This document shows, piece after piece, positions 1 through 64,000 of a stretch of DNA of 64,000 nucleotides; the stretch's first letter is position 1; every line of letters begins with the position of its first letter. The notes under the pieces were generated by a model. The model was not told where the DNA came from. It ran no database searches and saw nothing but the letters and a program-made list of their open reading frames with translations. The DNA is from Erythrobacter sp. (lineage in GTDB: Bacteria > Pseudomonadota > Alphaproteobacteria > Sphingomonadales > Sphingomonadaceae): NCBI GenBank assembly GCA_009993605.1, contig JAACTB010000009.1, positions 1 through 64,000 of the forward strand. The letters run 5' to 3'. The position numbers were made by a program, and so were the translations under genes.

Positions 1-115
1 AATCGAAGCGCGCCTCGCCGGTCTTGCCCCGGCTCGCCACCCAGACGGGGACCACGCACAAAGTCACGAGAACCGCAATCGACGCGATCCATTCGACCGG
101 ACCCCAGCCTAGCAC
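1..115 (-). CDS. N-terminal fragment of a probable small membrane protein
   Basis: The reading frame runs off the left window edge. I place the start at a GTG seven bases after a GGAGG motif that lies inside the last gatA codons, so the gene overlaps the gatA stop by a few bases. The visible ~38 residues begin VLGWGPVEW and contain a hydrophobic stretch ([18 protein letters not shown]) that looks like a membrane segment or signal anchor. Coupling to gatA suggests the same operon. The family cannot be recognised from this fragment, and a GTG one codon further upstream is also possible. Confidence 0.5.
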
Positions 116-1593
116 CACCAGGCCTCCGGCTTCGCCGCGAACCCAGCACGCTGTTCGATCGCGAGGCCTGCGTTCAGCACGCCCTGTTCGTCGAAAGGCT
201 TGCCCACGATCTGGAGGCCCAGCGGCAGACCGTCCGAATTCAGACCAGCGGGCACGCTCATCGCCGGAAGCCCTGCGAGGCTGGCGGGCACGGCGAAGAC
301 GTCGTTCAGATACATCGTCAGCGGATCGTCGTTGAGCGATCCCAGCGGGAAGCTCGCCGTCGGCGTGGTGGGCGCGAGGATCGCGTCGCATTGCGACCAT
401 GCGTTCTCGAAATCCCTGGCGACAAGCGCGCGGACCTTCTGGGCCTGCGTGTAATAGGCGTCGTAGAAACCCGCGCTCAAAACATAGGTGCCGATCAGGA
501 TGCGGCGCTTGACCTCGTCTCCGAACCCGTCGGCGCGCGTGGCGGCGTACATGTCCTGCAGGCCCGCCCCATCCGGCAGGTCGCGCAGGCCGTAGCGAAC
601 GCCGTCATAACGAGCGAGATTGCTGGAGGCTTCGGCGGGCGCAATGATGTAATAGGCGGGCAGCGCGTATTTGGTGTGGGGCAGCGAAATATCGACGATC
701 TCGGCACCCGCATCGCGCAGCCATTCCTTGCCCTGCTCCCAGCTTGCGAGGATTTCCGCGTCGGTCCCGTCCATGCGATATTCGCGCGGAATGCCGATGC
801 GCTTGCCCTTGAGATCGGCATCGAGCGCGGCTTCCCAGTTCGGCACCTCCATATCGAGGCTGGTCGCATCCTTGGGATCGAAACCGGCCATCGCTTCGAG
901 CATGATGGCGCAGTCTTCGACGCTGCGCGCCATAGGCCCGGCCTGATCGAGGCTGCTGGCGAAAGCGACGACGCCCCAGCGGCTGCACCGGCCATAGGTC
1001 GGCTTGATGCCGGTAATGCCAGTAAAGGCGGCGGGCTGGCGGATCGAACCGCCGGTGTCGGTACCCGTGGCCGCCGGCGCAATGCGCGCAGCGACGGCTG
1101 CCGAAGAGCCACCGGAGGAGCCGCCGGGGCTCATCGCCGCGTTGGTGCCCGCCTTTTTCCAGGGCGAGGAGACATTGGCGAAATAGCTGGTCTCGTTCGA
1201 CGATCCCATCGCGAACTGGTCGAGATTGAGCTTGCCGAGCATCCCCGCGCCCGCGTCCCACAATTTCTGCGAGACCGTGCTTTCGTAGCGCGGAACGAAG
1301 CCTTCGAGGATGTGGCTGGCGGCAGTGGTCTGCACGCCATCGGTGCAGAACAGATCCTTCATGCCGATGGGCACGCCGCCCATTTTTCCCAAATCCTCGC
1401 CCTTGGCGCGTTTGGCATCGACAGAGTCGGCGGAGGCCAGCGCATGATCGGGCGTGGCGACGATGAAGGCGTTCAGCTCGCTCGCCTTCTCGACGGCGGC
1501 GTTGAACGCCTCGGCGGCTTCGCGTGCAGTGAAATCACCCTTGGCGATGCCGTCGCGCAGGGCCTTTACGCCCAGTTCGGTCAGGTCGGTCAT
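109..1593 (-). CDS. gatA: Asp-tRNA(Asn)/Glu-tRNA(Gln) amidotransferase subunit A
   Basis: This is the glutamine amidase subunit of the GatCAB complex. It releases ammonia for conversion of Glu-tRNA(Gln) or Asp-tRNA(Asn) to the amidated form, in the cytoplasm. The 494-residue length is normal. The amidase-signature Ser-cisSer-Lys triad is visible: Lys in GMKDLF near residue 79, the cis-Ser in the SPGGSSGGS loop near 159, and the nucleophile Ser in [10 protein letters not shown] near 183. The start follows the gatC stop by one base, so gatC and gatA are translated together. gatB is not in the window. Confidence 0.97.
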
Positions 1594-1594
1594 A

Positions 1595-1897
1595 TTATTC
1601 GATCACCTTGGGCACGCCGAAGAAGCCGTGCTCGGCGGCGGGTGCGTTAGCCAGCACATCCTCGCGGCGGCCACCGGCGGTCTGGGGGATGGCGTCGACC
1701 TCGTCGTCGCGCAGGCGGAGCGTGTTGGGGATGACGGCCGTCATCGGCTCCACCCCGGTCACGTCGACCTCGCCCAATTGCTCCACCCAATCGAGGATGT
1801 TGTTGAGTTCGGGCACCATGTTGTCGAGCGCATCGCCGCCCATACGGATGCGCGCCAGGGAGGCGATCTTCGCCACTTCGTCTCGTGTAACCGACAT
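1595..1897 (-). CDS. gatC: Asp-tRNA(Asn)/Glu-tRNA(Gln) amidotransferase subunit C
   Basis: This small subunit wraps around GatA and GatB and stabilises the amidotransferase. The ORF track extends upstream to 2020, but the extra 41 residues are basic low-complexity sequence. The ATG giving [17 protein letters not shown] produces the usual ~100-residue protein. Family marks include the N-terminal helix [10 protein letters not shown], the [11 protein letters not shown] segment and the VEPMTAVIP and LRDDEV loops. It sits directly upstream of gatA with a one-base gap and 55 bases after the FKBP gene. Confidence 0.95.
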
Positions 1898-1952
1898 GTG
1901 CGCCGCGTTAGCCGCGCGGCACCCTGCCTTCAAGACTTTCGACGCGCGCCGC

Positions 1953-2555
1953 TTATTGCGCGGGGGCCGGCGGGGGAGGCGGAGCGGCCCCCTGCTCGGC
2001 ACCGGGGGCGCCCGGGGCACCGGGCGCGCCGCCCTGCTGCATCTGGAGCGTCTGTTGCAGGGCCTGAAGCCGCTGTTCGAAATCCGCCGTGCTCATCGAT
2101 TCGATCAGCTCGACTTCGAAGATCAGCGGCGAATTGGGCGGGATCGGCGAACCGGGAGGCGGTTCGGCACCATAGCCCTGATCGCCGGGAATGGTCAGGC
2201 GATACGTGCCACCCGGCTGCATCTGCTGAACGCCTTCGGAAAAGGCCGGGAGCATCCGGTCGAGCGGCAGCGGCGTGCCTTCGGGGAAGATGCCCTGCAC
2301 CGGCAGCGGAATATCCTGCGATTCGTCGAACACCGTGCCATCGGGCAACGTGCCCTTGTAGCGGACGAAGACCACGTCGCTCGGCCCCGGCATCGCGCCC
2401 GAACCCGCGGTCAATTCCTCGAGATCGAGACCCTGCGGGATCGCCGCCCAGGCGAGCCCGGCCCCGAACACGATCGCGGCGAGAATGCCGAACCACAATT
2501 TGGTCAGCGAGCCCTTGGCGATGGGCTGGAGGGGAACGCGGGTGATCTCGGTCAT
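1953..2555 (-). CDS. membrane-anchored FKBP-type peptidyl-prolyl cis-trans isomerase
   Basis: The protein should catalyse proline cis-trans isomerisation on folding envelope proteins. An N-terminal membrane segment ([19 protein letters not shown], near residues 20-38) anchors an FKBP domain showing [31 protein letters not shown] and [15 protein letters not shown]. The C-terminus is a short helix followed by a Pro/Ala/Gly-rich tail. The track starts at a TTG at 2573. I prefer the ATG six codons later, which has an AGGA motif about ten bases upstream. It lies upstream of gatC on the same strand and may share its transcript. Confidence 0.9.
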
Positions 2556-2626
2556 GAAAACACTGTCCTGCAAATGGCCTGCAAACGGCCTGCAATGACC
2601 CCTAAACGGTTCGGGGCCCGATATGC

Positions 2627-2652
2627 AAAAGGGCGCGGATGGCTCCGCGCCC
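2627..2652 (-). terminator. Rho-independent terminator of rpsU
   Basis: Read on the minus strand, a perfect 9-bp stem (GGGCGCGGA with TCCGCGCCC) and a 4-base loop are followed directly by TTTT. It lies about 30 bases after the rpsU stop, separating rpsU from the FKBP-gatCA genes. Confidence 0.85.
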
Positions 2653-2684
2653 TCATGGCTTTTCTACGCTAGGCGCGCAACGGG

Positions 2685-2891
2685 TTACTTGATCCCGTCG
2701 CGTTCCATCCGCTTGCGCTCCATCTTGCGGGCGCGGCGCACGGCGGCGGCCTTTTCCCGGGCGCGCTTCTCGCTCGGCTTTTCGTAATGGCGGCGCAGCT
2801 TCATTTCGCGATACACACCCTCGCGCTGCAGCTTCTTCTTGAGCGCGCGCAGGGCCTGATCGACATTGTTATCGCGAACCATGATCTGCAT
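2685..2891 (-). CDS. rpsU: 30S ribosomal protein S21
   Basis: S21 is a small basic protein of the 30S subunit involved in translation initiation. The 68-residue product starting [31 protein letters not shown] is the alphaproteobacterial form, with a Lys/Arg-rich helical C-terminus. The longer track ORF adds about 59 residues of non-conserved sequence and is rejected. The gene is monocistronic: a strong terminator follows it and the divergent crcB operon lies 221 bases upstream. Confidence 0.96.
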
Positions 2892-3112
2892 AAAACTTCG
2901 ATACCTCGACTTACGGGCCAGAGCCCGCCATGCGGGGTTCGCCTCCTTGAAACGGTTTCGCCAGACTAACGAAAAACGCGCCGAATCCGTTCCGGATCGG
3001 CTCGACCGGCGCGCTGTTACGGATTCGCGAGCGAAAAGGCAAGCCGCTACATGCTCGAAAAGCCGCATCAGCCGGGATGACGGCTGTCCCGCTTGCCGCT
3101 AGGGAGGGCTCC

Positions 3113-3532
3113 ATGTCGACTGTCACTGCCTTTTCTCCCCTCGTCGCCTCGCTGCATGTCGCCATCGGCGGCGCGGTGGGCGCGGTTCTGCGCTACCAGA
3201 CCGGACGCGCGATGACCGCCTGGCTCGGCGCGCCCGCAATGTCGGTGTTCCCCTGGGCAACCCTGGCCGTGAACGCGCTCGGCAGCCTCTTGATGGGGAT
3301 GCTCGCGGGCTGGCTGGTGCGCCATGGGCAAGCTGGCAGCGAACAATTGCGCCTGCTGCTCGGCGTCGGCCTCTTGGGCGGCTTCACCACTTTCAGCGCC
3401 TTCAGCCTCGAAATGGTGCTGCTGATCGAGCGCGGGCAATTCGCCATCGCGGGGCTCTACGCGATCCTGTCCTTCGCGCTGGGGATCAGCGCGCTCCTGT
3501 TCGGGCTCGTCGTGATGAGGAATTTCGCATGA
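3113..3532 (+). CDS. crcB: fluoride exporter CrcB/FluC
   Basis: This is a small dual-topology fluoride channel of the inner membrane. The 139-residue protein has four hydrophobic segments and the family signatures GGAVGAVLRY, TLAVNALGS and GFTTFSAFSLE. The chosen ATG has a GGAGGG motif just upstream, whereas the earlier in-frame start at 3077 has none. It is the first gene of a tightly packed operon and overlaps the next gene by four bases (ATGA). No fluoride riboswitch was recognised upstream. Confidence 0.95.
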   Translation: MSTVTAFSPLVASLHVAIGGAVGAVLRYQTGRAMTAWLGAPAMSVFPWATLAVNALGSLLMGMLAGWLVRHGQAGSEQLRLLLGVGLLGGFTTFSAFSLEMVLLIERGQFAIAGLYAILSFALGISALLFGLVVMRNFA

Positions 3533-4728
3533 GCGGGCAGGACAAGAAAAGCTCGGACGAGGTGCGCCAGTTCGTGGTCGCAGCCGATGACGACGGGATC
3601 CGGCTCGATCGCTGGTTCAAGCGGCACCTGACCCAGATCGGCTTCGCCACGGTCGGCAAATGGGCTCGCACCGGGCAGATCCGCGTCGACGGCAAGCGCG
3701 CCAAGCCCGACGACCGGCTCGTCACCGGGCAGCAAATCCGCGTGCCTCCGGGCGGCGAGACGGCGAACCGTCCGCCGCGCGAGCGCCGCCCGCTCGGCGC
3801 GGAGGAGCTTTCGCTGGCCGAGGACATGGTGGTGCTTGAGACCAAGGCCGCCATCGTCCTCAACAAGCCCCCCGGCCTCGCCACCCAGGGCGGCACCAAG
3901 ACGACGCGCCATGTCGACGGGTTGCTCGATGCCTATGCGGGCGAGGACGATCCGCGTCCGCGCCTCGTCCACCGGCTCGACAAGGATACCAGCGGCATTC
4001 TCCTGATCGCACGCACGCCCGGCAGCGCGGCGTTCTTTTCCAAGCGGTTTTCGGGGCGCAGCGCCAAGAAGGTCTATTGGGCTCTGGTGGTCGGCGTGCC
4101 CGACATCCGCGAAGGCACGATCGACGCCCCCCTCGCCAAGCAACCGGGCACGGGCGGCGAGAAGATGCATGTCGATCACGAAGGGGGCCAGCCTGCCAAG
4201 ACGCGCTATCGCGTGGTCGAGACGGCGGGCAAGAAAGCCGCCTGGCTCGAACTGGAGCCGCTGACCGGGCGCACCCACCAGCTGCGCGTCCATTGCGCGG
4301 CGATGGGCCATCCGATCGTGGGCGACGGAAAATATGGCGGGCAGGATGCCTTCCTCACCGGGTCGATCAGCCGCAAGATGCACCTACACGCGCGCCGCCT
4401 GATCATCGACGAGCCCGGCGGCGGAACGGTGGATGCGACCGCCGAGCTGCCCGAGCATTTCGCCGGCTCGATGGAGCAGCTGGGCTTCGATCTCTCGGCG
4501 AGCGATGCGGCTCCCTTGCGCGAGGATACGGTGCCCCGATCGCGCGAGGAGAAGAAACAGGCCGCGCGCCAGCACGCCAAGCAATATCGCAAGGCCCGGC
4601 GGGGCGAGCGCAAGACGCGCGTGACGTCCAAACCGGGCAAAACCGGAAAGGCCGCGACGAAGCCCGGCGGACGATCTGGCTCCAAACCCGCTTCCAAGCC
4701 TGCTTCCAGGCCGAAACCCAAGCGCTGA
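3529..4728 (+). CDS. RluC/RluD-type ribosomal large-subunit pseudouridine synthase
   Basis: The enzyme isomerises uridines in 23S rRNA. An N-terminal S4-like RNA-binding region (residues ~15-70, IRLDRWFKRHL) precedes the catalytic domain with the RluA-family motif RLVHRLDKDTSGILLIA, whose Asp is the catalytic residue, and GRTHQLRVH further on. The 399-residue length includes a C-terminal tail very rich in Lys, Arg, Ser and Pro (KPASKPASRPKPKR), which is probably disordered and RNA-contacting. RluC is the best guess, but the exact target uridines cannot be read from sequence. Confidence 0.9.
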   Translation: MSGQDKKSSDEVRQFVVAADDDGIRLDRWFKRHLTQIGFATVGKWARTGQIRVDGKRAKPDDRLVTGQQIRVPPGGETANRPPRERRPLGAEELSLAEDMVVLETKAAIVLNKPPGLATQGGTKTTRHVDGLLDAYAGEDDPRPRLVHRLDKDTSGILLIARTPGSAAFFSKRFSGRSAKKVYWALVVGVPDIREGTIDAPLAKQPGTGGEKMHVDHEGGQPAKTRYRVVETAGKKAAWLELEPLTGRTHQLRVHCAAMGHPIVGDGKYGGQDAFLTGSISRKMHLHARRLIIDEPGGGTVDATAELPEHFAGSMEQLGFDLSASDAAPLREDTVPRSREEKKQAARQHAKQYRKARRGERKTRVTSKPGKTGKAATKPGGRSGSKPASKPASRPKPKR

Positions 4729-5327
4729 TGCATCCCAATCCGCTCTTCCGCAGCGATGATCGCGCCGGGATGGCCGCTCTGGTCGATACGATCGGGTTCG
4801 GCATGATCTTCGCGCAGGCCCCGATCGGACCGCGCGTGGTCCACACGCCGCTCGTCATGGCGGGCGAGGATCGGGTGCGGTTCCACATCTCGCGCGCCAA
4901 TGCGCTGGCGGGCCATCTCGACGGGGCGAGCGCGCTGGCCGTCGTCAACGGGCCGGACGGCTATATCAGCCCGCGCTGGTACGCGGATCGCGATACCGTG
5001 CCGACCTGGGATTACGTCGCGCTGGAAATGGAAGGGCCGGTGCGCACGCTCGCGCACGATGAACTCGAGAGCTTCCTCAACGCGCTCATCGCTCGCTCCG
5101 AAGCGCGGCTCGAAGGCGAGCCGTGGCTGGCCGAGGAAACCAGCGCGGAGATCTGGACGCGATTGCTGCGCGGGATATGCGGTTTCGAAATGACCGTGAC
5201 CGAGTGGCGGCCCACCTACAAGCTGTCGCAAAAGAACAGCGAGGCCGACCGCGCGCGCATCGCCGACGGGCTGATGGCCGCGGGAAATCGCGCTTTGGCC
5301 GAGGTGATGGAGGCGGTCCCCGCATGA
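4728..5327 (+). CDS. PaiB-like FMN-binding protein
   Basis: The start ATG shares one base with the preceding stop, giving 199 residues (MHPNPLFRSDDRAGMAALV). This is the split-barrel flavin-binding fold often named FMN-binding negative transcriptional regulator or PaiB. Visible family features are HTPLVMAGEDRVRFHISRAN near the middle, VVNGPDGYISPRWY and the C-terminal TEWRPTYKLSQKNSEADR. No DNA-binding domain is evident, so an oxidoreductase role is as likely as regulation. It is embedded between a pseudouridine synthase and a HAD hydrolase with overlapping ends. Confidence 0.8.
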   Translation: MHPNPLFRSDDRAGMAALVDTIGFGMIFAQAPIGPRVVHTPLVMAGEDRVRFHISRANALAGHLDGASALAVVNGPDGYISPRWYADRDTVPTWDYVALEMEGPVRTLAHDELESFLNALIARSEARLEGEPWLAEETSAEIWTRLLRGICGFEMTVTEWRPTYKLSQKNSEADRARIADGLMAAGNRALAEVMEAVPA

Positions 5328-5989
5328 CGCGCGCTGCGACGACCTGCGTCATCTTCGATTGCGACGGGACGCTGGTGGATGGCCAGGCCTCGATCTGCAA
5401 GGCGATGGAGGCGGCTTTCGCAGGCGCCGCTCTTGCCGCGCCCAGCCGCAATGCGATCCGGCGGATCGTCGGCCTCAGCCTGCCCCAGGCCCTGCGCGAC
5501 CTGGCGCCCGATGCGAGCGACGACCAGCGCGCCATCGTGGTCGATTGCTACAAGACCGCCTTTCGCACCGCACGCACCGAAGGAAGGCTCCACGAACCGC
5601 TGTTCGACGGGATGGAGGACTTACTGCGCCGCCTTCACGGGCGCGGCATCACGCTCGGCGTGGCGACGGGAAAGAGCGACCGGGGCCTTTCCTCCTGCCT
5701 CAAAACGCATGGCATCGCGGACCTGTTCATTACGCTCCAGACCGCCGATCGCCATCCTTCCAAGCCCGATCCCACCATGCTGGAAGCCGCCCTGTTCGAA
5801 GCGGGCGCCACGGCGGACCAGGCCGTGATGGTGGGCGATACCAGTTTCGACATGGAGATGGCGCGCGCTGCGGGCGTGCGCGCGATCGGAGTGTCCTGGG
5901 GCTATCACGCGCCTGCCGAATTGCTGGAATACGGCGCCTGCGGAGTGGCCGATACGATGGCCGAGCTGGAGACGCTGATCGATGGCTGA
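5324..5989 (+). CDS. HAD-superfamily phosphatase (phosphoglycolate-phosphatase-like)
   Basis: This is a cytoplasmic phosphohydrolase of HAD subfamily IA. Motif I is FDCDGTLVDG near residues 11-20, motif II is the VATGKS region, motif III is the Lys in HPSKPDPTML, and motif IV is MVGDTSFDMEMARAAG. The start ATG overlaps the previous stop by four bases, which explains why the longer track ORF is rejected. Substrate is unknown. In related genomes such genes commonly sit between rluC and an ATP12 gene, as here. Confidence 0.88.
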   Translation: MTRAATTCVIFDCDGTLVDGQASICKAMEAAFAGAALAAPSRNAIRRIVGLSLPQALRDLAPDASDDQRAIVVDCYKTAFRTARTEGRLHEPLFDGMEDLLRRLHGRGITLGVATGKSDRGLSSCLKTHGIADLFITLQTADRHPSKPDPTMLEAALFEAGATADQAVMVGDTSFDMEMARAAGVRAIGVSWGYHAPAELLEYGACGVADTMAELETLIDG

Positions 5990-6206
5990 CGAGAAGGCTG
6001 GCCGCGATCCCGCGATCGGTCGCTATTATCTCATCCAGCTCCTGCGCCTCGCCTGTGCGGGCGTGGTGCTGATCGGCGGTATGATCATGACGGGCCGGAT
6101 CGCCGCACCCGAATGGCTCGGCGGGATCGTCCTGGTGGCGGGCGCGGTGGGGTTCTTCACGCTCCCCAACCGCCTCGCCCGCCGTTGGAGGACGCCCGAG
6201 ATATGA
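5982..6206 (+). CDS. small two-helix membrane protein
   Basis: The 74-residue product has two hydrophobic segments (LIQLLRLACAGVVLIGGMIM and WLGGIVLVAGAVGFFTLPNRLARRW) and a basic C-terminus. It overlaps the HAD gene by eight bases and the ATP12 gene by four, so it is very likely translated as part of this operon. Its position next to ATP12, an ATP-synthase assembly factor, could hint at a membrane-complex role, but that is inference. I do not recognise a named family. Confidence 0.75.
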   Translation: MADEKAGRDPAIGRYYLIQLLRLACAGVVLIGGMIMTGRIAAPEWLGGIVLVAGAVGFFTLPNRLARRWRTPEI

Positions 6207-6898
6207 AGCGGTTCTACAAGAACGTGACCGTCGCACCGCAGGATGGCGGCTATGCCGTCCTCCTCGACGGGCGGCCGATCCGGACGCAGGGTGGCGGCAA
6301 GCCGCAGATCGTACCGAGCGAGGCGTTGGCGCGGGCACTGGCAAAGGAATGGGCGGATCAGGGCGAGACCATCGACCCCGCCCGCTTCGTCGCGCGCGAT
6401 ATGGCCGATCACGCCATCGACACGATCGCGCCCGATCCGTCGGCGGTGGTGGAGAAGCTGCTCGCTTATGCCGAGACCGATACGCTGTGCTATCGCGCCG
6501 ATCCCGACGAGGCCTTCTGGCACCGCCAGCAAGAGGTGTGGGAGCCGCTGGTTCTCGCATTGGAGCAGCGCGAGGGCGTGCGGCTGGAACGGGTGTGCGG
6601 GATCGTCCATCGGCCGCTGAAACGCGAAACGCTGGACCGGTTGCGCGCCCTCCTCGCTGCGATGGATCCGTTCACGCTGGCCGCGCTGGAGAACCTGACC
6701 GGCCTCGCCGCCTCGCTCACCATCGGCCTCGCCGCGCTGCAGCCCGAGGCGGATGCGGACGCGCTGTGGGATGCCGCCAATCTCGAGGAGGATTGGCAGA
6801 TTGAACGCTGGGGCGAGGACGAGGAAGCCGCAGAACGCCGTGCCCATCGTCGCGACAGCTTCCTCGCGGCCCGCGATTTCGCCCGCGCGCTCGACTGA
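6203..6898 (+). CDS. ATP12-family F1-ATPase assembly chaperone
   Basis: ATP12 proteins protect the F1 alpha subunit before assembly and are found in mitochondria and Alphaproteobacteria. The 231-residue protein begins MKRFYKNVTVAPQDGGYAVLLDGRPIRT and carries the family blocks ALAKEWADQGE, ARDMADHAIDTI, ETDTLCYRA and LTGLAASLTIGLA. The ATG overlaps the upstream stop by four bases. It closes the six-gene operon; a long palindrome follows 15 bases after the stop. Confidence 0.92.
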   Translation: MKRFYKNVTVAPQDGGYAVLLDGRPIRTQGGGKPQIVPSEALARALAKEWADQGETIDPARFVARDMADHAIDTIAPDPSAVVEKLLAYAETDTLCYRADPDEAFWHRQQEVWEPLVLALEQREGVRLERVCGIVHRPLKRETLDRLRALLAAMDPFTLAALENLTGLAASLTIGLAALQPEADADALWDAANLEEDWQIERWGEDEEAAERRAHRRDSFLAARDFARALD

Positions 6899-6912
6899 TC
6901 GTCAACCGGCCG

Positions 6913-6942
6913 CTTGCCGATTACAATCTTGTAATTGGCAAG
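6913..6942. repeat. 30-bp near-perfect palindrome between ATP12 and the PRTase gene
   Basis: Arms CTTGCCGATTACAA and TTGTAATTGGCAAG face each other across two bases, with one mismatch (a G-T wobble in RNA). It starts 15 bases after the ATP12 stop and ends 65 bases before the PRTase start. No T-run follows on the plus strand, so it is not a classical terminator. A dimeric repressor operator for the PRTase-SLOG pair, or an RNA stem, are both possible. Confidence 0.7.
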
Positions 6943-7007
6943 GCCGCGCCTCCTGAGCCTACTGCCCTGCCCTTTGTTGCGGACGATGGTCCGGGAAAGG
7001 GTTGCAG

Positions 7008-7607
7008 ATGCAAGTGGATGTCAGAAAGATTTTTGGCCCGTGGAAGGACGGCTATCTCCTCGATCGGCATATCGTTCACAGCGAATATCTCGGCGAAGAC
7101 GAAGACGGCAAACCGCAATTCGACAACACGCGTTCGGAAGCGGGCGAGGCGCTGTTCCAGCTGAAATACCGTTCGGACTGGTCGCAGGTCAAAATCATCG
7201 CCCAGGCGCTTTTCGACGACATCATTCCCAATCTTCCGAAGATCGATCTGATCGTGCCGGTCCCCGCGTCCACCGCCCGTACCCGCCAGCCGGTGGACGA
7301 GATCGCGGAGGCGCTGGGCCAGCTCGCAGGAGTTCCCGTGAGCACGACACTCGTGCAGGCGAAGCCGCCATCGGCGGATGCGAAGCCGCTCAAGAACCTC
7401 GTCACCAAGGAGGAAAAAGACGCCGCTTTGCAGGGGCGCTTCTCGATCGATGTCTCGGTGCCGGTTCCCAAGGACGCGACCGTCGTCGTGGTCGACGATC
7501 TGTTCGCCACCGGCGCGTCGATGGGGGCTATCTGCACCCTCTTGCAAACGCATCCGAAGGTGGCGAGTGTCTATGCCGTCGCCGTCACCAAGACAGGAAA
7601 AGCATGA
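7008..7607 (+). CDS. ComF-like phosphoribosyltransferase of a two-gene unit
   Basis: The 199-residue protein has a type I phosphoribosyltransferase core. VPVPASTARTRQ near 83-94 fits the segment after the first strand, and VVVVDDLFATGAS near 159-171 is the PRPP-binding loop. The KYRSDW region resembles ComF proteins, but the ComF zinc-binding N-terminus is absent. The ATG at 7008 has an AAGGG motif eight bases upstream; a TTG at 7002 is less likely. The gene overlaps the next by four bases. The base or nucleotide handled is unknown; the partner suggests nucleotide processing or signalling. Confidence 0.8.
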   Translation: MQVDVRKIFGPWKDGYLLDRHIVHSEYLGEDEDGKPQFDNTRSEAGEALFQLKYRSDWSQVKIIAQALFDDIIPNLPKIDLIVPVPASTARTRQPVDEIAEALGQLAGVPVSTTLVQAKPPSADAKPLKNLVTKEEKDAALQGRFSIDVSVPVPKDATVVVVDDLFATGASMGAICTLLQTHPKVASVYAVAVTKTGKA

Positions 7608-8158
7608 CCACAGTCTTCATCGCCGGATCGATCGCGATCAAGCGCCTGCACGACAAGGTGCGGCAGCGGATCGACAGGGCGGTGACGGGCGGCCTGTCCG
7701 TCGTCGTCGGCGATGCCGACGGCGCGGATACGGCGATTCAGCAATATCTGATGATGCTCAATGCCGAAAATGTCACGGTCTATTGCAGCGGAGAGGAACC
7801 GCGCAATAATTTGGGTGAATGGACGGTCAACCGGGTATTTCCCAGCGCCGCGCCGGGCACGCGCACCTTCTTCACCGCCAAGGACATCGAAATGGCGCAG
7901 GACGCCGATTACGGGCTGATGATCTGGGACAGCAAGAGCACCGGCACGCTCAGCAACGTCATGGAATTGCTGGCGCAGGAGAAGAAATCCGTCGTCTTCG
8001 TCAACAAGGTCAAAAGCTTCGTCAACGTCGCGTCCGTCGCGGATCTGCACGATCTGCTGACGCATATGTCGGATCATGCGCGCCAGAAGGCGGAGACGAA
8101 GATCAAGCTTTCAAAGCGCGTGGCAGCGCTGGGGCAGATGCAGCCCTCGTTCCTCTGA
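7604..8158 (+). CDS. SLOG-like Rossmann-fold nucleotide-processing protein
   Basis: The 184-residue protein starts with MTTVFIAGS and has a glycine-rich loop VVVGDADGADTAIQQYL near residues 33-49. Later DADYGLMIWDSKSTGTLSNV near 100-119 matches the pattern of SLOG/YspA-type (DprA/LOG superfamily) domains, which bind nucleotides or nucleotide sugars. The C-terminus is a charged helix. Translation is coupled to the PRTase by an ATGA overlap. No transmembrane segment or effector domain is seen. The fold assignment is from motif pattern only; the substrate is unknown. Confidence 0.6.
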   Translation: MTTVFIAGSIAIKRLHDKVRQRIDRAVTGGLSVVVGDADGADTAIQQYLMMLNAENVTVYCSGEEPRNNLGEWTVNRVFPSAAPGTRTFFTAKDIEMAQDADYGLMIWDSKSTGTLSNVMELLAQEKKSVVFVNKVKSFVNVASVADLHDLLTHMSDHARQKAETKIKLSKRVAALGQMQPSFL

Positions 8159-8206
8159 CAGGGTGCGCCGCCGGGTCACGCTGATCCGGCGCGCCGTCTC
8201 CGATTG

Positions 8207-8791
8207 CTAGCCCACCCAGGCCGCGACCTGACCGGCGACATCGTTCGCCGCCTGGTTCAGCGCCGAACCCACGCTCGCGACATCCGCGGTTACGCCCGGC
8301 ACGCGCGCTTCGAAGCGGCGTGTCTGCACGGCATTGCCCTGACCGGGGCGCACCGCATCGAACACCACCACAACGCTCTGGCTGCGCACGTCATAGCCGA
8401 ACTGGCGGAGCGTCCCCGTCAGGCGGTTTTCGGCGAGCACGCCGGGATCGTCGCCATCGATGACCAGCCGCCCGGTGCGGGTGCGGATGGTCTCGGCGAT
8501 CAGGCGACGCAATTGCCGCGCGGGCTTTTCGACCCACACTGCGTCCTCGAGATAGGCAATGCTGGTATCATCGACCTGGACGGGCACGCGGGTGTTGTCG
8601 AGCGCCGGGGCCGCTTCGAACTCCTGCATCACCAGCGCCTGCGCGGTCGAGCCGCCGATGGCGTTGCCGGCAGGCGCAGTCGCCGTGGGCGTCAGCGTCA
8701 ACAGGCTGTCGGGCACGTCGGGCCCGAAGCTGAGACAGCCGCCGAGCAGCAGGGCAGGTGCCAATCCTGCGAGAACACGGAACGATTTCAT
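8207..8791 (-). CDS. ABC-type transport auxiliary lipoprotein (Mla/PqiC-like)
   Basis: This is a periplasmic lipoprotein expected to work with the MCE transporter encoded just upstream. The start MKSFRVLAG is chosen because an AGGAAG motif precedes it by seven bases; the GTG at 8809 overlaps the neighbour. A signal peptide ends in a lipobox (ALLLGGC, Cys near residue 19). The 194-residue body matches the LPS-assembly-lipoprotein-like fold seen in MCE operons. It is the fourth gene of the mlaEFD-type operon, 14 bases after the MlaD-like gene. Confidence 0.8.
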   Translation of the reverse strand: MKSFRVLAGLAPALLLGGCLSFGPDVPDSLLTLTPTATAPAGNAIGGSTAQALVMQEFEAAPALDNTRVPVQVDDTSIAYLEDAVWVEKPARQLRRLIAETIRTRTGRLVIDGDDPGVLAENRLTGTLRQFGYDVRSQSVVVVFDAVRPGQGNAVQTRRFEARVPGVTADVASVGSALNQAANDVAGQVAAWVG

Positions 8792-8805
8792 CGCGGGACT
8801 TCCTC

Positions 8806-9753
8806 TCACGGCTTGTAATCGGGCAGCGGCTGGCTGGACAGCAGAGCGCCCGCCCCCTGCTCGTCGATCTTTTCGGTCACGTCGCGCAGCGCCTTGCTGG
8901 TCGCCCTGAGGTCGCGCAGCGTGGCTTCGGCGGCGGGCAGCGTGCTTTCGGTCAATTGGCGCGTGGCCGGGCGCGCTTCTTCGAGCGTCTGCTCGAGCGC
9001 CTTGGCGGCCCCGCTGGCAGAGGTCAGCGTGGCCCGCAATTGCGCCGCAATCGCTTCGCCTTCCTGATTGATAATCCGGTCGGTCGAGCGCGTCACGGTT
9101 TCGAACTCGTTCAGCGCCTCGCCCGCTTCGCGCAGGGTGACCTGCAATTCGGTCATGGTGCGTTCGATTTGCGGCGTCGCGCTGGCGAGGTCCGCGCTCA
9201 TCCGGTCGGTGTTGCGCAGGATGCCCGCGATCGAAGCCTGGTTGTCGTCCGACAGCAGCATGGTCAGCCGCTCAGTCAGCGTCGCCAGGCGTTCCAACAA
9301 CAGCGGTGCGTTGGCAAGGATTTCGCCGAAACCGCCTGCCTTGGGCGGGATCACCGGCACGCCTTCGGTGCAGGCGGTCGTCTCGCAGGTGATCGGCGGC
9401 TGGCCGCTGCGCGCGCCATCCAAGAGGATGGTGGACACGCCTGTAAAGCTGGACTGGATGGTGGCGGTTGTACCGACTAGGATCGGCGTATTGGGCTTCA
9501 CCTCGATCCGCACGCGCACAAATTCGGGGTCTTTCTCCCACAACACGATATCGCTCACCTGCCCCACCGGGACGCCGGTGAAGGAGACCTGCGATCCGGT
9601 GGCAAGGCCCGAGACCGAAGTCTTGAAAAAGATATCGTATTCGTCCCGATCCCCCTGGCCCAGACGCGCGAGCCAGATGACGAAGGCCGCCAGCGCGGCC
9701 AGAAGGACGAGGGTGACGACACCCACCCAGACGTGATTGGCACGCGTTTCCAT
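8806..9753 (-). CDS. MlaD-family MCE protein
   Basis: This is the substrate-binding MCE component of an inner-membrane lipid transporter. One N-terminal membrane helix (VWVGVVTLVLLAALAAFVIWLA, residues 8-29) is followed by an MCE domain (residues ~38-115, including GLATGSQVSFTGVPVGQVSDI). A long helical C-terminus of about 180 residues, rich in Leu, Ala, Thr and Glu, follows. At 315 residues it is the long alphaproteobacterial form rather than the ~180-residue E. coli MlaD. Its start lies three bases after the ATPase gene stop. Confidence 0.9.
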   Translation of the reverse strand: METRANHVWVGVVTLVLLAALAAFVIWLARLGQGDRDEYDIFFKTSVSGLATGSQVSFTGVPVGQVSDIVLWEKDPEFVRVRIEVKPNTPILVGTTATIQSSFTGVSTILLDGARSGQPPITCETTACTEGVPVIPPKAGGFGEILANAPLLLERLATLTERLTMLLSDDNQASIAGILRNTDRMSADLASATPQIERTMTELQVTLREAGEALNEFETVTRSTDRIINQEGEAIAAQLRATLTSASGAAKALEQTLEEARPATRQLTESTLPAAEATLRDLRATSKALRDVTEKIDEQGAGALLSSQPLPDYKP

Positions 9754-9756
9754 TGC

Positions 9757-10671
9757 TCAGGTCTTATCCTTTTTGGGCCGCGGATTGTCCAACGCTTTGA
9801 TCGTCTGTGCCGCGATCGGCTGGTCCATGTGCTGGCGCAATTCGTCGAGCGCCTGCGCGGTCAGGGCAGCACGCCCCCGCGGACCGTTGAAATATTCCTG
9901 AATCCATTCGTGGTCCAGTTCCATCAGATTGGGAACCGTATCGACCGCGATGACCTTCTTGTCGGCCAGCACGGCGACCCGGTCGCAGATCTCGTGCAGA
10001 CTGTCGAGATCGTGCGTGATCAGGAAGACGGTGAGGCCGAGCGCCTTCTTCAGCTGCAGCGTAAGCTGATCGAACGCCGCCGCGCCGATCGGGTCGAGGC
10101 CGGCAGTTGGCTCGTCGAGAAACAGCAGCTCGGGATCGAGCGACAGCGCCCGCGCGAGGCCCGCGCGCTTCTTCATGCCGCCTGATAATTCGGACGGGAA
10201 TTTGTTCACTGCCTCTTCCGGCAGGCCCGACAGCAGCACCTTGTAGCGCGCGATATCGTGCATGAGTTCGGGCGAGAGGTCGGGATAGAATTGCTTCAAC
10301 GGGACTTCGACATTCTCGCCCACCGTCAGCGTCGAGAACAGCGCCCCGCCCTGGAAGAGGACGCCCCAGCGATCGCGAATGCCCAGCGCCTCGTCCGGAT
10401 CGGCATCGGTGATCGAGCGCCCGAAGACCTTGATCGATCCTTCGGTGGGCGGCTGCAAACCGATGATCGAGCGCATCAGCACCGATTTGCCGGTGCCCGA
10501 TCCGCCGACCACGCCGAGGATTTCGCCGCGCCTGACCTTGAGATCGAGCCCGTCATGGATGGTCTGTTCGCCGAAGCGGTTGACCAGCCCTTCGACCACG
10601 ATGGGATAGTCGCCGCGGAACCGCTCGTGCCGGCCGACCCGTTCGTTCTGGGTTTCAGCGTTTTCGGCCAT
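9757..10671 (-). CDS. MlaF-type ABC transporter ATP-binding protein
   Basis: This cytoplasmic ATPase powers the MCE lipid transporter. It has Walker A GGSGTGKS, a Q-loop (FQGGALF), the signature SELSGGMKKRAGLARAL, Walker B LLFLDEPTAGLDP and the H-loop LITHDLDS. The ATG overlaps the MlaE stop by one base; a GTG three codons upstream is possible but less favoured. The 304-residue protein carries a C-terminal extension after EYFNGPRGRAA that is typical of this family. Confidence 0.93.
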   Translation of the reverse strand: MAENAETQNERVGRHERFRGDYPIVVEGLVNRFGEQTIHDGLDLKVRRGEILGVVGGSGTGKSVLMRSIIGLQPPTEGSIKVFGRSITDADPDEALGIRDRWGVLFQGGALFSTLTVGENVEVPLKQFYPDLSPELMHDIARYKVLLSGLPEEAVNKFPSELSGGMKKRAGLARALSLDPELLFLDEPTAGLDPIGAAAFDQLTLQLKKALGLTVFLITHDLDSLHEICDRVAVLADKKVIAVDTVPNLMELDHEWIQEYFNGPRGRAALTAQALDELRQHMDQPIAAQTIKALDNPRPKKDKT

Positions 10672-11783
10672 CACGCCCACCCCACACGGGTGAAGAAGAC
10701 GGCGAAGAAGGCGTCGAGCACGATCACCGCGAAGATGCCGGTGACCACCGCCATGGTGGTGCGCGAACCGACCTGTTCGGAATCGCCTTCCACTTGCATC
10801 CCGTTATAGCAGCCCGCCAGCGCGACGATCAGGCCGAACACCGGCGCCTTGATGAGGCCCACATAGAGATCGTAGGGAGGCACGACCTCCTGGATACGCT
10901 GAAGGAAATTCCAGAACGGAATGCCCAGCATCAGGTCCGACACCGCCGCCCCGCCGATGATCGCCATCACCGAGGCGTAGAAGCCCAGCAGCGGCATCAT
11001 CAGGATCGCGGCGAGGATGCGCGGGATCACCAGCGCCTCCATCGGCGCGATGCCGATCGTGCGCATCGCATCGACCTCTTCGGTCAGCTTCATCGTGCCC
11101 AATTGCGCCGCGAAGGCCGAGCCCGAGCGGCCCGCGACCATGATCGCGGTCATCAACACGCCCAGTTCGCGCAAAGTGATGCGGCCGACGAGGTTCACCG
11201 TCAGCGTCTCCGCGCCGAATTGCTGCAACTGGACCGCGCCCTGCTGGGCGATCACGATGCCGATCAGGAAGCTCATCAGGCCGACGATGGGCAGCGCCTT
11301 GACGCCGACCAGTTCGAGCTGGCGCACCAGCGCCTTGCCCCGGAAACGGCTGGGATGGCGGATCACGCTGCCTGCGGCGAGGATCAGCGCGCCGAGAAAT
11401 CCAATGACGCCGCGGGTGCCGTGCCGCGCACCGTAAATCTTTTGCGACCAGCTGTGGAAGATGCGCTGGCCCAGCGGCTCGCGCGGGGCGCTGGTTTCGG
11501 CATCGCTTTCCATGCCGCAGACCGCGTCCATCAGGCGCTGCGCACGCTCGCTCGCGCCGGTGATTTCGGCATCGTGCTCCCGCGCTAGATCGCAGGCGAT
11601 CCAGGCGCCGACCGTATCGATCTCGGAAACGTCGCTCAGATCGATCCGCGCGACAGGGCCTTCGACGGCATAGATCCCATCCTCGATTTGGGCGACGGAC
11701 GAGATGAGATAGGGCCCGGAAAGCGCAAGCACCCGGCCACCATCGTCCCTGTCATCGATCGAGAATTCGGCCACCCGGTCCAT
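10671..11783 (-). CDS. MlaE-family permease with N-terminal STAS domain
   Basis: This is the membrane component of the lipid ABC transporter. The first ~90 residues form a STAS domain ([18 protein letters not shown]), which in E. coli is the separate protein MlaB, so the two are fused here. The remainder is the MlaE domain with six hydrophobic segments, including [19 protein letters not shown] and the conserved [15 protein letters not shown] loop. The start MDRVAEFS has GAGGAT directly upstream. The longer track ORF reads through the tandem repeat and is rejected. It is the first gene of the operon. Confidence 0.92.
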
Positions 11784-11877
11784 ATCCTCGCGCCTATGCG
11801 GCGAAAATGGCGGCTTGCCAAGGGTTTCGCTGCATCTGCTCCATCTCGGTACGCCACCGGACACCGAGCCGTTACCC

Positions 11878-11997
11878 GTCGCGCGGGGCGCTGGCGTTCC
11901 CTGTGTTGCCAGTCGCGCGGGGCGCTGGCGTTCCCTGTGTTGCCAGTCGCGCGGGGCGCTGGCGTTCCCTGTGTTGCCAGTCGCGCGGGGCGCTGGC
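11878..11997. repeat. 34-bp tandem repeat, three full copies plus a partial copy
   Basis: Three identical copies of a 34-bp unit beginning GTCGCGCGGGGCGCTGGC start at 11878, 11912 and 11946. An 18-base partial copy starts at 11980. Each unit can pair CTGGC with GCCAG across 12 bases. The array fills the gap between divergent mlaE and valS and stops 13 bases before the valS start. Because 34 is not a multiple of three, the array stays open in several frames and lengthens false ORFs on both strands. Confidence 0.97.
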
Positions 11998-12010
11998 AAA
12001 GGCTCCGCCC

Positions 12011-14722
12011 ATGAGCACCGCGACGAACACCCCGACCAGCACCGAACTTTCGAAGACCTTCGATCCTGCCGAAATCGAGGCGCGCTGGTACGCGCATTGG
12101 GAGGAGAACGGGCTGTTCCGCCCCGAACGGCCCGACGCCAAAGCCTATACGATCGTCAATCCGCCGCCCAATGTCACCGGCTCGCTCCATATCGGCCACG
12201 CGCTCGACAACACGTTGCAGGACATCGTGATCCGCTACGAGCGGCTGCGCGGCAAGGATGCCTTGTGGGTGGTCGGCACCGACCATGCCGGGATCGCGAC
12301 CCAGATGGTGGTCGAGCGCCAGCTCGAAGCGGCGGGCGACAAGCGCACCAATTATGCGCGCGACGATTTCGTCGCCAAGGTGTGGGAGTGGAAGGAAGAG
12401 AGCGGCGGCACAATTACTCGCCAGCTCCGCCGCCTTGGCTGTTCGATGGACTGGAGCCGCGAACAGTTCACCATGGACGAGCATTTCAGCCGCGCCGTGA
12501 TGCGCACCTTCGTGCAGCTGCACAAGGACGGGCTGATCTACCGCGACAAGCGGTTGGTCAACTGGGATCCCAAGCTCAAGACTGCTATCTCGGACCTCGA
12601 AGTCGAGACGCGCGAGGTTCAGGGCCATTTCTGGCGCCTGCGCTATCCGTTGGAGGACGGCGTCACGCTGGCCGATGGGCGCGACTATATCGAGGTTGCG
12701 ACGACGCGGCCCGAAACCCTGCTCGCCGATATGGCGGTGGCGGTGCATCCTTCGGACAAACGCTATGCGAGCGTGGTCGGAAAACATGTCGTCCTCCCGA
12801 TCACGGGACGCCGCGTTCCCATCGTGGCGGACGAGCATGCCGATCCCGAACTGGGTTCCGGCGCGGTCAAGATCACGCCCGGCCACGATTTCAACGATTT
12901 CGAGGTTGGCCGGCGCGCAGGGATCGCGGCGGGCGACATGCTCAACATGTTCGATGCGGATGCGCATGTCTGTCAGACGTCGGACGGTATGGTGCCCGAC
13001 GACCTCGTCGGCCTCGAACGCTTCGTGGCGCGCGACGCGGTGGTGGCGCGGATGAAGGAACTCGGCCTCCTCATCCCCCACGTCACCGAAAAGGATGGCG
13101 AGCGTACCGAACACGATGCCGAGCCGCGCACCATCCAGCAGCCCTTCGGCGATCGCGGCGGCGTGCCGATCGAACCCTGGCTGACCGACCAGTGGTATGT
13201 CGATGCCGAGACTCTGGCGAAGGATCCGATCGAGGCGGTGAAGTCCGGCGCGGTCGAGATCGTCCCGAAAAGCTGGGAGAAGACCTTCTTCAACTGGATG
13301 GAGAACATCCAGCCGTGGTGCGTCAGCCGCCAGCTGTGGTGGGGGCACCGCATTCCGGCGTGGTACGACGCCGACGGCCAGGTCTTCGTCGCCGAAACCG
13401 AGGAAGAGGCGCAGGCGATGGCTGGCGATGGCGTCAAGCTGACCCGCGACGAGGACGTCCTCGACACCTGGTTCAGCTCCGCCCTGTGGCCCTTCGCCAC
13501 GCTCGGCTGGCCGGAAGAGAGCGACCTGCTCGCCAAGCACTACCCCAATTCCCTGCTCGTTTCGGGCTTCGACATCCTGTTCTTCTGGGATGCGCGAATG
13601 ATGATGATGGGGCGCTATCTGACCGGAGAAAATCCGTGGCCGCGCCTCTATCTCCACGGGCTGGTGCGCGCCGCCGATGGCGCCAAGATGTCGAAATCCA
13701 AGGGCAACGTCGTCGATCCGCTCGGCCTGATCGAGCGCTACGGCGCCGATGCGCTGCGCTTCTTCATGGCGGCGATGGAAAGCCAGGGCCGCGACATCAA
13801 GATGGATGACAAGCGGGTCGAAGGATACCGCAACTTCGCCACCAAATTATGGAACGCGACCCGCTTCTGTCAGGCGAACGGCATCGGCGCGAGCGAGACG
13901 ATCGCCGCGCCCCAGGCCACTCTTGCCGTCAACAAATGGATCGTCGGCGAAGTCGTCGAAACCCGCGACACGCTCGACAAGGCGCTGGCGGAACTGCGCT
14001 TCGATGCGGCGGCGAACACGATCTACCACTTCGTGTGGGACCGGTTCTGCGACTGGTATCTGGAACTGATCAAGGGCCAGATCGACGACGAGACCCGCGC
14101 AGTCGCCGGGTGGGCGCTCGATCAGATTCTGGTGATGCTGCACCCCTTCATGCCCTTCATCACGGAAGAATTGTGGTCGAAGCAGGGGAGCCGCGCCGAT
14201 TACCCGCTGATCACCGCGAAATGGCCCGAACCCGGGGCCGAGGTGGACAACGAAGCTAAGGCGGAGGTCGATTGGCTGATCGCGCTCACCAGCGCGGTGC
14301 GCACGGCCAAGAACGAGCTCGGCATCGCGCCGGGTGCCAAGCTTGAGGCCTATTGCCCCGCCCCGTCCGCGCTCGCGCGCAAGGTCGCGGAAGAAAACGC
14401 CTCGTCGATCGAGCGCCTCGCGCGCCTTACGCCGATCCATTTCGCCGAAGCGCCCGCGGGCGCGGCGATGCAGATCGGCGCGGGGGAGGATGCGTTCGTC
14501 ATCCCGCTCGAAGGGGTGATCGATATCGACGCGGAAAAGGCCCGCCTCGCCAAGGCGCTCGACGCTTCGCGCAAGGAAGCGAAATCGCTCGAAGGTCGCC
14601 TCGGCAACGCCAATTTCGTCGAACGCGCCAAACCCGAGGCGGTCGAGAAGGCGCGCGGCGATCTCGCGCATCACACGGCCGAGGTCGAGCGGTTGGAAGC
14701 GGCGCTGGCCCGCTTGGGCTAA
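12011..14722 (+). CDS. valS: valyl-tRNA synthetase
   Basis: This class I synthetase charges tRNA-Val. It shows the HIGH motif ([15 protein letters not shown], residues 54-67), an editing domain with [10 protein letters not shown], and the KMSKS loop [18 protein letters not shown]-terminal coiled coil rich in Lys and Glu ([19 protein letters not shown]) completes the 903-residue protein. The start [10 protein letters not shown] has AAAGG eight bases upstream. The track ORF beginning at 11807 reads through the tandem repeat and adds 68 repetitive residues that are unlikely to be made. Confidence 0.97.
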
Positions 14723-14749
14723 CGTCCTGATGCAGATGCCCGGATTCCC

Positions 14750-15484
14750 ATGCCCCTGACGCTCGCCACCCAGGCTCCCGGCGAGGCGGAGATCTTCGCC
14801 TCGGTCCAGGGCGAGGGGCCGAGCGCGGGCGCGCCGGTTGCTTTCCTGCGCCTGTCGCGCTGCAACCTCGCCTGCGTATGGTGCGACACGGCCTATACCT
14901 GGCATTTCGAAGGCGACGAGCGCCCGCATCGCGGCGACACGACCTTCGAGCGCAAAGCCAACCAGCTGACGCTGGATGAAAAGGACGTGGCGGAGCGCAT
15001 CGCGGCGCTGGGGCAGAAACGCCTCGTCATCACCGGGGGCGAGCCGCTGTTGCAGGGGCCCGCGCTTGCCAGGATGCTCGATCACCTGCCCGATATCGCG
15101 GTCGAGATCGAGACCAACGGCACCACCAAGGCGCCGCCCCGGCTGGACGTGCGGATCGATCAGTTCAACGTCAGCCCCAAGCTCGCGCATAGCGGCAATC
15201 CGGCGGACCTCGCCCTGATCGCGGAACGGCTCGACGCCTATGCCACGGATTCGCGTGCGGTTTTCAAATTCGTCGTCGCGAGCGAAGAGGATGTCAGCGA
15301 AGCCGCCGCCCTCGTCCGCCGCCACGCCATTCCGCCTGCGCGCGTGTTCCTGATGCCCGAAGGCACCGACAGCGCCACCCTGCGCGCCCGCGAGGCGTGG
15401 CTGGTGCCGCTATGCCTCGAACACGGCTTCCGCCTCAGCGACCGGCTGCACATCCACCTCTTCGGCGATACGCGGGGGACGTAG
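14750..15484 (+). CDS. queE: 7-carboxy-7-deazaguanine synthase
   Basis: This radical-SAM enzyme makes the 7-deazaguanine core for queuosine biosynthesis. Three cysteines in CNLACVWC (residues 38, 42, 45) form the CX3CX2C variant used by QueE. Other marks are SVQGEGPSAGAP, VITGGEPLLQG and EIETNGT. Length is 244 residues. It lies 27 bases after valS and may share its transcript. The queC, queD and queF partners are not in the window. Confidence 0.9.
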   Translation: MPLTLATQAPGEAEIFASVQGEGPSAGAPVAFLRLSRCNLACVWCDTAYTWHFEGDERPHRGDTTFERKANQLTLDEKDVAERIAALGQKRLVITGGEPLLQGPALARMLDHLPDIAVEIETNGTTKAPPRLDVRIDQFNVSPKLAHSGNPADLALIAERLDAYATDSRAVFKFVVASEEDVSEAAALVRRHAIPPARVFLMPEGTDSATLRAREAWLVPLCLEHGFRLSDRLHIHLFGDTRGT

Positions 15485-15806
15485 CTTTTTCCGCACGCCT
15501 GCGGCGTGTGATATCCTCGCGCCTGCGGCGCTTACTCTTGCGAACCGGCCTCCGCCGGTTCGTCCTCGGTACTGTTCCTCCCTTCGGTCGGGCACCTGCG
15601 GGCGCGCAGTCGCGCTTGCGGTCCGCTGGTCGCGGACCGGTTCATTCCCACCTTCAGGCTTGATCGCGGAGCTCGGGCCGCAGGCCCGCAAGGGCGACCG
15701 CCCGCCCGCAGCGCCGCAGGCGCGAGGATAGGCACCCGCGGAGGCGGGTGCACAAACAAGAAACCGCGAGGATATCGCTAGCGCGGACGCGCTTGCGGAA
15801 GACGCA
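15485..15806. repeat. palindrome-rich intergenic island with 20-bp outer inverted repeat
   Basis: This 322-base gap between convergent queE and the HerA-like gene has no credible gene. Bases 15512-15531 are the exact reverse complement of 15711-15730 (TATCCTCGCGCCTGCGGCGC and its partner). Inside are further stems: CGAACCGGC/GCCGGTTCG at 15541-15562, GGTCCGC/GCGGACC at 15620-15638 and CGGGCC/GGCCCG at 15674-15688. Beyond the right arm are GCACCCGC/GCGGGTGC at 15732-15751 and AGCGCG/CGCGCT at 15780-15793. The GCGAGGATA core recurs at about 15766. It may be a decayed repeat element or a structured RNA. Confidence 0.85.
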
Positions 15807-17651
15807 TCAGCTATTATTCCGCCAGCGCGCGACGATGCGTTCGACCTGGTCTTCTTCCCCGCCCGCCTGACTCCAGAGTTCGATGAAACTGGGATCGTCC
15901 GATGCGGGGCGCTTGGCCTCTTCCAGCGTGTCGAAGGCGACCCGGATCGGGATCGCCACGCCCTCGCCACAGATTATGCATTCGCGGTTGCGCAGCGCCG
16001 GGATCGAATCGAGGAAACCGCGCGCGCCTTCGGGCATGGCGGCCTTCACGAAAGCCTGGTCGCGCTCGTTGTTGAGGCGCATCGAGATGATGGTGCCGCA
16101 TTGCGACAGCACGCCTTCGGCCAGATCGCTCGGCCGCTGTGTGACGAGGCCGAGTGACACGCCGTATTTGCGGCCTTCCTTGGCGATGCGGCTGAGGATC
16201 TTGCCGACCGAACTCGCCTCGGCGTTTTTCTCGCTCGGAACGTAGCGGTGGGCTTCCTCGCAGACGAGGAGGATCGGGCGCGTCTTCTCCTCGCGGCCCC
16301 AGATCGCGAAGTCGAACACCAGGCGGCTTAGCACGGCGACCACGGTGGCGGTGACATCCGACGGGACGCCCGAGACGTCGATGATCGAGATCGGCTTGCC
16401 CCCACCGGGCAGGCGGAACAGCCTGGAAATGAAATCCTTCATCGTGTCCGCGACGAGCATGCCGGAGAACATGAACTGGTAGCGCGGATCGGCCTTGATC
16501 TCGTCGAGCTTGTTCTTGATCCGCATATAGGGCGCCGAATTGGTCGCCTTGTCGAGCTTGCCCATCGCGTCCTGCAAGGCGGCGCCGAGATCGGAGAGCA
16601 GATAGGGAACCGGGGAATCGACGGTGATCTTGCTGAGCTGGCTGGCAAGCCGGCTCTTCTGCCGGGCGGCAAGCAGGCATTTGGCGAGGATGTCGGCATC
16701 GACCTGCCGCGCGCTTCCCTCGCTGGTCAGGAACACCTCGCAATGCTCCTCGAAATTCATGATCCAGTACGGCATCTGCAAATTGGAGACATCGAGGATC
16801 TGACCCGTATCGCGAAAGGCCGCCGAATATTCGCCATGGGGATCGATCATGACGATATGGCCTTCGGGCGCTGCCTGACAGATGCGGTGAAGGATCAGCG
16901 CGGCGCTCGTCGATTTGCCCGTCCCGGTCGATCCGAGCAGGGCGAAATGCTTGCCCAGCAGCGCATCGACATAGAGACCTGCGCGGATATCCTTGGTCGG
17001 ATAGACGGTGCCGATCTGGATCGAACTGCGCCCGTCGCTGGCATAGACTTGGCGCAGGTCCTGCGTGGTGGCGGGATAGATCATCGCGCCCGGCACGGGA
17101 TAGCGCGTGACGCCGCGCCGGAACCCGTGGAGCTTGCCGGTGAGCTTCTCCTCCTTGCCCTCGCCGAGAAAATCGATGTTGGCGACGATGGAACCGGCGG
17201 CGCGGCGATCCTGGCGCTGGTCGCGCACGCTGGCGAGGAGCCAGCTATTGCCGACCTGGATCTTGATTTGGCTGCCGACTTGTCCGGTCATGGCGATCGA
17301 GGGGTCGGGATCGTCGATGCATTCGGTGAGGCGCTGGGTATCGATGGCGATCCGCGATCCCGCCCCGGCGACTTCGAGCACCACGCCGATCGGTAGCGCG
17401 GCGTTTTCGCTGGAATCCGGCGCGGATGGCTGGTCGGAGGCATCGGGGTTCTCGGACGCTTCCGGCTCGGCCCTGTTATCGGGTGCCCGCTGGGCCGTTT
17501 CGATCGCCGGGCGCGGTGGCTGTTTTTCGGCATCGACCTGGCGCAGACGATCGCGCAGCGGGGCGGGGCGCGCGCGATTCCCGCGGTCCTCGAACTCCTC
17601 CATCAGCGACGGGTCGAACACCCGGAAATTGCCCCCACCCATATCCGTCAT
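15807..17651 (-). CDS. HerA-like DUF87 hexameric ATPase
   Basis: This 614-residue protein has an acidic, Pro-rich and probably disordered N-terminus (residues ~20-85), then a HAS-barrel-like region with TGQVGSQIKIQVGNSWLLASV. A RecA-like motor domain follows, with Walker A LLGSTGTGKSTS near residue 240 and Walker B ILLVCEEAHRYVP. The C-terminal LVTQRPSDLAEGVLSQCGT segment with an arginine finger region is typical of HerA/DUF87 pumps. HerA usually works with the nuclease NurA at DNA ends, but no NurA-like gene is nearby. A second ATG three codons in is an alternative start. Confidence 0.85.
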   Translation of the reverse strand: MTDMGGGNFRVFDPSLMEEFEDRGNRARPAPLRDRLRQVDAEKQPPRPAIETAQRAPDNRAEPEASENPDASDQPSAPDSSENAALPIGVVLEVAGAGSRIAIDTQRLTECIDDPDPSIAMTGQVGSQIKIQVGNSWLLASVRDQRQDRRAAGSIVANIDFLGEGKEEKLTGKLHGFRRGVTRYPVPGAMIYPATTQDLRQVYASDGRSSIQIGTVYPTKDIRAGLYVDALLGKHFALLGSTGTGKSTSAALILHRICQAAPEGHIVMIDPHGEYSAAFRDTGQILDVSNLQMPYWIMNFEEHCEVFLTSEGSARQVDADILAKCLLAARQKSRLASQLSKITVDSPVPYLLSDLGAALQDAMGKLDKATNSAPYMRIKNKLDEIKADPRYQFMFSGMLVADTMKDFISRLFRLPGGGKPISIIDVSGVPSDVTATVVAVLSRLVFDFAIWGREEKTRPILLVCEEAHRYVPSEKNAEASSVGKILSRIAKEGRKYGVSLGLVTQRPSDLAEGVLSQCGTIISMRLNNERDQAFVKAAMPEGARGFLDSIPALRNRECIICGEGVAIPIRVAFDTLEEAKRPASDDPSFIELWSQAGGEEDQVERIVARWRNNS

Positions 17652-17748
17652 TGCAGCTCGGCCCTTGCGTGCGTTCGATTGGAACGTTCGCTATGCGATG
17701 TAAGCGGTTAAGAACGGGTCAATATCCACAGGGCCGGATGGCTAAGGG

Positions 17749-18501
17749 TCAGATAAGGGCGAAGAAACGCCCGGCGGCCCAACCCATCCCGATCGACAGC
17801 ACCACCGCGAAAAGGCCATAGGCGAGGCCGTGGCGGTTGGCAGAATTCTCTACGAAGCGTTCGAACCCCACCTTGCGCACCGCCACCTCGGCCGTGGCCG
17901 AAGCGAGCACGCGCCCGCGCGAGATCGCGAAGGTTTCCGCGGTGTAGATCCCCGTCGTGACATTGGACGGCAGCTCGATCCGCGCCTGGTACAGCACCTC
18001 TTCGCTGATCCGCACGCCGCCGACCTGCTCGGTATAGAGGCCCTGGCGCGTCTTCAGGTCGACGAGGCCTGCGGCGAAGCGAGCCTGTTCGTCGGTGTCG
18101 ATCACGCCGCTGGGCGAAAGCTGGATATAGGACGTGCCGAATTCGTAAATGGCGGCGGTCTTTTCATCGACGATCTGTTCGATGGGGCGCGAGGATGCGA
18201 CCGCGAAGAAGCTGGGCGCGGAGCGGAAATCGGTCTGCTCCGCATTCAGCCAGACGCCCGCGATCCGCTCCTTCTCGCGCACGCGGATCGGTTCGGACGG
18301 GCCCTTGAGCACCACGACGATATCGTACCGCCCGCCCGCCTGCTGCGCGATCGGATCGATGATCGCACCGAAGAGGAGCAGTTCGGTCCCCGTGAACCCC
18401 TGACGGACCTGGACTTCGTGTTGCGAGACCTCAGGCACCAGCACAGGATCGCGCTGCCCCATGACGAGGACCGCGAAGAGGATGAGCAGCCAAGCCCTCA
18501 C
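17749..18501 (-). CDS. TIGR02186-type membrane-anchored protein
   Basis: The 250-residue protein starts at a GTG overlapping the TauE stop (GTGAGGGCTTGG), with an N-terminal signal or anchor (AWLLILFAVLVMG). The soluble middle contains EVSQHEVQVRQGFTGTELLLFGAI and VVVLKGPSEPIRVREKERIAGVWLN. A C-terminal membrane helix (LFAVVLSIGMGWAAGRFFAL) ends it. This architecture matches the alphaproteobacterial family TIGR02186, usually found next to a TauE/SafE permease as here. The function is unknown; a periplasmic helper for sulfur-compound export is only inferred from the pairing. Confidence 0.75.
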   Translation of the reverse strand: MRAWLLILFAVLVMGQRDPVLVPEVSQHEVQVRQGFTGTELLLFGAIIDPIAQQAGGRYDIVVVLKGPSEPIRVREKERIAGVWLNAEQTDFRSAPSFFAVASSRPIEQIVDEKTAAIYEFGTSYIQLSPSGVIDTDEQARFAAGLVDLKTRQGLYTEQVGGVRISEEVLYQARIELPSNVTTGIYTAETFAISRGRVLASATAEVAVRKVGFERFVENSANRHGLAYGLFAVVLSIGMGWAAGRFFALI

Positions 18502-19406
18502 AGCATGTTCACGGTATAGATTTCGTCCGGCTGGACGAAGAGGCCGAAGAACATGCGCAGCGCAATGACGAGGACGATCACTGCGAGGACGATGCGCAGC
18601 TTTTCCGGCGCGAACCGCGCCGCGACCTGCGTGCCCATCTGCGCGCCGGTCACCGATCCGATCAGCAGCAGGCCGACAAGGACGATATCGACCGCCCGCG
18701 TCGTCAGCGAATGCATCATCGTCGTCACGACCGTGACGAACAGGATGTTGTAGAGGCTGGTGCCGACCACGACGTTGGCGCTCATCCCAAGAATATAGAG
18801 CATCGCGGGCACGAGGATGAAGCCGCCGCCAACGCCCATCAGCATGGTCAATATCCCCACGATCACGCCCAATAACAGCGGCGCGAGGGGCGAGATGTAG
18901 AGGCCCGAGCGATAGAAGCGCCAGCGGCCCGGCAGGGATGCGATCAGCGGATGATGGCGGCGGCGGCGCGGCGCGGTGGCGCCGGGATCGCCGCGGATCG
19001 CCTGCCACGCCTCGCGCGCCATCAGCGAGCCGATCGAGCCGAGCAGCACGACATAGAGCGCGTTGATCACCACGTCGATCTGGCCGATCGAGCGCAGAAA
19101 GCGGAACAGAAGGGATCCGATCCCCGCCCCGATGGCCCCGCCCGCCACCATCACCGCCCCCATGCGGTAATCCACCCCGTTGCGCTTCGAATGCGCTAGC
19201 ACGCCCGACACGCTCGCGCCGGTCACCTGGGTCGAGGCGGACGCGGCGGCAACGGTGGGCGGGACGCCGTAGAAAATCAGCAGCGGTGTCGTCAGGAAGC
19301 CTCCGCCGACCCCGAACAGGCCCGACAGGATCCCCGTCACCCCGCCCAGCAGCACGATCCACAGCCCGTTGACGGACAGGTTCGCGATGGGGAGGTAGAC
19401 GTCCAT
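18498..19406 (-). CDS. TauE/SafE-family sulfite exporter-like permease
   Basis: This is an inner-membrane transporter of the TauE/SafE family with about eight helices in two homologous halves. Each half carries a glycine-rich motif, LSGLFGVGGGFLTTPLLIFYGV in the first and LTMLMGVGGGFILVPAMLYI in the second. Length is 302 residues. The gene overlaps the downstream TIGR02186 gene by four bases, so the two are translated together. The likely substrate class is organosulfonate or sulfite, from family knowledge only. Confidence 0.87.
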   Translation of the reverse strand: MDVYLPIANLSVNGLWIVLLGGVTGILSGLFGVGGGFLTTPLLIFYGVPPTVAAASASTQVTGASVSGVLAHSKRNGVDYRMGAVMVAGGAIGAGIGSLLFRFLRSIGQIDVVINALYVVLLGSIGSLMAREAWQAIRGDPGATAPRRRRHHPLIASLPGRWRFYRSGLYISPLAPLLLGVIVGILTMLMGVGGGFILVPAMLYILGMSANVVVGTSLYNILFVTVVTTMMHSLTTRAVDIVLVGLLLIGSVTGAQMGTQVAARFAPEKLRIVLAVIVLVIALRMFFGLFVQPDEIYTVNML

Positions 19407-19450
19407 CCTCCGCCTCTATCGCAGGCTTGGCGGGCTTTGAAGGGGCTCGC

Positions 19451-20590
19451 TCAAAATCCGGCAGAAAGCGTAAGGGCGGCACCCGATCCGGGCCGGGCAT
19501 CGCCGGCGATGCGGAACCGGTAATCGGCGGACAGGCGCGCAGGGCCGTCGGCCAGGCGCAGCGCGACACTGGCGCTCGGCCCGATATCGAGCCTCCCGGC
19601 GCCGCGCTGGACCCCGCCCCACGCCCCTGCGCCCAACGCGACGTCACCAAGATCGAACCGGGCCACTCTGCGCTCGGTGACGATCTGGCCATCCGCGAAG
19701 GCCGTGCCGGATTTCCCGCCCACGAAGCCCGCCTGCGCATAGCCTCGCGTGGTTATCCCAATTTCTGGATGCTCGGCGAAAAGACCGGCGGTCGCGAAGA
19801 CGGAGGGGCGCAGCAATGTCTCGCTCTGCGCCCCTTGCCCCCGACGCGTTACCCGCGCTTCGGCGTGCAAACGCACGGGCAGATCGGGATGCGGGCGTGC
19901 GCTGAGGCCGAGCGCCACGTCTTGCTGCCTCGGCCCGGCGATGGCAGCGGCGATCCGCCCGTACAGTTCAGGTCGTGCGCGGCTTTCGGGCGCGAGGGCA
20001 TAGCGCAGGATCGCGCCCGCCTGGCTCGCGCCGTAATTGGCGGACCCAGGGGCGGCCGATGGTGACGCGGCATCGGCGGAACGGACAAATACCCAGCCAT
20101 CGCCCGACAAACGGCCCTCGGTTGCGGGGCGAGAATACGGCGCGATCGGGCGGCTGGTCCCTTCGCCACTTATTTCGCGCGGTTCGTACGCGAAATTGGA
20201 CGCTTGGCGGACGAGAGGTGGCAATTCCGACATGGCAGCCAGCCACATGAGATGATGGCCCGGAATGTAGGCCGAACCGGACCGCTCTGGAGCGGTTCTT
20301 GCGGGCGATAGGACATGCGTGAATGCTGCCTGTCGTTCGCCGGTGAACATCCGGCCGCGAGAAGGCGCGGTGGGCGATCGCGCGACAGAAGTAGCGTTCG
20401 GTCCGGCGCCGATAGGGGATGCTGTCGCATTAGCGAGTCTCTCGCTCGTTCCGGTCAAAGGCGTATCGAACAAACCCGCAGGCACGGTTTCGAGCAACGG
20501 AGACCAGAATGCCGTGCGAAGGACGGTGTACCCTACGAGTAGCGAGACAATCGCCACCAGCGGCTGACCGCGTCTGGTCGTGGTCACCAT
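19451..20590 (-). CDS. NfrA C-terminal-like outer-membrane protein
   Basis: This 379-residue protein has an N-terminal hydrophobic segment (PLVAIVSLLVGYTVL), a Ser/Pro/Ala-rich linker, then from about residue 180 a region that looks like beta-strands. That region includes YGASQAGAILRYAL, GRIAAAIAGPRQQDVALGL, GAGAWGGVQRGAGRLDIGPS and a final LTLSAGF. This pattern resembles the C-terminal part of NfrA-type (phage N4 receptor) proteins found beside NfrB-like glycosyltransferases. The TPR repeats of full NfrA are missing. Its start is one base after the glycosyltransferase stop, so the two are coupled. Confidence 0.55.
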   Translation of the reverse strand: MVTTTRRGQPLVAIVSLLVGYTVLRTAFWSPLLETVPAGLFDTPLTGTSERLANATASPIGAGPNATSVARSPTAPSRGRMFTGERQAAFTHVLSPARTAPERSGSAYIPGHHLMWLAAMSELPPLVRQASNFAYEPREISGEGTSRPIAPYSRPATEGRLSGDGWVFVRSADAASPSAAPGSANYGASQAGAILRYALAPESRARPELYGRIAAAIAGPRQQDVALGLSARPHPDLPVRLHAEARVTRRGQGAQSETLLRPSVFATAGLFAEHPEIGITTRGYAQAGFVGGKSGTAFADGQIVTERRVARFDLGDVALGAGAWGGVQRGAGRLDIGPSASVALRLADGPARLSADYRFRIAGDARPGSGAALTLSAGF

Positions 20591-20591
20591 G

Positions 20592-22016
20592 TCAGGCCGC
20601 CTCGTGCCCGTCGATCGCGGGGTGGTCGCGATGGTCCGTCTTCTCCCACACGATCGGCGCGCCCCTGAGAGTGCGCAGATAGGCGAACAACGCCCGCCGC
20701 CCGGCCAGGATCGCGATGGTGTTGGATACCGGAATGCGAGCCACGGCGAGTGCCGCCTCGCGCCAGCCGAATTCGCGGCCGGTGAAAAACGCCCGGACCG
20801 CAGCTCGCCAGAGAAGCGCGACGAAATTCAGAGCGACGAGCAGTTGGAGAAGGGGGCCGAGCCTGACCGGCTCGATCAGGCCGAACCCACGCGCCATCCA
20901 GCTCAACGCCATGGCGGCAAGCAGGCCGTAGGCGATGAACAGCAGCAGCGCCGCGAGCGGGCCGCGCCGGTCGCGCAGATCGAACCAGCGCCGCGCCGCG
21001 CCCTTGCCCCAGCCGATCCGGTCCCAGCCCTGCAAGGCGATCCCGTGCACCCAGCGGGTCTTCTGACGCACCGATTCGCCGATCCGGCCGGGGAAATAAG
21101 CCCGCGTCGCGATCAGCCGCCCTTCCATGGTCCGCATTCGCAGGAACCGCGTCCGCATTCCCATCATCGCGATATCGAGGCCAAATTCGTAATCCTCGGT
21201 CAGCGAATCAACTGCGAACGGTCCGCGCCCGTCGCGCAGAGCGGCGATATTCGACAGCGCATCGCGCCGCACCGCGCAGCCGACGCCCGCACCCGGAACG
21301 CCCGCCCCGAGCGCATCGCGCACGGTCATGGTCTTGGCATGCGCCTCGCAGAATTCGTCGACATAATGGCCCGCGACAAAGCGTGAGCCCGGCTTGGGCA
21401 GGGCCAGGACTGGCAATTGCACGAAGGCGGCATGGTCGATCGCGATATCGAACAGCTTGAGCGCAAGCGGATCGACCATATCCTCGGCATCGTGCAACAC
21501 CACCATGCGGAAGGTGCGACCCTTGATCGCTTCCTCGTCCTCGAGCGCCCGAAAGAGACAGTTGAGGCAGTCGGCCTTGGAGGTCGGCCCGAATTCGGAA
21601 TTGACGACCACGCGCACGCGTCGATCCTCTTTCTCCAGCGCCCGCGCGACGGCCAGCGTCTCGGGATCGTTGGCATAGCATCCGATAAGTATCGTGAGCT
21701 TGGGATCGGGCCAGACGGAGAGCGCGTGCCTGACCGTGGCGCCAATCACGCGCACCTCCTGCCAGCAGGGAATAAAGACCGCGGCGTCGCCGGAAAGCGT
21801 ATTGGCCGCGAGATCGCCAGCGTCGATGCGCCCGGTTCCCATGCGCCCCGTCAGGCGCAGCCAGAGATAGGCGATATCGACCGCGAATTCGTCCAGCGCT
21901 CCGATCAGGAAGAAGACGCCTGCGAACAGCAGCATCTCGTGCTGCACAGCCACGAAAAGCGCGCCGCCCTGCCATCCGGCCATCACATTGTCAGCATGTG
22001 CCCCACACGCCCCCAT
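20592..22016 (-). CDS. NfrB-like membrane family 2 glycosyltransferase
   Basis: This 474-residue inner-membrane glycosyltransferase has an N-terminal helix (MLLFAGVFFLIGALDEF) and a GT2 domain. GT2 marks are DAED near residue 176, TEDYEFG near 273 and QKTRWVHG near 318, the D,D,TED,QxxRW pattern of processive enzymes. C-terminal helices (PLAALLLFIAYGLLAAMALSWMA and following) complete it. It resembles the N-terminal half of NfrB, without the c-di-GMP-binding C-terminal domain of the E. coli protein. A start at 21983 (MAGWQGG) is also possible. Confidence 0.8.
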   Translation of the reverse strand: MGACGAHADNVMAGWQGGALFVAVQHEMLLFAGVFFLIGALDEFAVDIAYLWLRLTGRMGTGRIDAGDLAANTLSGDAAVFIPCWQEVRVIGATVRHALSVWPDPKLTILIGCYANDPETLAVARALEKEDRRVRVVVNSEFGPTSKADCLNCLFRALEDEEAIKGRTFRMVVLHDAEDMVDPLALKLFDIAIDHAAFVQLPVLALPKPGSRFVAGHYVDEFCEAHAKTMTVRDALGAGVPGAGVGCAVRRDALSNIAALRDGRGPFAVDSLTEDYEFGLDIAMMGMRTRFLRMRTMEGRLIATRAYFPGRIGESVRQKTRWVHGIALQGWDRIGWGKGAARRWFDLRDRRGPLAALLLFIAYGLLAAMALSWMARGFGLIEPVRLGPLLQLLVALNFVALLWRAAVRAFFTGREFGWREAALAVARIPVSNTIAILAGRRALFAYLRTLRGAPIVWEKTDHRDHPAIDGHEAA

Positions 22017-22159
22017 TCCTATCCGAAACGACTAATACGCATTTTGCGCAGGGGCAATGCGCGATCTGGGGAGAAATGGGGGACGGGATCGGTGACAAAC
22101 CGCCCTCGCCGTGTTTCAGGCGATGGCGGTCCGTCTATCGCGTGAGGTCCGGCGCGGGC

Positions 22160-22597
22160 TTACCAGCTACCGGTGTTCTCCATGCTTGCCCAAGGTTCCT
22201 GCGGCGGCAGATGGCCGTCTTGCAACAATTCGACCGAGATACCGTCCGGCGAGCGCACGAACGCCATATGCCCATCGCGCGGCGGGCGATTGATCGTGTG
22301 GCCCGCATCCATCAGCCGCTGGCAGGTGGCGTAGATATCCTCGACCCGATAAGCGAGATGCCCGAAATTGCGCCCCCCGGTATAGTCTTCCGGTGCGCTG
22401 CCGTCTTCGGGCGGCCAGTTGTATGTCAGTTCGACCTCGGCCACGCCCTCCTGGCCCTCCGCGGCGAGGAAGATCAGCGTGAAGCGCCCCTTCTCATTGT
22501 CGAACCGCCGCGTCTCCTTGACGCCGAACAGTTCGAAGAAGGCCAGGGTCGCGTCTGGATCGCTGACCCGGATCATGGTGTGGAGATATTTCGTCAT
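22160..22597 (-). CDS. gloA: lactoylglutathione lyase (glyoxalase I)
   Basis: This enzyme isomerises the hemithioacetal of methylglyoxal and glutathione. The four expected metal ligands are visible: His in KYLHTMIRV, Glu in EVELTYNW, His in FGHLAYRV and Glu in GISVELLQ. The 145-residue length fits a single-unit Ni-type GloA. The gene stands alone on the minus strand between the glycosyltransferase start and the TorF-type porin terminator. Confidence 0.9.
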   Translation of the reverse strand: MTKYLHTMIRVSDPDATLAFFELFGVKETRRFDNEKGRFTLIFLAAEGQEGVAEVELTYNWPPEDGSAPEDYTGGRNFGHLAYRVEDIYATCQRLMDAGHTINRPPRDGHMAFVRSPDGISVELLQDGHLPPQEPWASMENTGSW

Positions 22598-22650
22598 CGT
22601 CGGTCCCTTGATTATCTGACACGCCAGATGGGGCCGATGATGCGATAACG

Positions 22651-22680
22651 AAAGGGGCGGCCCGACCGGACCGCCCGCCT
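22651..22680 (-). terminator. probable terminator after the TorF-type porin gene
   Basis: Read on the minus strand, GGGCGG and GCCGCC arms with inner CCG/CGG pairs form a GC-rich stem followed by a short T-run (CCCCTTTCG). It lies about 22 bases past the porin stop. The T-run is short, so efficiency is uncertain. Confidence 0.55.
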
Positions 22681-22701
22681 TTCTTCAACCCTGCGCCTGT
22701 C

Positions 22702-23469
22702 TCAGAAGCTTGCGCTCAAGGTCACCACGAAAGCGTCATCGACGAAATCATAAGCCCCCGGCGCGATGTCGCCTTCCGCACCGACATAGGCGGCGCTGAG
22801 CGTGAACGGTCCATAGACATTGGCCTCGGCCCCGATCGACCAGTCGAACGCGTCGCCGTCATTGGTGAAGGTGAGGAAACCGTCGGTATAGCCCAGATGC
22901 CCGGTCACGGTGACGGGCGTGTTGGGAATGCCCACCCCGATATCGCTGTAAACATACAGATTGTCCGTGCCGCCAAGCGAATCCTGTTCGGGCGCATAAG
23001 CGACGCCGACCGTGGTTTCCGCCGGCCCGAAAGTGAAGCCGAGCGAGGAATAGAATTCGACGTAATCGAAATCGCCGGGGCCGGCATCGGGGTAGAGATA
23101 GCCGATCACGCCGACATCGAGCGCGAGCCCTTCGCCGACATCCCCGCTCCAGCCGCCATAGACGTCGAGTTCGACATCGCCGTACCCGACCGTGTCGTCA
23201 TCCAGCGTCGATGCCCAGGTGCCGACATAGAACCCCGATTCGTGGGCAAGGTCCAGACCGCCCTGCACCGCCGGGTCGCCGCCCGACAGATCGACGCCGC
23301 GAAAGCGGTATTCGCTGGTCAGCGCGATATTGGCGGAAAAGGTGATCGGACCTTCGGTTTCCGCTTCGACCTCGTCGGCGGGATTGACGGTCTGCGCAGC
23401 CGCTGGGGCCGCAAAGGCGAGGCTCGCCAAAACAAAAACTGCGGCTGGGCCGCGAAAGGACGTGAGCAT
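22702..23469 (-). CDS. TorF-family putative porin
   Basis: This is an outer-membrane beta-barrel protein of the TIGR02001/TorF type. A signal peptide (FVLASLAFAAPAAAQ) is followed by the family-typical first strand ANIALTSEYRFRGVDLSGGDPAVQGGLDLAHESGFYVGTWAS. Alternating strand patterns continue to the C-terminal Phe (VVTLSASF), which is the expected barrel-insertion signal. Mature length is about 230 residues. The transported solute is unknown. Confidence 0.85.
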   Translation of the reverse strand: MLTSFRGPAAVFVLASLAFAAPAAAQTVNPADEVEAETEGPITFSANIALTSEYRFRGVDLSGGDPAVQGGLDLAHESGFYVGTWASTLDDDTVGYGDVELDVYGGWSGDVGEGLALDVGVIGYLYPDAGPGDFDYVEFYSSLGFTFGPAETTVGVAYAPEQDSLGGTDNLYVYSDIGVGIPNTPVTVTGHLGYTDGFLTFTNDGDAFDWSIGAEANVYGPFTLSAAYVGAEGDIAPGAYDFVDDAFVVTLSASF

Positions 23470-23727
23470 GACAGACTCCTCTGGTTGTCGCTTCGTCCCA
23501 CCTGCAATCCGCCGGGCCCCTTGTTATCGGATGGGGTCCTCGCTCGGATCGGCAAACTTGTTTCACGAAAACGGCGATAGGCGCAAGTTTCGATCCGCAC
23601 CTTTTCGCACTTGCAGCATAAGGCGTGGCAAATCGGCAACGGAGCGACCCGTTGCACGAGAGCGAACGCGGTTGCAGCCCTGTGCGGCCTCGCCTAGACG
23701 CCTTGCGCCGGGCGTCAGGCTCGCCAC

Positions 23728-24528
23728 ATGGCAGCCATGATCAAAGCCCTCAGCAAGATTTTCCGCTCCGACAAGGCCGCGCGCCCGCTCCCTTCGGTCC
23801 CCGAGGGCGAGCGCTATTACATCGTGGGCGACATCCACGGGCGCTGCGACCTGTTTGCCGCGCTGAAGAATGCGATCGAGCAGGACGAATTGGATTCAGA
23901 CGCGACAAGCACGGTCATCCTGCTCGGCGATCTGGTGGATCGCGGCCCCGACAGTGCGGGCGTGATCGCGCTGGCCCGCGAATGGCAGACCCGCCGTCCG
24001 ATGCGCTTCCTCGCGGGCAATCACGAGGAAATGTTCCTCGACAGTTTCGACGATCGCAAGGTGCTGCGCCATTTCGTCAAGCATGGCGGGCGCGAGACGA
24101 TTATGAGCTACGGCCTGACGCGCAGGCAATACGACGCGCTCGAACTCGACCAGTTGCAGGACGAGATGCGCGTTATCGTCCCGCAGGAACACCGGGATTT
24201 TCTGGCCGCTTTCGAAGACATGATCGTGATTGGCGACTACGTCTTCGTCCACGCCGGTATCGACCCCTCGCGCCCGATCGAGGATCAGTCCGCCAAGGAT
24301 CTGCGCTGGATACGCGAACGGTTCCTCAATACGGTCGGGCCGCTGAGCCATGTGGTCGTGCACGGGCACACGATCTTCGAGGATGTCGAGGATCAGGGGC
24401 ACCGGATCGGCATCGACACGGGCGCCTTCCGCACCGGGGTCTTGACCGCGCTCGTTCTCGAAGGCACCGAGCGCCGCTATATCCAGGCCATCGAGCGCGA
24501 CGGTAGGATCACCATCCAGCACGGGTAG
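23728..24528 (+). CDS. serine/threonine-type metallophosphatase
   Basis: This cytoplasmic PPP-family phosphatase resembles PrpA or phage lambda phosphatase. Metal-binding motifs are clear: GDIHGRCDL near residue 34, GDLVDRGPDS near 72 and GNHEEMFL near 97, with later His residues in VFVHAGID and VVHGHTIFE. Length is 266 residues. The start at 23728 has a second in-frame ATG three codons later. It lies six bases before ugd on the same strand, so the two may be co-transcribed. Confidence 0.88.
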   Translation: MAAMIKALSKIFRSDKAARPLPSVPEGERYYIVGDIHGRCDLFAALKNAIEQDELDSDATSTVILLGDLVDRGPDSAGVIALAREWQTRRPMRFLAGNHEEMFLDSFDDRKVLRHFVKHGGRETIMSYGLTRRQYDALELDQLQDEMRVIVPQEHRDFLAAFEDMIVIGDYVFVHAGIDPSRPIEDQSAKDLRWIRERFLNTVGPLSHVVVHGHTIFEDVEDQGHRIGIDTGAFRTGVLTALVLEGTERRYIQAIERDGRITIQHG

Positions 24529-24534
24529 GACGAT

Positions 24535-25845
24535 ATGAAAATCGCAATGGTCGGATCGGGGTATGTCGGTCTGGTATCGGGAGCCTGCTTTGCGGACTTC
24601 GGCCACGAGGTGGTCTGCATCGACAAGGATCAGTCGAAGATCGACCGCCTGCATGACGGGATCATGCCGATCTACGAGCCCGGGCTCGATCAATTGGTGG
24701 CTAACAACGTCAAGTCCGGACGGCTGACCTTCACCACCGATCTGGCCGAGGGCATCGCTGGCGCGTCCGCGATCTTCATCGCGGTCGGCACGCCGAGCCG
24801 CCGGGGCGATGGCCACGCCGACCTCTCCTTCGTCTATGCCGTCGCCGAAGAGGTCGGGCAGAACCTGTCGAACGAGGCGGTGATCGTCACCAAATCGACC
24901 GTTCCGGTCGGCACCGGAGACGAGGTCGAACGCATCCTCAAGGACAGCGGAACCACCCACCGTTTCGCGGTCGTCTCCAATCCCGAATTCCTGCGCGAAG
25001 GGGCCGCGATCGGCGATTTCAAGCGCCCCGACCGGATCGTGATCGGTGCCGAGGACGAGTTCGGGCGCGAGGTAATGCGCGAGGTCTATCGCCCGCTCTT
25101 CCTCAACGAATCGCCGATCCTGTTCACCGGCCGCCGCACCAGCGAGCTCATCAAATACGCCGCCAACGCCTTCCTCGCGACCAAGATCACCTTCATCAAC
25201 GAGATGGCGGATCTGTGCGAAAAGGTCGGCGCCAACGTGCAGGATGTCTCTCGCGGGATCGGGATGGACAACCGCATCGGCTCGAAATTCCTCCATGCGG
25301 GTCCGGGCTATGGCGGTTCCTGCTTCCCCAAGGATACGCTCGCCTTGCTCAAGACGGCGGAGGATTACGACAGCCCGACGCGGATCGTGGAGGCCGTGGT
25401 CAAGGTCAATGAAAGCCGCAAGCGTGCCATGGGCCGCAAGGTGCTGGACGCCATCGGTGGGCATGATGGGGCGCGGGGCAAGAAGGTCGCGCTGCTCGGC
25501 CTGACCTTCAAGCCGAACACGGACGACATGCGCGATTCGCCCGCGATCGCGGTGGCGCAGACGCTGACCGATGCCGGTGTCGAGGTCGCGGCCTACGACC
25601 CGGAAGGGATGGACCTCGCCAAGCCGCTGATGCCCGACGTCACGATGTGTTCCGATCCCTATGAGGCGATCGAAAATGCCGACGCCATCGCCATCGTCAC
25701 CGAATGGGACGCCTTCCGCGCCCTCGATCTCTCCCGCGTGAAATCGCTCGCCAAGGCGCCGGTGATGGTGGACCTCAGAAACATCTACCGCCCCGACGAC
25801 ATGCGCGAGCGCGGCTTTTCCTATACCTCCATCGGGCGCGACTGA
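24535..25845 (+). CDS. ugd: UDP-glucose 6-dehydrogenase
   Basis: This enzyme oxidises UDP-glucose to UDP-glucuronate for surface polysaccharides. The N-terminal NAD-binding fold has KIAMVGSGYVGLVSGACFAD. The central helix carries ELIKYAANAFLATKITFINE, and the catalytic Cys lies in GPGYGGSCFPKDTLAL. The C-terminal UDP-binding domain has LLGLTFKPNTDDMRDSPA. Length is 436 residues, normal for the family. No other nucleotide-sugar genes are adjacent; the NfrB-like glycosyltransferase is 2.5 kb away. Confidence 0.95.
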   Translation: MKIAMVGSGYVGLVSGACFADFGHEVVCIDKDQSKIDRLHDGIMPIYEPGLDQLVANNVKSGRLTFTTDLAEGIAGASAIFIAVGTPSRRGDGHADLSFVYAVAEEVGQNLSNEAVIVTKSTVPVGTGDEVERILKDSGTTHRFAVVSNPEFLREGAAIGDFKRPDRIVIGAEDEFGREVMREVYRPLFLNESPILFTGRRTSELIKYAANAFLATKITFINEMADLCEKVGANVQDVSRGIGMDNRIGSKFLHAGPGYGGSCFPKDTLALLKTAEDYDSPTRIVEAVVKVNESRKRAMGRKVLDAIGGHDGARGKKVALLGLTFKPNTDDMRDSPAIAVAQTLTDAGVEVAAYDPEGMDLAKPLMPDVTMCSDPYEAIENADAIAIVTEWDAFRALDLSRVKSLAKAPVMVDLRNIYRPDDMRERGFSYTSIGRD

Positions 25846-25872
25846 ACGACGCCTGAAGGCCGCGAGCCGCGA

Positions 25873-27147
25873 TCAGTCGATCACGCGCCCGCGCACCATC
25901 ACCCAGTCGACGTCTTCCAGCACCGTCACATCGGCCAGCGGATCGCCGTCCACCGCGATGATGTCCGCCGAATAGCCGGGCGCCAGCCGCCCGATCTCGT
26001 TTTCCATCTCGAGAACGCGCGCCGCCATGGTTGTCGCGCTAGCCAGCGCTTCGCGATCGGTCATGCCCTGCGCCCGCATCAGAGCGAATTCGCCTGCGTT
26101 GCGCCCATGTTCGAACACGCCCGCATCGGTGCCGAAGGCGATCGGCACGCCCCAATTGCGCGCCTTGCCCATGAAGGTCTGCGCTACATCGGCGACCGCG
26201 CGGATCTTGTCCTCGACCACGGGGGTGTAGACGCCCTGCCCCAGCCGCTCGGTCACGCCCTTGAAGGCCATCAGCGTCGGGATCAGCACGGTGCCGTTCT
26301 TCACCATTTCGCGCGCGGCCGCCTCGTCGAGATAGGTGCCGTGCTCGATCGTATCGATGCCCGCCCGGCTCGCCGCCTCGATCCCGCGCGCGCCATGCGC
26401 ATGGGCCATCACCTTGAGGCCGAGCGAATGGGCGGTGTCGGCGATGCTTTTCATCTCGCTATCGGTGAAATGCGCCTCGAGGCCCCGTTCCTGCTGGCTG
26501 AGGACGCCGCCCGTCGCGGTGATCTTGATCGTGTCCGCCCCGTTCTGGCTGGCGCGCCTGACCTTGGCCGCGCATTCGACCGCGCCGGTGCAGCTGTAAC
26601 CGCTCGACAGGATCTCGTTGATCTCGGGCAGGAAGCCGGTGACGTCGCCATGCCCGCCGATAATGGCGAGCGGCGGTCCGGCGGCGATGATGCGGGGGCC
26701 TGCGATCAGGCCTTCCTCGGTCCCGCGGCGCAGCGAAAAGGCGGTCTGCTGCGCGCTCCCCGCCTCGCGCACGGTGGTGAACCCGGCCAGCGCGGTGAGG
26801 CGCGCATTCTTCGCGCCGACCACCACACCCCATTCGGCGGGCTCCACCGCTTCGCGCCAGAAATCGCCGCCGGGATCGCCCGTCAGATGGACATGCAGAT
26901 CGATCAGGCCCGGCAGGACCGTCTTGCCCGGCAATTGCACCAGCGTCGCGCCGTCGGCCCCGTCCTGCCACCCTTCCGCGATCGAGACGATGCGTCCGTC
27001 GGTCACGGTGATGGTCGAGCGGCCCAGCGGCGGTGCATCGGGCGCGACGATCACCCGCTCGGCCTGGATCACGGTGGTGTCGGCCAGAAGCGGGCTGGCC
27101 ATCATGGCGAGCGCGGCGGGTATCAGGCGGGTGATGGAATGGGTCAT
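25873..27147 (-). CDS. secreted metal-dependent amidohydrolase
   Basis: This is an imidazolonepropionase/prolidase-like amidohydrolase. A signal peptide (LIPAALAMMASPLLA) precedes the TIM-barrel enzyme. Metal motifs are LIDLHVHLTGD, the Lys in ADTIKITATGG, HAHGARGIEAA, IDTIEHGTYL and the Asp in FGTDAGVFEHG. The start MTHSITRL is chosen because GGGAGAG lies just upstream; the track extension to 27243 is non-conserved. Family members hydrolyse dipeptides such as Xaa-Pro. It is divergent from an S9 peptidase gene, suggesting joint peptide breakdown in the periplasm. Confidence 0.87.
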   Translation of the reverse strand: MTHSITRLIPAALAMMASPLLADTTVIQAERVIVAPDAPPLGRSTITVTDGRIVSIAEGWQDGADGATLVQLPGKTVLPGLIDLHVHLTGDPGGDFWREAVEPAEWGVVVGAKNARLTALAGFTTVREAGSAQQTAFSLRRGTEEGLIAGPRIIAAGPPLAIIGGHGDVTGFLPEINEILSSGYSCTGAVECAAKVRRASQNGADTIKITATGGVLSQQERGLEAHFTDSEMKSIADTAHSLGLKVMAHAHGARGIEAASRAGIDTIEHGTYLDEAAAREMVKNGTVLIPTLMAFKGVTERLGQGVYTPVVEDKIRAVADVAQTFMGKARNWGVPIAFGTDAGVFEHGRNAGEFALMRAQGMTDREALASATTMAARVLEMENEIGRLAPGYSADIIAVDGDPLADVTVLEDVDWVMVRGRVID

Positions 27148-27284
27148 GCGGTCTCTCCCTCGGCCTGCCCTTGTGCCGCGACAGGCGGTGCCGGACAAGC
27201 GCCGGTTTGCGCTGCGGGCCGGTATCGCTATGAAAGGCGGCAATGATTACAACGGAAACCGGACACAAGAGGATCGCCCCTTCG

Positions 27285-29339
27285 ATGAATCGCATTCTAC
27301 TTACCGCCAGCCTGTTCGCCAGCGCGTCGCTGATCGCCGGGGCCGCCAATGCCCGCCCGATGACGCCGGAAGACGTCGCCAAGCTCGAAAGCGTCGGCAC
27401 GATCGCCGTCTCGCCCGATGGGCGCCAGATCGCCTACACCACCGCCAGCCTGCCCGACGTGACCGAGGGCGAGGAGAACGGGACTACGCGGCAACAGCTC
27501 AAGCTTGCCACCGGCCCGGATGCGGCGCGCGCCTTTCTGCCCGACGATGTCAGCGTGGGCGGGGTGGAATTCTCTCCCGACGGGCGGATGATCAGCTTCC
27601 TGTGGACCAAGGATGGCGAGAAGCGCGCGGTCTGGGGCATTCCCACAGATGGCGGCGCGCAGCGCAAGCTGGCCGCCGTCGAAGGGGTCGGCGTGTCGAG
27701 CTATGCCTGGTCGCCCGATGGGTCGATGATCCACATGCTCACCGCCGCTGCCGAGGATACCGCGCGGACATCGCAGGACAAGGCCGGGTTCAACGCCGTG
27801 GTCTATGAGGAAGAGGCACGGCTCAATCGTATGTTCTCCGCCCGCGTGGGCGAGGAAATCGACGCGGAACCCCGCGCCGTCACCATCCCGGACTATGTCA
27901 GCGCCTTCCATGTCGCACCCGACGGGCGCATGGCCGTGGTCGAAAGCGCGCCGACCCCGCTGGTCGACGATTCCTACACCGCCAAGCGCGCGCATATCGT
28001 CGACCTCACCACCGGGCGGGTCGCGCGCGTGGTCGAAACGCCCGGCAAGCTCGGCGATATCGAGATTTCGCCCGACGGGCGCCAGCTGGCCATGATCGCC
28101 GCCGTCGATGCCAACGATCCGGCGGATACGACGCTGCATCTGGTCGATGTTTCGACCGGCCAGTTTCGTGCCCTCAATGCCGGTGCGCCCGAAGCGGCGG
28201 TGGATGCCGAATGGCTCGCCGACGGACGCCTCGCCGCGGTGATCCATACGGGCGCGCAATCGTCGCTACGCCTCTACAACAATGACGGCAGCGTCGCGGG
28301 CGAATATCCCGGCGGCGAACTGATCCTGACCTCCGTCGAGGCGAATGGCGGCACCATCGCGGTGCAGGCCAATGCCCCGCGCCATCCGACCGAATTGTTC
28401 ACCTGGGCCGATGGTGGCTTCACCCGCTGGACCACGCACAATCCCTGGCTAGCGGACATCGATTTCGGCAATCAGCGCACGATGACCTACACCGCGCGCG
28501 ACGGGCGGACGATCGAAGGCGTGCTGATCGAACCGGTCGGACGGGTGCCGCGCGGGGGAGCGCCTCTGATCCTCAACGTCCATGGCGGGCCGGAAGCGCA
28601 TGAGAGCAATGGCTGGCAGACCGCCTACAGCAAGCCCGGCCAGGTCGCCGCGGGTCAGGGATATGCCGTGTTCCTGCCCAATTATCGCGGCTCGACCGGA
28701 TACGGCACGGCCTTTTCCAAAGAGCATCAGATGGACGCCGCGGGCAAGGAATTCGACGATATCGTCGATGCCAAGCGCGCGTTGGTCGCCCAGGGAACCG
28801 CCGATGGCGACCGCACCGGGATCACCGGCGGCAGCTATGGCGGCTATGCCAGCGGCTGGGGCGCCACCTATTATTCCAGCGAATACGCCGCGAGCGTGAT
28901 GTTCGTCGGTATTTCCAACGTCATCTCGAAGTTCGGGACCACCGACATCCCGACCGAGGAATATCTGGTCCACGCGCGCGACTATATCTGGGACGACTGG
29001 ATGGACTCGCTCGCGCGCAGCCCGATCTATCACGTCGACAAGGCCAACACCCCGCTCCTGATCATGCATGGGGCGGAAGACCCGCGCGTCGCGCCGAGCC
29101 AGAGCTACGAGCTCTATCGTTCGATCAAGGTCAGAAAGCCCGACGTGCCCGTGCGCCTCGTGCTCTATCCGGGCGAAGGCCACGGCAATTCGCGCGCAGC
29201 GGCCCGTTACGATTACAATCTCCGGATGATGAAGTGGTTCGACACGTATCTCAAAACCGGCGATCGCGATGCCGAACTGCCCGATCCCCGGCCGATGCTG
29301 GCCGAAGGAACGATCGGCACCGGATCGAGCGACGACTGA
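27285..29339 (+). CDS. secreted S9-family prolyl oligopeptidase-like peptidase
   Basis: The 684-residue protein has a signal peptide (LLTASLFASASLIAGAANA), a WD40/PD40-like beta-propeller with repeated SPDGR motifs, and a C-terminal alpha/beta hydrolase domain. The catalytic Ser lies in GGSYGGYA, the Asp in HGAEDPRVAP and the His in PGEGHGNSR. The start MNRILL has AGAGGAT about 11 bases upstream and gives a normal signal peptide, unlike the 27243 start. It should cleave peptides in the periplasm. Confidence 0.9.
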   Translation: MNRILLTASLFASASLIAGAANARPMTPEDVAKLESVGTIAVSPDGRQIAYTTASLPDVTEGEENGTTRQQLKLATGPDAARAFLPDDVSVGGVEFSPDGRMISFLWTKDGEKRAVWGIPTDGGAQRKLAAVEGVGVSSYAWSPDGSMIHMLTAAAEDTARTSQDKAGFNAVVYEEEARLNRMFSARVGEEIDAEPRAVTIPDYVSAFHVAPDGRMAVVESAPTPLVDDSYTAKRAHIVDLTTGRVARVVETPGKLGDIEISPDGRQLAMIAAVDANDPADTTLHLVDVSTGQFRALNAGAPEAAVDAEWLADGRLAAVIHTGAQSSLRLYNNDGSVAGEYPGGELILTSVEANGGTIAVQANAPRHPTELFTWADGGFTRWTTHNPWLADIDFGNQRTMTYTARDGRTIEGVLIEPVGRVPRGGAPLILNVHGGPEAHESNGWQTAYSKPGQVAAGQGYAVFLPNYRGSTGYGTAFSKEHQMDAAGKEFDDIVDAKRALVAQGTADGDRTGITGGSYGGYASGWGATYYSSEYAASVMFVGISNVISKFGTTDIPTEEYLVHARDYIWDDWMDSLARSPIYHVDKANTPLLIMHGAEDPRVAPSQSYELYRSIKVRKPDVPVRLVLYPGEGHGNSRAAARYDYNLRMMKWFDTYLKTGDRDAELPDPRPMLAEGTIGTGSSDD

Positions 29340-29342
29340 CAC

Positions 29343-29371
29343 AAAAAGGGCGGCTCGCGGGCCGCCCTTTT
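29343..29371. terminator. bidirectional Rho-independent terminator
   Basis: AAAAA, then stem GGGCGGC with GCCGCCC and a 6-base loop, then TTTT. It lies between the convergent S9 peptidase and MipA genes and reads as a terminator on both strands. Confidence 0.9.
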
Positions 29372-29392
29372 CCGTTTGGGGTCGTTCGAACC

Positions 29393-30286
29393 CTAGAACG
29401 TATAGCCGATCCCGATCGCGGCAAACCACTGGTCGGCATCGCCGCGGATCGCGGTGAAAGGCGTATCTTCCGCATCGCCCAGCAGGTGCGAATAGCCGCC
29501 GATCCCGATCAGCGAGACACCGCCATCGGCAAGGTTCCCGCCGAGATCGTAGGCGACGAGCAGGTTCGTGCCCACGCTTTCGAAGCCGCCTTCCGCCTGG
29601 AAACCGGGCAGGCGCGACCCGATCGGCAAAATCGGATTGTTGGGTGCGACCGAATAATAATAATCGGCATAATCGTCGTCGACATAGGTTGCGCTGGCAG
29701 ACAGCGAAACCGCGATCGCCTGGCTGAGCGGGGTGAAATACGCAACGCTCGGCGCGATCTTCATCCCGTCATGCGCGCCCGCCACGTCCCACAGCGCATC
29801 GACGTTGAAGCTCAGGCTGTCGTAGGGATTGAGCACCGCCGGGAAAGAAACGCCGACCGTGGGCCCGACCTCGATCGCCGTGTCGAGTTCGCCATAGGCG
29901 GCAACGACCGAATCCTCGATATCGTCGATATCGGTCCGGTCCGTGTTGATGCGGCCCGCGATACCGAGGGAGAAATTCGGTCCGCCCTCTTTTTCCATCG
30001 ACAGGAAATCGAGCGCCACGCCGGCCGGGCGCGGATTGATGTCGATCCCGCGATAGGACCCTTGCACGACGGGAAACACGAAGGTCACGTAATCGTCCGA
30101 CCCCGTATAGCTGGGCGCGTAGCCGAGGCCGACGCCGACGCTCAGATAATCGCCGTCGAAGATGGTCTGGTCCGGGCCTTCCGACGTAACGCCGGGTTCG
30201 CCCTGATCCTGCGCTGCGGCAGGGGCGGCAAAGGTGGCGGCGATGGCGAAAGCGGCCACGCCGGCGAAAAGCTTCGTAACTGTCAT
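29393..30286 (-). CDS. MipA/OmpV-family outer-membrane protein
   Basis: The 297-residue protein has a signal peptide (LFAGVAAFAIAATFAAPAAAQ) and an OmpV-type barrel with SVGVGLGYAPSYTGSDDY near the start, then GIDINPRPAGVALDFL. It ends in the expected aromatic terminal strand (WFAAIGIGYTF). MipA in E. coli is a scaffold for murein synthesis, but most family members have unknown roles. A GAGGGA motif precedes the ATG. It is divergent from crtY. Confidence 0.85.
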   Translation of the reverse strand: MTVTKLFAGVAAFAIAATFAAPAAAQDQGEPGVTSEGPDQTIFDGDYLSVGVGLGYAPSYTGSDDYVTFVFPVVQGSYRGIDINPRPAGVALDFLSMEKEGGPNFSLGIAGRINTDRTDIDDIEDSVVAAYGELDTAIEVGPTVGVSFPAVLNPYDSLSFNVDALWDVAGAHDGMKIAPSVAYFTPLSQAIAVSLSASATYVDDDYADYYYSVAPNNPILPIGSRLPGFQAEGGFESVGTNLLVAYDLGGNLADGGVSLIGIGGYSHLLGDAEDTPFTAIRGDADQWFAAIGIGYTF

Positions 30287-30409
30287 GATCGATCCCTCGG
30301 TCTGTCTTGAGCGCGTAACGGGTTGCCGCGCGTTGCGTTCCTGCCTTTGCGAGGAATCGGGCGATCGAAAGATTGCCGCCGGACCCCGCTGCGCCTACCG
30401 GATCGGGCG

Positions 30410-31600
30410 ATGAGTGCTTCTCTTATCGATCTCGCTATCGTCGGCGGCGGATTGGCCGGTGGCCTGATCGCCCTCGCCGCGCATCGCGCGAACCCCACCA
30501 TGGAGATCGCGCTGGTCGAGGCGGGCGACGTCTTCGGAGGCAATCACCGCTGGAGCTGGTTCGACAGCGATCTGGGGCCGGAGGGCGACGCGCTGATGAG
30601 CGCTTTCCGGGCCAAGACATGGACGGGCGGGAACGAGGTCCGCTTCCCCAAACTCTCTCGCCATCTCTCCGCCGATTACCGCTCGCTCGACAGCCGGGAT
30701 TTCGACGCGGGTCTGCGCAGATTGTTGCCTCAAAGCGCTCTCCATCTCAATTCGCGCGCCCTGACGCTCGCCCCGGATCGAGTCACCATGGAGGACGGGC
30801 GATCGATCGCCGCGCGCTGCGTGATCGATTGCCGCGATCCGGCTCCCTCGCCTGACCTCACCGGAGGCTGGCAGGTCTTTCTCGGCCAGCATCGCCGGAT
30901 GGATGCGCCGCATGGGATCGAACGGCCCGTCATCATGGACGCGACGGTCGAACAGATCGGCGGCTACCGGTTCCTTTATCTCCTGCCCCTGTCCGATACC
31001 GAGCTGTTCCTCGAAGACACCTATTATCAGGACCGCGCCCGGCTGGACGCACCTGCCCTCAGGCAACGGATCGCCGATTATTGCGACCGTCATGGTTGGC
31101 AGGGCGAAATTCTGCATGAGGAAACCGGCCTGCTCCCGGTCATCACCGGGGGCGATTTCGCGAGCTATCGCGCCGCGCTCGAACGGGACGGCGTGGCGCT
31201 CGCCGGCGCGCGGGGCGGCTTCCTCCATCCGCTCACCAGCTACACCGTGCCGATCGCGGTCCGCAACGCGCTCGCCATTGCCGAGGGGGTGGGCCGCATG
31301 GACGGGGCGCAGCTCGCCGGTTTCCTCTCCGCGCGCGCCCGCGACCACTGGCGCGCGACGGGTTATTACCGCCTGCTCGGCAAGATGCTGTTCGATGCCG
31401 CCGAACCGCAGGAACGCTATCGCATTTTCGAACGTTTCTATGCGCTTCCCGAACCCCTGATCGAGCGGTTCTACGCCGCCCAATCCTCCCCGCTCGACAA
31501 GCTCCGTATCCTGTCGGGGAAACCGCCCGTCCCCGTCCGCAGCGCAGTGGCCGCCCTGCTTGGCAAAGGCGCCCCGCTCGTCCAAGGTGACAAATCATGA
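30410..31600 (+). CDS. crtY: lycopene beta-cyclase
   Basis: This enzyme cyclises lycopene to beta-carotene at the membrane. The N-terminal dinucleotide-binding motif is LAIVGGGLAGGLIALAA, followed by the CrtY blocks GNHRWSWFDSDL near residue 45, FLEDTYY and RGGFLHPLTSYTVPIAVRNALAIA. The start MSASLID gives 396 residues, normal for proteobacterial CrtY. The track's extra 29 residues upstream are not conserved. The stop overlaps crtI by four bases. Confidence 0.95.
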   Translation: MSASLIDLAIVGGGLAGGLIALAAHRANPTMEIALVEAGDVFGGNHRWSWFDSDLGPEGDALMSAFRAKTWTGGNEVRFPKLSRHLSADYRSLDSRDFDAGLRRLLPQSALHLNSRALTLAPDRVTMEDGRSIAARCVIDCRDPAPSPDLTGGWQVFLGQHRRMDAPHGIERPVIMDATVEQIGGYRFLYLLPLSDTELFLEDTYYQDRARLDAPALRQRIADYCDRHGWQGEILHEETGLLPVITGGDFASYRAALERDGVALAGARGGFLHPLTSYTVPIAVRNALAIAEGVGRMDGAQLAGFLSARARDHWRATGYYRLLGKMLFDAAEPQERYRIFERFYALPEPLIERFYAAQSSPLDKLRILSGKPPVPVRSAVAALLGKGAPLVQGDKS

Positions 31601-33132
31601 ACGCCCCCACCATCGAAACCGCCCGCCCCCCCTCTCCCGTCACCCCCACCGGCAAGACCGCCTGCGTCGTCGGCGCAGGCTTCGGCGGACTTGCGCTGGC
31701 GATCCGCCTGCAATCGGCGGGGATCGCCACCACCGTGATCGAGGGGCGGGACAAGCCGGGTGGCCGCGCTTACGTGTGGGAGCGCGAGGGCTTCACCTTC
31801 GACGGCGGGCCGACCGTCATCACCGATCCCGACTGCCTGCGCGAGCTCTGGGCGCTGTCAGGCCACGACATGGCCGAGGACATCGAGCTCGTGCCCGTCA
31901 TGCCGTTCTATCGCCTGCAATGGCCGGACGGGACGCTGTTCGATTATTCGAACGACGAGGACAATCTGTTCGACGAGATCGCCAAGATCAATCCCGCCGA
32001 CGTTGCCGGATATCAGCGCTTCCTCGAGTACAGCGCGGGCGTGTACGAGGAAGGCTACGTCAAGCTGGGCCATGTCCCCTTCCTCGATTTCAAATCCATG
32101 CTGAAGGCCGCGCCCGCGCTCGCGAAGAAGCAGGCGTGGCGCAGCGTCTATTCGATGGTCTCGCATTTCATCGAGGACGAGAAGCTGCGCGAAGCATTCA
32201 GCTTCCACACGCTGCTGGTCGGCGGCAATCCGATGAAGACCAGCGCGATCTACGCCCTGATCCACAAGCTGGAAAAAGATGGCGGCGTGTGGTGGGCCAA
32301 GGGCGGCACCAACAAATTGATCGCTGCGATGGTGACGCATTTCGAGCGTCTGGGCGGAATCGTGAGGCTGGACGATCCGGTCGAGCGCATCCACACGCTC
32401 GGCACCCGCGCGACCGAGGTCGAGACCAGATCGGGCTTCAAGCAGCGCTTCGACGCGGTCGCCAGCAATGCCGATATCATGCACAGCTACAAGGACCTGC
32501 TCGGCCAGTCCAAGCGCGGCGCGGATTACGCCAAGAGCCTGTCGCGCAAGAGCTTTTCGCCCAGTCTCTTCGTGGTCCATTTCGGCCTCGAAGGCGCCTG
32601 GCCGGGCATCCCGCACCACATGATCCTGTTCGGCCCACGCTATAAGGGGCTGCTCGACGATATCTACGGCGGCGGCGTGCTGCCGGCGGATTTCTCGATC
32701 TACCTCCACCACCCGAGCGTGACCGACCCGGCCATGGCGCCCGAGGGCATGAGCACCTTCTACGCACTGGTTCCGGTCGCCCATATGGGCAAGCTGGCGG
32801 TCGATTGGGAGGAAATGGGCAAGCAACTGGAGAAGCGCGTGCTGGACGAGCTCGGACGGCGTCTGATCCCCGACATTCACGACCGGATCGTGACCAAGTT
32901 CCACTACACCCCCAAGGATTTCGCCACCGACTTGAACGCCCATGTCGGCAGCGCGTTCAGCCTCGAACCCGTCCTGACGCAAAGCGCCTGGTTCCGGGGC
33001 CACAACCGTGACGACGTGATCGACAATTTCTACCTCGTCGGCGCAGGCACCCATCCCGGCGCGGGCATTCCCGGCGTGGTTGGCAGCGCCAAAGCGACGG
33101 CGGGGCTGATGGTAGAGGATCTCGTAGGATGA
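31597..33132 (+). CDS. crtI: phytoene desaturase
   Basis: CrtI converts phytoene to lycopene using FAD. The FAD-binding N-terminus is ACVVGAGFGGLALAIRLQSAG with DKPGGRAYVW next, and the bacterial phytoene dehydrogenase signature NFYLVGAGTHPGAGIPGVVGSAKATAGLM is at the C-terminus. Length is 511 residues. It overlaps crtY and the downstream LOG-family gene by four bases each, so three consecutive genes are translationally coupled. Confidence 0.97.
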   Translation: MNAPTIETARPPSPVTPTGKTACVVGAGFGGLALAIRLQSAGIATTVIEGRDKPGGRAYVWEREGFTFDGGPTVITDPDCLRELWALSGHDMAEDIELVPVMPFYRLQWPDGTLFDYSNDEDNLFDEIAKINPADVAGYQRFLEYSAGVYEEGYVKLGHVPFLDFKSMLKAAPALAKKQAWRSVYSMVSHFIEDEKLREAFSFHTLLVGGNPMKTSAIYALIHKLEKDGGVWWAKGGTNKLIAAMVTHFERLGGIVRLDDPVERIHTLGTRATEVETRSGFKQRFDAVASNADIMHSYKDLLGQSKRGADYAKSLSRKSFSPSLFVVHFGLEGAWPGIPHHMILFGPRYKGLLDDIYGGGVLPADFSIYLHHPSVTDPAMAPEGMSTFYALVPVAHMGKLAVDWEEMGKQLEKRVLDELGRRLIPDIHDRIVTKFHYTPKDFATDLNAHVGSAFSLEPVLTQSAWFRGHNRDDVIDNFYLVGAGTHPGAGIPGVVGSAKATAGLMVEDLVG

Positions 33133-33716
33133 CCCTCAACCGCCTCGCCATTTATTGCGGCTCCGCAACGCCATCCGATCCGCGCTATATCGAACTTGCG
33201 CGCGATGTCGGCGCCTCGCTGGCGCAGCGCGGCATCGGGGTCGTCTATGGCGGCGGCAGATTGGGATTGATGGGCGCGGTCGCGAAGGGCGCGCTCGATC
33301 ATGGGGGCGAGGTGATCGGTGTTATCCCCGAAGCGCTCGCCAATTCCGAAGTCGCCAACCACGATTGCACCGAACTCCACACGGTCGGCGGCATGCACGA
33401 GCGCAAGCAGACATTCACCGATCTCAGCGACGGGTTCATAACGATCCCCGGCGGCGTCGGGACGATGGACGAATTGTGGGAAGCGGTGAGCTGGGCGCAA
33501 TTGGGCTATCACACCAAGCCGGTCGGCCTGCTAAATGCCTTCGGTTTCTACGACCATCTGATCGCCTTCAACCGCCACATGGCGGAGGTCGGCTTCGTGC
33601 GGCCTGCGCATCAGGGGATCATCCTTGCCGCCGACACGTTAGGGACGTTGCTCGACCAAATGGAAAGCTACGAGCCCCACACGCCGATCTTCAACATGAA
33701 GGCCTCCGACCTCTGA
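33129..33716 (+). CDS. LOG-family (TIGR00730) nucleotide phosphoribohydrolase-like protein
   Basis: The 195-residue protein matches the Lonely-guy/lysine-decarboxylase-like family, which hydrolyses nucleoside 5'-monophosphates to base and ribose 5-phosphate. Motifs are AIYCGSATPSDPRY near the start, VVYGGGRLGLMG, GGMHERKQ with the catalytic Arg near residue 92, and PGGVGTMDELWE at 107-118. Its ATG overlaps the crtI stop by four bases and crtB follows 32 bases later, so it lies inside the carotenoid operon. No role in carotenoid synthesis is known for this family. Confidence 0.92.
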   Translation: MTLNRLAIYCGSATPSDPRYIELARDVGASLAQRGIGVVYGGGRLGLMGAVAKGALDHGGEVIGVIPEALANSEVANHDCTELHTVGGMHERKQTFTDLSDGFITIPGGVGTMDELWEAVSWAQLGYHTKPVGLLNAFGFYDHLIAFNRHMAEVGFVRPAHQGIILAADTLGTLLDQMESYEPHTPIFNMKASDL

Positions 33717-33748
33717 GCACCGAGCGTCCTCTCGTCTCCTCGCGTTAT

Positions 33749-34735
33749 ATGCGGGACACCCCCGTCCAGGCGGGCGGGGGGCGCGATCGCGCGTCCATGG
33801 TGGCCCAGGCCAGGCAGGCGATAGAGGAAGGCTCGCAAAGCTTCGCCGCCGCATCCAAGCTGTTCGACCAGAAAACGCGCGAACGCGCCTGGCTGCTCTA
33901 CGCCTGGTGCCGCCGCTGCGACGATATCGCCGACAATCAGGACAAGGGCGGCCCGCTGGGCGATCAGGGCGACCTCAAAAGCGCGGAAGATCGCGTGCAG
34001 GGCATCCGCGTCCTCACCCGCCGCGCCTTTGCCGAACAGCCCACGGCCGATCCGGCCTTCGATGGTTTCGGTCTGGTCGCCGACGAGTGCAATCTGACGC
34101 CGGACATGGCGAACGATGTGATCTCGGGCTTCGCGCTGGATGCGACCGGCTGGGCGCCGGCGAACGAGCGCGACATGCTGCGATATTGCTATCACGTGGC
34201 GGGCGCCGTCGGGGTGATGATGGCGAAGGTGATGGACGTGCCCGACGATGACGGCGACACGCTCGACCGGGCCTGCGACCTCGGCCTCGCCTTCCAGATG
34301 GCGAATATCGCGCGCGACATCGTCGAAGATGCCGATGCCGGGCGCTGCTATCTCCCTGCCGAATGGCTGGCGGAAAAGGGTTGGGAACAGGGCGACCACG
34401 CGTTGCCGGAAAACCGCTTCGAACTCGCCAGCCTGATGCCGCGCCTGATCGCTCTGATGGAAAAGCACGAGGCAGCGGCGCGCCTCGGCGCGAAGCAATT
34501 GCGGTTCCGCCAACGCTGGGCGGTACTGGCGGCGGCGAATATCTACGGCGCGATCGGGCGCAAGGTGCTGGATCGCGGGCAATTGGCCTGGGACCGCCGC
34601 GTCGTGGTGCCGGGTTACGAGAAAGCGTGGCATGTTCTTGCCGCGTTGGGTCAGGCGATCGCCAACCGCCCCGAAGGGCCGGACGAGCCGATTATCTGGA
34701 CCCGCCACGATTATCGCCCCGTCGCGGGCTGGTAG
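33749..34735 (+). CDS. crtB: phytoene synthase
   Basis: This enzyme condenses two geranylgeranyl diphosphates to phytoene. The two Asp-rich metal-binding motifs are visible, DDIAD near residues 58-62 and DIVED in FQMANIARDIVEDA, along with GRCYLPAEWL. The ATG start gives 328 residues but has no clear ribosome-binding site. A second in-frame ATG at 33797 (MVAQARQ) is an alternative. It is the last crt gene here; crtE, crtZ and others are not in the window. Confidence 0.94.
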   Translation: MRDTPVQAGGGRDRASMVAQARQAIEEGSQSFAAASKLFDQKTRERAWLLYAWCRRCDDIADNQDKGGPLGDQGDLKSAEDRVQGIRVLTRRAFAEQPTADPAFDGFGLVADECNLTPDMANDVISGFALDATGWAPANERDMLRYCYHVAGAVGVMMAKVMDVPDDDGDTLDRACDLGLAFQMANIARDIVEDADAGRCYLPAEWLAEKGWEQGDHALPENRFELASLMPRLIALMEKHEAAARLGAKQLRFRQRWAVLAAANIYGAIGRKVLDRGQLAWDRRVVVPGYEKAWHVLAALGQAIANRPEGPDEPIIWTRHDYRPVAGW

Positions 34736-34783
34736 GTCGCCAGAAGAGTTGGCTTTTGTCCCCATGCGGGCTAGCCGAACGGC

Positions 34784-36649
34784 ATGATCCAAAAGCTTCT
34801 GATCGCCAATCGCGGCGAGATCGCCTGCCGTATTATCCGCACCGCGCGGGACATGGGTATCGCCACCGTTGCGGTCTATTCCGATGCCGATGCAAAGGCG
34901 TTGCATGTCCGTAGCGCCGACGAAGCCGTACATATCGGCCCCTCGCCCGCTGCCGAGAGCTATCTGGTCGGCGAAAAGATCATCGCTGCGGCGAAGGATA
35001 CCGGGGCGCAGGCGATCCATCCGGGTTACGGCTTTCTGAGCGAGAACGCCGGTTTCGCTCAGGCCGTGATCGATGCGGGACTGATCTGGGTCGGCCCGAA
35101 ACCGTCGAGCATCGAGGCGATGGGCCTGAAGGACGCGGCCAAGAAGCTGATGCGCGAAGCGGGCGTTCCCGTCACGCCGGGCTATGACGGCGAGGATCAG
35201 AGCCCCGAGCGGTTGAAGAAAGAGGCCGACGCGATCGGCTATCCGGTGTTGATCAAGGCGGTCGCTGGCGGCGGCGGCAAGGGAATGCGCAAGGTCGACG
35301 ATGCGGCGCAGTTCGAAGAAATGCTGCAAAGCTGCAAGCGTGAGGCCAAGGCCAGCTTCTCGAACGACGAAGTGCTGCTCGAAAAGTGGATCACCTCGCC
35401 CCGCCATATCGAAGTGCAGGTGTTCGGCGATTCCCACGGAAATGTCGTCCACCTTTTCGAACGCGATTGCTCGCTGCAACGCCGCCACCAGAAGGTGATC
35501 GAGGAAGCCCCCGCCCCCGGCATGGACGAGGAAACCCGCGAAGAGCTTTGCGCCGCCGCCGTGCGCGCCGCCAAGGCAGTCGATTACGAAGGCGCGGGCA
35601 CGATCGAATTCATCGCCGACGCGAGCGAAGGCCTGCGCGCGGACCGAATCTTCTTCATGGAAATGAACACGCGTCTTCAGGTCGAACACCCGGTGACCGA
35701 GGAGATTACCGGCGTCGATCTGGTCGAATGGCAGCTGCGCGTGGCGAGCGGCGAGCCGATCCCGATGGCGCAGGACGAATTGGCGATCCACGGCCACGCG
35801 ATCGAAGCGCGGCTTTACGCAGAAGATCCCTCAAGCGGTTTCCTGCCCAGCACCGGCCCGCTCGACTGGCTCGACCTCGGCGTGGAAGGCCGCATCGAGA
35901 CGGGCGTCGAGGAAGGCGACGAGATTTCGCCTCATTACGATCCGATGATTGCCAAGCTGATCGCCTGGGGCGAAGATCGCGACGACGCCATCGACACTCT
36001 TGTCGAAATGGCCGAGACCGCCGAGGTCTGGCCGGTGCGGACGAATGCGGCCTTCATCGCCAACGCCTTGTCCGACAATGATTTCATCGCCGAACGCCTC
36101 GACACCGGCTTCATCGCCGACAAGGGCGACGCGCTTATCCCCTCCGGCGAACCCGACGATGCCGTGCTGCGCGGGGCTGCCCGCATCGCGATGGTGGCGA
36201 ATGACGACCAGCCCGAGGAGCTTGCGGGCTTTCGCCTTAACCGTGCGCCGCGCCATGCGGTCGCGCTATTCCATCGCGGCAAAACGCATCTCGTCGAACT
36301 GGACGACACGCCGTTCGAGCCTTCGCTCACGGGTTTCGCCGAAGGCGGGCGCATCGTGGTCTTCGACAACGGTCAGGCTTTCGGGTTCGAAACCGAAACG
36401 CGCGGGTCCGGCGCCGCTTCCGCCGCCGATGGTGCGATCCTCGCGCCGATGCCGGGCAAGGTCATCGCGGTCGACGTCAAGGAGGGCGACAGCGTCACCG
36501 CCGGTCAGCGTCTGATGGTGCTCGAAGCGATGAAAATGGAGCACGCGATGACAGCGCCGTTCGATGGTACCGTCACAGAACTCAATGCCAGCGAAGGCGG
36601 GCAGGTCCAGGTCGAAGCGGTGCTGGCGGTGGTAGAGCCCGAAAGCTGA
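34784..36649 (+). CDS. biotin-dependent acyl-CoA carboxylase, alpha (BC-BCCP) subunit
   Basis: A biotin carboxylase domain (residues 1-~450) shows IANRGEIACRIIRTARDMG, the ATP-grasp loop KAVAGGGGKGMRKV, MEMNTRLQVEHPVTEE and the catalytic Arg region. It is followed by a linker and a C-terminal biotinyl domain with EAMKMEHAM, whose Lys carries biotin. The 621-residue length fits methylcrotonyl-, propionyl- or geranyl-CoA carboxylase alpha chains. The beta (carboxyltransferase) gene is not adjacent, so the substrate is undecided. It lies 48 bases after crtB. Confidence 0.9.
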   Translation: MIQKLLIANRGEIACRIIRTARDMGIATVAVYSDADAKALHVRSADEAVHIGPSPAAESYLVGEKIIAAAKDTGAQAIHPGYGFLSENAGFAQAVIDAGLIWVGPKPSSIEAMGLKDAAKKLMREAGVPVTPGYDGEDQSPERLKKEADAIGYPVLIKAVAGGGGKGMRKVDDAAQFEEMLQSCKREAKASFSNDEVLLEKWITSPRHIEVQVFGDSHGNVVHLFERDCSLQRRHQKVIEEAPAPGMDEETREELCAAAVRAAKAVDYEGAGTIEFIADASEGLRADRIFFMEMNTRLQVEHPVTEEITGVDLVEWQLRVASGEPIPMAQDELAIHGHAIEARLYAEDPSSGFLPSTGPLDWLDLGVEGRIETGVEEGDEISPHYDPMIAKLIAWGEDRDDAIDTLVEMAETAEVWPVRTNAAFIANALSDNDFIAERLDTGFIADKGDALIPSGEPDDAVLRGAARIAMVANDDQPEELAGFRLNRAPRHAVALFHRGKTHLVELDDTPFEPSLTGFAEGGRIVVFDNGQAFGFETETRGSGAASAADGAILAPMPGKVIAVDVKEGDSVTAGQRLMVLEAMKMEHAMTAPFDGTVTELNASEGGQVQVEAVLAVVEPES

Positions 36650-36669
36650 GGCAGCCAGCGAGCGGCGCG

Positions 36670-37935
36670 TTACCGTGCTTGTGGCCGCGGCTCGCCGAAC
36701 AATTCGCCCTTTTCGCTGAACAGGACGAAGACCAGGCTCAGCACGGCGGTGATCAGCAGCGCTGTCGCGAGCGGGCGCGCGGTCCCGTCGTATAGGAAGC
36801 CGATCAACGCCCCCAGCCCCGCACCGGTCGTCAAGCGCAGGAAGCTTTGCGCCGAACTGGCGGCGCCCGCGATGTGCTTGAACGGCTCCATCGCGATCGA
36901 CCCGAAATTGGCGCCGATAAAGCCGAGTAGAGCCATGTTCGCGGCCATCAGCGGGACGAAGGTCCACAGGCTCTCGTCCGGCTGGTTGGCGAACCACAAT
37001 TGCGCGCCCGCAACCGCGATGAAGATGAACAGGGCGGCATGGCTTACCCGCCGCGCGCCGAATTTCTCGACGATGCGGCTGTTCGACCAGTTCGCGATCG
37101 ACATCGCGCCCGCGCACATCGCGAAGATCAGCGGGAAGAGATCGCCCGCATTGAAGGCTTCGCCGATCAATTGCTGCGAGGAGTTGATGAAGCCGAACAG
37201 GCCGCCGAATACCAGCGCACTGCCCAGCGTGTAACCGATCGTCTCGCGCAGCGTCACCGAATGGCGCATGTTTCGCACGATCACCGGCAGGCGGATAGGC
37301 ACCCGGTCATCCTCGTGTAGCGTCTCCGGCAGGCTGGTATAGACCCAGATCGCCATCACGACGCCCGCCGCGGCCATGGCTGCGAAAATCCAGCGCCAGT
37401 TTCCGGCGATCTCCAGAATGCCCTGACCTATCGTAGGCGCGATCGCGGGCACGATCAGGAAGATGACGAAGATCAGGCTCATCATCCGCGCCATCTTGTC
37501 GCCGCCCACGCGGTCGCGAATGATGGCGGGCGGAAGGGCGATGATCGCCGCTGCACCGAAACCCTGTATCGCGCGCAGAACGACCAGCGTCGTGAAATCG
37601 GTCGCCAGCGAACAGGCGATCGACAGCGCGATATAGACCCCGAGGCCGACGAACAGCACCGGGCGGCGCCCATAGCGGTCGGCAAAGCTACCCGGAACCA
37701 GCGCTCCGATGCCCGCACAGATCAGATAGGCCCCGACGATGAACTGGCGGCTGTTCCCTTCCGCGCCAAGCGCGTTCGCCAGATTGTCCAGCGCGGGGAG
37801 GATGGAATCGATCCCGAAGGCGTTCAGCGCCATTAAAAGCGCCATCATCCAAATGAGCGAACGCTCGCTGATATGGGGTCGCTTGGCCGCCTCTGCCCTC
37901 GGGCGCTCGCCGGGCGCTAACTGTTCCGTTCGCAT
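36670..37935 (-). CDS. Bcr/CflA-type MFS efflux transporter
   Basis: This twelve-helix major facilitator resembles drug exporters of the Bcr/CflA group. The conserved motif between helices 2 and 3 is GSFADRYGRRPVLFVGL, motif B is VLRAIQGFGAAAIIALPPAIIRDR, and motif C is VPAIAPTIGQGI. The ATG (MRTEQLAPGE) is preferred to the GTG two codons upstream. Length is 421 residues. It is convergent with the carboxylase gene. The exported compound is unknown. Confidence 0.87.
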   Translation of the reverse strand: MRTEQLAPGERPRAEAAKRPHISERSLIWMMALLMALNAFGIDSILPALDNLANALGAEGNSRQFIVGAYLICAGIGALVPGSFADRYGRRPVLFVGLGVYIALSIACSLATDFTTLVVLRAIQGFGAAAIIALPPAIIRDRVGGDKMARMMSLIFVIFLIVPAIAPTIGQGILEIAGNWRWIFAAMAAAGVVMAIWVYTSLPETLHEDDRVPIRLPVIVRNMRHSVTLRETIGYTLGSALVFGGLFGFINSSQQLIGEAFNAGDLFPLIFAMCAGAMSIANWSNSRIVEKFGARRVSHAALFIFIAVAGAQLWFANQPDESLWTFVPLMAANMALLGFIGANFGSIAMEPFKHIAGAASSAQSFLRLTTGAGLGALIGFLYDGTARPLATALLITAVLSLVFVLFSEKGELFGEPRPQAR

Positions 37936-38000
37936 CTGCACAAAGCGTCAGGTGGCGCGGAAGGTTCCGATTTGCAACCGGGCTCGCTATCTATTCCTGC

Positions 38001-39164
38001 ATGGTCGGTTGCGGTTCTGACAATCACTATGATGGCACGGGCGGCGGCGCCGAAGACAGCACCGGCGCAGTCGATATAGGCCTGCGCAAGATCATTCATG
38101 TCGACATGGACGCCTTCTTCGCCAGCGTCGAACAACGCGACCATCCCGAACTGCGCGGGCGCCCGGTCGCGGTCGGCGGGTCGAGCGGGCGCGGCGTGGT
38201 GGCCGCCGCCAGTTACGAAGCGCGCAAGTTCGGTGTGAAGAGCGCCATGCCCAGCGTCACCGCCAAGCGGCTGTGCCCCGATCTCGTCTTCTGCAAGAGC
38301 CGGTTCGAGGTCTATCGCGAAGTCTCGCAGCAGATCCGCGCGATCTTCCACCACCACACCGACCTCGTCGAACCCTTGAGCCTCGACGAAGCCTATCTCG
38401 ACGTCACGGAGGATCGGCTGGGGATCGGGACCGCGACGCGTATCGCGCAGATGATCCGCCAGGAAATCCGCGCCAAGACCCAGCTGACCGCCAGCGCCGG
38501 GGTCAGCTACAACAAATTTCTCGCCAAGCTCGCCAGCGACCAGAACAAGCCGGATGGGATCTGCGTGATCAGGCCGGGCATGGGCGCGGAGTTCGTCCAG
38601 TCGCTTCCGATCCGCCGGTTTCACGGAGTCGGCCCGCGCGCAGAGGAGAAGATGCAGCGGCTCGGCATCGCGACAGGGGCCGATCTGGCTGCGAAGGACA
38701 TGGCATGGCTGACGGCGAATTTCGGCAGCTTCGGCGAATATCTTTATCGCGCGGCGCGGGGCATCGACCTGAGGCCGGTCCGGTCCAGCCGTACGCGCAA
38801 ATCGGTGGGGGGAGAGCGCACCTTCCACCAGGATCAGCACGCGCCCGACGAATTGCGAGAGACCCTGGAGCGGATCGTCGACATCGTGTGGGAGCGGATC
38901 GAGCGAGCCCAGGCGCGCGGCCGCACCGTCACTTTGAAGCTCAAATACAACGACTTCACGCTCAACACGCGGGCGAAATCGGTCGGCCATCTGGTCCGCG
39001 ACAAGGCGGAATTCGCCACTATCGGGCGCGAATTGCTGGAAAGCGAATTGCCGCTCCCACGTCCGATTCGGCTGATGGGCCTGACCCTGTCGTCGTTGGA
39101 GGGAGTCGAAAAAGGATCACGGCGCGAGAAGGCGGCGCGCGCCGCGCAGTTGTCGCTGCTCTAA
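38001..39164 (+). CDS. dinB: DNA polymerase IV (Y-family)
   Basis: This translesion polymerase shows catalytic Asp and Glu residues in HVDMDAFFASVEQRD and EPLSLDEAYLDVTE. It also has ASAGVSYNKFLAKLASDQNKPDG, a helix-hairpin-helix thumb (RRFHGVGPRAEEKMQRLGI), and a C-terminal little-finger domain ending in a clamp-like tail (AQLSLL). The 387-residue product carries about 29 extra N-terminal residues before the usual RKIIHVDMD start. No better start codon exists in frame. No LexA box was recognised upstream. Confidence 0.93.
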   Translation: MVGCGSDNHYDGTGGGAEDSTGAVDIGLRKIIHVDMDAFFASVEQRDHPELRGRPVAVGGSSGRGVVAAASYEARKFGVKSAMPSVTAKRLCPDLVFCKSRFEVYREVSQQIRAIFHHHTDLVEPLSLDEAYLDVTEDRLGIGTATRIAQMIRQEIRAKTQLTASAGVSYNKFLAKLASDQNKPDGICVIRPGMGAEFVQSLPIRRFHGVGPRAEEKMQRLGIATGADLAAKDMAWLTANFGSFGEYLYRAARGIDLRPVRSSRTRKSVGGERTFHQDQHAPDELRETLERIVDIVWERIERAQARGRTVTLKLKYNDFTLNTRAKSVGHLVRDKAEFATIGRELLESELPLPRPIRLMGLTLSSLEGVEKGSRREKAARAAQLSLL

Positions 39165-39168
39165 TCGC

Positions 39169-39642
39169 TCAGGCGCCGCGGACCATGTTGCGCGGATCCT
39201 GGAAGAAGCGCAGCCGGGCAGCGGTGTGGGGGCTCAAGGGCTCGGGCAGGGAATGGGTCGGGAAGAAGCGCGCTTCCACCACCTCGCGTCGATCGGGGCG
39301 CGGCACGTCATGCGTCACGCAGGTGACGACATACGCGGTGTGCGGCGATCCCGAAATCTCCTCCTCGAACTGCCCGACGAGGAAGACGCCATCGCATTCG
39401 CAACCCGTCTCCTCTTTTAATTCGCGGCCCGCCGCATCTTCGGGTGTTTCCCCTTTCCTGATCCCGCCGCCGGGAAAATACCAGGCGCGCGGCCCGTAGC
39501 TGTGGCGGACGAGGAGGATGCGCCCGTCGAGGTCGCGTGCGATCATCGACACGCCTTCCAGCGGCGTCTTGCGCCAACGTCGCCACCGGTCCCGCATCTT
39601 GTGCGCGATCCGCAGAAAACGCCGCTGCAGCGCTCCGGGCAT
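39169..39642 (-). CDS. NUDIX hydrolase
   Basis: This hydrolase acts on nucleoside-diphosphate-type substrates. The Nudix box is complete (GIRKGETPEDAAGRELKEETGCE, pattern GX5EX7REUXEEXGU). The start MPGALQRRF overlaps the pgl stop by one base (TGATG), which fixes it; the longer track ORF is a frame extension into pgl. Length is 157 residues, with a basic N-terminal helix (KMRDRWRRWRK). It ends four bases from the convergent dinB stop. Its substrate is unknown. Confidence 0.85.
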   Translation of the reverse strand: MPGALQRRFLRIAHKMRDRWRRWRKTPLEGVSMIARDLDGRILLVRHSYGPRAWYFPGGGIRKGETPEDAAGRELKEETGCECDGVFLVGQFEEEISGSPHTAYVVTCVTHDVPRPDRREVVEARFFPTHSLPEPLSPHTAARLRFFQDPRNMVRGA

Positions 39643-40259
39643 CAGGTGAACACCGTAACCGGTTGTTGCGCAGCCCCGAACAAGCGCGCAATCGGCAGGT
39701 CGCTTTCCCCTGCAAGCGCGGCATCGAGCACCGCCCGCTTGTCGTCCCCCCGCGCGACGACGACGATCTCCTCGCTGGCGAGAAGCGCGGGCAAGGTCAG
39801 GCTGATGCGGTCGAACGGCGCTTCGGGTGGGAGCGGATCGGGCGTTAGCCGCGAGATGGAGCGCTGCTCGTCGATCCGGGGATCGGTATTGGGAAACAGC
39901 GAAGCGGTGTGCCCGTCCGCGCCCATCCCGATCCAGGCCAAGGCGAAACGCGGTACCTGCTCCATGATGGTGAGCGTGGCGACTTCGGCCCCGACCCGCT
40001 CGAACTGATGGCGCAATTTGCCGGTATTGCTGGCCGGATGATCCTCCGGCACGATCCGGTCGTCGTTCGGCCAGACGACCAGCCGGTCCCACGGGAGATC
40101 GCGGTCGATCAAATGCGCGATTATAGGAAAGGGCGTCGATCCGCCCGGAACGGTGATCGCCACCGGCCCTTCGTTCTCGAACGCCCTTTCCAATCTTTCG
40201 GCCAGCCACTCGGCGATGGCCTCGTCGGTTTTTCCGTTACGGATTCGGCGCTCGATCAT
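39642..40259 (-). CDS. pgl: 6-phosphogluconolactonase
   Basis: This enzyme hydrolyses 6-phosphogluconolactone in the pentose phosphate/Entner-Doudoroff route. Family motifs are TVPGGSTPFPIIAHLIDRDLPWDRL, WPNDDRIVPEDHPASN and the active-site MGADGHTASLFPN. The ATG gives 205 residues; a GTG at 40307 would add 16 residues, and neither has a strong ribosome-binding site. zwf and edd are not adjacent, which is unusual for pgl in many sphingomonads. It is followed by the overlapping NUDIX gene. Confidence 0.88.
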   Translation of the reverse strand: MIERRIRNGKTDEAIAEWLAERLERAFENEGPVAITVPGGSTPFPIIAHLIDRDLPWDRLVVWPNDDRIVPEDHPASNTGKLRHQFERVGAEVATLTIMEQVPRFALAWIGMGADGHTASLFPNTDPRIDEQRSISRLTPDPLPPEAPFDRISLTLPALLASEEIVVVARGDDKRAVLDAALAGESDLPIARLFGAAQQPVTVFT

Positions 40260-40307
40260 CGCCAAGCGGTAGGCTTGTTCCGATGCCGCGCCAACCCGTC
40301 TCGACAC

Positions 40308-40769
40308 TTATTTCGATGTTTGGTTGAGAAACCAGATGCGTTCTTCGCACTGGTCGGCCCAATCGTCGACGATCCCGCTGGTGGCGTTGTCGCCCGCTTC
40401 CTCGGCCGCTTCCTTCACCTCTTTCAGGCGCTTGTGCAGCAGCTTGTTGCCATCGCGCAGCTCGATGACCATCGCATCGGGCGTGATCGTCACATCGTCC
40501 TGATCTTCGATCCGCGTATGCTTGGCGACCGAGCCGATCGAGGTCAGGGTGTATTCGTCGTTCTTGCGCACGCGCTCCCCGATATCGTCCACCGTGCCGA
40601 GCAATTGCGCGGCCTGTTCGTCGAACAGAAGGTGCAGGTCGCGGAAGCGCGGACCAGCGATATGCCAGTGGAAGTTCTTGGTCTTGAGATAGAGCGCCAG
40701 CGTGTCGGCAAGAGCGCCATTGAGAGCGGTGACGAGAGCGGTTTTCGAATTGCTGCCCAGTTCGGCCAT
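40308..40769 (-). CDS. dps: Dps-family DNA-protection ferritin
   Basis: Dps forms dodecamers that oxidise and store iron and shield DNA during starvation. The ferroxidase residues lie in KNFHWHIAGPRFRDLHLLFDEQ near residues 31-52. The remaining helices are Lys- and Glu-rich. The start MAELGSNSKT has GAGGAA six bases upstream; the earlier track start is not needed. Length is 153 residues. The C-terminus IWFLNQTSK is typical of alphaproteobacterial forms. Confidence 0.93.
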   Translation of the reverse strand: MAELGSNSKTALVTALNGALADTLALYLKTKNFHWHIAGPRFRDLHLLFDEQAAQLLGTVDDIGERVRKNDEYTLTSIGSVAKHTRIEDQDDVTITPDAMVIELRDGNKLLHKRLKEVKEAAEEAGDNATSGIVDDWADQCEERIWFLNQTSK

Positions 40770-40872
40770 AGATTCCTCGGTTCGTTTTCGTGTTTCGATG
40801 TTCAACCGGATAACGAGCGATCGGACGGCTTGTTTCAGCCGCTTTGCACATCGTGGTGATCGATCGGGTCGA

Positions 40873-41442
40873 TCACGCGAGGATGCCCCTGGCGGTCAGG
40901 CCGATCACCACTCCACCGATCAGCACGACGATCCCCAGTCCGAGCCGCACGGCTCTCAACGGCAGGCGTTCAAGACCGTTGGCGAGCGACCATCCCATGA
41001 CGATCGCGATGGCGCCGCCCAACGCTCCCCCCAACCCGGTCAGCAGCACCGCTCCGCTATTCGCCGCCAGAGCGAAGATCACGAAGCGCGGGCCGTCCGA
41101 CACCTGACGCGCCAGCAAAACCAGCGCGATCGCGCCGAGCGAGCGGGTCGGCTCCAGCAGGCGCTTCTCGCGATTGGGCCACAGCAATTCGACGCCGGCC
41201 AGGCCAAGCGCGAAGGCGACCAGCATGGTCTCTGCCGCGTCCGATATCATCGCATCGACGACGCCGCCCGCCCACGCGGCCAAGGCTCCTGTTGCCAGAG
41301 CGCAGGCGATGCCGGTCACTAACAGCGGCAGACCACCGCGCGAGCCATTCGCAGCGCGCAAACGGGCGATCAAGAGCTGGTCCCTCCCCCCGATCGCGGT
41401 GAGAAAGGCCAGCACCAGGGCGATGAAGAAACTTCCGCTCAT
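40873..41442 (-). CDS. TMEM165/GDT1-like membrane protein, degenerate
   Basis: The 189-residue protein has about six hydrophobic segments in two halves. The first half has FFIALVLAFLTAIGGRDQLLIARL, which lines up with the E-x-G-D-K-T motif of the UPF0016/GDT1 cation exchangers but lacks the acidic Glu and the GD order. The second half has LLARQVSDGPRFVIFALAA at the matching place. I infer a distant relative whose metal-binding motif has changed. The ATG is chosen over a TTG seven codons upstream. Confidence 0.5.
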   Translation of the reverse strand: MSGSFFIALVLAFLTAIGGRDQLLIARLRAANGSRGGLPLLVTGIACALATGALAAWAGGVVDAMISDAAETMLVAFALGLAGVELLWPNREKRLLEPTRSLGAIALVLLARQVSDGPRFVIFALAANSGAVLLTGLGGALGGAIAIVMGWSLANGLERLPLRAVRLGLGIVVLIGGVVIGLTARGILA

Positions 41443-41497
41443 GCCCAGGCCTATGGCGCACAAGGCAGGGTAATGCGAGACAGCGATGATGTCGAAG

Positions 41498-41571
41498 TGG
41501 AGCGGGTAGCGAGAATCGAACTCGCGCGTCCAGCATGGGAAGCTGGCAGGCTACCATTACATCATACCCGC
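41498..41571 (-). tRNA. tRNA-Gly (anticodon CCC)
   Basis: The minus strand folds as a cloverleaf. Acceptor GCGGGTA pairs with TACCCGC; the anticodon arm is CCAGC-TTCCCAT-GCTGG, giving anticodon CCC; the T arm contains GTTCGATTC. CCA is encoded. Length is 74 bases including CCA. Confidence 0.93.
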
Positions 41572-41741
41572 GTACCGCCGCCCTTTGCCGTGCGGGATTG
41601 GTCGCGTCAATCGGCATCGAGAGGTCGAGCGCATCGATGATGGCCCGAATGACGGAACGGGCGCGCCCGGCAGGCTTTGACAGGGGGAGAGCTTGATTTC
41701 GCGCCGCCGTCCGGCAAGAGCGCGACCCAGAGGAGAATATA

Positions 41742-43253
41742 ATGCGTCATATCGATCACGTCATTTCCGGCCACAGCGGTGGCCCAGACGGCAGTGGCGG
41801 CGGCGGCCGCACTCACAAGGTCTGGAACCCGTCCACGGGCGAAGTCCAGGCCGAGGTGCCGCTTGGCGATGCCGCTCTGCTCGCCAAGGCTGTCGAGACG
41901 GCGAAGAAAGTCCAGCCCGAATGGGCCGCGACCAATCCCCAACGCCGCGCGCGTGTGATGTTCGAATTCAAACGGTTGGTCGAAGAGAACAAGCAGGCGC
42001 TCGCCGAACTGCTGTCGAGCGAACACGGCAAGGTAGTCGACGACGCGCATGGCGACGTGCAGCGCGGGCTCGAAGTGATCGAATACGCGTGCGGCATCCC
42101 GCAGGCGCTGAAGGGCGAATACACACAAGGCGCGGGGCCCGGGATCGACGTCTATTCGATGCGCCAGCCGCTCGGCATCGGGGCGGGCATCACGCCGTTC
42201 AACTTCCCGGCCATGATCCCGATGTGGATGTTCGGCATGGCGATCGCGGCGGGCAACGCCTTCATCCTGAAGCCCAGCGAGCGCGATCCGAGCGTGCCCG
42301 TTCGCCTCGCCGAACTGTTCGTGGAAGCGGGCGCGCCGGAAGGCCTCTTACAGGTCGTGCATGGCGACAAGGAAATGGTCGACGCCATCATCGACCATCA
42401 GGATATCGCCGCGATCAGCTTCGTCGGATCGAGCGACATCGCGCAATATATCTACTCGCGCGGTACGGCGAACGGCAAGCGCGTCCAGGCTTTCGGCGGC
42501 GCCAAGAACCACGGCATCGTCATGCCCGACGCCGATCTCGATCAGGTGGTGAACGATCTGGCCGGTGCAGCCTTCGGCTCGGCTGGCGAACGCTGCATGG
42601 CGCTGCCGGTCGTGGTTCCGGTGGGCGAGGATACCGCCGATCGCCTGCGCGAAAAGCTCATCCCCGCGATCAACGCCCTGCGTGTCGGCGTCTCGACCGA
42701 CACGGACGCGCATTACGGCCCCGTCGTCACGCCCGAACACAAGCAACGCATCGAACAATGGATCGACACCGCCGAGAAGGAAGGCGCCGAGGTCGTGATC
42801 GATGGGCGCGGCTTCTCTTTGCAGGGGCATGAGGACGGCTTCTTCGTCGGCCCGACCCTGCTCGACCGAGTGACGACCAAGATGGAAAGCTACAAGGAAG
42901 AGATTTTCGGTCCCGTGCTCCAGATCGTGCGCGCCAAGGATTTCGAGGAAGCGGTCAAGCTGCCCAGTGAACACCAATACGGCAACGGTGTAGCCATCTT
43001 CACGCGCAACGGCCACGCCGCGCGCGAATTCGCGCACCGGGTCAATGTCGGCATGGTCGGCATCAACGTGCCGATCCCCGTGCCCGTCAGCTATCACAGC
43101 TTCGGCGGCTGGAAGCGTTCCGGCTTCGGCGATATCGACCAATACGGGCAGGAAGGCCTGCGGTTCTGGACCAAGACCAAGAAGGTGACTCAGCGCTGGC
43201 CGGATGGCGGCGGTGACGGGTCGAACGCCTTCGTCATCCCGACGATGGGATGA
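41742..43253 (+). CDS. mmsA: CoA-acylating methylmalonate-semialdehyde dehydrogenase
   Basis: This enzyme converts methylmalonate semialdehyde to propionyl-CoA, the last step of valine breakdown. The catalytic Cys is in GSAGERCMALPV, and the NAD-binding region has ITPFNFPAMIPMWMFGMAIAAGN and FVGSSDIAQYIY. Length is 503 residues. GAGGAG precedes the ATG by six bases. It is the first gene of a valine-degradation cluster running to mmsB and overlaps the small lipoprotein gene by four bases. Confidence 0.95.
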   Translation: MRHIDHVISGHSGGPDGSGGGGRTHKVWNPSTGEVQAEVPLGDAALLAKAVETAKKVQPEWAATNPQRRARVMFEFKRLVEENKQALAELLSSEHGKVVDDAHGDVQRGLEVIEYACGIPQALKGEYTQGAGPGIDVYSMRQPLGIGAGITPFNFPAMIPMWMFGMAIAAGNAFILKPSERDPSVPVRLAELFVEAGAPEGLLQVVHGDKEMVDAIIDHQDIAAISFVGSSDIAQYIYSRGTANGKRVQAFGGAKNHGIVMPDADLDQVVNDLAGAAFGSAGERCMALPVVVPVGEDTADRLREKLIPAINALRVGVSTDTDAHYGPVVTPEHKQRIEQWIDTAEKEGAEVVIDGRGFSLQGHEDGFFVGPTLLDRVTTKMESYKEEIFGPVLQIVRAKDFEEAVKLPSEHQYGNGVAIFTRNGHAAREFAHRVNVGMVGINVPIPVPVSYHSFGGWKRSGFGDIDQYGQEGLRFWTKTKKVTQRWPDGGGDGSNAFVIPTMG

Positions 43254-43579
43254 TGGCGATGCGCAATCCTTCTCTTCTCGGCGCCGCTGCGCCCCTCGCT
43301 TTGGCTCTGGCGGGATGCGCAGCGACGCAGTCGGGCGGTCCGATCGAGGACCGCGAGGCGGGCGTCGCCAATGGCGGCGAATGCACCACCGAAAGCACTC
43401 AGCGTTTCATCGGTCAGACCGCGTCGTCCGAAACCGGCGCGGCCATTCTCACGGCGACGAAATCGCGCACGCTGCGCTGGGGCCCGCCGGACAGCATGTT
43501 CACCATGGATTACCGCCCGGACCGGGTCACCGTGATGTACGACGCCCAATTGCGGATCACGGAAATCCGCTGCGGCTGA
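43250..43579 (+). CDS. lipoprotein with I78-type peptidase-inhibitor domain
   Basis: The 109-residue product has a signal peptide and lipobox (LALALAGCAAT, Cys near residue 23). From about residue 53 an I78-like inhibitor fold follows, with FIGQTASSETGAAI, LRWGPPDSMFTMDYRPDRVTV and DAQLRITEIRCG. I78 proteins are small inhibitors related to the potato-I type. The ATG overlaps mmsA by four bases, so translation is coupled. The protease it might inhibit is unknown, and it has no evident role in valine metabolism. Confidence 0.75.
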   Translation: MMAMRNPSLLGAAAPLALALAGCAATQSGGPIEDREAGVANGGECTTESTQRFIGQTASSETGAAILTATKSRTLRWGPPDSMFTMDYRPDRVTVMYDAQLRITEIRCG

Positions 43580-43630
43580 GCACGGCTCCGCCCCTTCCCA
43601 CCGACAATCTCCCCCGCTAGAGCCCCGCCC

Positions 43631-44776
43631 ATGACAGGACAATTCCAGCTTACTTCCGACCAGCTCGCGATCCAGGAAATGGCGCAGCGCTTCACCGCCG
43701 ACAACATCACGCCCCATGCCGGGGAGTGGGACCAGACCAGCCATTTCCCCATCGACGTGATCAAGCAGACCGCCGAACTCGGCTTCGGCGCGATTTATGT
43801 CAGCGAGGAATCGGGCGGGATCGGCCTCGGCCGCCTCGAAGCCGCGCTGATCATGGAGGCGATGGCCTATGGATGCCCCACGACCAGCGCCTTCATCTCG
43901 ATCCACAACATGGCTAGCTGGATGATCGACCAGTTCGGCGGCCAGCACGTGAAGGACAAGTATCTTCCCGACCTCGTCACGATGGACAAGGTCGCAAGCT
44001 ATGCCCTGACCGAACCGGGCAGCGGATCGGATGCGGCAGGCCTCAAGACCAGCGCGGTGCGGGATGGCGACCATTACATCCTCAACGGCACCAAGCAGTT
44101 CATCTCCGGCGCAGGCTATAACGACGTCTATGTCGCCATGGTCCGCACTGGCGAGCACAAGACGAAGGGCATCACCTGCCTGGTCATCGACAAGGACACG
44201 CCCGGCGTCAGCTTCGGCAAGCCGGAAAAGAAACTCGGCTGGAACGCCTCGCCCACTGCGCAGGTCATTTTCGAAGATGCGCGCGTCCCGGTCGAAAACC
44301 GTGTCGGCGACGAGGGCGAAGGCTTCCGCTTCGCGATGATGGGCCTCGATGGCGGTCGCCTCAACATCGGCGCCTGCTCGCTGGGCGGGGCGCAACGCTG
44401 TCTCGACGAAGCGGTCAAATACACCAGGGAACGCCAGCAATTCGGCCAGCAGATCGCCGAATTCCAGAACACCCAGTTCATGCTCGCCGACATGGCGACC
44501 GAATTGGAGGCCTCGCGCGCCCTCCTCTACCTCGCCGCCGCCAAGGTGACCGACAACGCGCCCGACAAGTCGCGCTTTTCCGCCATGGCCAAGCGCCTCG
44601 CCACCGACAATGGCAGCAAGATCGTCAACGATGCGCTGCAATTGTTCGGCGGCTACGGCTATCTCAAGGAATACCCGATCGAACGCTTCTGGCGCGACCT
44701 GCGCGTGCATTCGATCCTGGAAGGCACCAATCAGGTCATGCGCATGATCGTGGGCCGGGACCTGCTACGGCAGTGA
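43631..44776 (+). CDS. isobutyryl-CoA dehydrogenase-like acyl-CoA dehydrogenase
   Basis: This FAD enzyme should oxidise isobutyryl-CoA to methacrylyl-CoA. Signatures are ALTEPGSGSDAAGLKTSAV and, near the C-terminus, LFGGYGYLKEYPIERFWRDLRVHSILEGTNQVM, where the catalytic Glu is in LEGTN. Length is 381 residues. Its place between mmsA and the 3-hydroxyisobutyryl-CoA hydrolase gene supports the valine substrate. The exact chain length preference is inferred from context. Confidence 0.92.
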   Translation: MTGQFQLTSDQLAIQEMAQRFTADNITPHAGEWDQTSHFPIDVIKQTAELGFGAIYVSEESGGIGLGRLEAALIMEAMAYGCPTTSAFISIHNMASWMIDQFGGQHVKDKYLPDLVTMDKVASYALTEPGSGSDAAGLKTSAVRDGDHYILNGTKQFISGAGYNDVYVAMVRTGEHKTKGITCLVIDKDTPGVSFGKPEKKLGWNASPTAQVIFEDARVPVENRVGDEGEGFRFAMMGLDGGRLNIGACSLGGAQRCLDEAVKYTRERQQFGQQIAEFQNTQFMLADMATELEASRALLYLAAAKVTDNAPDKSRFSAMAKRLATDNGSKIVNDALQLFGGYGYLKEYPIERFWRDLRVHSILEGTNQVMRMIVGRDLLRQ

Positions 44777-45162
44777 TGGGTCTTAGGATGACCGCGCTGG
44801 TCGTGCCTGACTACGACGAGGCGATCGCGTTCTTCCGGGACGCGCTCGGCTTTCGTCTCCATCAGGATACCGATCTTGGTTCGGGCAAACGATGGGTAGT
44901 CATGTCGGGCCTGACGGGCGCCAAGCTGTTGCTCGCGCGCGCTGCGAATGACGAGCAAAGCAAAGCAATCGGCAATCAGACGGGCGGGCGCGTAGGCTGG
45001 TTTCTGGAAACCGACGATTTTGCCGCCGATCACGGGCGCATGGCCGCATACGGCGTAGACTTCACCGATGGACCGCGCGAGGAGGCCTATGGCACGGTCG
45101 CGGTCTTTACCGATCCCTGGGGCAACCGCTGGGACCTGATCGAACACAGGAAAGCAGCATGA
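44776..45162 (+). CDS. VOC-superfamily protein
   Basis: The 128-residue protein has the glyoxalase/bleomycin-resistance fold: TALVVPDYDEAIAFFRDALGF at the start, a middle VVMSGLTGAKLLLARA and the C-terminal VFTDPWGNRWDLIEH. The ATG overlaps the acyl-CoA dehydrogenase stop by one base; a start four codons on (MTALVV) is also possible. It overlaps the next gene by four bases. Function is unknown; it could be a lyase, epimerase or binding protein acting on a cluster metabolite. Confidence 0.8.
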   Translation: MGLRMTALVVPDYDEAIAFFRDALGFRLHQDTDLGSGKRWVVMSGLTGAKLLLARAANDEQSKAIGNQTGGRVGWFLETDDFAADHGRMAAYGVDFTDGPREEAYGTVAVFTDPWGNRWDLIEHRKAA

Positions 45163-46211
45163 CCGACGAGGTCCTCATCCACACCCATGGCCGGGTCGGC
45201 CATATCTCCCTGAACCGTCCCAAGGCGCTCCACGCGCTGACGCTCGACATGTGCCACGCGATGAGCGCGGCTTTGTTCACATGGGCGGATGACGACCAGA
45301 TCGAGGCCGTGATCCTCGACCATGCCGAAGGGCGCGGGTTCTGTGCGGGCGGAGACATCAATCTCCTGCGGGAAAGCGCGCTGAACGATGGCGGCGAGAG
45401 TGGGCGTAAGTTCTTCCACGACGAATACCAGCTCAACCACCAGATGATGACCTATGACAAGCCGATCGTGGCTTTCATGGATGGCGTCACCATGGGCGGC
45501 GGGGTCGGCATTGCGCTGCCCTGCAAATACCGGGTTGCGACCGAGAACACGCGCTTCGCCATGCCGGAAACGGGCATTGGCCTGTTCCCCGATGTCGGCG
45601 GCGGCTGGCATCTCTCGCGGCTCGGCGGGCGGCTCGGCCAGTTTCTGGCGCTGACCGGCGCGCGGCTGGATGGGGCGGAGTGCTTGTGGGCGGGTCTCGC
45701 CACGCATTACCTGCCCAGCGAGATGATCGCGGAAGCCAAGGCGCGCATTGTCGACAAGCCGGGGCGGATTGCGGGCGTGCTCAGCGAGATGGTCGGCAGC
45801 CCGCCCAAGGCGCGGATCGAGGACAATGCCGACAAGATCGCGCGCCATTTCGCTTCCGACGAGTACGAAGACATCCTCGCCAGCCTTGAGGCGGCTGACA
45901 CCGACTGGGCGCAGAAGGAGCGCGACACGCTCGGCACCAAGAGTCCGCAGACCTGCAAGGTGGCGCTGCGCCAGTTGAAGGAAAGCGCCGCTCTCACCGA
46001 TTTCGCCGACAATCTGCGGATGGAATACCGCATCGCCAGCCGCGTTCTGGTTCGCCCCGATTTTGCCGAGGGCGTGCGCGCGGTCATCGTCGACAAGACC
46101 AACGATCCGAAATGGAACCCGCCCACGCCCGAGGAGGTGAGCGAGGAGCTGATCGACAGCATCTTCGCCCCGCTTCCCGAAGGCGAGGAGTGGACGCCGC
46201 TGAACCCCTAG
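45159..46211 (+). CDS. 3-hydroxyisobutyryl-CoA hydrolase
   Basis: This crotonase-fold enzyme releases 3-hydroxyisobutyrate in valine breakdown. The oxyanion-hole loop is GRGFCAGGDINLLRE, and the active-site region is RFAMPETGIGLFPDVGGGWHLSRL. The 350-residue length, with the extended C-terminal region (NLRMEYRIASRVLVRPDFAEGVRAVIVDK), separates it from plain enoyl-CoA hydratases. It overlaps the VOC gene by four bases. Confidence 0.92.
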   Translation: MTDEVLIHTHGRVGHISLNRPKALHALTLDMCHAMSAALFTWADDDQIEAVILDHAEGRGFCAGGDINLLRESALNDGGESGRKFFHDEYQLNHQMMTYDKPIVAFMDGVTMGGGVGIALPCKYRVATENTRFAMPETGIGLFPDVGGGWHLSRLGGRLGQFLALTGARLDGAECLWAGLATHYLPSEMIAEAKARIVDKPGRIAGVLSEMVGSPPKARIEDNADKIARHFASDEYEDILASLEAADTDWAQKERDTLGTKSPQTCKVALRQLKESAALTDFADNLRMEYRIASRVLVRPDFAEGVRAVIVDKTNDPKWNPPTPEEVSEELIDSIFAPLPEGEEWTPLNP

Positions 46212-46214
46212 CTC

Positions 46215-46292
46215 CGTCATCCCCGCGCAGGCGGGGATCCAGCGCGACGGAGCGCCGACCTACCCTAGATTTCCGCCTGCGCGGGAATGACG
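46215..46292. repeat. 78-bp palindromic repeat element
   Basis: Two inverted arms, CGTCATCCCCGCGCAGGCGG and the reverse complement of CGTCATTCCCGCGCAGGCGG, enclose about 32 bases. Each arm is itself a small hairpin (CCCCGC/GCGGGG). This is the widespread GTCATYCCCGCGCAGGCGG type of intergenic repeat. It lies between the hydrolase stop and the enoyl-CoA hydratase start, a few bases upstream of that gene's ribosome-binding site. Confidence 0.88.
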
Positions 46293-46304
46293 AGAGGCAG
46301 AAAA

Positions 46305-47102
46305 ATGGCCGATTACGAAACCATCACCGTCGAAACCGATGCGCAGGGGAATAATGGCGTCACGCTGATAACGCTGAATCGCCCCAAGGCGCTGAATGCG
46401 CTGAACTCGCAGGTTCTCAGCGATCTGATCGAGGCCTTCGCCGCCTATCAGGCCGACGAGACGCAGCTGTGCGCCGTCCTGACCGGATCGGGCGAAAAGG
46501 CGTTCGCGGCGGGCGCGGACATCAAGGAGATGAGCGAGAAGGAAGCGGCCGACTTCTACCTCCAGGATTTCTTCGCACCCTGGACCAGCGAGATCGTGAA
46601 GAAGACCCGCAAGCCCTGGATCGCGGCGGTGAACGGCTTCGCCTTGGGCGGCGGATGTGAGCTCGCCATGATGGCCGATTTCATCATCGCCAGCGAAAAT
46701 GCGAAGTTCGGCCAGCCCGAGATCAATCTCGGCGTCGCACCGGGCATGGGCGGATCGCAGCGCCTGACCAAGGCGATCGGCAAGTCCAAGGCGATGGAAA
46801 TGTGCCTGACCGGCCGGATGATGGGCGCCGAGGAGGCCGAGCGCAGCAATCTGGTGGTGCGCGTTGTGCCGCATGATGAATTGCTGGCCGACGCGCTCAA
46901 AACCGCCGCCACCATCGCCAGCAAGCCGCCCATGGCCGCGATCGCCAACAAGGAAATGGTCAACGCCGCCTTCGAGACCTCGCTCGACCAGGGCCTGATC
47001 GTCGAACGCCGCATCTTCCAGATTCTCGCCGCAAGCGAAGACAAGAAGGAAGGCATGGCGGCCTTCGTCGAAAAGCGTGAGGGTGAGTGGAAGGGACGTT
47101 AA
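46305..47102 (+). CDS. enoyl-CoA hydratase
   Basis: This crotonase-fold hydratase probably converts methacrylyl-CoA to 3-hydroxyisobutyryl-CoA. Oxyanion-hole residues are in [12 protein letters not shown] and [11 protein letters not shown]; catalytic Glu residues are in the [11 protein letters not shown] and [19 protein letters not shown] segments. The start MADYETI is preceded by GAGAGGCAG; the six-codon longer track start lies in the repeat element. Length is 265 residues. Palindromic repeats lie on both sides. Confidence 0.93.
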
Positions 47103-47106
47103 CGTG

Positions 47107-47187
47107 CGTCATCCCAGCGGCAGCTGGAATGTGGTCCGGCGGCGTCCAAAATGAATGAGAGAGATCCCAGCTTTCGCTGGGACGACG
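47107..47187. repeat. 81-bp palindromic repeat element
   Basis: Arms CGTCATCCCAGCGGCAGCTGG and the reverse complement of CGTCGTCCCAGCGAAAGCTGG face each other. Each arm can fold into a CCAGC/GCTGG hairpin. It resembles the 46.2-kb element in layout but has a different core (CCCAGC rather than CCCCGC). It sits between the hydratase stop and mmsB. Confidence 0.85.
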
Positions 47188-47197
47188 GAGAGAAAAC

Positions 47198-48070
47198 ATG
47201 AAAATCGCCTTCATCGGCCTCGGCAATATGGGCGGCGGGATGGCTGCGAACCTCGTGAAGGCGGGGCATTCGGTGAACGCCTTCGACCTGAGCGCAGACG
47301 CGCTCGACGCTGCGAAGGCGAATGGCTGTACGCCCTTCACCGATGCGGGCGAGGCCTGTGCGGATGTCGATGCGGTCGTCACCATGCTGCCCAACGGCGA
47401 AATCGTGAAGTCGGTCTATGAGGGCAGCGTGATCGGCAACGCACCGGCAGGTGCGGTGCTGCTCGACTGTTCGACCATCGATGTCGCCACCGCGAAGGAG
47501 ACAATTGCTGCTGCCGAAAGCGCTGGCTACGCAATGGTCGATGCGCCCGTTTCCGGCGGCATCGCGGCGGCGAATGGCGGCACGCTCACCTTCATGGTCG
47601 GTGGCACCGAAGAAGCGTTTGAGCGGGCGAAACCGGTGCTCGAAGCCATGGGCAAGGCCGTGATCCACGCAGGCGATGCGGGCGCAGGGCAGACGGCGAA
47701 GATCTGCAACAACATGCTGCTCGCCATCACCATGATCGGAACGTCCGAAGCGATGAAGATGGCCGAGAAGCTGGGCCTCGATCCGCAGAAATTCTACGAG
47801 ATCTCGTCGCAGTCCTCGGGCTATAACTGGTCGCTCAACGCCTATACCCCGCTTCCCGGCGTGGGCGTCGAAAGCCCGGCGGACAAGGACTATCAGGGCG
47901 GCTTCGCGACCGCGCTGATGCTGAAGGATCTGCGCCTCGCGATGGAAGCCGCCGAAAATTCCGATGCCCCCGTGCCGCTGGGCGCGCGTGCCGCCTCGCT
48001 CTACGAGGATTTCGCAGGCGCGGGAAATGGCGGGCTCGATTTCTCGGCGATTATCAAGACCTATCGATAG
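47198..48070 (+). CDS. mmsB: 3-hydroxyisobutyrate dehydrogenase
   Basis: This NAD enzyme oxidises 3-hydroxyisobutyrate to methylmalonate semialdehyde, the substrate of MmsA. The N-terminal motif is IGLGNMGGGMAANLVKAGH, the substrate-binding segment is DAPVSGGIAAANGGTLTFMVGG, and the catalytic Lys lies in GAGQTAKICNNMLLA. Length is 290 residues. Its 3' end overlaps the convergent Nmad3-like gene by 17 bases. Confidence 0.95.
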   Translation: MKIAFIGLGNMGGGMAANLVKAGHSVNAFDLSADALDAAKANGCTPFTDAGEACADVDAVVTMLPNGEIVKSVYEGSVIGNAPAGAVLLDCSTIDVATAKETIAAAESAGYAMVDAPVSGGIAAANGGTLTFMVGGTEEAFERAKPVLEAMGKAVIHAGDAGAGQTAKICNNMLLAITMIGTSEAMKMAEKLGLDPQKFYEISSQSSGYNWSLNAYTPLPGVGVESPADKDYQGGFATALMLKDLRLAMEAAENSDAPVPLGARAASLYEDFAGAGNGGLDFSAIIKTYR

Positions 48071-48788
48071 TCTCGACGATCCGGGCGAGCCAATCGCGCG
48101 GGGCGCGACGTCTGCCGATATCGGCGACGAATTCCTGCCCGCGCGCGACGCTTCTGAGCCGCTTGCCGGGCAGCCAGCGGTCCGCGCGATCGTGATAGCT
48201 CAATCCGCCCGGCTTGAGCCAGCCGGGCCGGTCCCATAGCGTCAGCGGACCTTCGGGGACCGTCAGGCGCAGCACATCGCAAGCGGTCCGCGCCACGCGC
48301 CCCGGCCCGCGATAGATCGTGTCGTTCTTCCCATGCATGGCGAGCGCGTGCGGATGGCCGAGCGCAATGAGATCGTCAGGTACGCCATCCGCCAGCGATA
48401 CGATTTCTTCGACCTTCAGATATCCGAAGATGCGATGATGCGATGCTTCGCCGTCCTTGCGGAACAGGCCGAAGAACACGAAGACGTCACCCAGCCCCAC
48501 CCCCTGATTGGCAAGATGGGTCTGCGCCGCGCCGACTTGGCCGAACAGGCAGGTGCCGTCGTCGAGAAACATCGGATCGTGATGGCACAAATCGTCCGGC
48601 CCGACCCTGCCCCGGCTCGCGCGCGAGGCATGGTCGCCCAATCCGAGATCGCGATAGCTGGTGCGCGAGGCTGCGCCCGCCGGGATCGGCAGGCTGAGCG
48701 GAATACCGCCGTTCGGGCCATCCACGATCGGCGAAGGCCCGCCGCCCGATCCGCTGTCGAACCCCTTGCGGCTGAAGACGATCCTCAT
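48054..48788 (-). CDS. Nmad3-like nucleotide-modification-associated protein
   Basis: The 244-residue protein begins MRIVFSRKGFDSGSGGGPSP, then GGIPLSLPIPAG, and has FGQVGAAQTHLANQGVGLGDVFVFFGLFR at residues 82-110 and IFGYLKVEEIV further on. I recognise this pattern as nucleotide modification associated domain 3, predicted in comparative studies to take part in DNA base modification. No enzyme reaction is known. The ATG is chosen over a 36-residue basic extension; it lies 13 bases after the gcvPB stop, so it is probably the last gene of the glycine-cleavage operon. It overlaps mmsB convergently. Confidence 0.65.
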   Translation of the reverse strand: MRIVFSRKGFDSGSGGGPSPIVDGPNGGIPLSLPIPAGAASRTSYRDLGLGDHASRASRGRVGPDDLCHHDPMFLDDGTCLFGQVGAAQTHLANQGVGLGDVFVFFGLFRKDGEASHHRIFGYLKVEEIVSLADGVPDDLIALGHPHALAMHGKNDTIYRGPGRVARTACDVLRLTVPEGPLTLWDRPGWLKPGGLSYHDRADRWLPGKRLRSVARGQEFVADIGRRRAPRDWLARIVETIDRS

Positions 48789-48801
48789 GCCGCGCGGGAC
48801 G

Positions 48802-50436
48802 TCACCGACCGCCGACCTCGCTTCTGACGGCGCGGCCACTCGGCGCAAGCTCGCCTTCCCAGGCCAAGAGCGGCTTCCTCGCCGCCTGCGTTTCATCCAA
48901 GCGGCGACGCGGCGCGTAATGCGGCGCGCTCTTCATGCTTTCATCGCCCGCGATTGCGCGCTCCGCCACGCTGCGCAACGCCATGATGAACTGGTCGAGC
49001 GCGGCCTTGCTCTCAGTCTCGGTCGGTTCGACCAGCATGGCCCCGTGGACGACGAGCGGGAAATACATCGTCATCGGATGATAGCCCTCGTCGATCAGCG
49101 CCTTGGCCAGATCGAGCGTCGAGAGACCTTCGGCAAAGCCCTTATCGCCGAACAGCGCCTCGTGCATGCACGGCCCGCTATGCGCGAACGGCGCGTGCAG
49201 CAGGTCTTCAAGGCTGCGGAGCACGTAATTGGCGTTGAGCACGGCGTCTTCGGCAACCTGCCGCAGCCCGTCCGCCCCGTGGCTGAGGATGTAGGTCAGC
49301 GCGCGGGTGAACATGCCCATCTGGCCGTGGAAGGCGGTCATCCGCCCGAAGCTCTGCATCTTGCCGCCGAAATGCTCCTCGGAGAAGCTGTCGGCGTCTT
49401 CCTCCTCGACGAGATGCACCACCCCGTCCGCAGTGCGCGCGGTATAGGGCAGCGGCGCGTAGGGGCTGAGCGCTTCGGACAGTACGACCGGACCCGAGCC
49501 CGGCCCCCCGCCGCCATGGGGCGTCGAAAAGGTCTTGTGCAAATTGATATGCATCGCATCGACGCCGAGATCGCCGGGGCGCACCCGACCGACGATGGCG
49601 TTGAAATTCGCCCCGTCGCAATAGACGTAACCGCCCGCCGCATGGACCGCGTCAGAAATCGCCTTCATGTCCCGCTCGAACAGGCCGCAGGTGTTGGGAT
49701 TGGTGATCATGACGCCCGCAACATCTGGGCCGAGCCGCGCTTTCAACGCCTCTAGATCGACGCGGCCTTCGCTGGTCGCCGGGATATCCTCCACCCGATA
49801 GCCGGCGAAGGCGGCTGTCGCGGGATTGGTCCCGTGCGCGCTTTCCGGCACCAGGATGACCTCGCGCGCATCGCCCTTTGCCTCCAGCGCGGCGCGAATG
49901 CAGAGGATGCCGCACAATTCGCCATGCGCGCCCGCCTTGGGGCTCATCGCGACGCCGTGCATGCCGGTCAGCTTGATCAACCAGTGTGCCAGCTCGTTCA
50001 TGACCTCGAGCGCCCCGCGCACCGTATCGACCGGCTGCAAGGGATGCACATCGGCGAAGCCCGGCATCCGCGCGACTTTTTCGTTGAGGCGCGGATTGTG
50101 CTTCATCGTGCAGCTGCCGAGCGGGAAGAGCCCGAGATCGATGGCGTAATTCTGGCGGCTGAGCCGCGTATAATGGCGCACCGTTTCCGGCTCGGTCAGG
50201 CCGGGCAAGCCGATCGGTTCGGAGCGGGCGAGATCGCCGAGGCGGCTGGCCAGACGATCGGCGTCCGCCCCGGCAGCGAAATCGACGCCGGTCGTATCGG
50301 GGCCACCAATTTCGAAGATCAACGGCTCTTCCAGCATCAGCGCGCGATTGCCGGTGACCGTGTCGGGGCCGCTGACGGCGTTATGGCCTTCGACCGGAGT
50401 TCCGGGCTTCCAGCCGGACTTGTTGGGCGCGTTCAT
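48802..50436 (-). CDS. gcvPB: glycine dehydrogenase (decarboxylating) subunit 2
   Basis: This is the PLP-binding half of the split P-protein. The Schiff-base Lys is in [21 protein letters not shown]. Other marks are [25 protein letters not shown] and [11 protein letters not shown]. Length is 544 residues; the last ~40 residues are Arg-rich and weakly conserved. It overlaps gcvPA by four bases and pairs with it to decarboxylate glycine onto the H-protein lipoyl arm. Confidence 0.95.
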
Positions 50437-51794
50437 GACAGGGCTCCTTCCAGAGCGGAGGCGAGCGTTTCGATATCCTCCTCGGTGGTGGTCTCGGTCA
50501 CGGCGACCAGCAATCCGTCCGCCAGCGCATCATTGCCGGGGAACAGCCGCCCGAGCGACACGCCCGCGAGGACGCCGTCATCGGCCAGTTTACGGACCAC
50601 TGCGCGGGCATCCTGACCGATGCGCACTGTGAATTCGTTGAAGAAGCTCTCGTTCAGCACGCTCACCCCCGGCACCTTGGCCAGACGATCGGCGGCGATG
50701 CAGGCGAGGCGGTGGTTTTCCGCCGCAAGGGCGCGCAGGCCTTTCTCGCCCAGCAGCGTCATATGCACGCTGAAGGCGAGCGCGCAGAGGCCGGAATTGG
50801 TGCAGATATTGCTCGTCGCCTTCTCGCGACGGATATGCTGTTCGCGGGTCGAAAGCGTGAGGACGAAGCCGCGCTTGCCCTCCGCATCCACCGTTTCGCC
50901 GCACAACCGACCCGGCATCTGGCGGACATGCTTGGGATCGCGCACGGCGAAGAGGCCGAGATACGGCCCGCCGAACTGGAGGCCGACGCCGATCGCCTGC
51001 CCTTCGCCCACGACGATGTCCGCGCCCTGCTCGCCCGGTGATTTCACCGCGCCCAGCGCCACCGGTTCGGTGTTGACGACGATCAGCAGCGCGCCCTTGT
51101 CGTGCGCCGCATCCGCGATCTCCTGGAGGTTTGGCAGGCGGCCGAGAATGTCGGGATATTGCACGACGACGCAGCTGGTCGTGTCGTCGATCCGCGCGAT
51201 CAGGCCCTGATTGTCGGGCGCGGATTGCAGGGCAGGCTCGGCCCCTGCGATCTCGTCCTCGGTGAATTTCGCCATGGTGCGTACAACCTCGGCGTAATGA
51301 GGGTGCAACGCGCCCGAAAGCACCACGCGATCGCGCTTGGTGATCCGCGCCGCCATGGCCACCGCTTCCCAGCAGGCGGTCGAGCCGTCATACATCGATG
51401 CGTTCGCCACCGCGCAGCCATAGAGGCGCGCGACCTGGCTCTGGAATTCGAACAGCATCTGCAGCGTGCCCTGCGCGATTTCCGGCTGGTAGGGCGTGTA
51501 GGCGGTCAGGAATTCGCCGCGCTGGATGATGTGATCGACGCTGGCCGGAACGTGATGGCGATAGGCCCCCGCGCCTAGGAAGAACGGCGCATCGCCGGCG
51601 GCGAGGTTCTTCTTCGACAGCCGCCGCATATGCTTTTCGACCGCCATTTCGCTGGCATGCATCGGCAGGCCTTCGATCGGGCCGCTGAGGCGCGCCTCTT
51701 CGGGAACGTCCACGAACAGATCGTCGATCGACTTGGCGCCGACTTTCTCGAGCATCGCGCCGCGATCGGCATCGGTCAGGGGTAGGTAGCGCAT
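50433..51794 (-). CDS. gcvPA: glycine dehydrogenase (decarboxylating) subunit 1
   Basis: This is the N-terminal half of the split P-protein: [60 protein letters not shown] and [14 protein letters not shown] are characteristic. Length is 453 residues. AGGAG lies five bases upstream of the ATG. A strong GC stem-loop separates it from gcvH. It forms a heterotetramer with GcvPB. Confidence 0.95.
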
Positions 51795-51808
51795 GGTTAC
51801 TCCTAAGG

Positions 51809-51832
51809 CCCCCTCCCGCAGCTGGGAGGGGG
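51809..51832 (-). other. stable stem-loop between gcvH and gcvPA
   Basis: A perfect 9-bp stem (CCCCCTCCC with GGGAGGGGG) and 6-base loop lie between the gcvH stop and the gcvPA ribosome-binding site. No T-run follows, so it is not a normal terminator. It could protect the upstream mRNA after processing or be a palindromic repeat of the CCCCTCCC/GGGAGGGG kind. Confidence 0.75.
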
Positions 51833-51839
51833 AGCAGAA

Positions 51840-52211
51840 TTACAGCCCGTCGCAGAAGCTCTTATAAGCGGCTTCGTCCATCAGACCGTCTAGCTCGCCC
51901 TTGTCGGCGATGGTCAGTTTGAAGAACCAGCCGTCGGTTTCCGGCGAGGAATTGACCAGAGCCGGATCCTCGTCGAGCGCCTGGTTCGCTTCGGTCACTT
52001 CGCCGGTGATGGGCGCATAGACATCGCTCGCCGCCTTGACGCTTTCGACCACGGCGGCATCCTTGCCCTTCGCGACCTGCGCACCCGTATCGGGCAGTTC
52101 GACGAAGACGATGTCGCCCAGCTGTTCCTGCGCGTAATCGGTGATCCCGACGGTTGCGGTATCTCCGTCGACATCGATCCATTCGTGTTCTTCGGTGAAA
52201 TAACGGGCCAT
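51840..52211 (-). CDS. gcvH: glycine cleavage system H protein
   Basis: This lipoyl carrier shuttles the aminomethyl group between P and T proteins. The lipoylated Lys lies in [19 protein letters not shown] near residue 61. The N-terminus [33 protein letters not shown] and C-terminus YKSFCDGL are typical. Length is 123 residues. It lies three bases after gcvT. Confidence 0.97.
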
Positions 52212-52214
52212 CGG

Positions 52215-53405
52215 TCAGTTTCCTCTGTGATAGCGATGGGGGACGAAGGGGAGCTTGGCGACCTTTGCGGGCAGACGCTTGTTACGAACCTCGACGGTGA
52301 GTTCGGTTCCCTCGCCCGCGTGATCGCTCATGACATAACCCATGGCGATCGGATGGCCGAGCGTTGGGGAGAAGCCGCCGCTGGTAACGCGACCGACCTG
52401 ATCCTCGCCGTGATAGACGATCGCGCCTTCGCGCGCGGGCAGGCGACCTTCGAGGACGAGGCCCACGCGCCTGTCGGCGCAGCCATCGGCCAGTTTCACC
52501 GCGCAGGCAGAGTGGCCCATCCACCCGCCGCTCTCGCGCCGCGTCTTCGTCAGCGCGAAGGTGAGGTCGGCGGTGACGGGATCGATTTCGGCAGTGAGGT
52601 CGTGGCCGTAAAGCGGTAGCCCCGCTTCGAGTCGCAGCGAATCGCGCGCGCCTAAACCTGCCGGGCGCACCTCGATCTCGGCGCACAGGCGATTGGCGAG
52701 CGATTCGACGAATTCCGCCGGAACCGAAATCTCGAACCCGTCCTCGCCGGTATAGCCCGCGCGGGTGATCCGCAGCGGCCATTCGCCGAACTGGTAGAGA
52801 GTGGATTGCATGAAGACGAGATCGTCGGGCACGCCGCGCATCACCCGGCCCAACGCCGTCGCCGCCTTGGGGCCCTGGAGTGCGATCAGCGCCTGTTCGT
52901 CCATGTGAGTGAGCGTGACCTCGTCGGACAGATGTTCGCGCAGATGGGCGATATCGTCCCACTTCATCGCGCCGTTGACGACGACGTAATAGGTCGGTTC
53001 GCCCCAATGGCCTTCCGTGCTTGCCTCTTCATCGCCCTCGATCCAGGGCGTGGCGTTGGTGACCATCAGATCGTCGAGAATGCCGCCCTCGTCATTGAGC
53101 AGCAGCGAATAGCGCACCCGGCCCGGCTTCAGCGAAGCGATCGCGCCCGGCAGCAGCTTTTCAAGCTCCGCAGCGGCATTCTCGCCCGTGACCATCAGCT
53201 GGCCCATATGGCTGACATCGAACAGGCCCGCCTGATCGCGCGTCCAGTCATGCTCGGCCACGATGCCGCCGCCCTGATCCTTGTTGTATTGGATCGGCAT
53301 ATCGTAGCCCGCGAAGGGCACCATGCGCGCGCCCTTCTGGCGGTGCCAGGCATCCAGCGGCAGGGTCTCGGTGGTTTCGGGCGTATCGCCGGTGTCGTCG
53401 CTCAT
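52215..53405 (-). CDS. gcvT: glycine cleavage system aminomethyltransferase (T protein)
   Basis: GcvT transfers the one-carbon unit to tetrahydrofolate. Motifs are GARMVPFAGYDMPIQY, GLFDVSHMGQ, the active-site Asp region LNDEGGILDDLMVT, and the folate-binding AGYTGEDGFEIS and GLGARDSLRLEAGLPLYGHDL. The start MSDDTGDTPE gives 396 residues and resembles relatives. An upstream ATG at 53456 has a purine-rich AGAGGGGG motif that also forms the 3' end of the riboswitch, and would add 17 atypical residues. First gene of the operon. Confidence 0.93.
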   Translation of the reverse strand: MSDDTGDTPETTETLPLDAWHRQKGARMVPFAGYDMPIQYNKDQGGGIVAEHDWTRDQAGLFDVSHMGQLMVTGENAAAELEKLLPGAIASLKPGRVRYSLLLNDEGGILDDLMVTNATPWIEGDEEASTEGHWGEPTYYVVVNGAMKWDDIAHLREHLSDEVTLTHMDEQALIALQGPKAATALGRVMRGVPDDLVFMQSTLYQFGEWPLRITRAGYTGEDGFEISVPAEFVESLANRLCAEIEVRPAGLGARDSLRLEAGLPLYGHDLTAEIDPVTADLTFALTKTRRESGGWMGHSACAVKLADGCADRRVGLVLEGRLPAREGAIVYHGEDQVGRVTSGGFSPTLGHPIAMGYVMSDHAGEGTELTVEVRNKRLPAKVAKLPFVPHRYHRGN

Positions 53406-53458
53406 ATCAGGCCCCGCAAGCATGGTGGCGCCGAAAGCGGCGCAATCGAAATCCATGC

Positions 53459-53690
53459 CCCCTCTGTCGGGAAACCTGAGAGCTTAGCCGGCCGTTTCGG
53501 GGTTCCCGTAACGGTTGGCATTCCCCTTCGGTGGCTGCCAACGGTTCGCACCGCGAGCAACGCTTTCCAGAGTGTCGAGGGCCCGCGCGGTCCCTTTGCC
53601 TGAGAGTTTCCGGGGCGGTTGCTCCTTCGGCGCCGTGGGGCCAACCGAAACCGGCTTGCCCCGCGAGCTCTCCCGCGCGCGCCCGCCACA
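53459..53690 (-). promoter_or_regulatory. tandem glycine riboswitch upstream of gcvT
   Basis: Reading the minus strand, two glycine aptamers follow one another. The first has GCGGGAGAG, a GCCGAAGGAGCAA loop and ACTCTCAGGCAAAGGGACC. The second has CACCGAAGGGGAATGCC and GCTCTCAGGTTTCCCGACAG, ending in AGGGGG. These are the conserved signatures of the gcvT element, which normally turns on glycine cleavage genes when glycine is high. It accounts for most of the 333-base gap between gcvT and the TauE gene. Confidence 0.92.
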
Positions 53691-53789
53691 GAATCGCTCC
53701 CATGGCAGACCGCTATCCGGTGGACGTTTCGCGCCCGCCGGTCAATCGGCAAACGGCAGGGATCGGCGCTTTTGCTCAGCTCCAGGGGC

Positions 53790-54703
53790 TTAGGCGTTGA
53801 GCCACAGGAGATAGAGCGCGGACAGGACGATCCATGCCCCGTCCAGCGTCTTTAGCCGCTTCGCCCCCAGCCAAAGAGCTACGGGCCGCGCCAGGAAGCC
53901 GCCCAGCATGGCGGCGGGTGCGGCGAGGAGGACCACCTCCCATTGGATCGTGCCCGCTTCGATATGCCACACGACCCCCGCGATCACGCTGATCGCCGAG
54001 ATGACGCAGGCCGCCCCGGTGCACAGCAGCACGGGATAGTGGCGGATGAAGAGATAGAGCGCGACGAGCTCGCCCACACCGACCGAAAACAGCGCCGTGA
54101 TCGGCCCGCCGACGAGGCCGATCGCGACGAGCACGAACAGATCGGCTTTTGCCAAGTGATCGCGTTCTTGCCGCCGCGCATTCACCGTCCAGGTCGCGAG
54201 AATGAGGGCGCTCCCGAGGAGAATCGAGAAGCCCTTATAGGCGAGCAGGACCGCGTGCTGGTCGAGGCTGGCGAGCCGCTGGGTCAGCAGCATTCCGGGG
54301 AGCGACAGCGCCAGAACGCACAGCACGACGAGCGCGAAATCCCGTGTCCTGACGCGTGCTTCGAGAATGCTCGGTTCCGGCTGGTGCAGCAGCCGGTCGG
54401 TCCAGCGCAGCGCCCCCATGCTCATCCCGAAGCTCTGGATCGCCATCGACACGCCGACCACCTGCAACGGCGAAAGCGCCATCACGTCGAGTTCGCGCAA
54501 GGCGTTGAAGACCGGCACGAACACCACGCCCCCGCCGGTCCCCGACGTGTTCGCGATGATCGCGCCTGTCAGCCCGACCGCGGGCAGGAACCACAGGCTG
54601 CCCAGCAAGGCGGGCGACACCGGGACCAGCAGCCACAGCGCGACGTAAGCGAAGAGCAGCGCCGCGCCGCCGATCAGGACGATGCGGCCCGGCGGCAGCG
54701 TGC

Positions 54704-54728
<25 letters not shown>
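53790..54728 (-). CDS. second TauE/SafE-family permease
   Basis: This membrane transporter has about eight helices and the family glycine motifs in altered form: [19 protein letters not shown] in the first half and [25 protein letters not shown] in the second. The ATG lies inside the metH gene, overlapping its end by 25 bases, and gives 312 residues. A TTG at the metH stop is a weaker alternative. Coupling to metH suggests a role in sulfur-compound export or homeostasis. It is not a close copy of the TauE at 18.5 kb. Confidence 0.8.
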
Positions 54729-57301
<2,573 letters not shown>

Positions 57302-57308
57302 GGAAATA

Positions 57309-57836
57309 TCAGACCTGTTCGAGATCGCGCGCCAGCACGACGTCATCGTAAAGTGTGCCGCCGACATCGAAGCGGCGGGTGGCGATCTGGCGGAAGCCGT
57401 GCTTCGCATAGAAGCCGATCGCGCGGTGATTGTCGTCCTTCACGCCCAATAGCAGACGCGAATATCCCTCCGCCCCGGCGATGACGCTCGCCAGCAGCCG
57501 CGCTGCCGTATCACCGCCGTGGAAGCGGGAGAGAAGGTAGATTTTCTTGAGCTCGATATCGCCAGATTCTGCCGCCTCCAGCTCCGGCGCAACCAGCATC
57601 GCATAGCCGACCGGCGCGCCGTCGAGCTCCGCCAGCCAGGCGCGCGCTCCACCCCCCAACCGCTCGCGCAGGTGATCGACCGCGTGATGATGCGCGCAAT
57701 GCGCCACTAGCGCCTCCCCATCGATCATCCCGGCAAAGGTCTCGAGAAAGGTCGCATCGGCCACCAGCGAAAGGCGCGCCGCATCCGCCACACTCGCCTC
57801 GCGAATGGCGATATCATGTCGGGCGGTTTCGCTCAT
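57309..57836 (-). CDS. GNAT-family N-acetyltransferase
   Basis: The 175-residue acetyltransferase shows [20 protein letters not shown] at the start, the acetyl-CoA-binding segment [21 protein letters not shown] near the middle, and [15 protein letters not shown] near the end. It sits between the two halves of MetH with gaps of 10 and 7 bases, so it is very likely co-transcribed with them. The acceptor substrate is unknown; no link with methionine synthesis is established. Confidence 0.85.
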
Positions 57837-57846
57837 GCCGCTCCGA

Positions 57847-58893
57847 TCACGCCGCGATCGTGAAGGGTTCGAGCCCGGCCAGTTGCATATTTGCGTCGAT
57901 CTCCGGCACGGTGCGCGGCGTCACGCCTTCGACCGCGCGCGCCATCGCCGCGATATGATCGGGCGTCGATCCGCAGCAACCGCCCAGCGCGTTGATCCGC
58001 CTGTTTTCTGCCCAAAAGCGGGTCAGCGACGCGGTCGTCTCCGGCAGCTCGTCATATTCGCCCAGATCGTTGGGAAGGCCCGCATTGGGATAGGCCATCA
58101 GATAGGTGTCCGCGATATCGGACAGAAGCTGGACGTGCGTGCGCAACTGTTCCGCGCCGAAGCTGCAATTCAACCCGATCGTCAACGGCTTTGCGTGTCG
58201 CACCGTATACCAGAACGCCTCCACCGTATGGCCCGACAGATTGCGGCCCGACAGATCGGTCAGCGTCAGCGAGATCATCAGCGGAATGTCGGTATCGAGT
58301 TCGCGCTCCAGCTGCTTGACCGCCATGATCGCCGCCTTGCAATTCAGCGTGTCGAACACCGTTTCGACCAGGATGAAATCCGCCCCGCCCTCGATCAGCG
58401 CGGCGCATTGTTCGCGGTAGACATCGACGATGGTGTCGAAATCGACCTCGCGGAAACCGGGGTCCTCGACATCGGGGGAGAGAGACAGCGTCTTGTTGGT
58501 CGGCCCCACCGCGCCCGCGACGAAGCGCGGGATCCCGTCCTTCGCGCTGGCCTCGTCGACCGCCTCGCGGATGATGCGCGCGGCGGACACATTGATCTCG
58601 CGCACCAGCCCTTCGGCCCCGTAATCGGCCTGGCTGATGCGATTGGCGTTGAAGGTATTGGTCGCGAGGATATGCGCGCCCGCATCGATATAGCTGTCGC
58701 AGATCTTTCGGATGACCTGCGGCTGCGTCAGATTGACGAGGTCGTTATTGCCCTTCTGATCATGGTTCAGCCCGGTATCGCCCGCATAATCCTCGGGCGA
58801 GAGCTTTGCGCGCTGGATTTCGGTTCCGTAGGGGCCGTCCTTGATCAGGATGCGCGCCTTGGCGGCGGCGGCGAATTCTTCGCGTTTGGTCAT
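57847..58893 (-). CDS. metH: methionine synthase, homocysteine-binding part
   Basis: This is the N-terminal homocysteine S-methyltransferase module of a split MetH. It has [18 protein letters not shown] near the start, [17 protein letters not shown] and [17 protein letters not shown]. The zinc-binding cysteines lie in [12 protein letters not shown] and [14 protein letters not shown]. The ATG overlaps the metF stop by four bases; the longer track ORF extends into metF in another frame. Length is 348 residues. The protein must meet the cobalamin-binding half encoded two genes downstream. Confidence 0.93.
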
Positions 58894-59816
58894 GATGCGG
58901 CTTTCGGGCGCAGGCCGAGCATGTGGCAGATGGCGTAGCTCAGCTCGGCGCGGTTGAGAGTGTAGAAGTGGAACTGGCGCACCCCGCCTGCATAGAGGCG
59001 GCGGCAGAGTTCGGCGGCGATGGTGGCGCTGACGAGCTGGCGCGCCTCGGGCTTCTCGTCCAGGCCTTCGAACAGCCCCTCCATCCAGTGCGGGATCGCC
59101 GTGCCGCACAGGCCCGACATCTTCTGGACCGCGGCGAAGCTCATCACCGGCATGATGCCCGGCACGATCTCACCCTTGATCCCCGCCGCCGCGGCGCGGT
59201 CGCGGAAATCGAAGAAGCATTCCGGTTCGAAGAAGAACTGCGTGATCGCGCGGGTTGCCCCCGCATCGAACTTGGCATTGAGATTGTCGAGATCGGCCTG
59301 ACGATCCTTGGAATCGGGGTGCATCTCGGGATAGGCGGCGGCCGAAATCTCGAAATCTCCGACCTTCTTCAACCCCTTGATGAGATCGACCGCGTTCTCG
59401 TAACCGCCGGGATGCGGCGCATAGCCCGCATCGCTGTCGGGCGCATCGCCGCGCAGGGCGACGATGTGGCGAATGCCCTCTTCCCAGTAGTGGCGCGCCA
59501 CCGCATCGACCTCCTCGCGCGTCGCGGCGACGCAGGTGAGGTGGGCGGCGGCGGGAATCTGCGCCTCGTTCTGTATGCGCACGACCTGTTCGTGCGTGCG
59601 CTCGCGCGTCGAACCGCCCGCGCCATAGGTCACCGAGACGAAGCGCGGGTCGAGCGGCTTCAGCGTCTCGACGCTCTGCCACAGCGTCTCGCTCATCTTC
59701 TCGCTCTTGGGCGGGAAGAATTCGAAGCTGACCTCGATATCGCCGGCAAGGTCGGAGAACATCGGCGCTTCCAGGGCGCGCTGCGCCTCGCGCATCTGGT
59801 CGAGAGTCGGGCTCAT
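58890..59816 (-). CDS. metF: 5,10-methylenetetrahydrofolate reductase
   Basis: This FAD enzyme makes 5-methyl-THF, the methyl donor for MetH. Motifs include VSFEFFPPKSEKM near residue 29, VTYGAGGSTRERTHE, HLTCVAATREEV, LRGDAPDSD and ATRAITQFFFEPECFFDF. Length is 308 residues. The ATG overlaps the stop of the ArsR-methyltransferase gene by four bases, and metF in turn overlaps the homocysteine methyltransferase gene. Confidence 0.95.
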   Translation of the reverse strand: MSPTLDQMREAQRALEAPMFSDLAGDIEVSFEFFPPKSEKMSETLWQSVETLKPLDPRFVSVTYGAGGSTRERTHEQVVRIQNEAQIPAAAHLTCVAATREEVDAVARHYWEEGIRHIVALRGDAPDSDAGYAPHPGGYENAVDLIKGLKKVGDFEISAAAYPEMHPDSKDRQADLDNLNAKFDAGATRAITQFFFEPECFFDFRDRAAAAGIKGEIVPGIMPVMSFAAVQKMSGLCGTAIPHWMEGLFEGLDEKPEARQLVSATIAAELCRRLYAGGVRQFHFYTLNRAELSYAICHMLGLRPKAAS

Positions 59817-60796
59817 GATGCCGCCGCCGTTCTGGCGGGCCGCTTGTCGGCCGCCGCGAGGGCTATCCATATCTTGACCACCAGGGTTCCTCCGTCGAGC
59901 GATAGGGGGGGCTGCTGCGCCAATCCGGCATCGGTGAGCAGCGTCTGCATCTGCGCATCGGAAAATCCGAGGCGGGCATGAGCGTGGCGCTCGCGCAATT
60001 CCTCGTGGCGATGGGCCGCGAAATCGACGATCGCCACTCTGCCGCCGGGCCTCAGGACCCGCGCAGCCTCGGCGATGGCGAGCGCTGGGTCTTGCGCGAA
60101 ATGCAGCACCTGATGAAACAGGACCGTGTCGAAGCTCGCATCGTTGAAGGGGAGCTGCGCGAAATCGCCCTGCACCAGTTCGACCCGCTCGGTCGGTAGA
60201 TGCTGCAGTTTGGCCCGCGCGACGCGCAGCATGGCGAGGCTCTTGTCGAGCGCGACGATCCGCTCGGCGGAGCGGGCGAATATCTCCGCCATCCGGCCCG
60301 TCCCGGTCCCGATATCGAGCAAGCGACCGAGCGGATAATCGTCCAGCGCCGCAGCCAGCGCATGTTCGACCTGCTCGTCCGAACTGTGCAGGCGGCGGAC
60401 CTCGTCCCAATCCTCGGCATGATCGGCGAAATAGGACGCCGCCTCTTTCTCGCGCGCGGTACGGATCTGCGCGAGCTGGCGCCGGTCCTGCTCGCACGCC
60501 GCGCCGAAATCGCGATCCTCGCCCTCGCAGGCCTGAAGCAGCTCTTCGACCCGTTCGCCGACCGCGTCGGACGCGTCGCCCCCGTGGCGCGCGCGCAAAA
60601 ACACCCAGCTTCCTTCCTTGCGCCGTTCGACCAGACCGGCGGCGCTCAGGATGCCGACATGGCGCGACACGCGTGGCTGGCTCTGGCCGAGGACCTGCGC
60701 GACCTCACCCACCGACAATTCCATCGAGCCGAGCAGGCGCATGATGCGAAGGCGTGTGCCGTCCGCCAAAGCCCGAAAGATCGCCTCGATATCCAT
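59813..60796 (-). CDS. ArsR-family regulator fused to a SAM-dependent methyltransferase domain
   Basis: The first ~70 residues are an ArsR winged helix (IFRALADGTRLRIMRLLGSMELSVGEVAQVLGQSQPRVSRHV). A helical linker leads to a class I methyltransferase fold from about residue 155, with LLDIGTGTGRMAEIFA, ELVQGDFAQLPFNDASFDTVLFHQVLHF and ARVLRPGGRVAIVDF. Total length is 327 residues. As first gene of the metF-metH operon it is a likely SAM- or SAH-sensing autoregulator, by analogy with ArsR-type SahR proteins. No metal-binding Cys cluster is seen in the HTH. Confidence 0.85.
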   Translation of the reverse strand: MDIEAIFRALADGTRLRIMRLLGSMELSVGEVAQVLGQSQPRVSRHVGILSAAGLVERRKEGSWVFLRARHGGDASDAVGERVEELLQACEGEDRDFGAACEQDRRQLAQIRTAREKEAASYFADHAEDWDEVRRLHSSDEQVEHALAAALDDYPLGRLLDIGTGTGRMAEIFARSAERIVALDKSLAMLRVARAKLQHLPTERVELVQGDFAQLPFNDASFDTVLFHQVLHFAQDPALAIAEAARVLRPGGRVAIVDFAAHRHEELRERHAHARLGFSDAQMQTLLTDAGLAQQPPLSLDGGTLVVKIWIALAAADKRPARTAAAS

Positions 60797-60804
60797 TGCC
60801 GACA

Positions 60805-60818
60805 ATATAAAGATATCT
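60805..60818 (-). promoter_or_regulatory. candidate ArsR-type operator upstream of the met operon
   Basis: The AT-rich sequence ATATAAAGATATCT, containing the palindrome AGATATCT, lies 9 to 22 bases upstream of the regulator start in an otherwise GC-rich region. Position and symmetry fit an autoregulatory site. Binding is inferred only. Confidence 0.35.
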
Positions 60819-61049
60819 GCAAGTCTGTAAATCCGATTTCTAAGCGCGCTGACGCGTCGTGGTGAGGTCCCGCACACGCGACCCGAAATGCAGGAAAAAC
60901 CGAATGTTAACCACTGCCCGTCAAACCATTCCCATCTGTTCCGGGCGCGCCGGTTATCGCGCAGCCCCTTTTGACGCGGAGGCGCTGGTTTGCAGTTCGG
61001 GCCGAACTCCACGGGTTTCTCCCGCTTTCTACCGGGGGGCGGTTGAGCC

Positions 61050-62858
61050 ATGCCGGTGTCCGCCGCCCTGCGCTCCAATCTGCTGCGCTTCGTCGAAGAC
61101 CTCTTGGCGCATATGACCGTCGCGGAGAAACGCGGCCAGCTTCAAACCGAAAAACTGGCTTCGTTCGCCGACAGGCCCGACCGGGTCGAAGACACGCTCG
61201 TCGAGAAGCTGCGCGCCGGGCGCGTGGGCACGATCGTCGGGCCGCGCTCGCGCGAGGAAGCCCGGCAGTTGCAGCGCATTGCGGTCGAACAGACGCGGAT
61301 CGGCATTCCCCTCATCTTCGCTGCGCCGATCGACGAGGCGGCCTGGCCATCGCCCCTCGCCATGGCGGCGAGCTGGAGCCCCGAAGCGGTCGAGGCCGTC
61401 GCCCGGCGAGCGGCGATTGCGGCCAATGCGCAGGGCCTGACCTGGCTCGCGACGCCGCCCTTCCGCCTTGCAGGGGCGATCAGGGACCGTGGCTATTCGG
61501 GCGAGTCGCACTTTCTTGCGCGGTCGATACGCGATGCCGTGGTGCGTGGCTTGTCGGGAAGGGATTTGGGCATCGATCTGGCGTGCGAAGGCCATGCGCT
61601 GGCCTTGCTGCGGACCGATCCTCCCTCGCAATCCGATCCCCGCTTGACGTCGGAACGCGCGCCGTTCGCGACGGGCGACGTTTTCGCAGGCCGCGATTTT
61701 GCCGACTGGCATTCGGGCACCGACACGAATTCCGAGAAGCTCGACGATGCGGTGCGCCGTATCCTGCTTGCCAAGGCGCAGCTCGGCCTGTTCCGCGATC
61801 CCTATAATCGCCTCGATGGGCCGAAGCCCGCCTCAGCGGGGACGGACGACAAAGAGCGCATCGTTCTGGCCCGCAAGAGCATGGTCTTGCTGCGCAACGA
61901 AGGAAGCCCCCTCCCCCTCCCGGAACAGGCAGGAACGGTGCTGTGCGTGGATTGCGGCGACGGCCTCGCCGAGACCGTTTGCAGCGCGCTCGGCACGGCG
62001 GGCGTGTCGGCTCGCAAGCTTTCCGGCCTCGCCTTGCGGCAGGACGCAATCGACGCGCCGACCGCGCTTTTCGCTGCCGACGGGATGGCGATCGGGATCG
62101 CGTCCGACGCCGCCTCGCGCGCCGAGACGGTGTTGGTGTGCATCGGCGATGCCCTTTGCCTGGCCGGGCCTGGACTGCCGCGTCTGGGCGAAGCGGCAAG
62201 CGCCCTGCTCTCCGCACTCGTCCATGCCAACCGACGCTGCGTGCTGCTCGCCGCCACGGGGCGCCCGCTCGATCCCGCGTGCCTGCCCGAGCGGCTTGCC
62301 GGACATTTCCAGACCTGGCGACCGACCCGCGGCTTCTCCGAGGCGCTGGGCGAAATTCTGACCGGGAAAGCGGCACCGGTTGGAAGGCTGCCCTTGTCGC
62401 TTGGCCAATCGGGTGAGCCCCATGCCCACCCCTTCGGCCATGGGCTGAGCTATGGCGCGCTTCGGCAGACGGATCTTGCGCTCGAATTCGGCAGCGACCG
62501 GGTCTCCGCGCAGGTTACGCTGCATAATTCAAATTCCAACACCGTCACCGATACGCTCCAGCTCTATGTCCGCACCCCGGATGCGCCCGCGCTCGCTCTG
62601 CGCGGTATCCAGCCTGTCGAAGTTCCCGCCGACAGTACTCTGGATGTCCGCTTCGAACTGGGTGTCGAAGAGCTGGGCCAGGCGGGCGGTCTCGCATCCC
62701 ATCGCGTCGCCGCGGGTCGGCACGCGATATTCGTCGGACGCGATGCTTTAAACGGCCAGCGCGGCGAGATCGACATTCCGGCGGACCTCGCAAGGGCGAT
62801 GTCGGTACCCGCCGCGCTGCGCGATGAACCGGGCTCGGGAGCCAGCCGGAGCGCCTGA
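61050..62858 (+). CDS. GH3-like protein lacking the catalytic region
   Basis: The 602-residue protein follows the layout of glycoside hydrolase family 3: LAHMTVAEKRGQLQ, LAMAASWSPEAVEAVARRAA near 103-121, the end of the barrel LDDAVRRILLAKAQLGLF near 231-248, domain B from MVLLRNEGSPLPL, FGHGLSYGALR, then a fibronectin-III-like C-terminus. The barrel is about 100 residues short. I find neither the KHF-type substrate motif nor the GxVxSDW nucleophile segment. There is no signal peptide. It is probably inactive as a glucosidase. Confidence 0.75.
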   Translation: MPVSAALRSNLLRFVEDLLAHMTVAEKRGQLQTEKLASFADRPDRVEDTLVEKLRAGRVGTIVGPRSREEARQLQRIAVEQTRIGIPLIFAAPIDEAAWPSPLAMAASWSPEAVEAVARRAAIAANAQGLTWLATPPFRLAGAIRDRGYSGESHFLARSIRDAVVRGLSGRDLGIDLACEGHALALLRTDPPSQSDPRLTSERAPFATGDVFAGRDFADWHSGTDTNSEKLDDAVRRILLAKAQLGLFRDPYNRLDGPKPASAGTDDKERIVLARKSMVLLRNEGSPLPLPEQAGTVLCVDCGDGLAETVCSALGTAGVSARKLSGLALRQDAIDAPTALFAADGMAIGIASDAASRAETVLVCIGDALCLAGPGLPRLGEAASALLSALVHANRRCVLLAATGRPLDPACLPERLAGHFQTWRPTRGFSEALGEILTGKAAPVGRLPLSLGQSGEPHAHPFGHGLSYGALRQTDLALEFGSDRVSAQVTLHNSNSNTVTDTLQLYVRTPDAPALALRGIQPVEVPADSTLDVRFELGVEELGQAGGLASHRVAAGRHAIFVGRDALNGQRGEIDIPADLARAMSVPAALRDEPGSGASRSA

Positions 62859-62878
62859 CCTATTCGTGGCGCTCAGTT

Positions 62879-64000
<1,122 letters not shown>

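Follow-up and report, generated by a model that had tools for sequence, protein, structure and literature searches.

A predicted PUA-like Nmad3 protein encoded at the end of a riboswitch-headed glycine cleavage operon in part of the Erythrobacteraceae

The window, that is, the whole stretch of DNA analysed, comprised 64,000 nucleotides of contig JAACTB010000009.1 of an Erythrobacter sp. (assembly GCA_009993605.1). The gene under study lies on the minus strand at the end of a glycine cleavage operon, the order being glycine riboswitch, gcvT, gcvH, gcvPA, gcvPB and Nmad3 (Table 1). The gap between gcvPB and Nmad3 contained neither a Shine-Dalgarno-like purine run nor a terminator-like site. An earlier note on this sequence had placed the gene 13 bases after gcvPB in a glycine-riboswitch operon; the coordinates confirmed this placement and supplied the strand, which the note had not given. 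A gene for 3-hydroxyisobutyrate dehydrogenase converges on Nmad3, overlaps its 3′ end by 17 bases and is its most constant neighbour in the family. This gene closes a plus-strand run (41742-48070) that reads as valine degradation, with genes for methylmalonate-semialdehyde dehydrogenase, acyl-CoA dehydrogenase, enoyl-CoA hydratases and 3-hydroxyisobutyrate dehydrogenase, only the last being confirmed by a profile match.

Table 1. Features of the Nmad3 locus, numbered from the first base of the window.
Feature	Position	Strand	Evidence and remarks
3-hydroxyisobutyrate dehydrogenase	47198..48070	plus	TIGR01692, 397 bits; convergent with Nmad3
Nmad3 (PF18754) CDS	48054..48788	minus	244 aa; ATG at 48788, stop ending 48054; single copy in genome
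gcvPB-Nmad3 gap	48789..48801	minus	13 bases between gcvPB stop and Nmad3 start
gcvPB	48802..50436	minus	NCBIfam NF003346, 679 bits, above cut-off
gcvPA	50433..51794	minus	NCBIfam NF001696, 611 bits, above cut-off
gcvH	51840..52211	minus	NCBIfam NF002270, 174 bits, above cut-off
gcvT	52215..53456	minus	NCBIfam NF010093, 510 bits, above cut-off; start as given by the ORF tool, true start may be further in
Glycine riboswitch aptamer, operon head	53578..53685	minus	RF00504, 50.5 bits

The product of the gene is Nmad3, a named family of unknown function. Its resemblance to Nmad3 had been suggested in the earlier note from an FSRKGFDS start and the block FGQVGAAQTHLANQGVGLGD; both are present in the open reading frame, near the N-terminus and in mid-protein, respectively, and the Pfam search that the note had proposed returned PF18754 (E 5.2e-69) over the entire profile (positions 1-247 of 247). 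A score of 233 bits, where the cut-off is 27, places the identity far beyond chance, and the protein is a full-length member in which nothing departs from the family. It matched nothing in NCBIfam or PADLOC, and searches of Pfam, NCBIfam and PDB sequences detected neither a writer domain nor a catalytic motif belonging to any known family of enzymes. A PDB sequence match (E 0.43) and a PHROG match (E 0.046) were discarded as too weak.

The relation of Nmad3 to the gcv genes was surveyed in 61 genomes of the window's genus, 54 of which hold Nmad3. In all 54, gcvPB was found on the same contig and strand. The two genes were joined in 24 genomes, with gcvPB 19-28 bases upstream of Nmad3, and were separated by 0.85-21.6 kb in the other 30. 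The separated distances were 0.85-0.96 kb (n=5), about 2.2 kb (n=16) and 19.6-21.6 kb (n=8), and in one further genome the interval apparently runs across the contig origin. The longest intervals (G148, G882, G896, G902, G907, G913, G881 and G901) suggest a shared large insert or rearrangement. Four genomes of the genus carried gcvPB without Nmad3.

A second survey covered 80 related loci; the GTDB genomes that supplied them carry, with few exceptions, the label Erythrobacteraceae or Sphingomonadaceae. The gcvPB gene was directly upstream of Nmad3 in 19 loci, 0.8-3.3 kb away in 44, and absent from the examined flank in 17. In the eight separated intervals that were read, the likely genes oppose Nmad3 and typically encode a MobA-like NTP transferase and a polysaccharide flippase. 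On a tree of GcvPA (63 rows), the joined or separated state required six changes, at least five of them forced by supported branches, and the tree did not settle which state is the older. A glycine riboswitch headed the operon in all eight joined relatives tested, with two aptamers in six. A single aptamer was detected in the window, where these six relatives carry two in tandem. No gcv neighbour of Nmad3 was found outside the Erythrobacteraceae among the loci read; the position behind gcv is peculiar to part of that family, and in these loci the linkage is not kept over the range of Nmad3.

The separated and joined copies also differed in their upstream sequence. Separated Erythrobacteraceae copies (for example L065, L094 and L033) carry a bipartite, promoter-like motif, TTGTC(A)-N15-GGCA, which mostly begins 35-41 bases before the Nmad3 start codon. 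The core TTGT[CG] occurred 30-50 bases before the start in 49 of 60 distinct separated upstream regions against about 1.7 expected from shuffles, a count whose weight is overstated by the relatedness of the sequences, and in the same range in none of 25 joined copies, so that the contrast is nonetheless clean. The motif does not agree with the canonical sigma-70 -10 box. The short distance from motif to start would suit a near-leaderless mRNA. With the motif absent from joined copies and a riboswitch at the operon head, joined Nmad3 probably follows gcv transcription, and separated Nmad3, with its motif, probably has a promoter of its own. For the window, co-transcription of gcvPB and Nmad3 is plausible, in agreement with the 13-base gap, the lack of a terminator-like site and the lack of a separate promoter motif.

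An AlphaFold2 model of Nmad3 built from 51 sequences was of high confidence (pLDDT 94.8, pTM 0.92). The best Foldseek match in the PDB was THYN1, an EVE protein, with 5-methylcytosine DNA (E 0.024). Of the 50 leading PDB matches, about two thirds were, by reading, EVE, YTH, SRA, ASCH or other PUA-like structures. Several ASCH and DUF3850 proteins were among the named viral structure matches, although no PDB or viral structure match reached E 0.001 and TM-scores were low. The model of a second family, Nmad2 (PF18753), was built from only six sequences (pLDDT 78) and its first 20 matches were all PUA-like (EVE, YTH, McrB N-domain, LON N-domain or ASCH entries), again with no structural match at E 0.001 and with low TM-scores. 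The two families are separate, the hhalign profile comparison between them being not significant. We infer a PUA-like fold class for both proteins from structural matches that are weak but convergent, none being significant alone; the assignment may not be new. Members of the PUA-like superfamily (EVE, YTH, SRA and ASCH) read modified bases, and some of them act as hydrolases on these.

By sequence reading, Nmad3 shares with EVE (PF01878) a similar GD-x-F/L strand followed by a V-x-E strand in the barrel. However, no EVE match was obtained in Pfam at a threshold of E 1, hhalign against an EVE alignment was not significant, and no structure E-value was significant either; Nmad3 is also longer (244 versus about 140-170 residues) and its invariant residues differ. 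Twelve polar or charged residues of Nmad3 were invariant over 20 clusters below 62% identity, the invariance of SRKGFD being biased since part of this set was gathered with that motif. EVE domains bind modified bases in many contexts (PMC7641849).

These results bear on the proposal of the earlier note that Nmad3 helps to install a DNA or RNA base modification from the glycine or one-carbon units of glycine cleavage, and hence is expressed with glycine. The short gap behind a glycine riboswitch and the occurrence of gcvPB and Nmad3 on one contig and strand throughout the genus, joined in 24 genomes, fit that proposal. Against it stand the genomes of the same genus in which the two genes lie 0.85-21.6 kb apart with opposite-strand genes in the intervals read, the promoter-like motif of most separated copies, the genomes with gcvPB and no Nmad3, the lack of a gcv neighbour in loci examined beyond the Erythrobacteraceae, and structural matches that point to a binder or processor of modified bases and not to a writer. 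A writer role was ranked low because no such domain was matched. We consider this reading very improbable: a glycine-fed DNA modifier is unlikely, and base modification supplied by glycine cleavage has as its sole support the gene order in part of one family. The expectation that expression follows glycine held in part, in that this lineage probably shares the gcv transcript, as the short gaps in 24 genomes, the missing motif and the riboswitch in all eight relatives suggest, but a functional tie to glycine was not supported. The association with glycine has the look of a chance local arrangement in which a neighbouring operon captured Nmad3, and not of conserved functional coupling, because in most relatives the gene stands separate and seems to have a promoter to itself.

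Nmad3 is patchily distributed, being present in 45 of 151 genomes of the window's family, 9 of 399 of the phylum and none of 14 control genomes. Relatives were found in 11 IMG/VR contigs, whose viral status is that assigned by IMG/VR and may include prophage edges; tblastn against INPHARED phages gave no match for the window Nmad3, the Nmad3 of viral contig L163 or the Nmad2 of L151. Endonuclease IV (nfo) is encoded directly upstream of Nmad3 on the same strand in five Halomonadaceae-like genomes (by a profile match in one and 88-89% identity in the other four, the Halomonadaceae name resting on sequence reading), and a DinG-type helicase gene (dinG) lies beside it in three further such genomes. 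Three viral contigs have genes for ParB-N/DNA-methylase proteins in the vicinity of Nmad3, backed by profile matches in two of the contigs; these may simply be genes of the phage packaging region. Isolated neighbours such as efp-epmA (L138), metA-like genes or ribosomal protein genes were dropped as functional clues since each was seen in one lineage.

Alternatively, Nmad3 could be an enzyme of PUA-like fold, perhaps an amidohydrolase or a nuclease, activities known from some ASCH proteins; its task would be to remove or recycle modified nucleosides instead of recognising them in DNA or RNA. The invariant polar and charged residues are, in our judgement, more numerous than a plain reader pocket needs. 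In YqfB, an ASCH protein, a Thr-Lys-Glu triad serves the hydrolysis of N4-acetylcytidine (PMC6972931); nucleoside-directed activity is thus known in a superfamily to which the structural matches would assign Nmad3 as well. However, Nmad3 matched no known enzyme family by a catalytic motif, and the recurrence of nfo and dinG beside it would fit DNA repair no less than the salvage of nucleosides. YqfB has 103 residues, against 244 in Nmad3. We regard this enzymatic reading as possible but rather unlikely.

The recurrent partner of Nmad3 was Nmad2, which adjoins it in seven loci: G156, G219, G699, a Burkholderia stagnalis replicon, G008, and viral contigs L158 and L163. In the Burkholderia stagnalis replicon a truncated Nmad2 follows Nmad3. 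G008, from the window's family, carries adjacent Nmad3 (C1:930424-930990) and Nmad2 (C1:931139-931630) with in-frame stops in both, for which sequencing error is possible since the assembly is only 86% complete. In L163 (5311-7550), Nmad2, Nmad3 and, directly after Nmad3, DUF1643 stand in a row, followed by a gene for 445 aa at 7563-8900. Nmad2 was absent from the window's genome and from most Nmad3 loci. In the window's family it was present in five of 151 genomes, two of them also holding Nmad3 against 1.5 expected, and co-occurrence was thus not enriched. In the class of G219, Nmad2 and Nmad3 were present in 6 and 5 of 274 genomes, and in the two genomes with both they were adjacent each time. 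Outside this pairing, Nmad3 otherwise attaches to the ends of unrelated operons.

Nmad2 keeps company of its own. It occurs together with MazG_C proteins in L146, L148, L187 and L189. UDG-superfamily proteins accompany it in L187 and L188 (by reading, one also in L189), and a ThsB-type TIR protein does so in L188 (by reading, also in L146 and L147). L187, L188 and L189 are viral contigs; integrases stand beside L188 and L189 by reading. The Nmad2-MazG_C-UDG-TIR clusters look like a candidate nucleotide-based defence module resembling phage defence. NMAD, MazG, MazG-C and UDG are included in the predicted defence domains of the DefensePredictor paper, where those still uncharacterised are unvalidated (PMC13092281). 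Its main text does not name the family, and its NMAD is therefore not equated here with Nmad2 or Nmad3.

Such company raises the reading that Nmad3 and Nmad2 form a mobile immune or counter-defence module sensing modified phage nucleotides, with the chromosomal copies domesticated. The adjacency of the two genes in bacteria and viral contigs, the TIR, MazG_C and UDG-like genes around Nmad2, the listing of NMAD as a predicted, unvalidated defence domain and, in G219, the proximity of an AbiE-type toxin-antitoxin pair to the Nmad2-Nmad3 locus are in its favour. Against this, PADLOC gave no match, the defence-like neighbours are mainly those of Nmad2 and of a few distant Nmad3 loci, the window's genome lacks Nmad2, the listed NMAD is of unspecified family, and the stable chromosomal presence of Nmad3 across the window's genus (54 of 61 genomes) is not what a typical defence gene shows. 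We judge this improbable. Unlikely, too, is the further proposition that Nmad2 and Nmad3 are an unrecognised PUA-like reader/eraser pair of mobile immune modules, with Nmad3 domesticated in the Erythrobacteraceae and placed in some species under a glycine riboswitch so that its level would follow one-carbon metabolism.

The reading we prefer, and hold to be somewhat better than evenly balanced, is that Nmad3 is a PUA-like single-domain protein that binds and possibly processes modified nucleobases and has become joined to the gcv operon in some lineages. The protein most likely uses a conserved polar pocket for binding, and perhaps also for processing, a nucleobase, nucleotide or nucleic acid that is modified or damaged, with Nmad2, also predicted to be PUA-like, as a recurrent partner elsewhere. 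In the Erythrobacteraceae, Nmad3 lies between gcvPB on one side and the convergent 3-hydroxyisobutyrate dehydrogenase gene on the other. Many species have further genes between gcvPB and Nmad3, and there Nmad3 carries a promoter-like motif of its own; in other species, including that of the window, Nmad3 directly follows gcvPB without the motif and probably rides the glycine-riboswitch transcript.

What is known is the family, of which the window gene is a clear member. The position behind gcv seemed a functional clue, yet it is lineage-specific and coupled to the absence of the promoter-like motif, and gene order of this kind calls for caution. The useful outcome is a testable hypothesis for the Nmad3 family as PUA-like binders or processors of modified bases that are recurrently paired with Nmad2. 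If the PUA-like reading is true, Nmad3 and Nmad2 would join the families by which cells and viruses detect modified nucleic acids.
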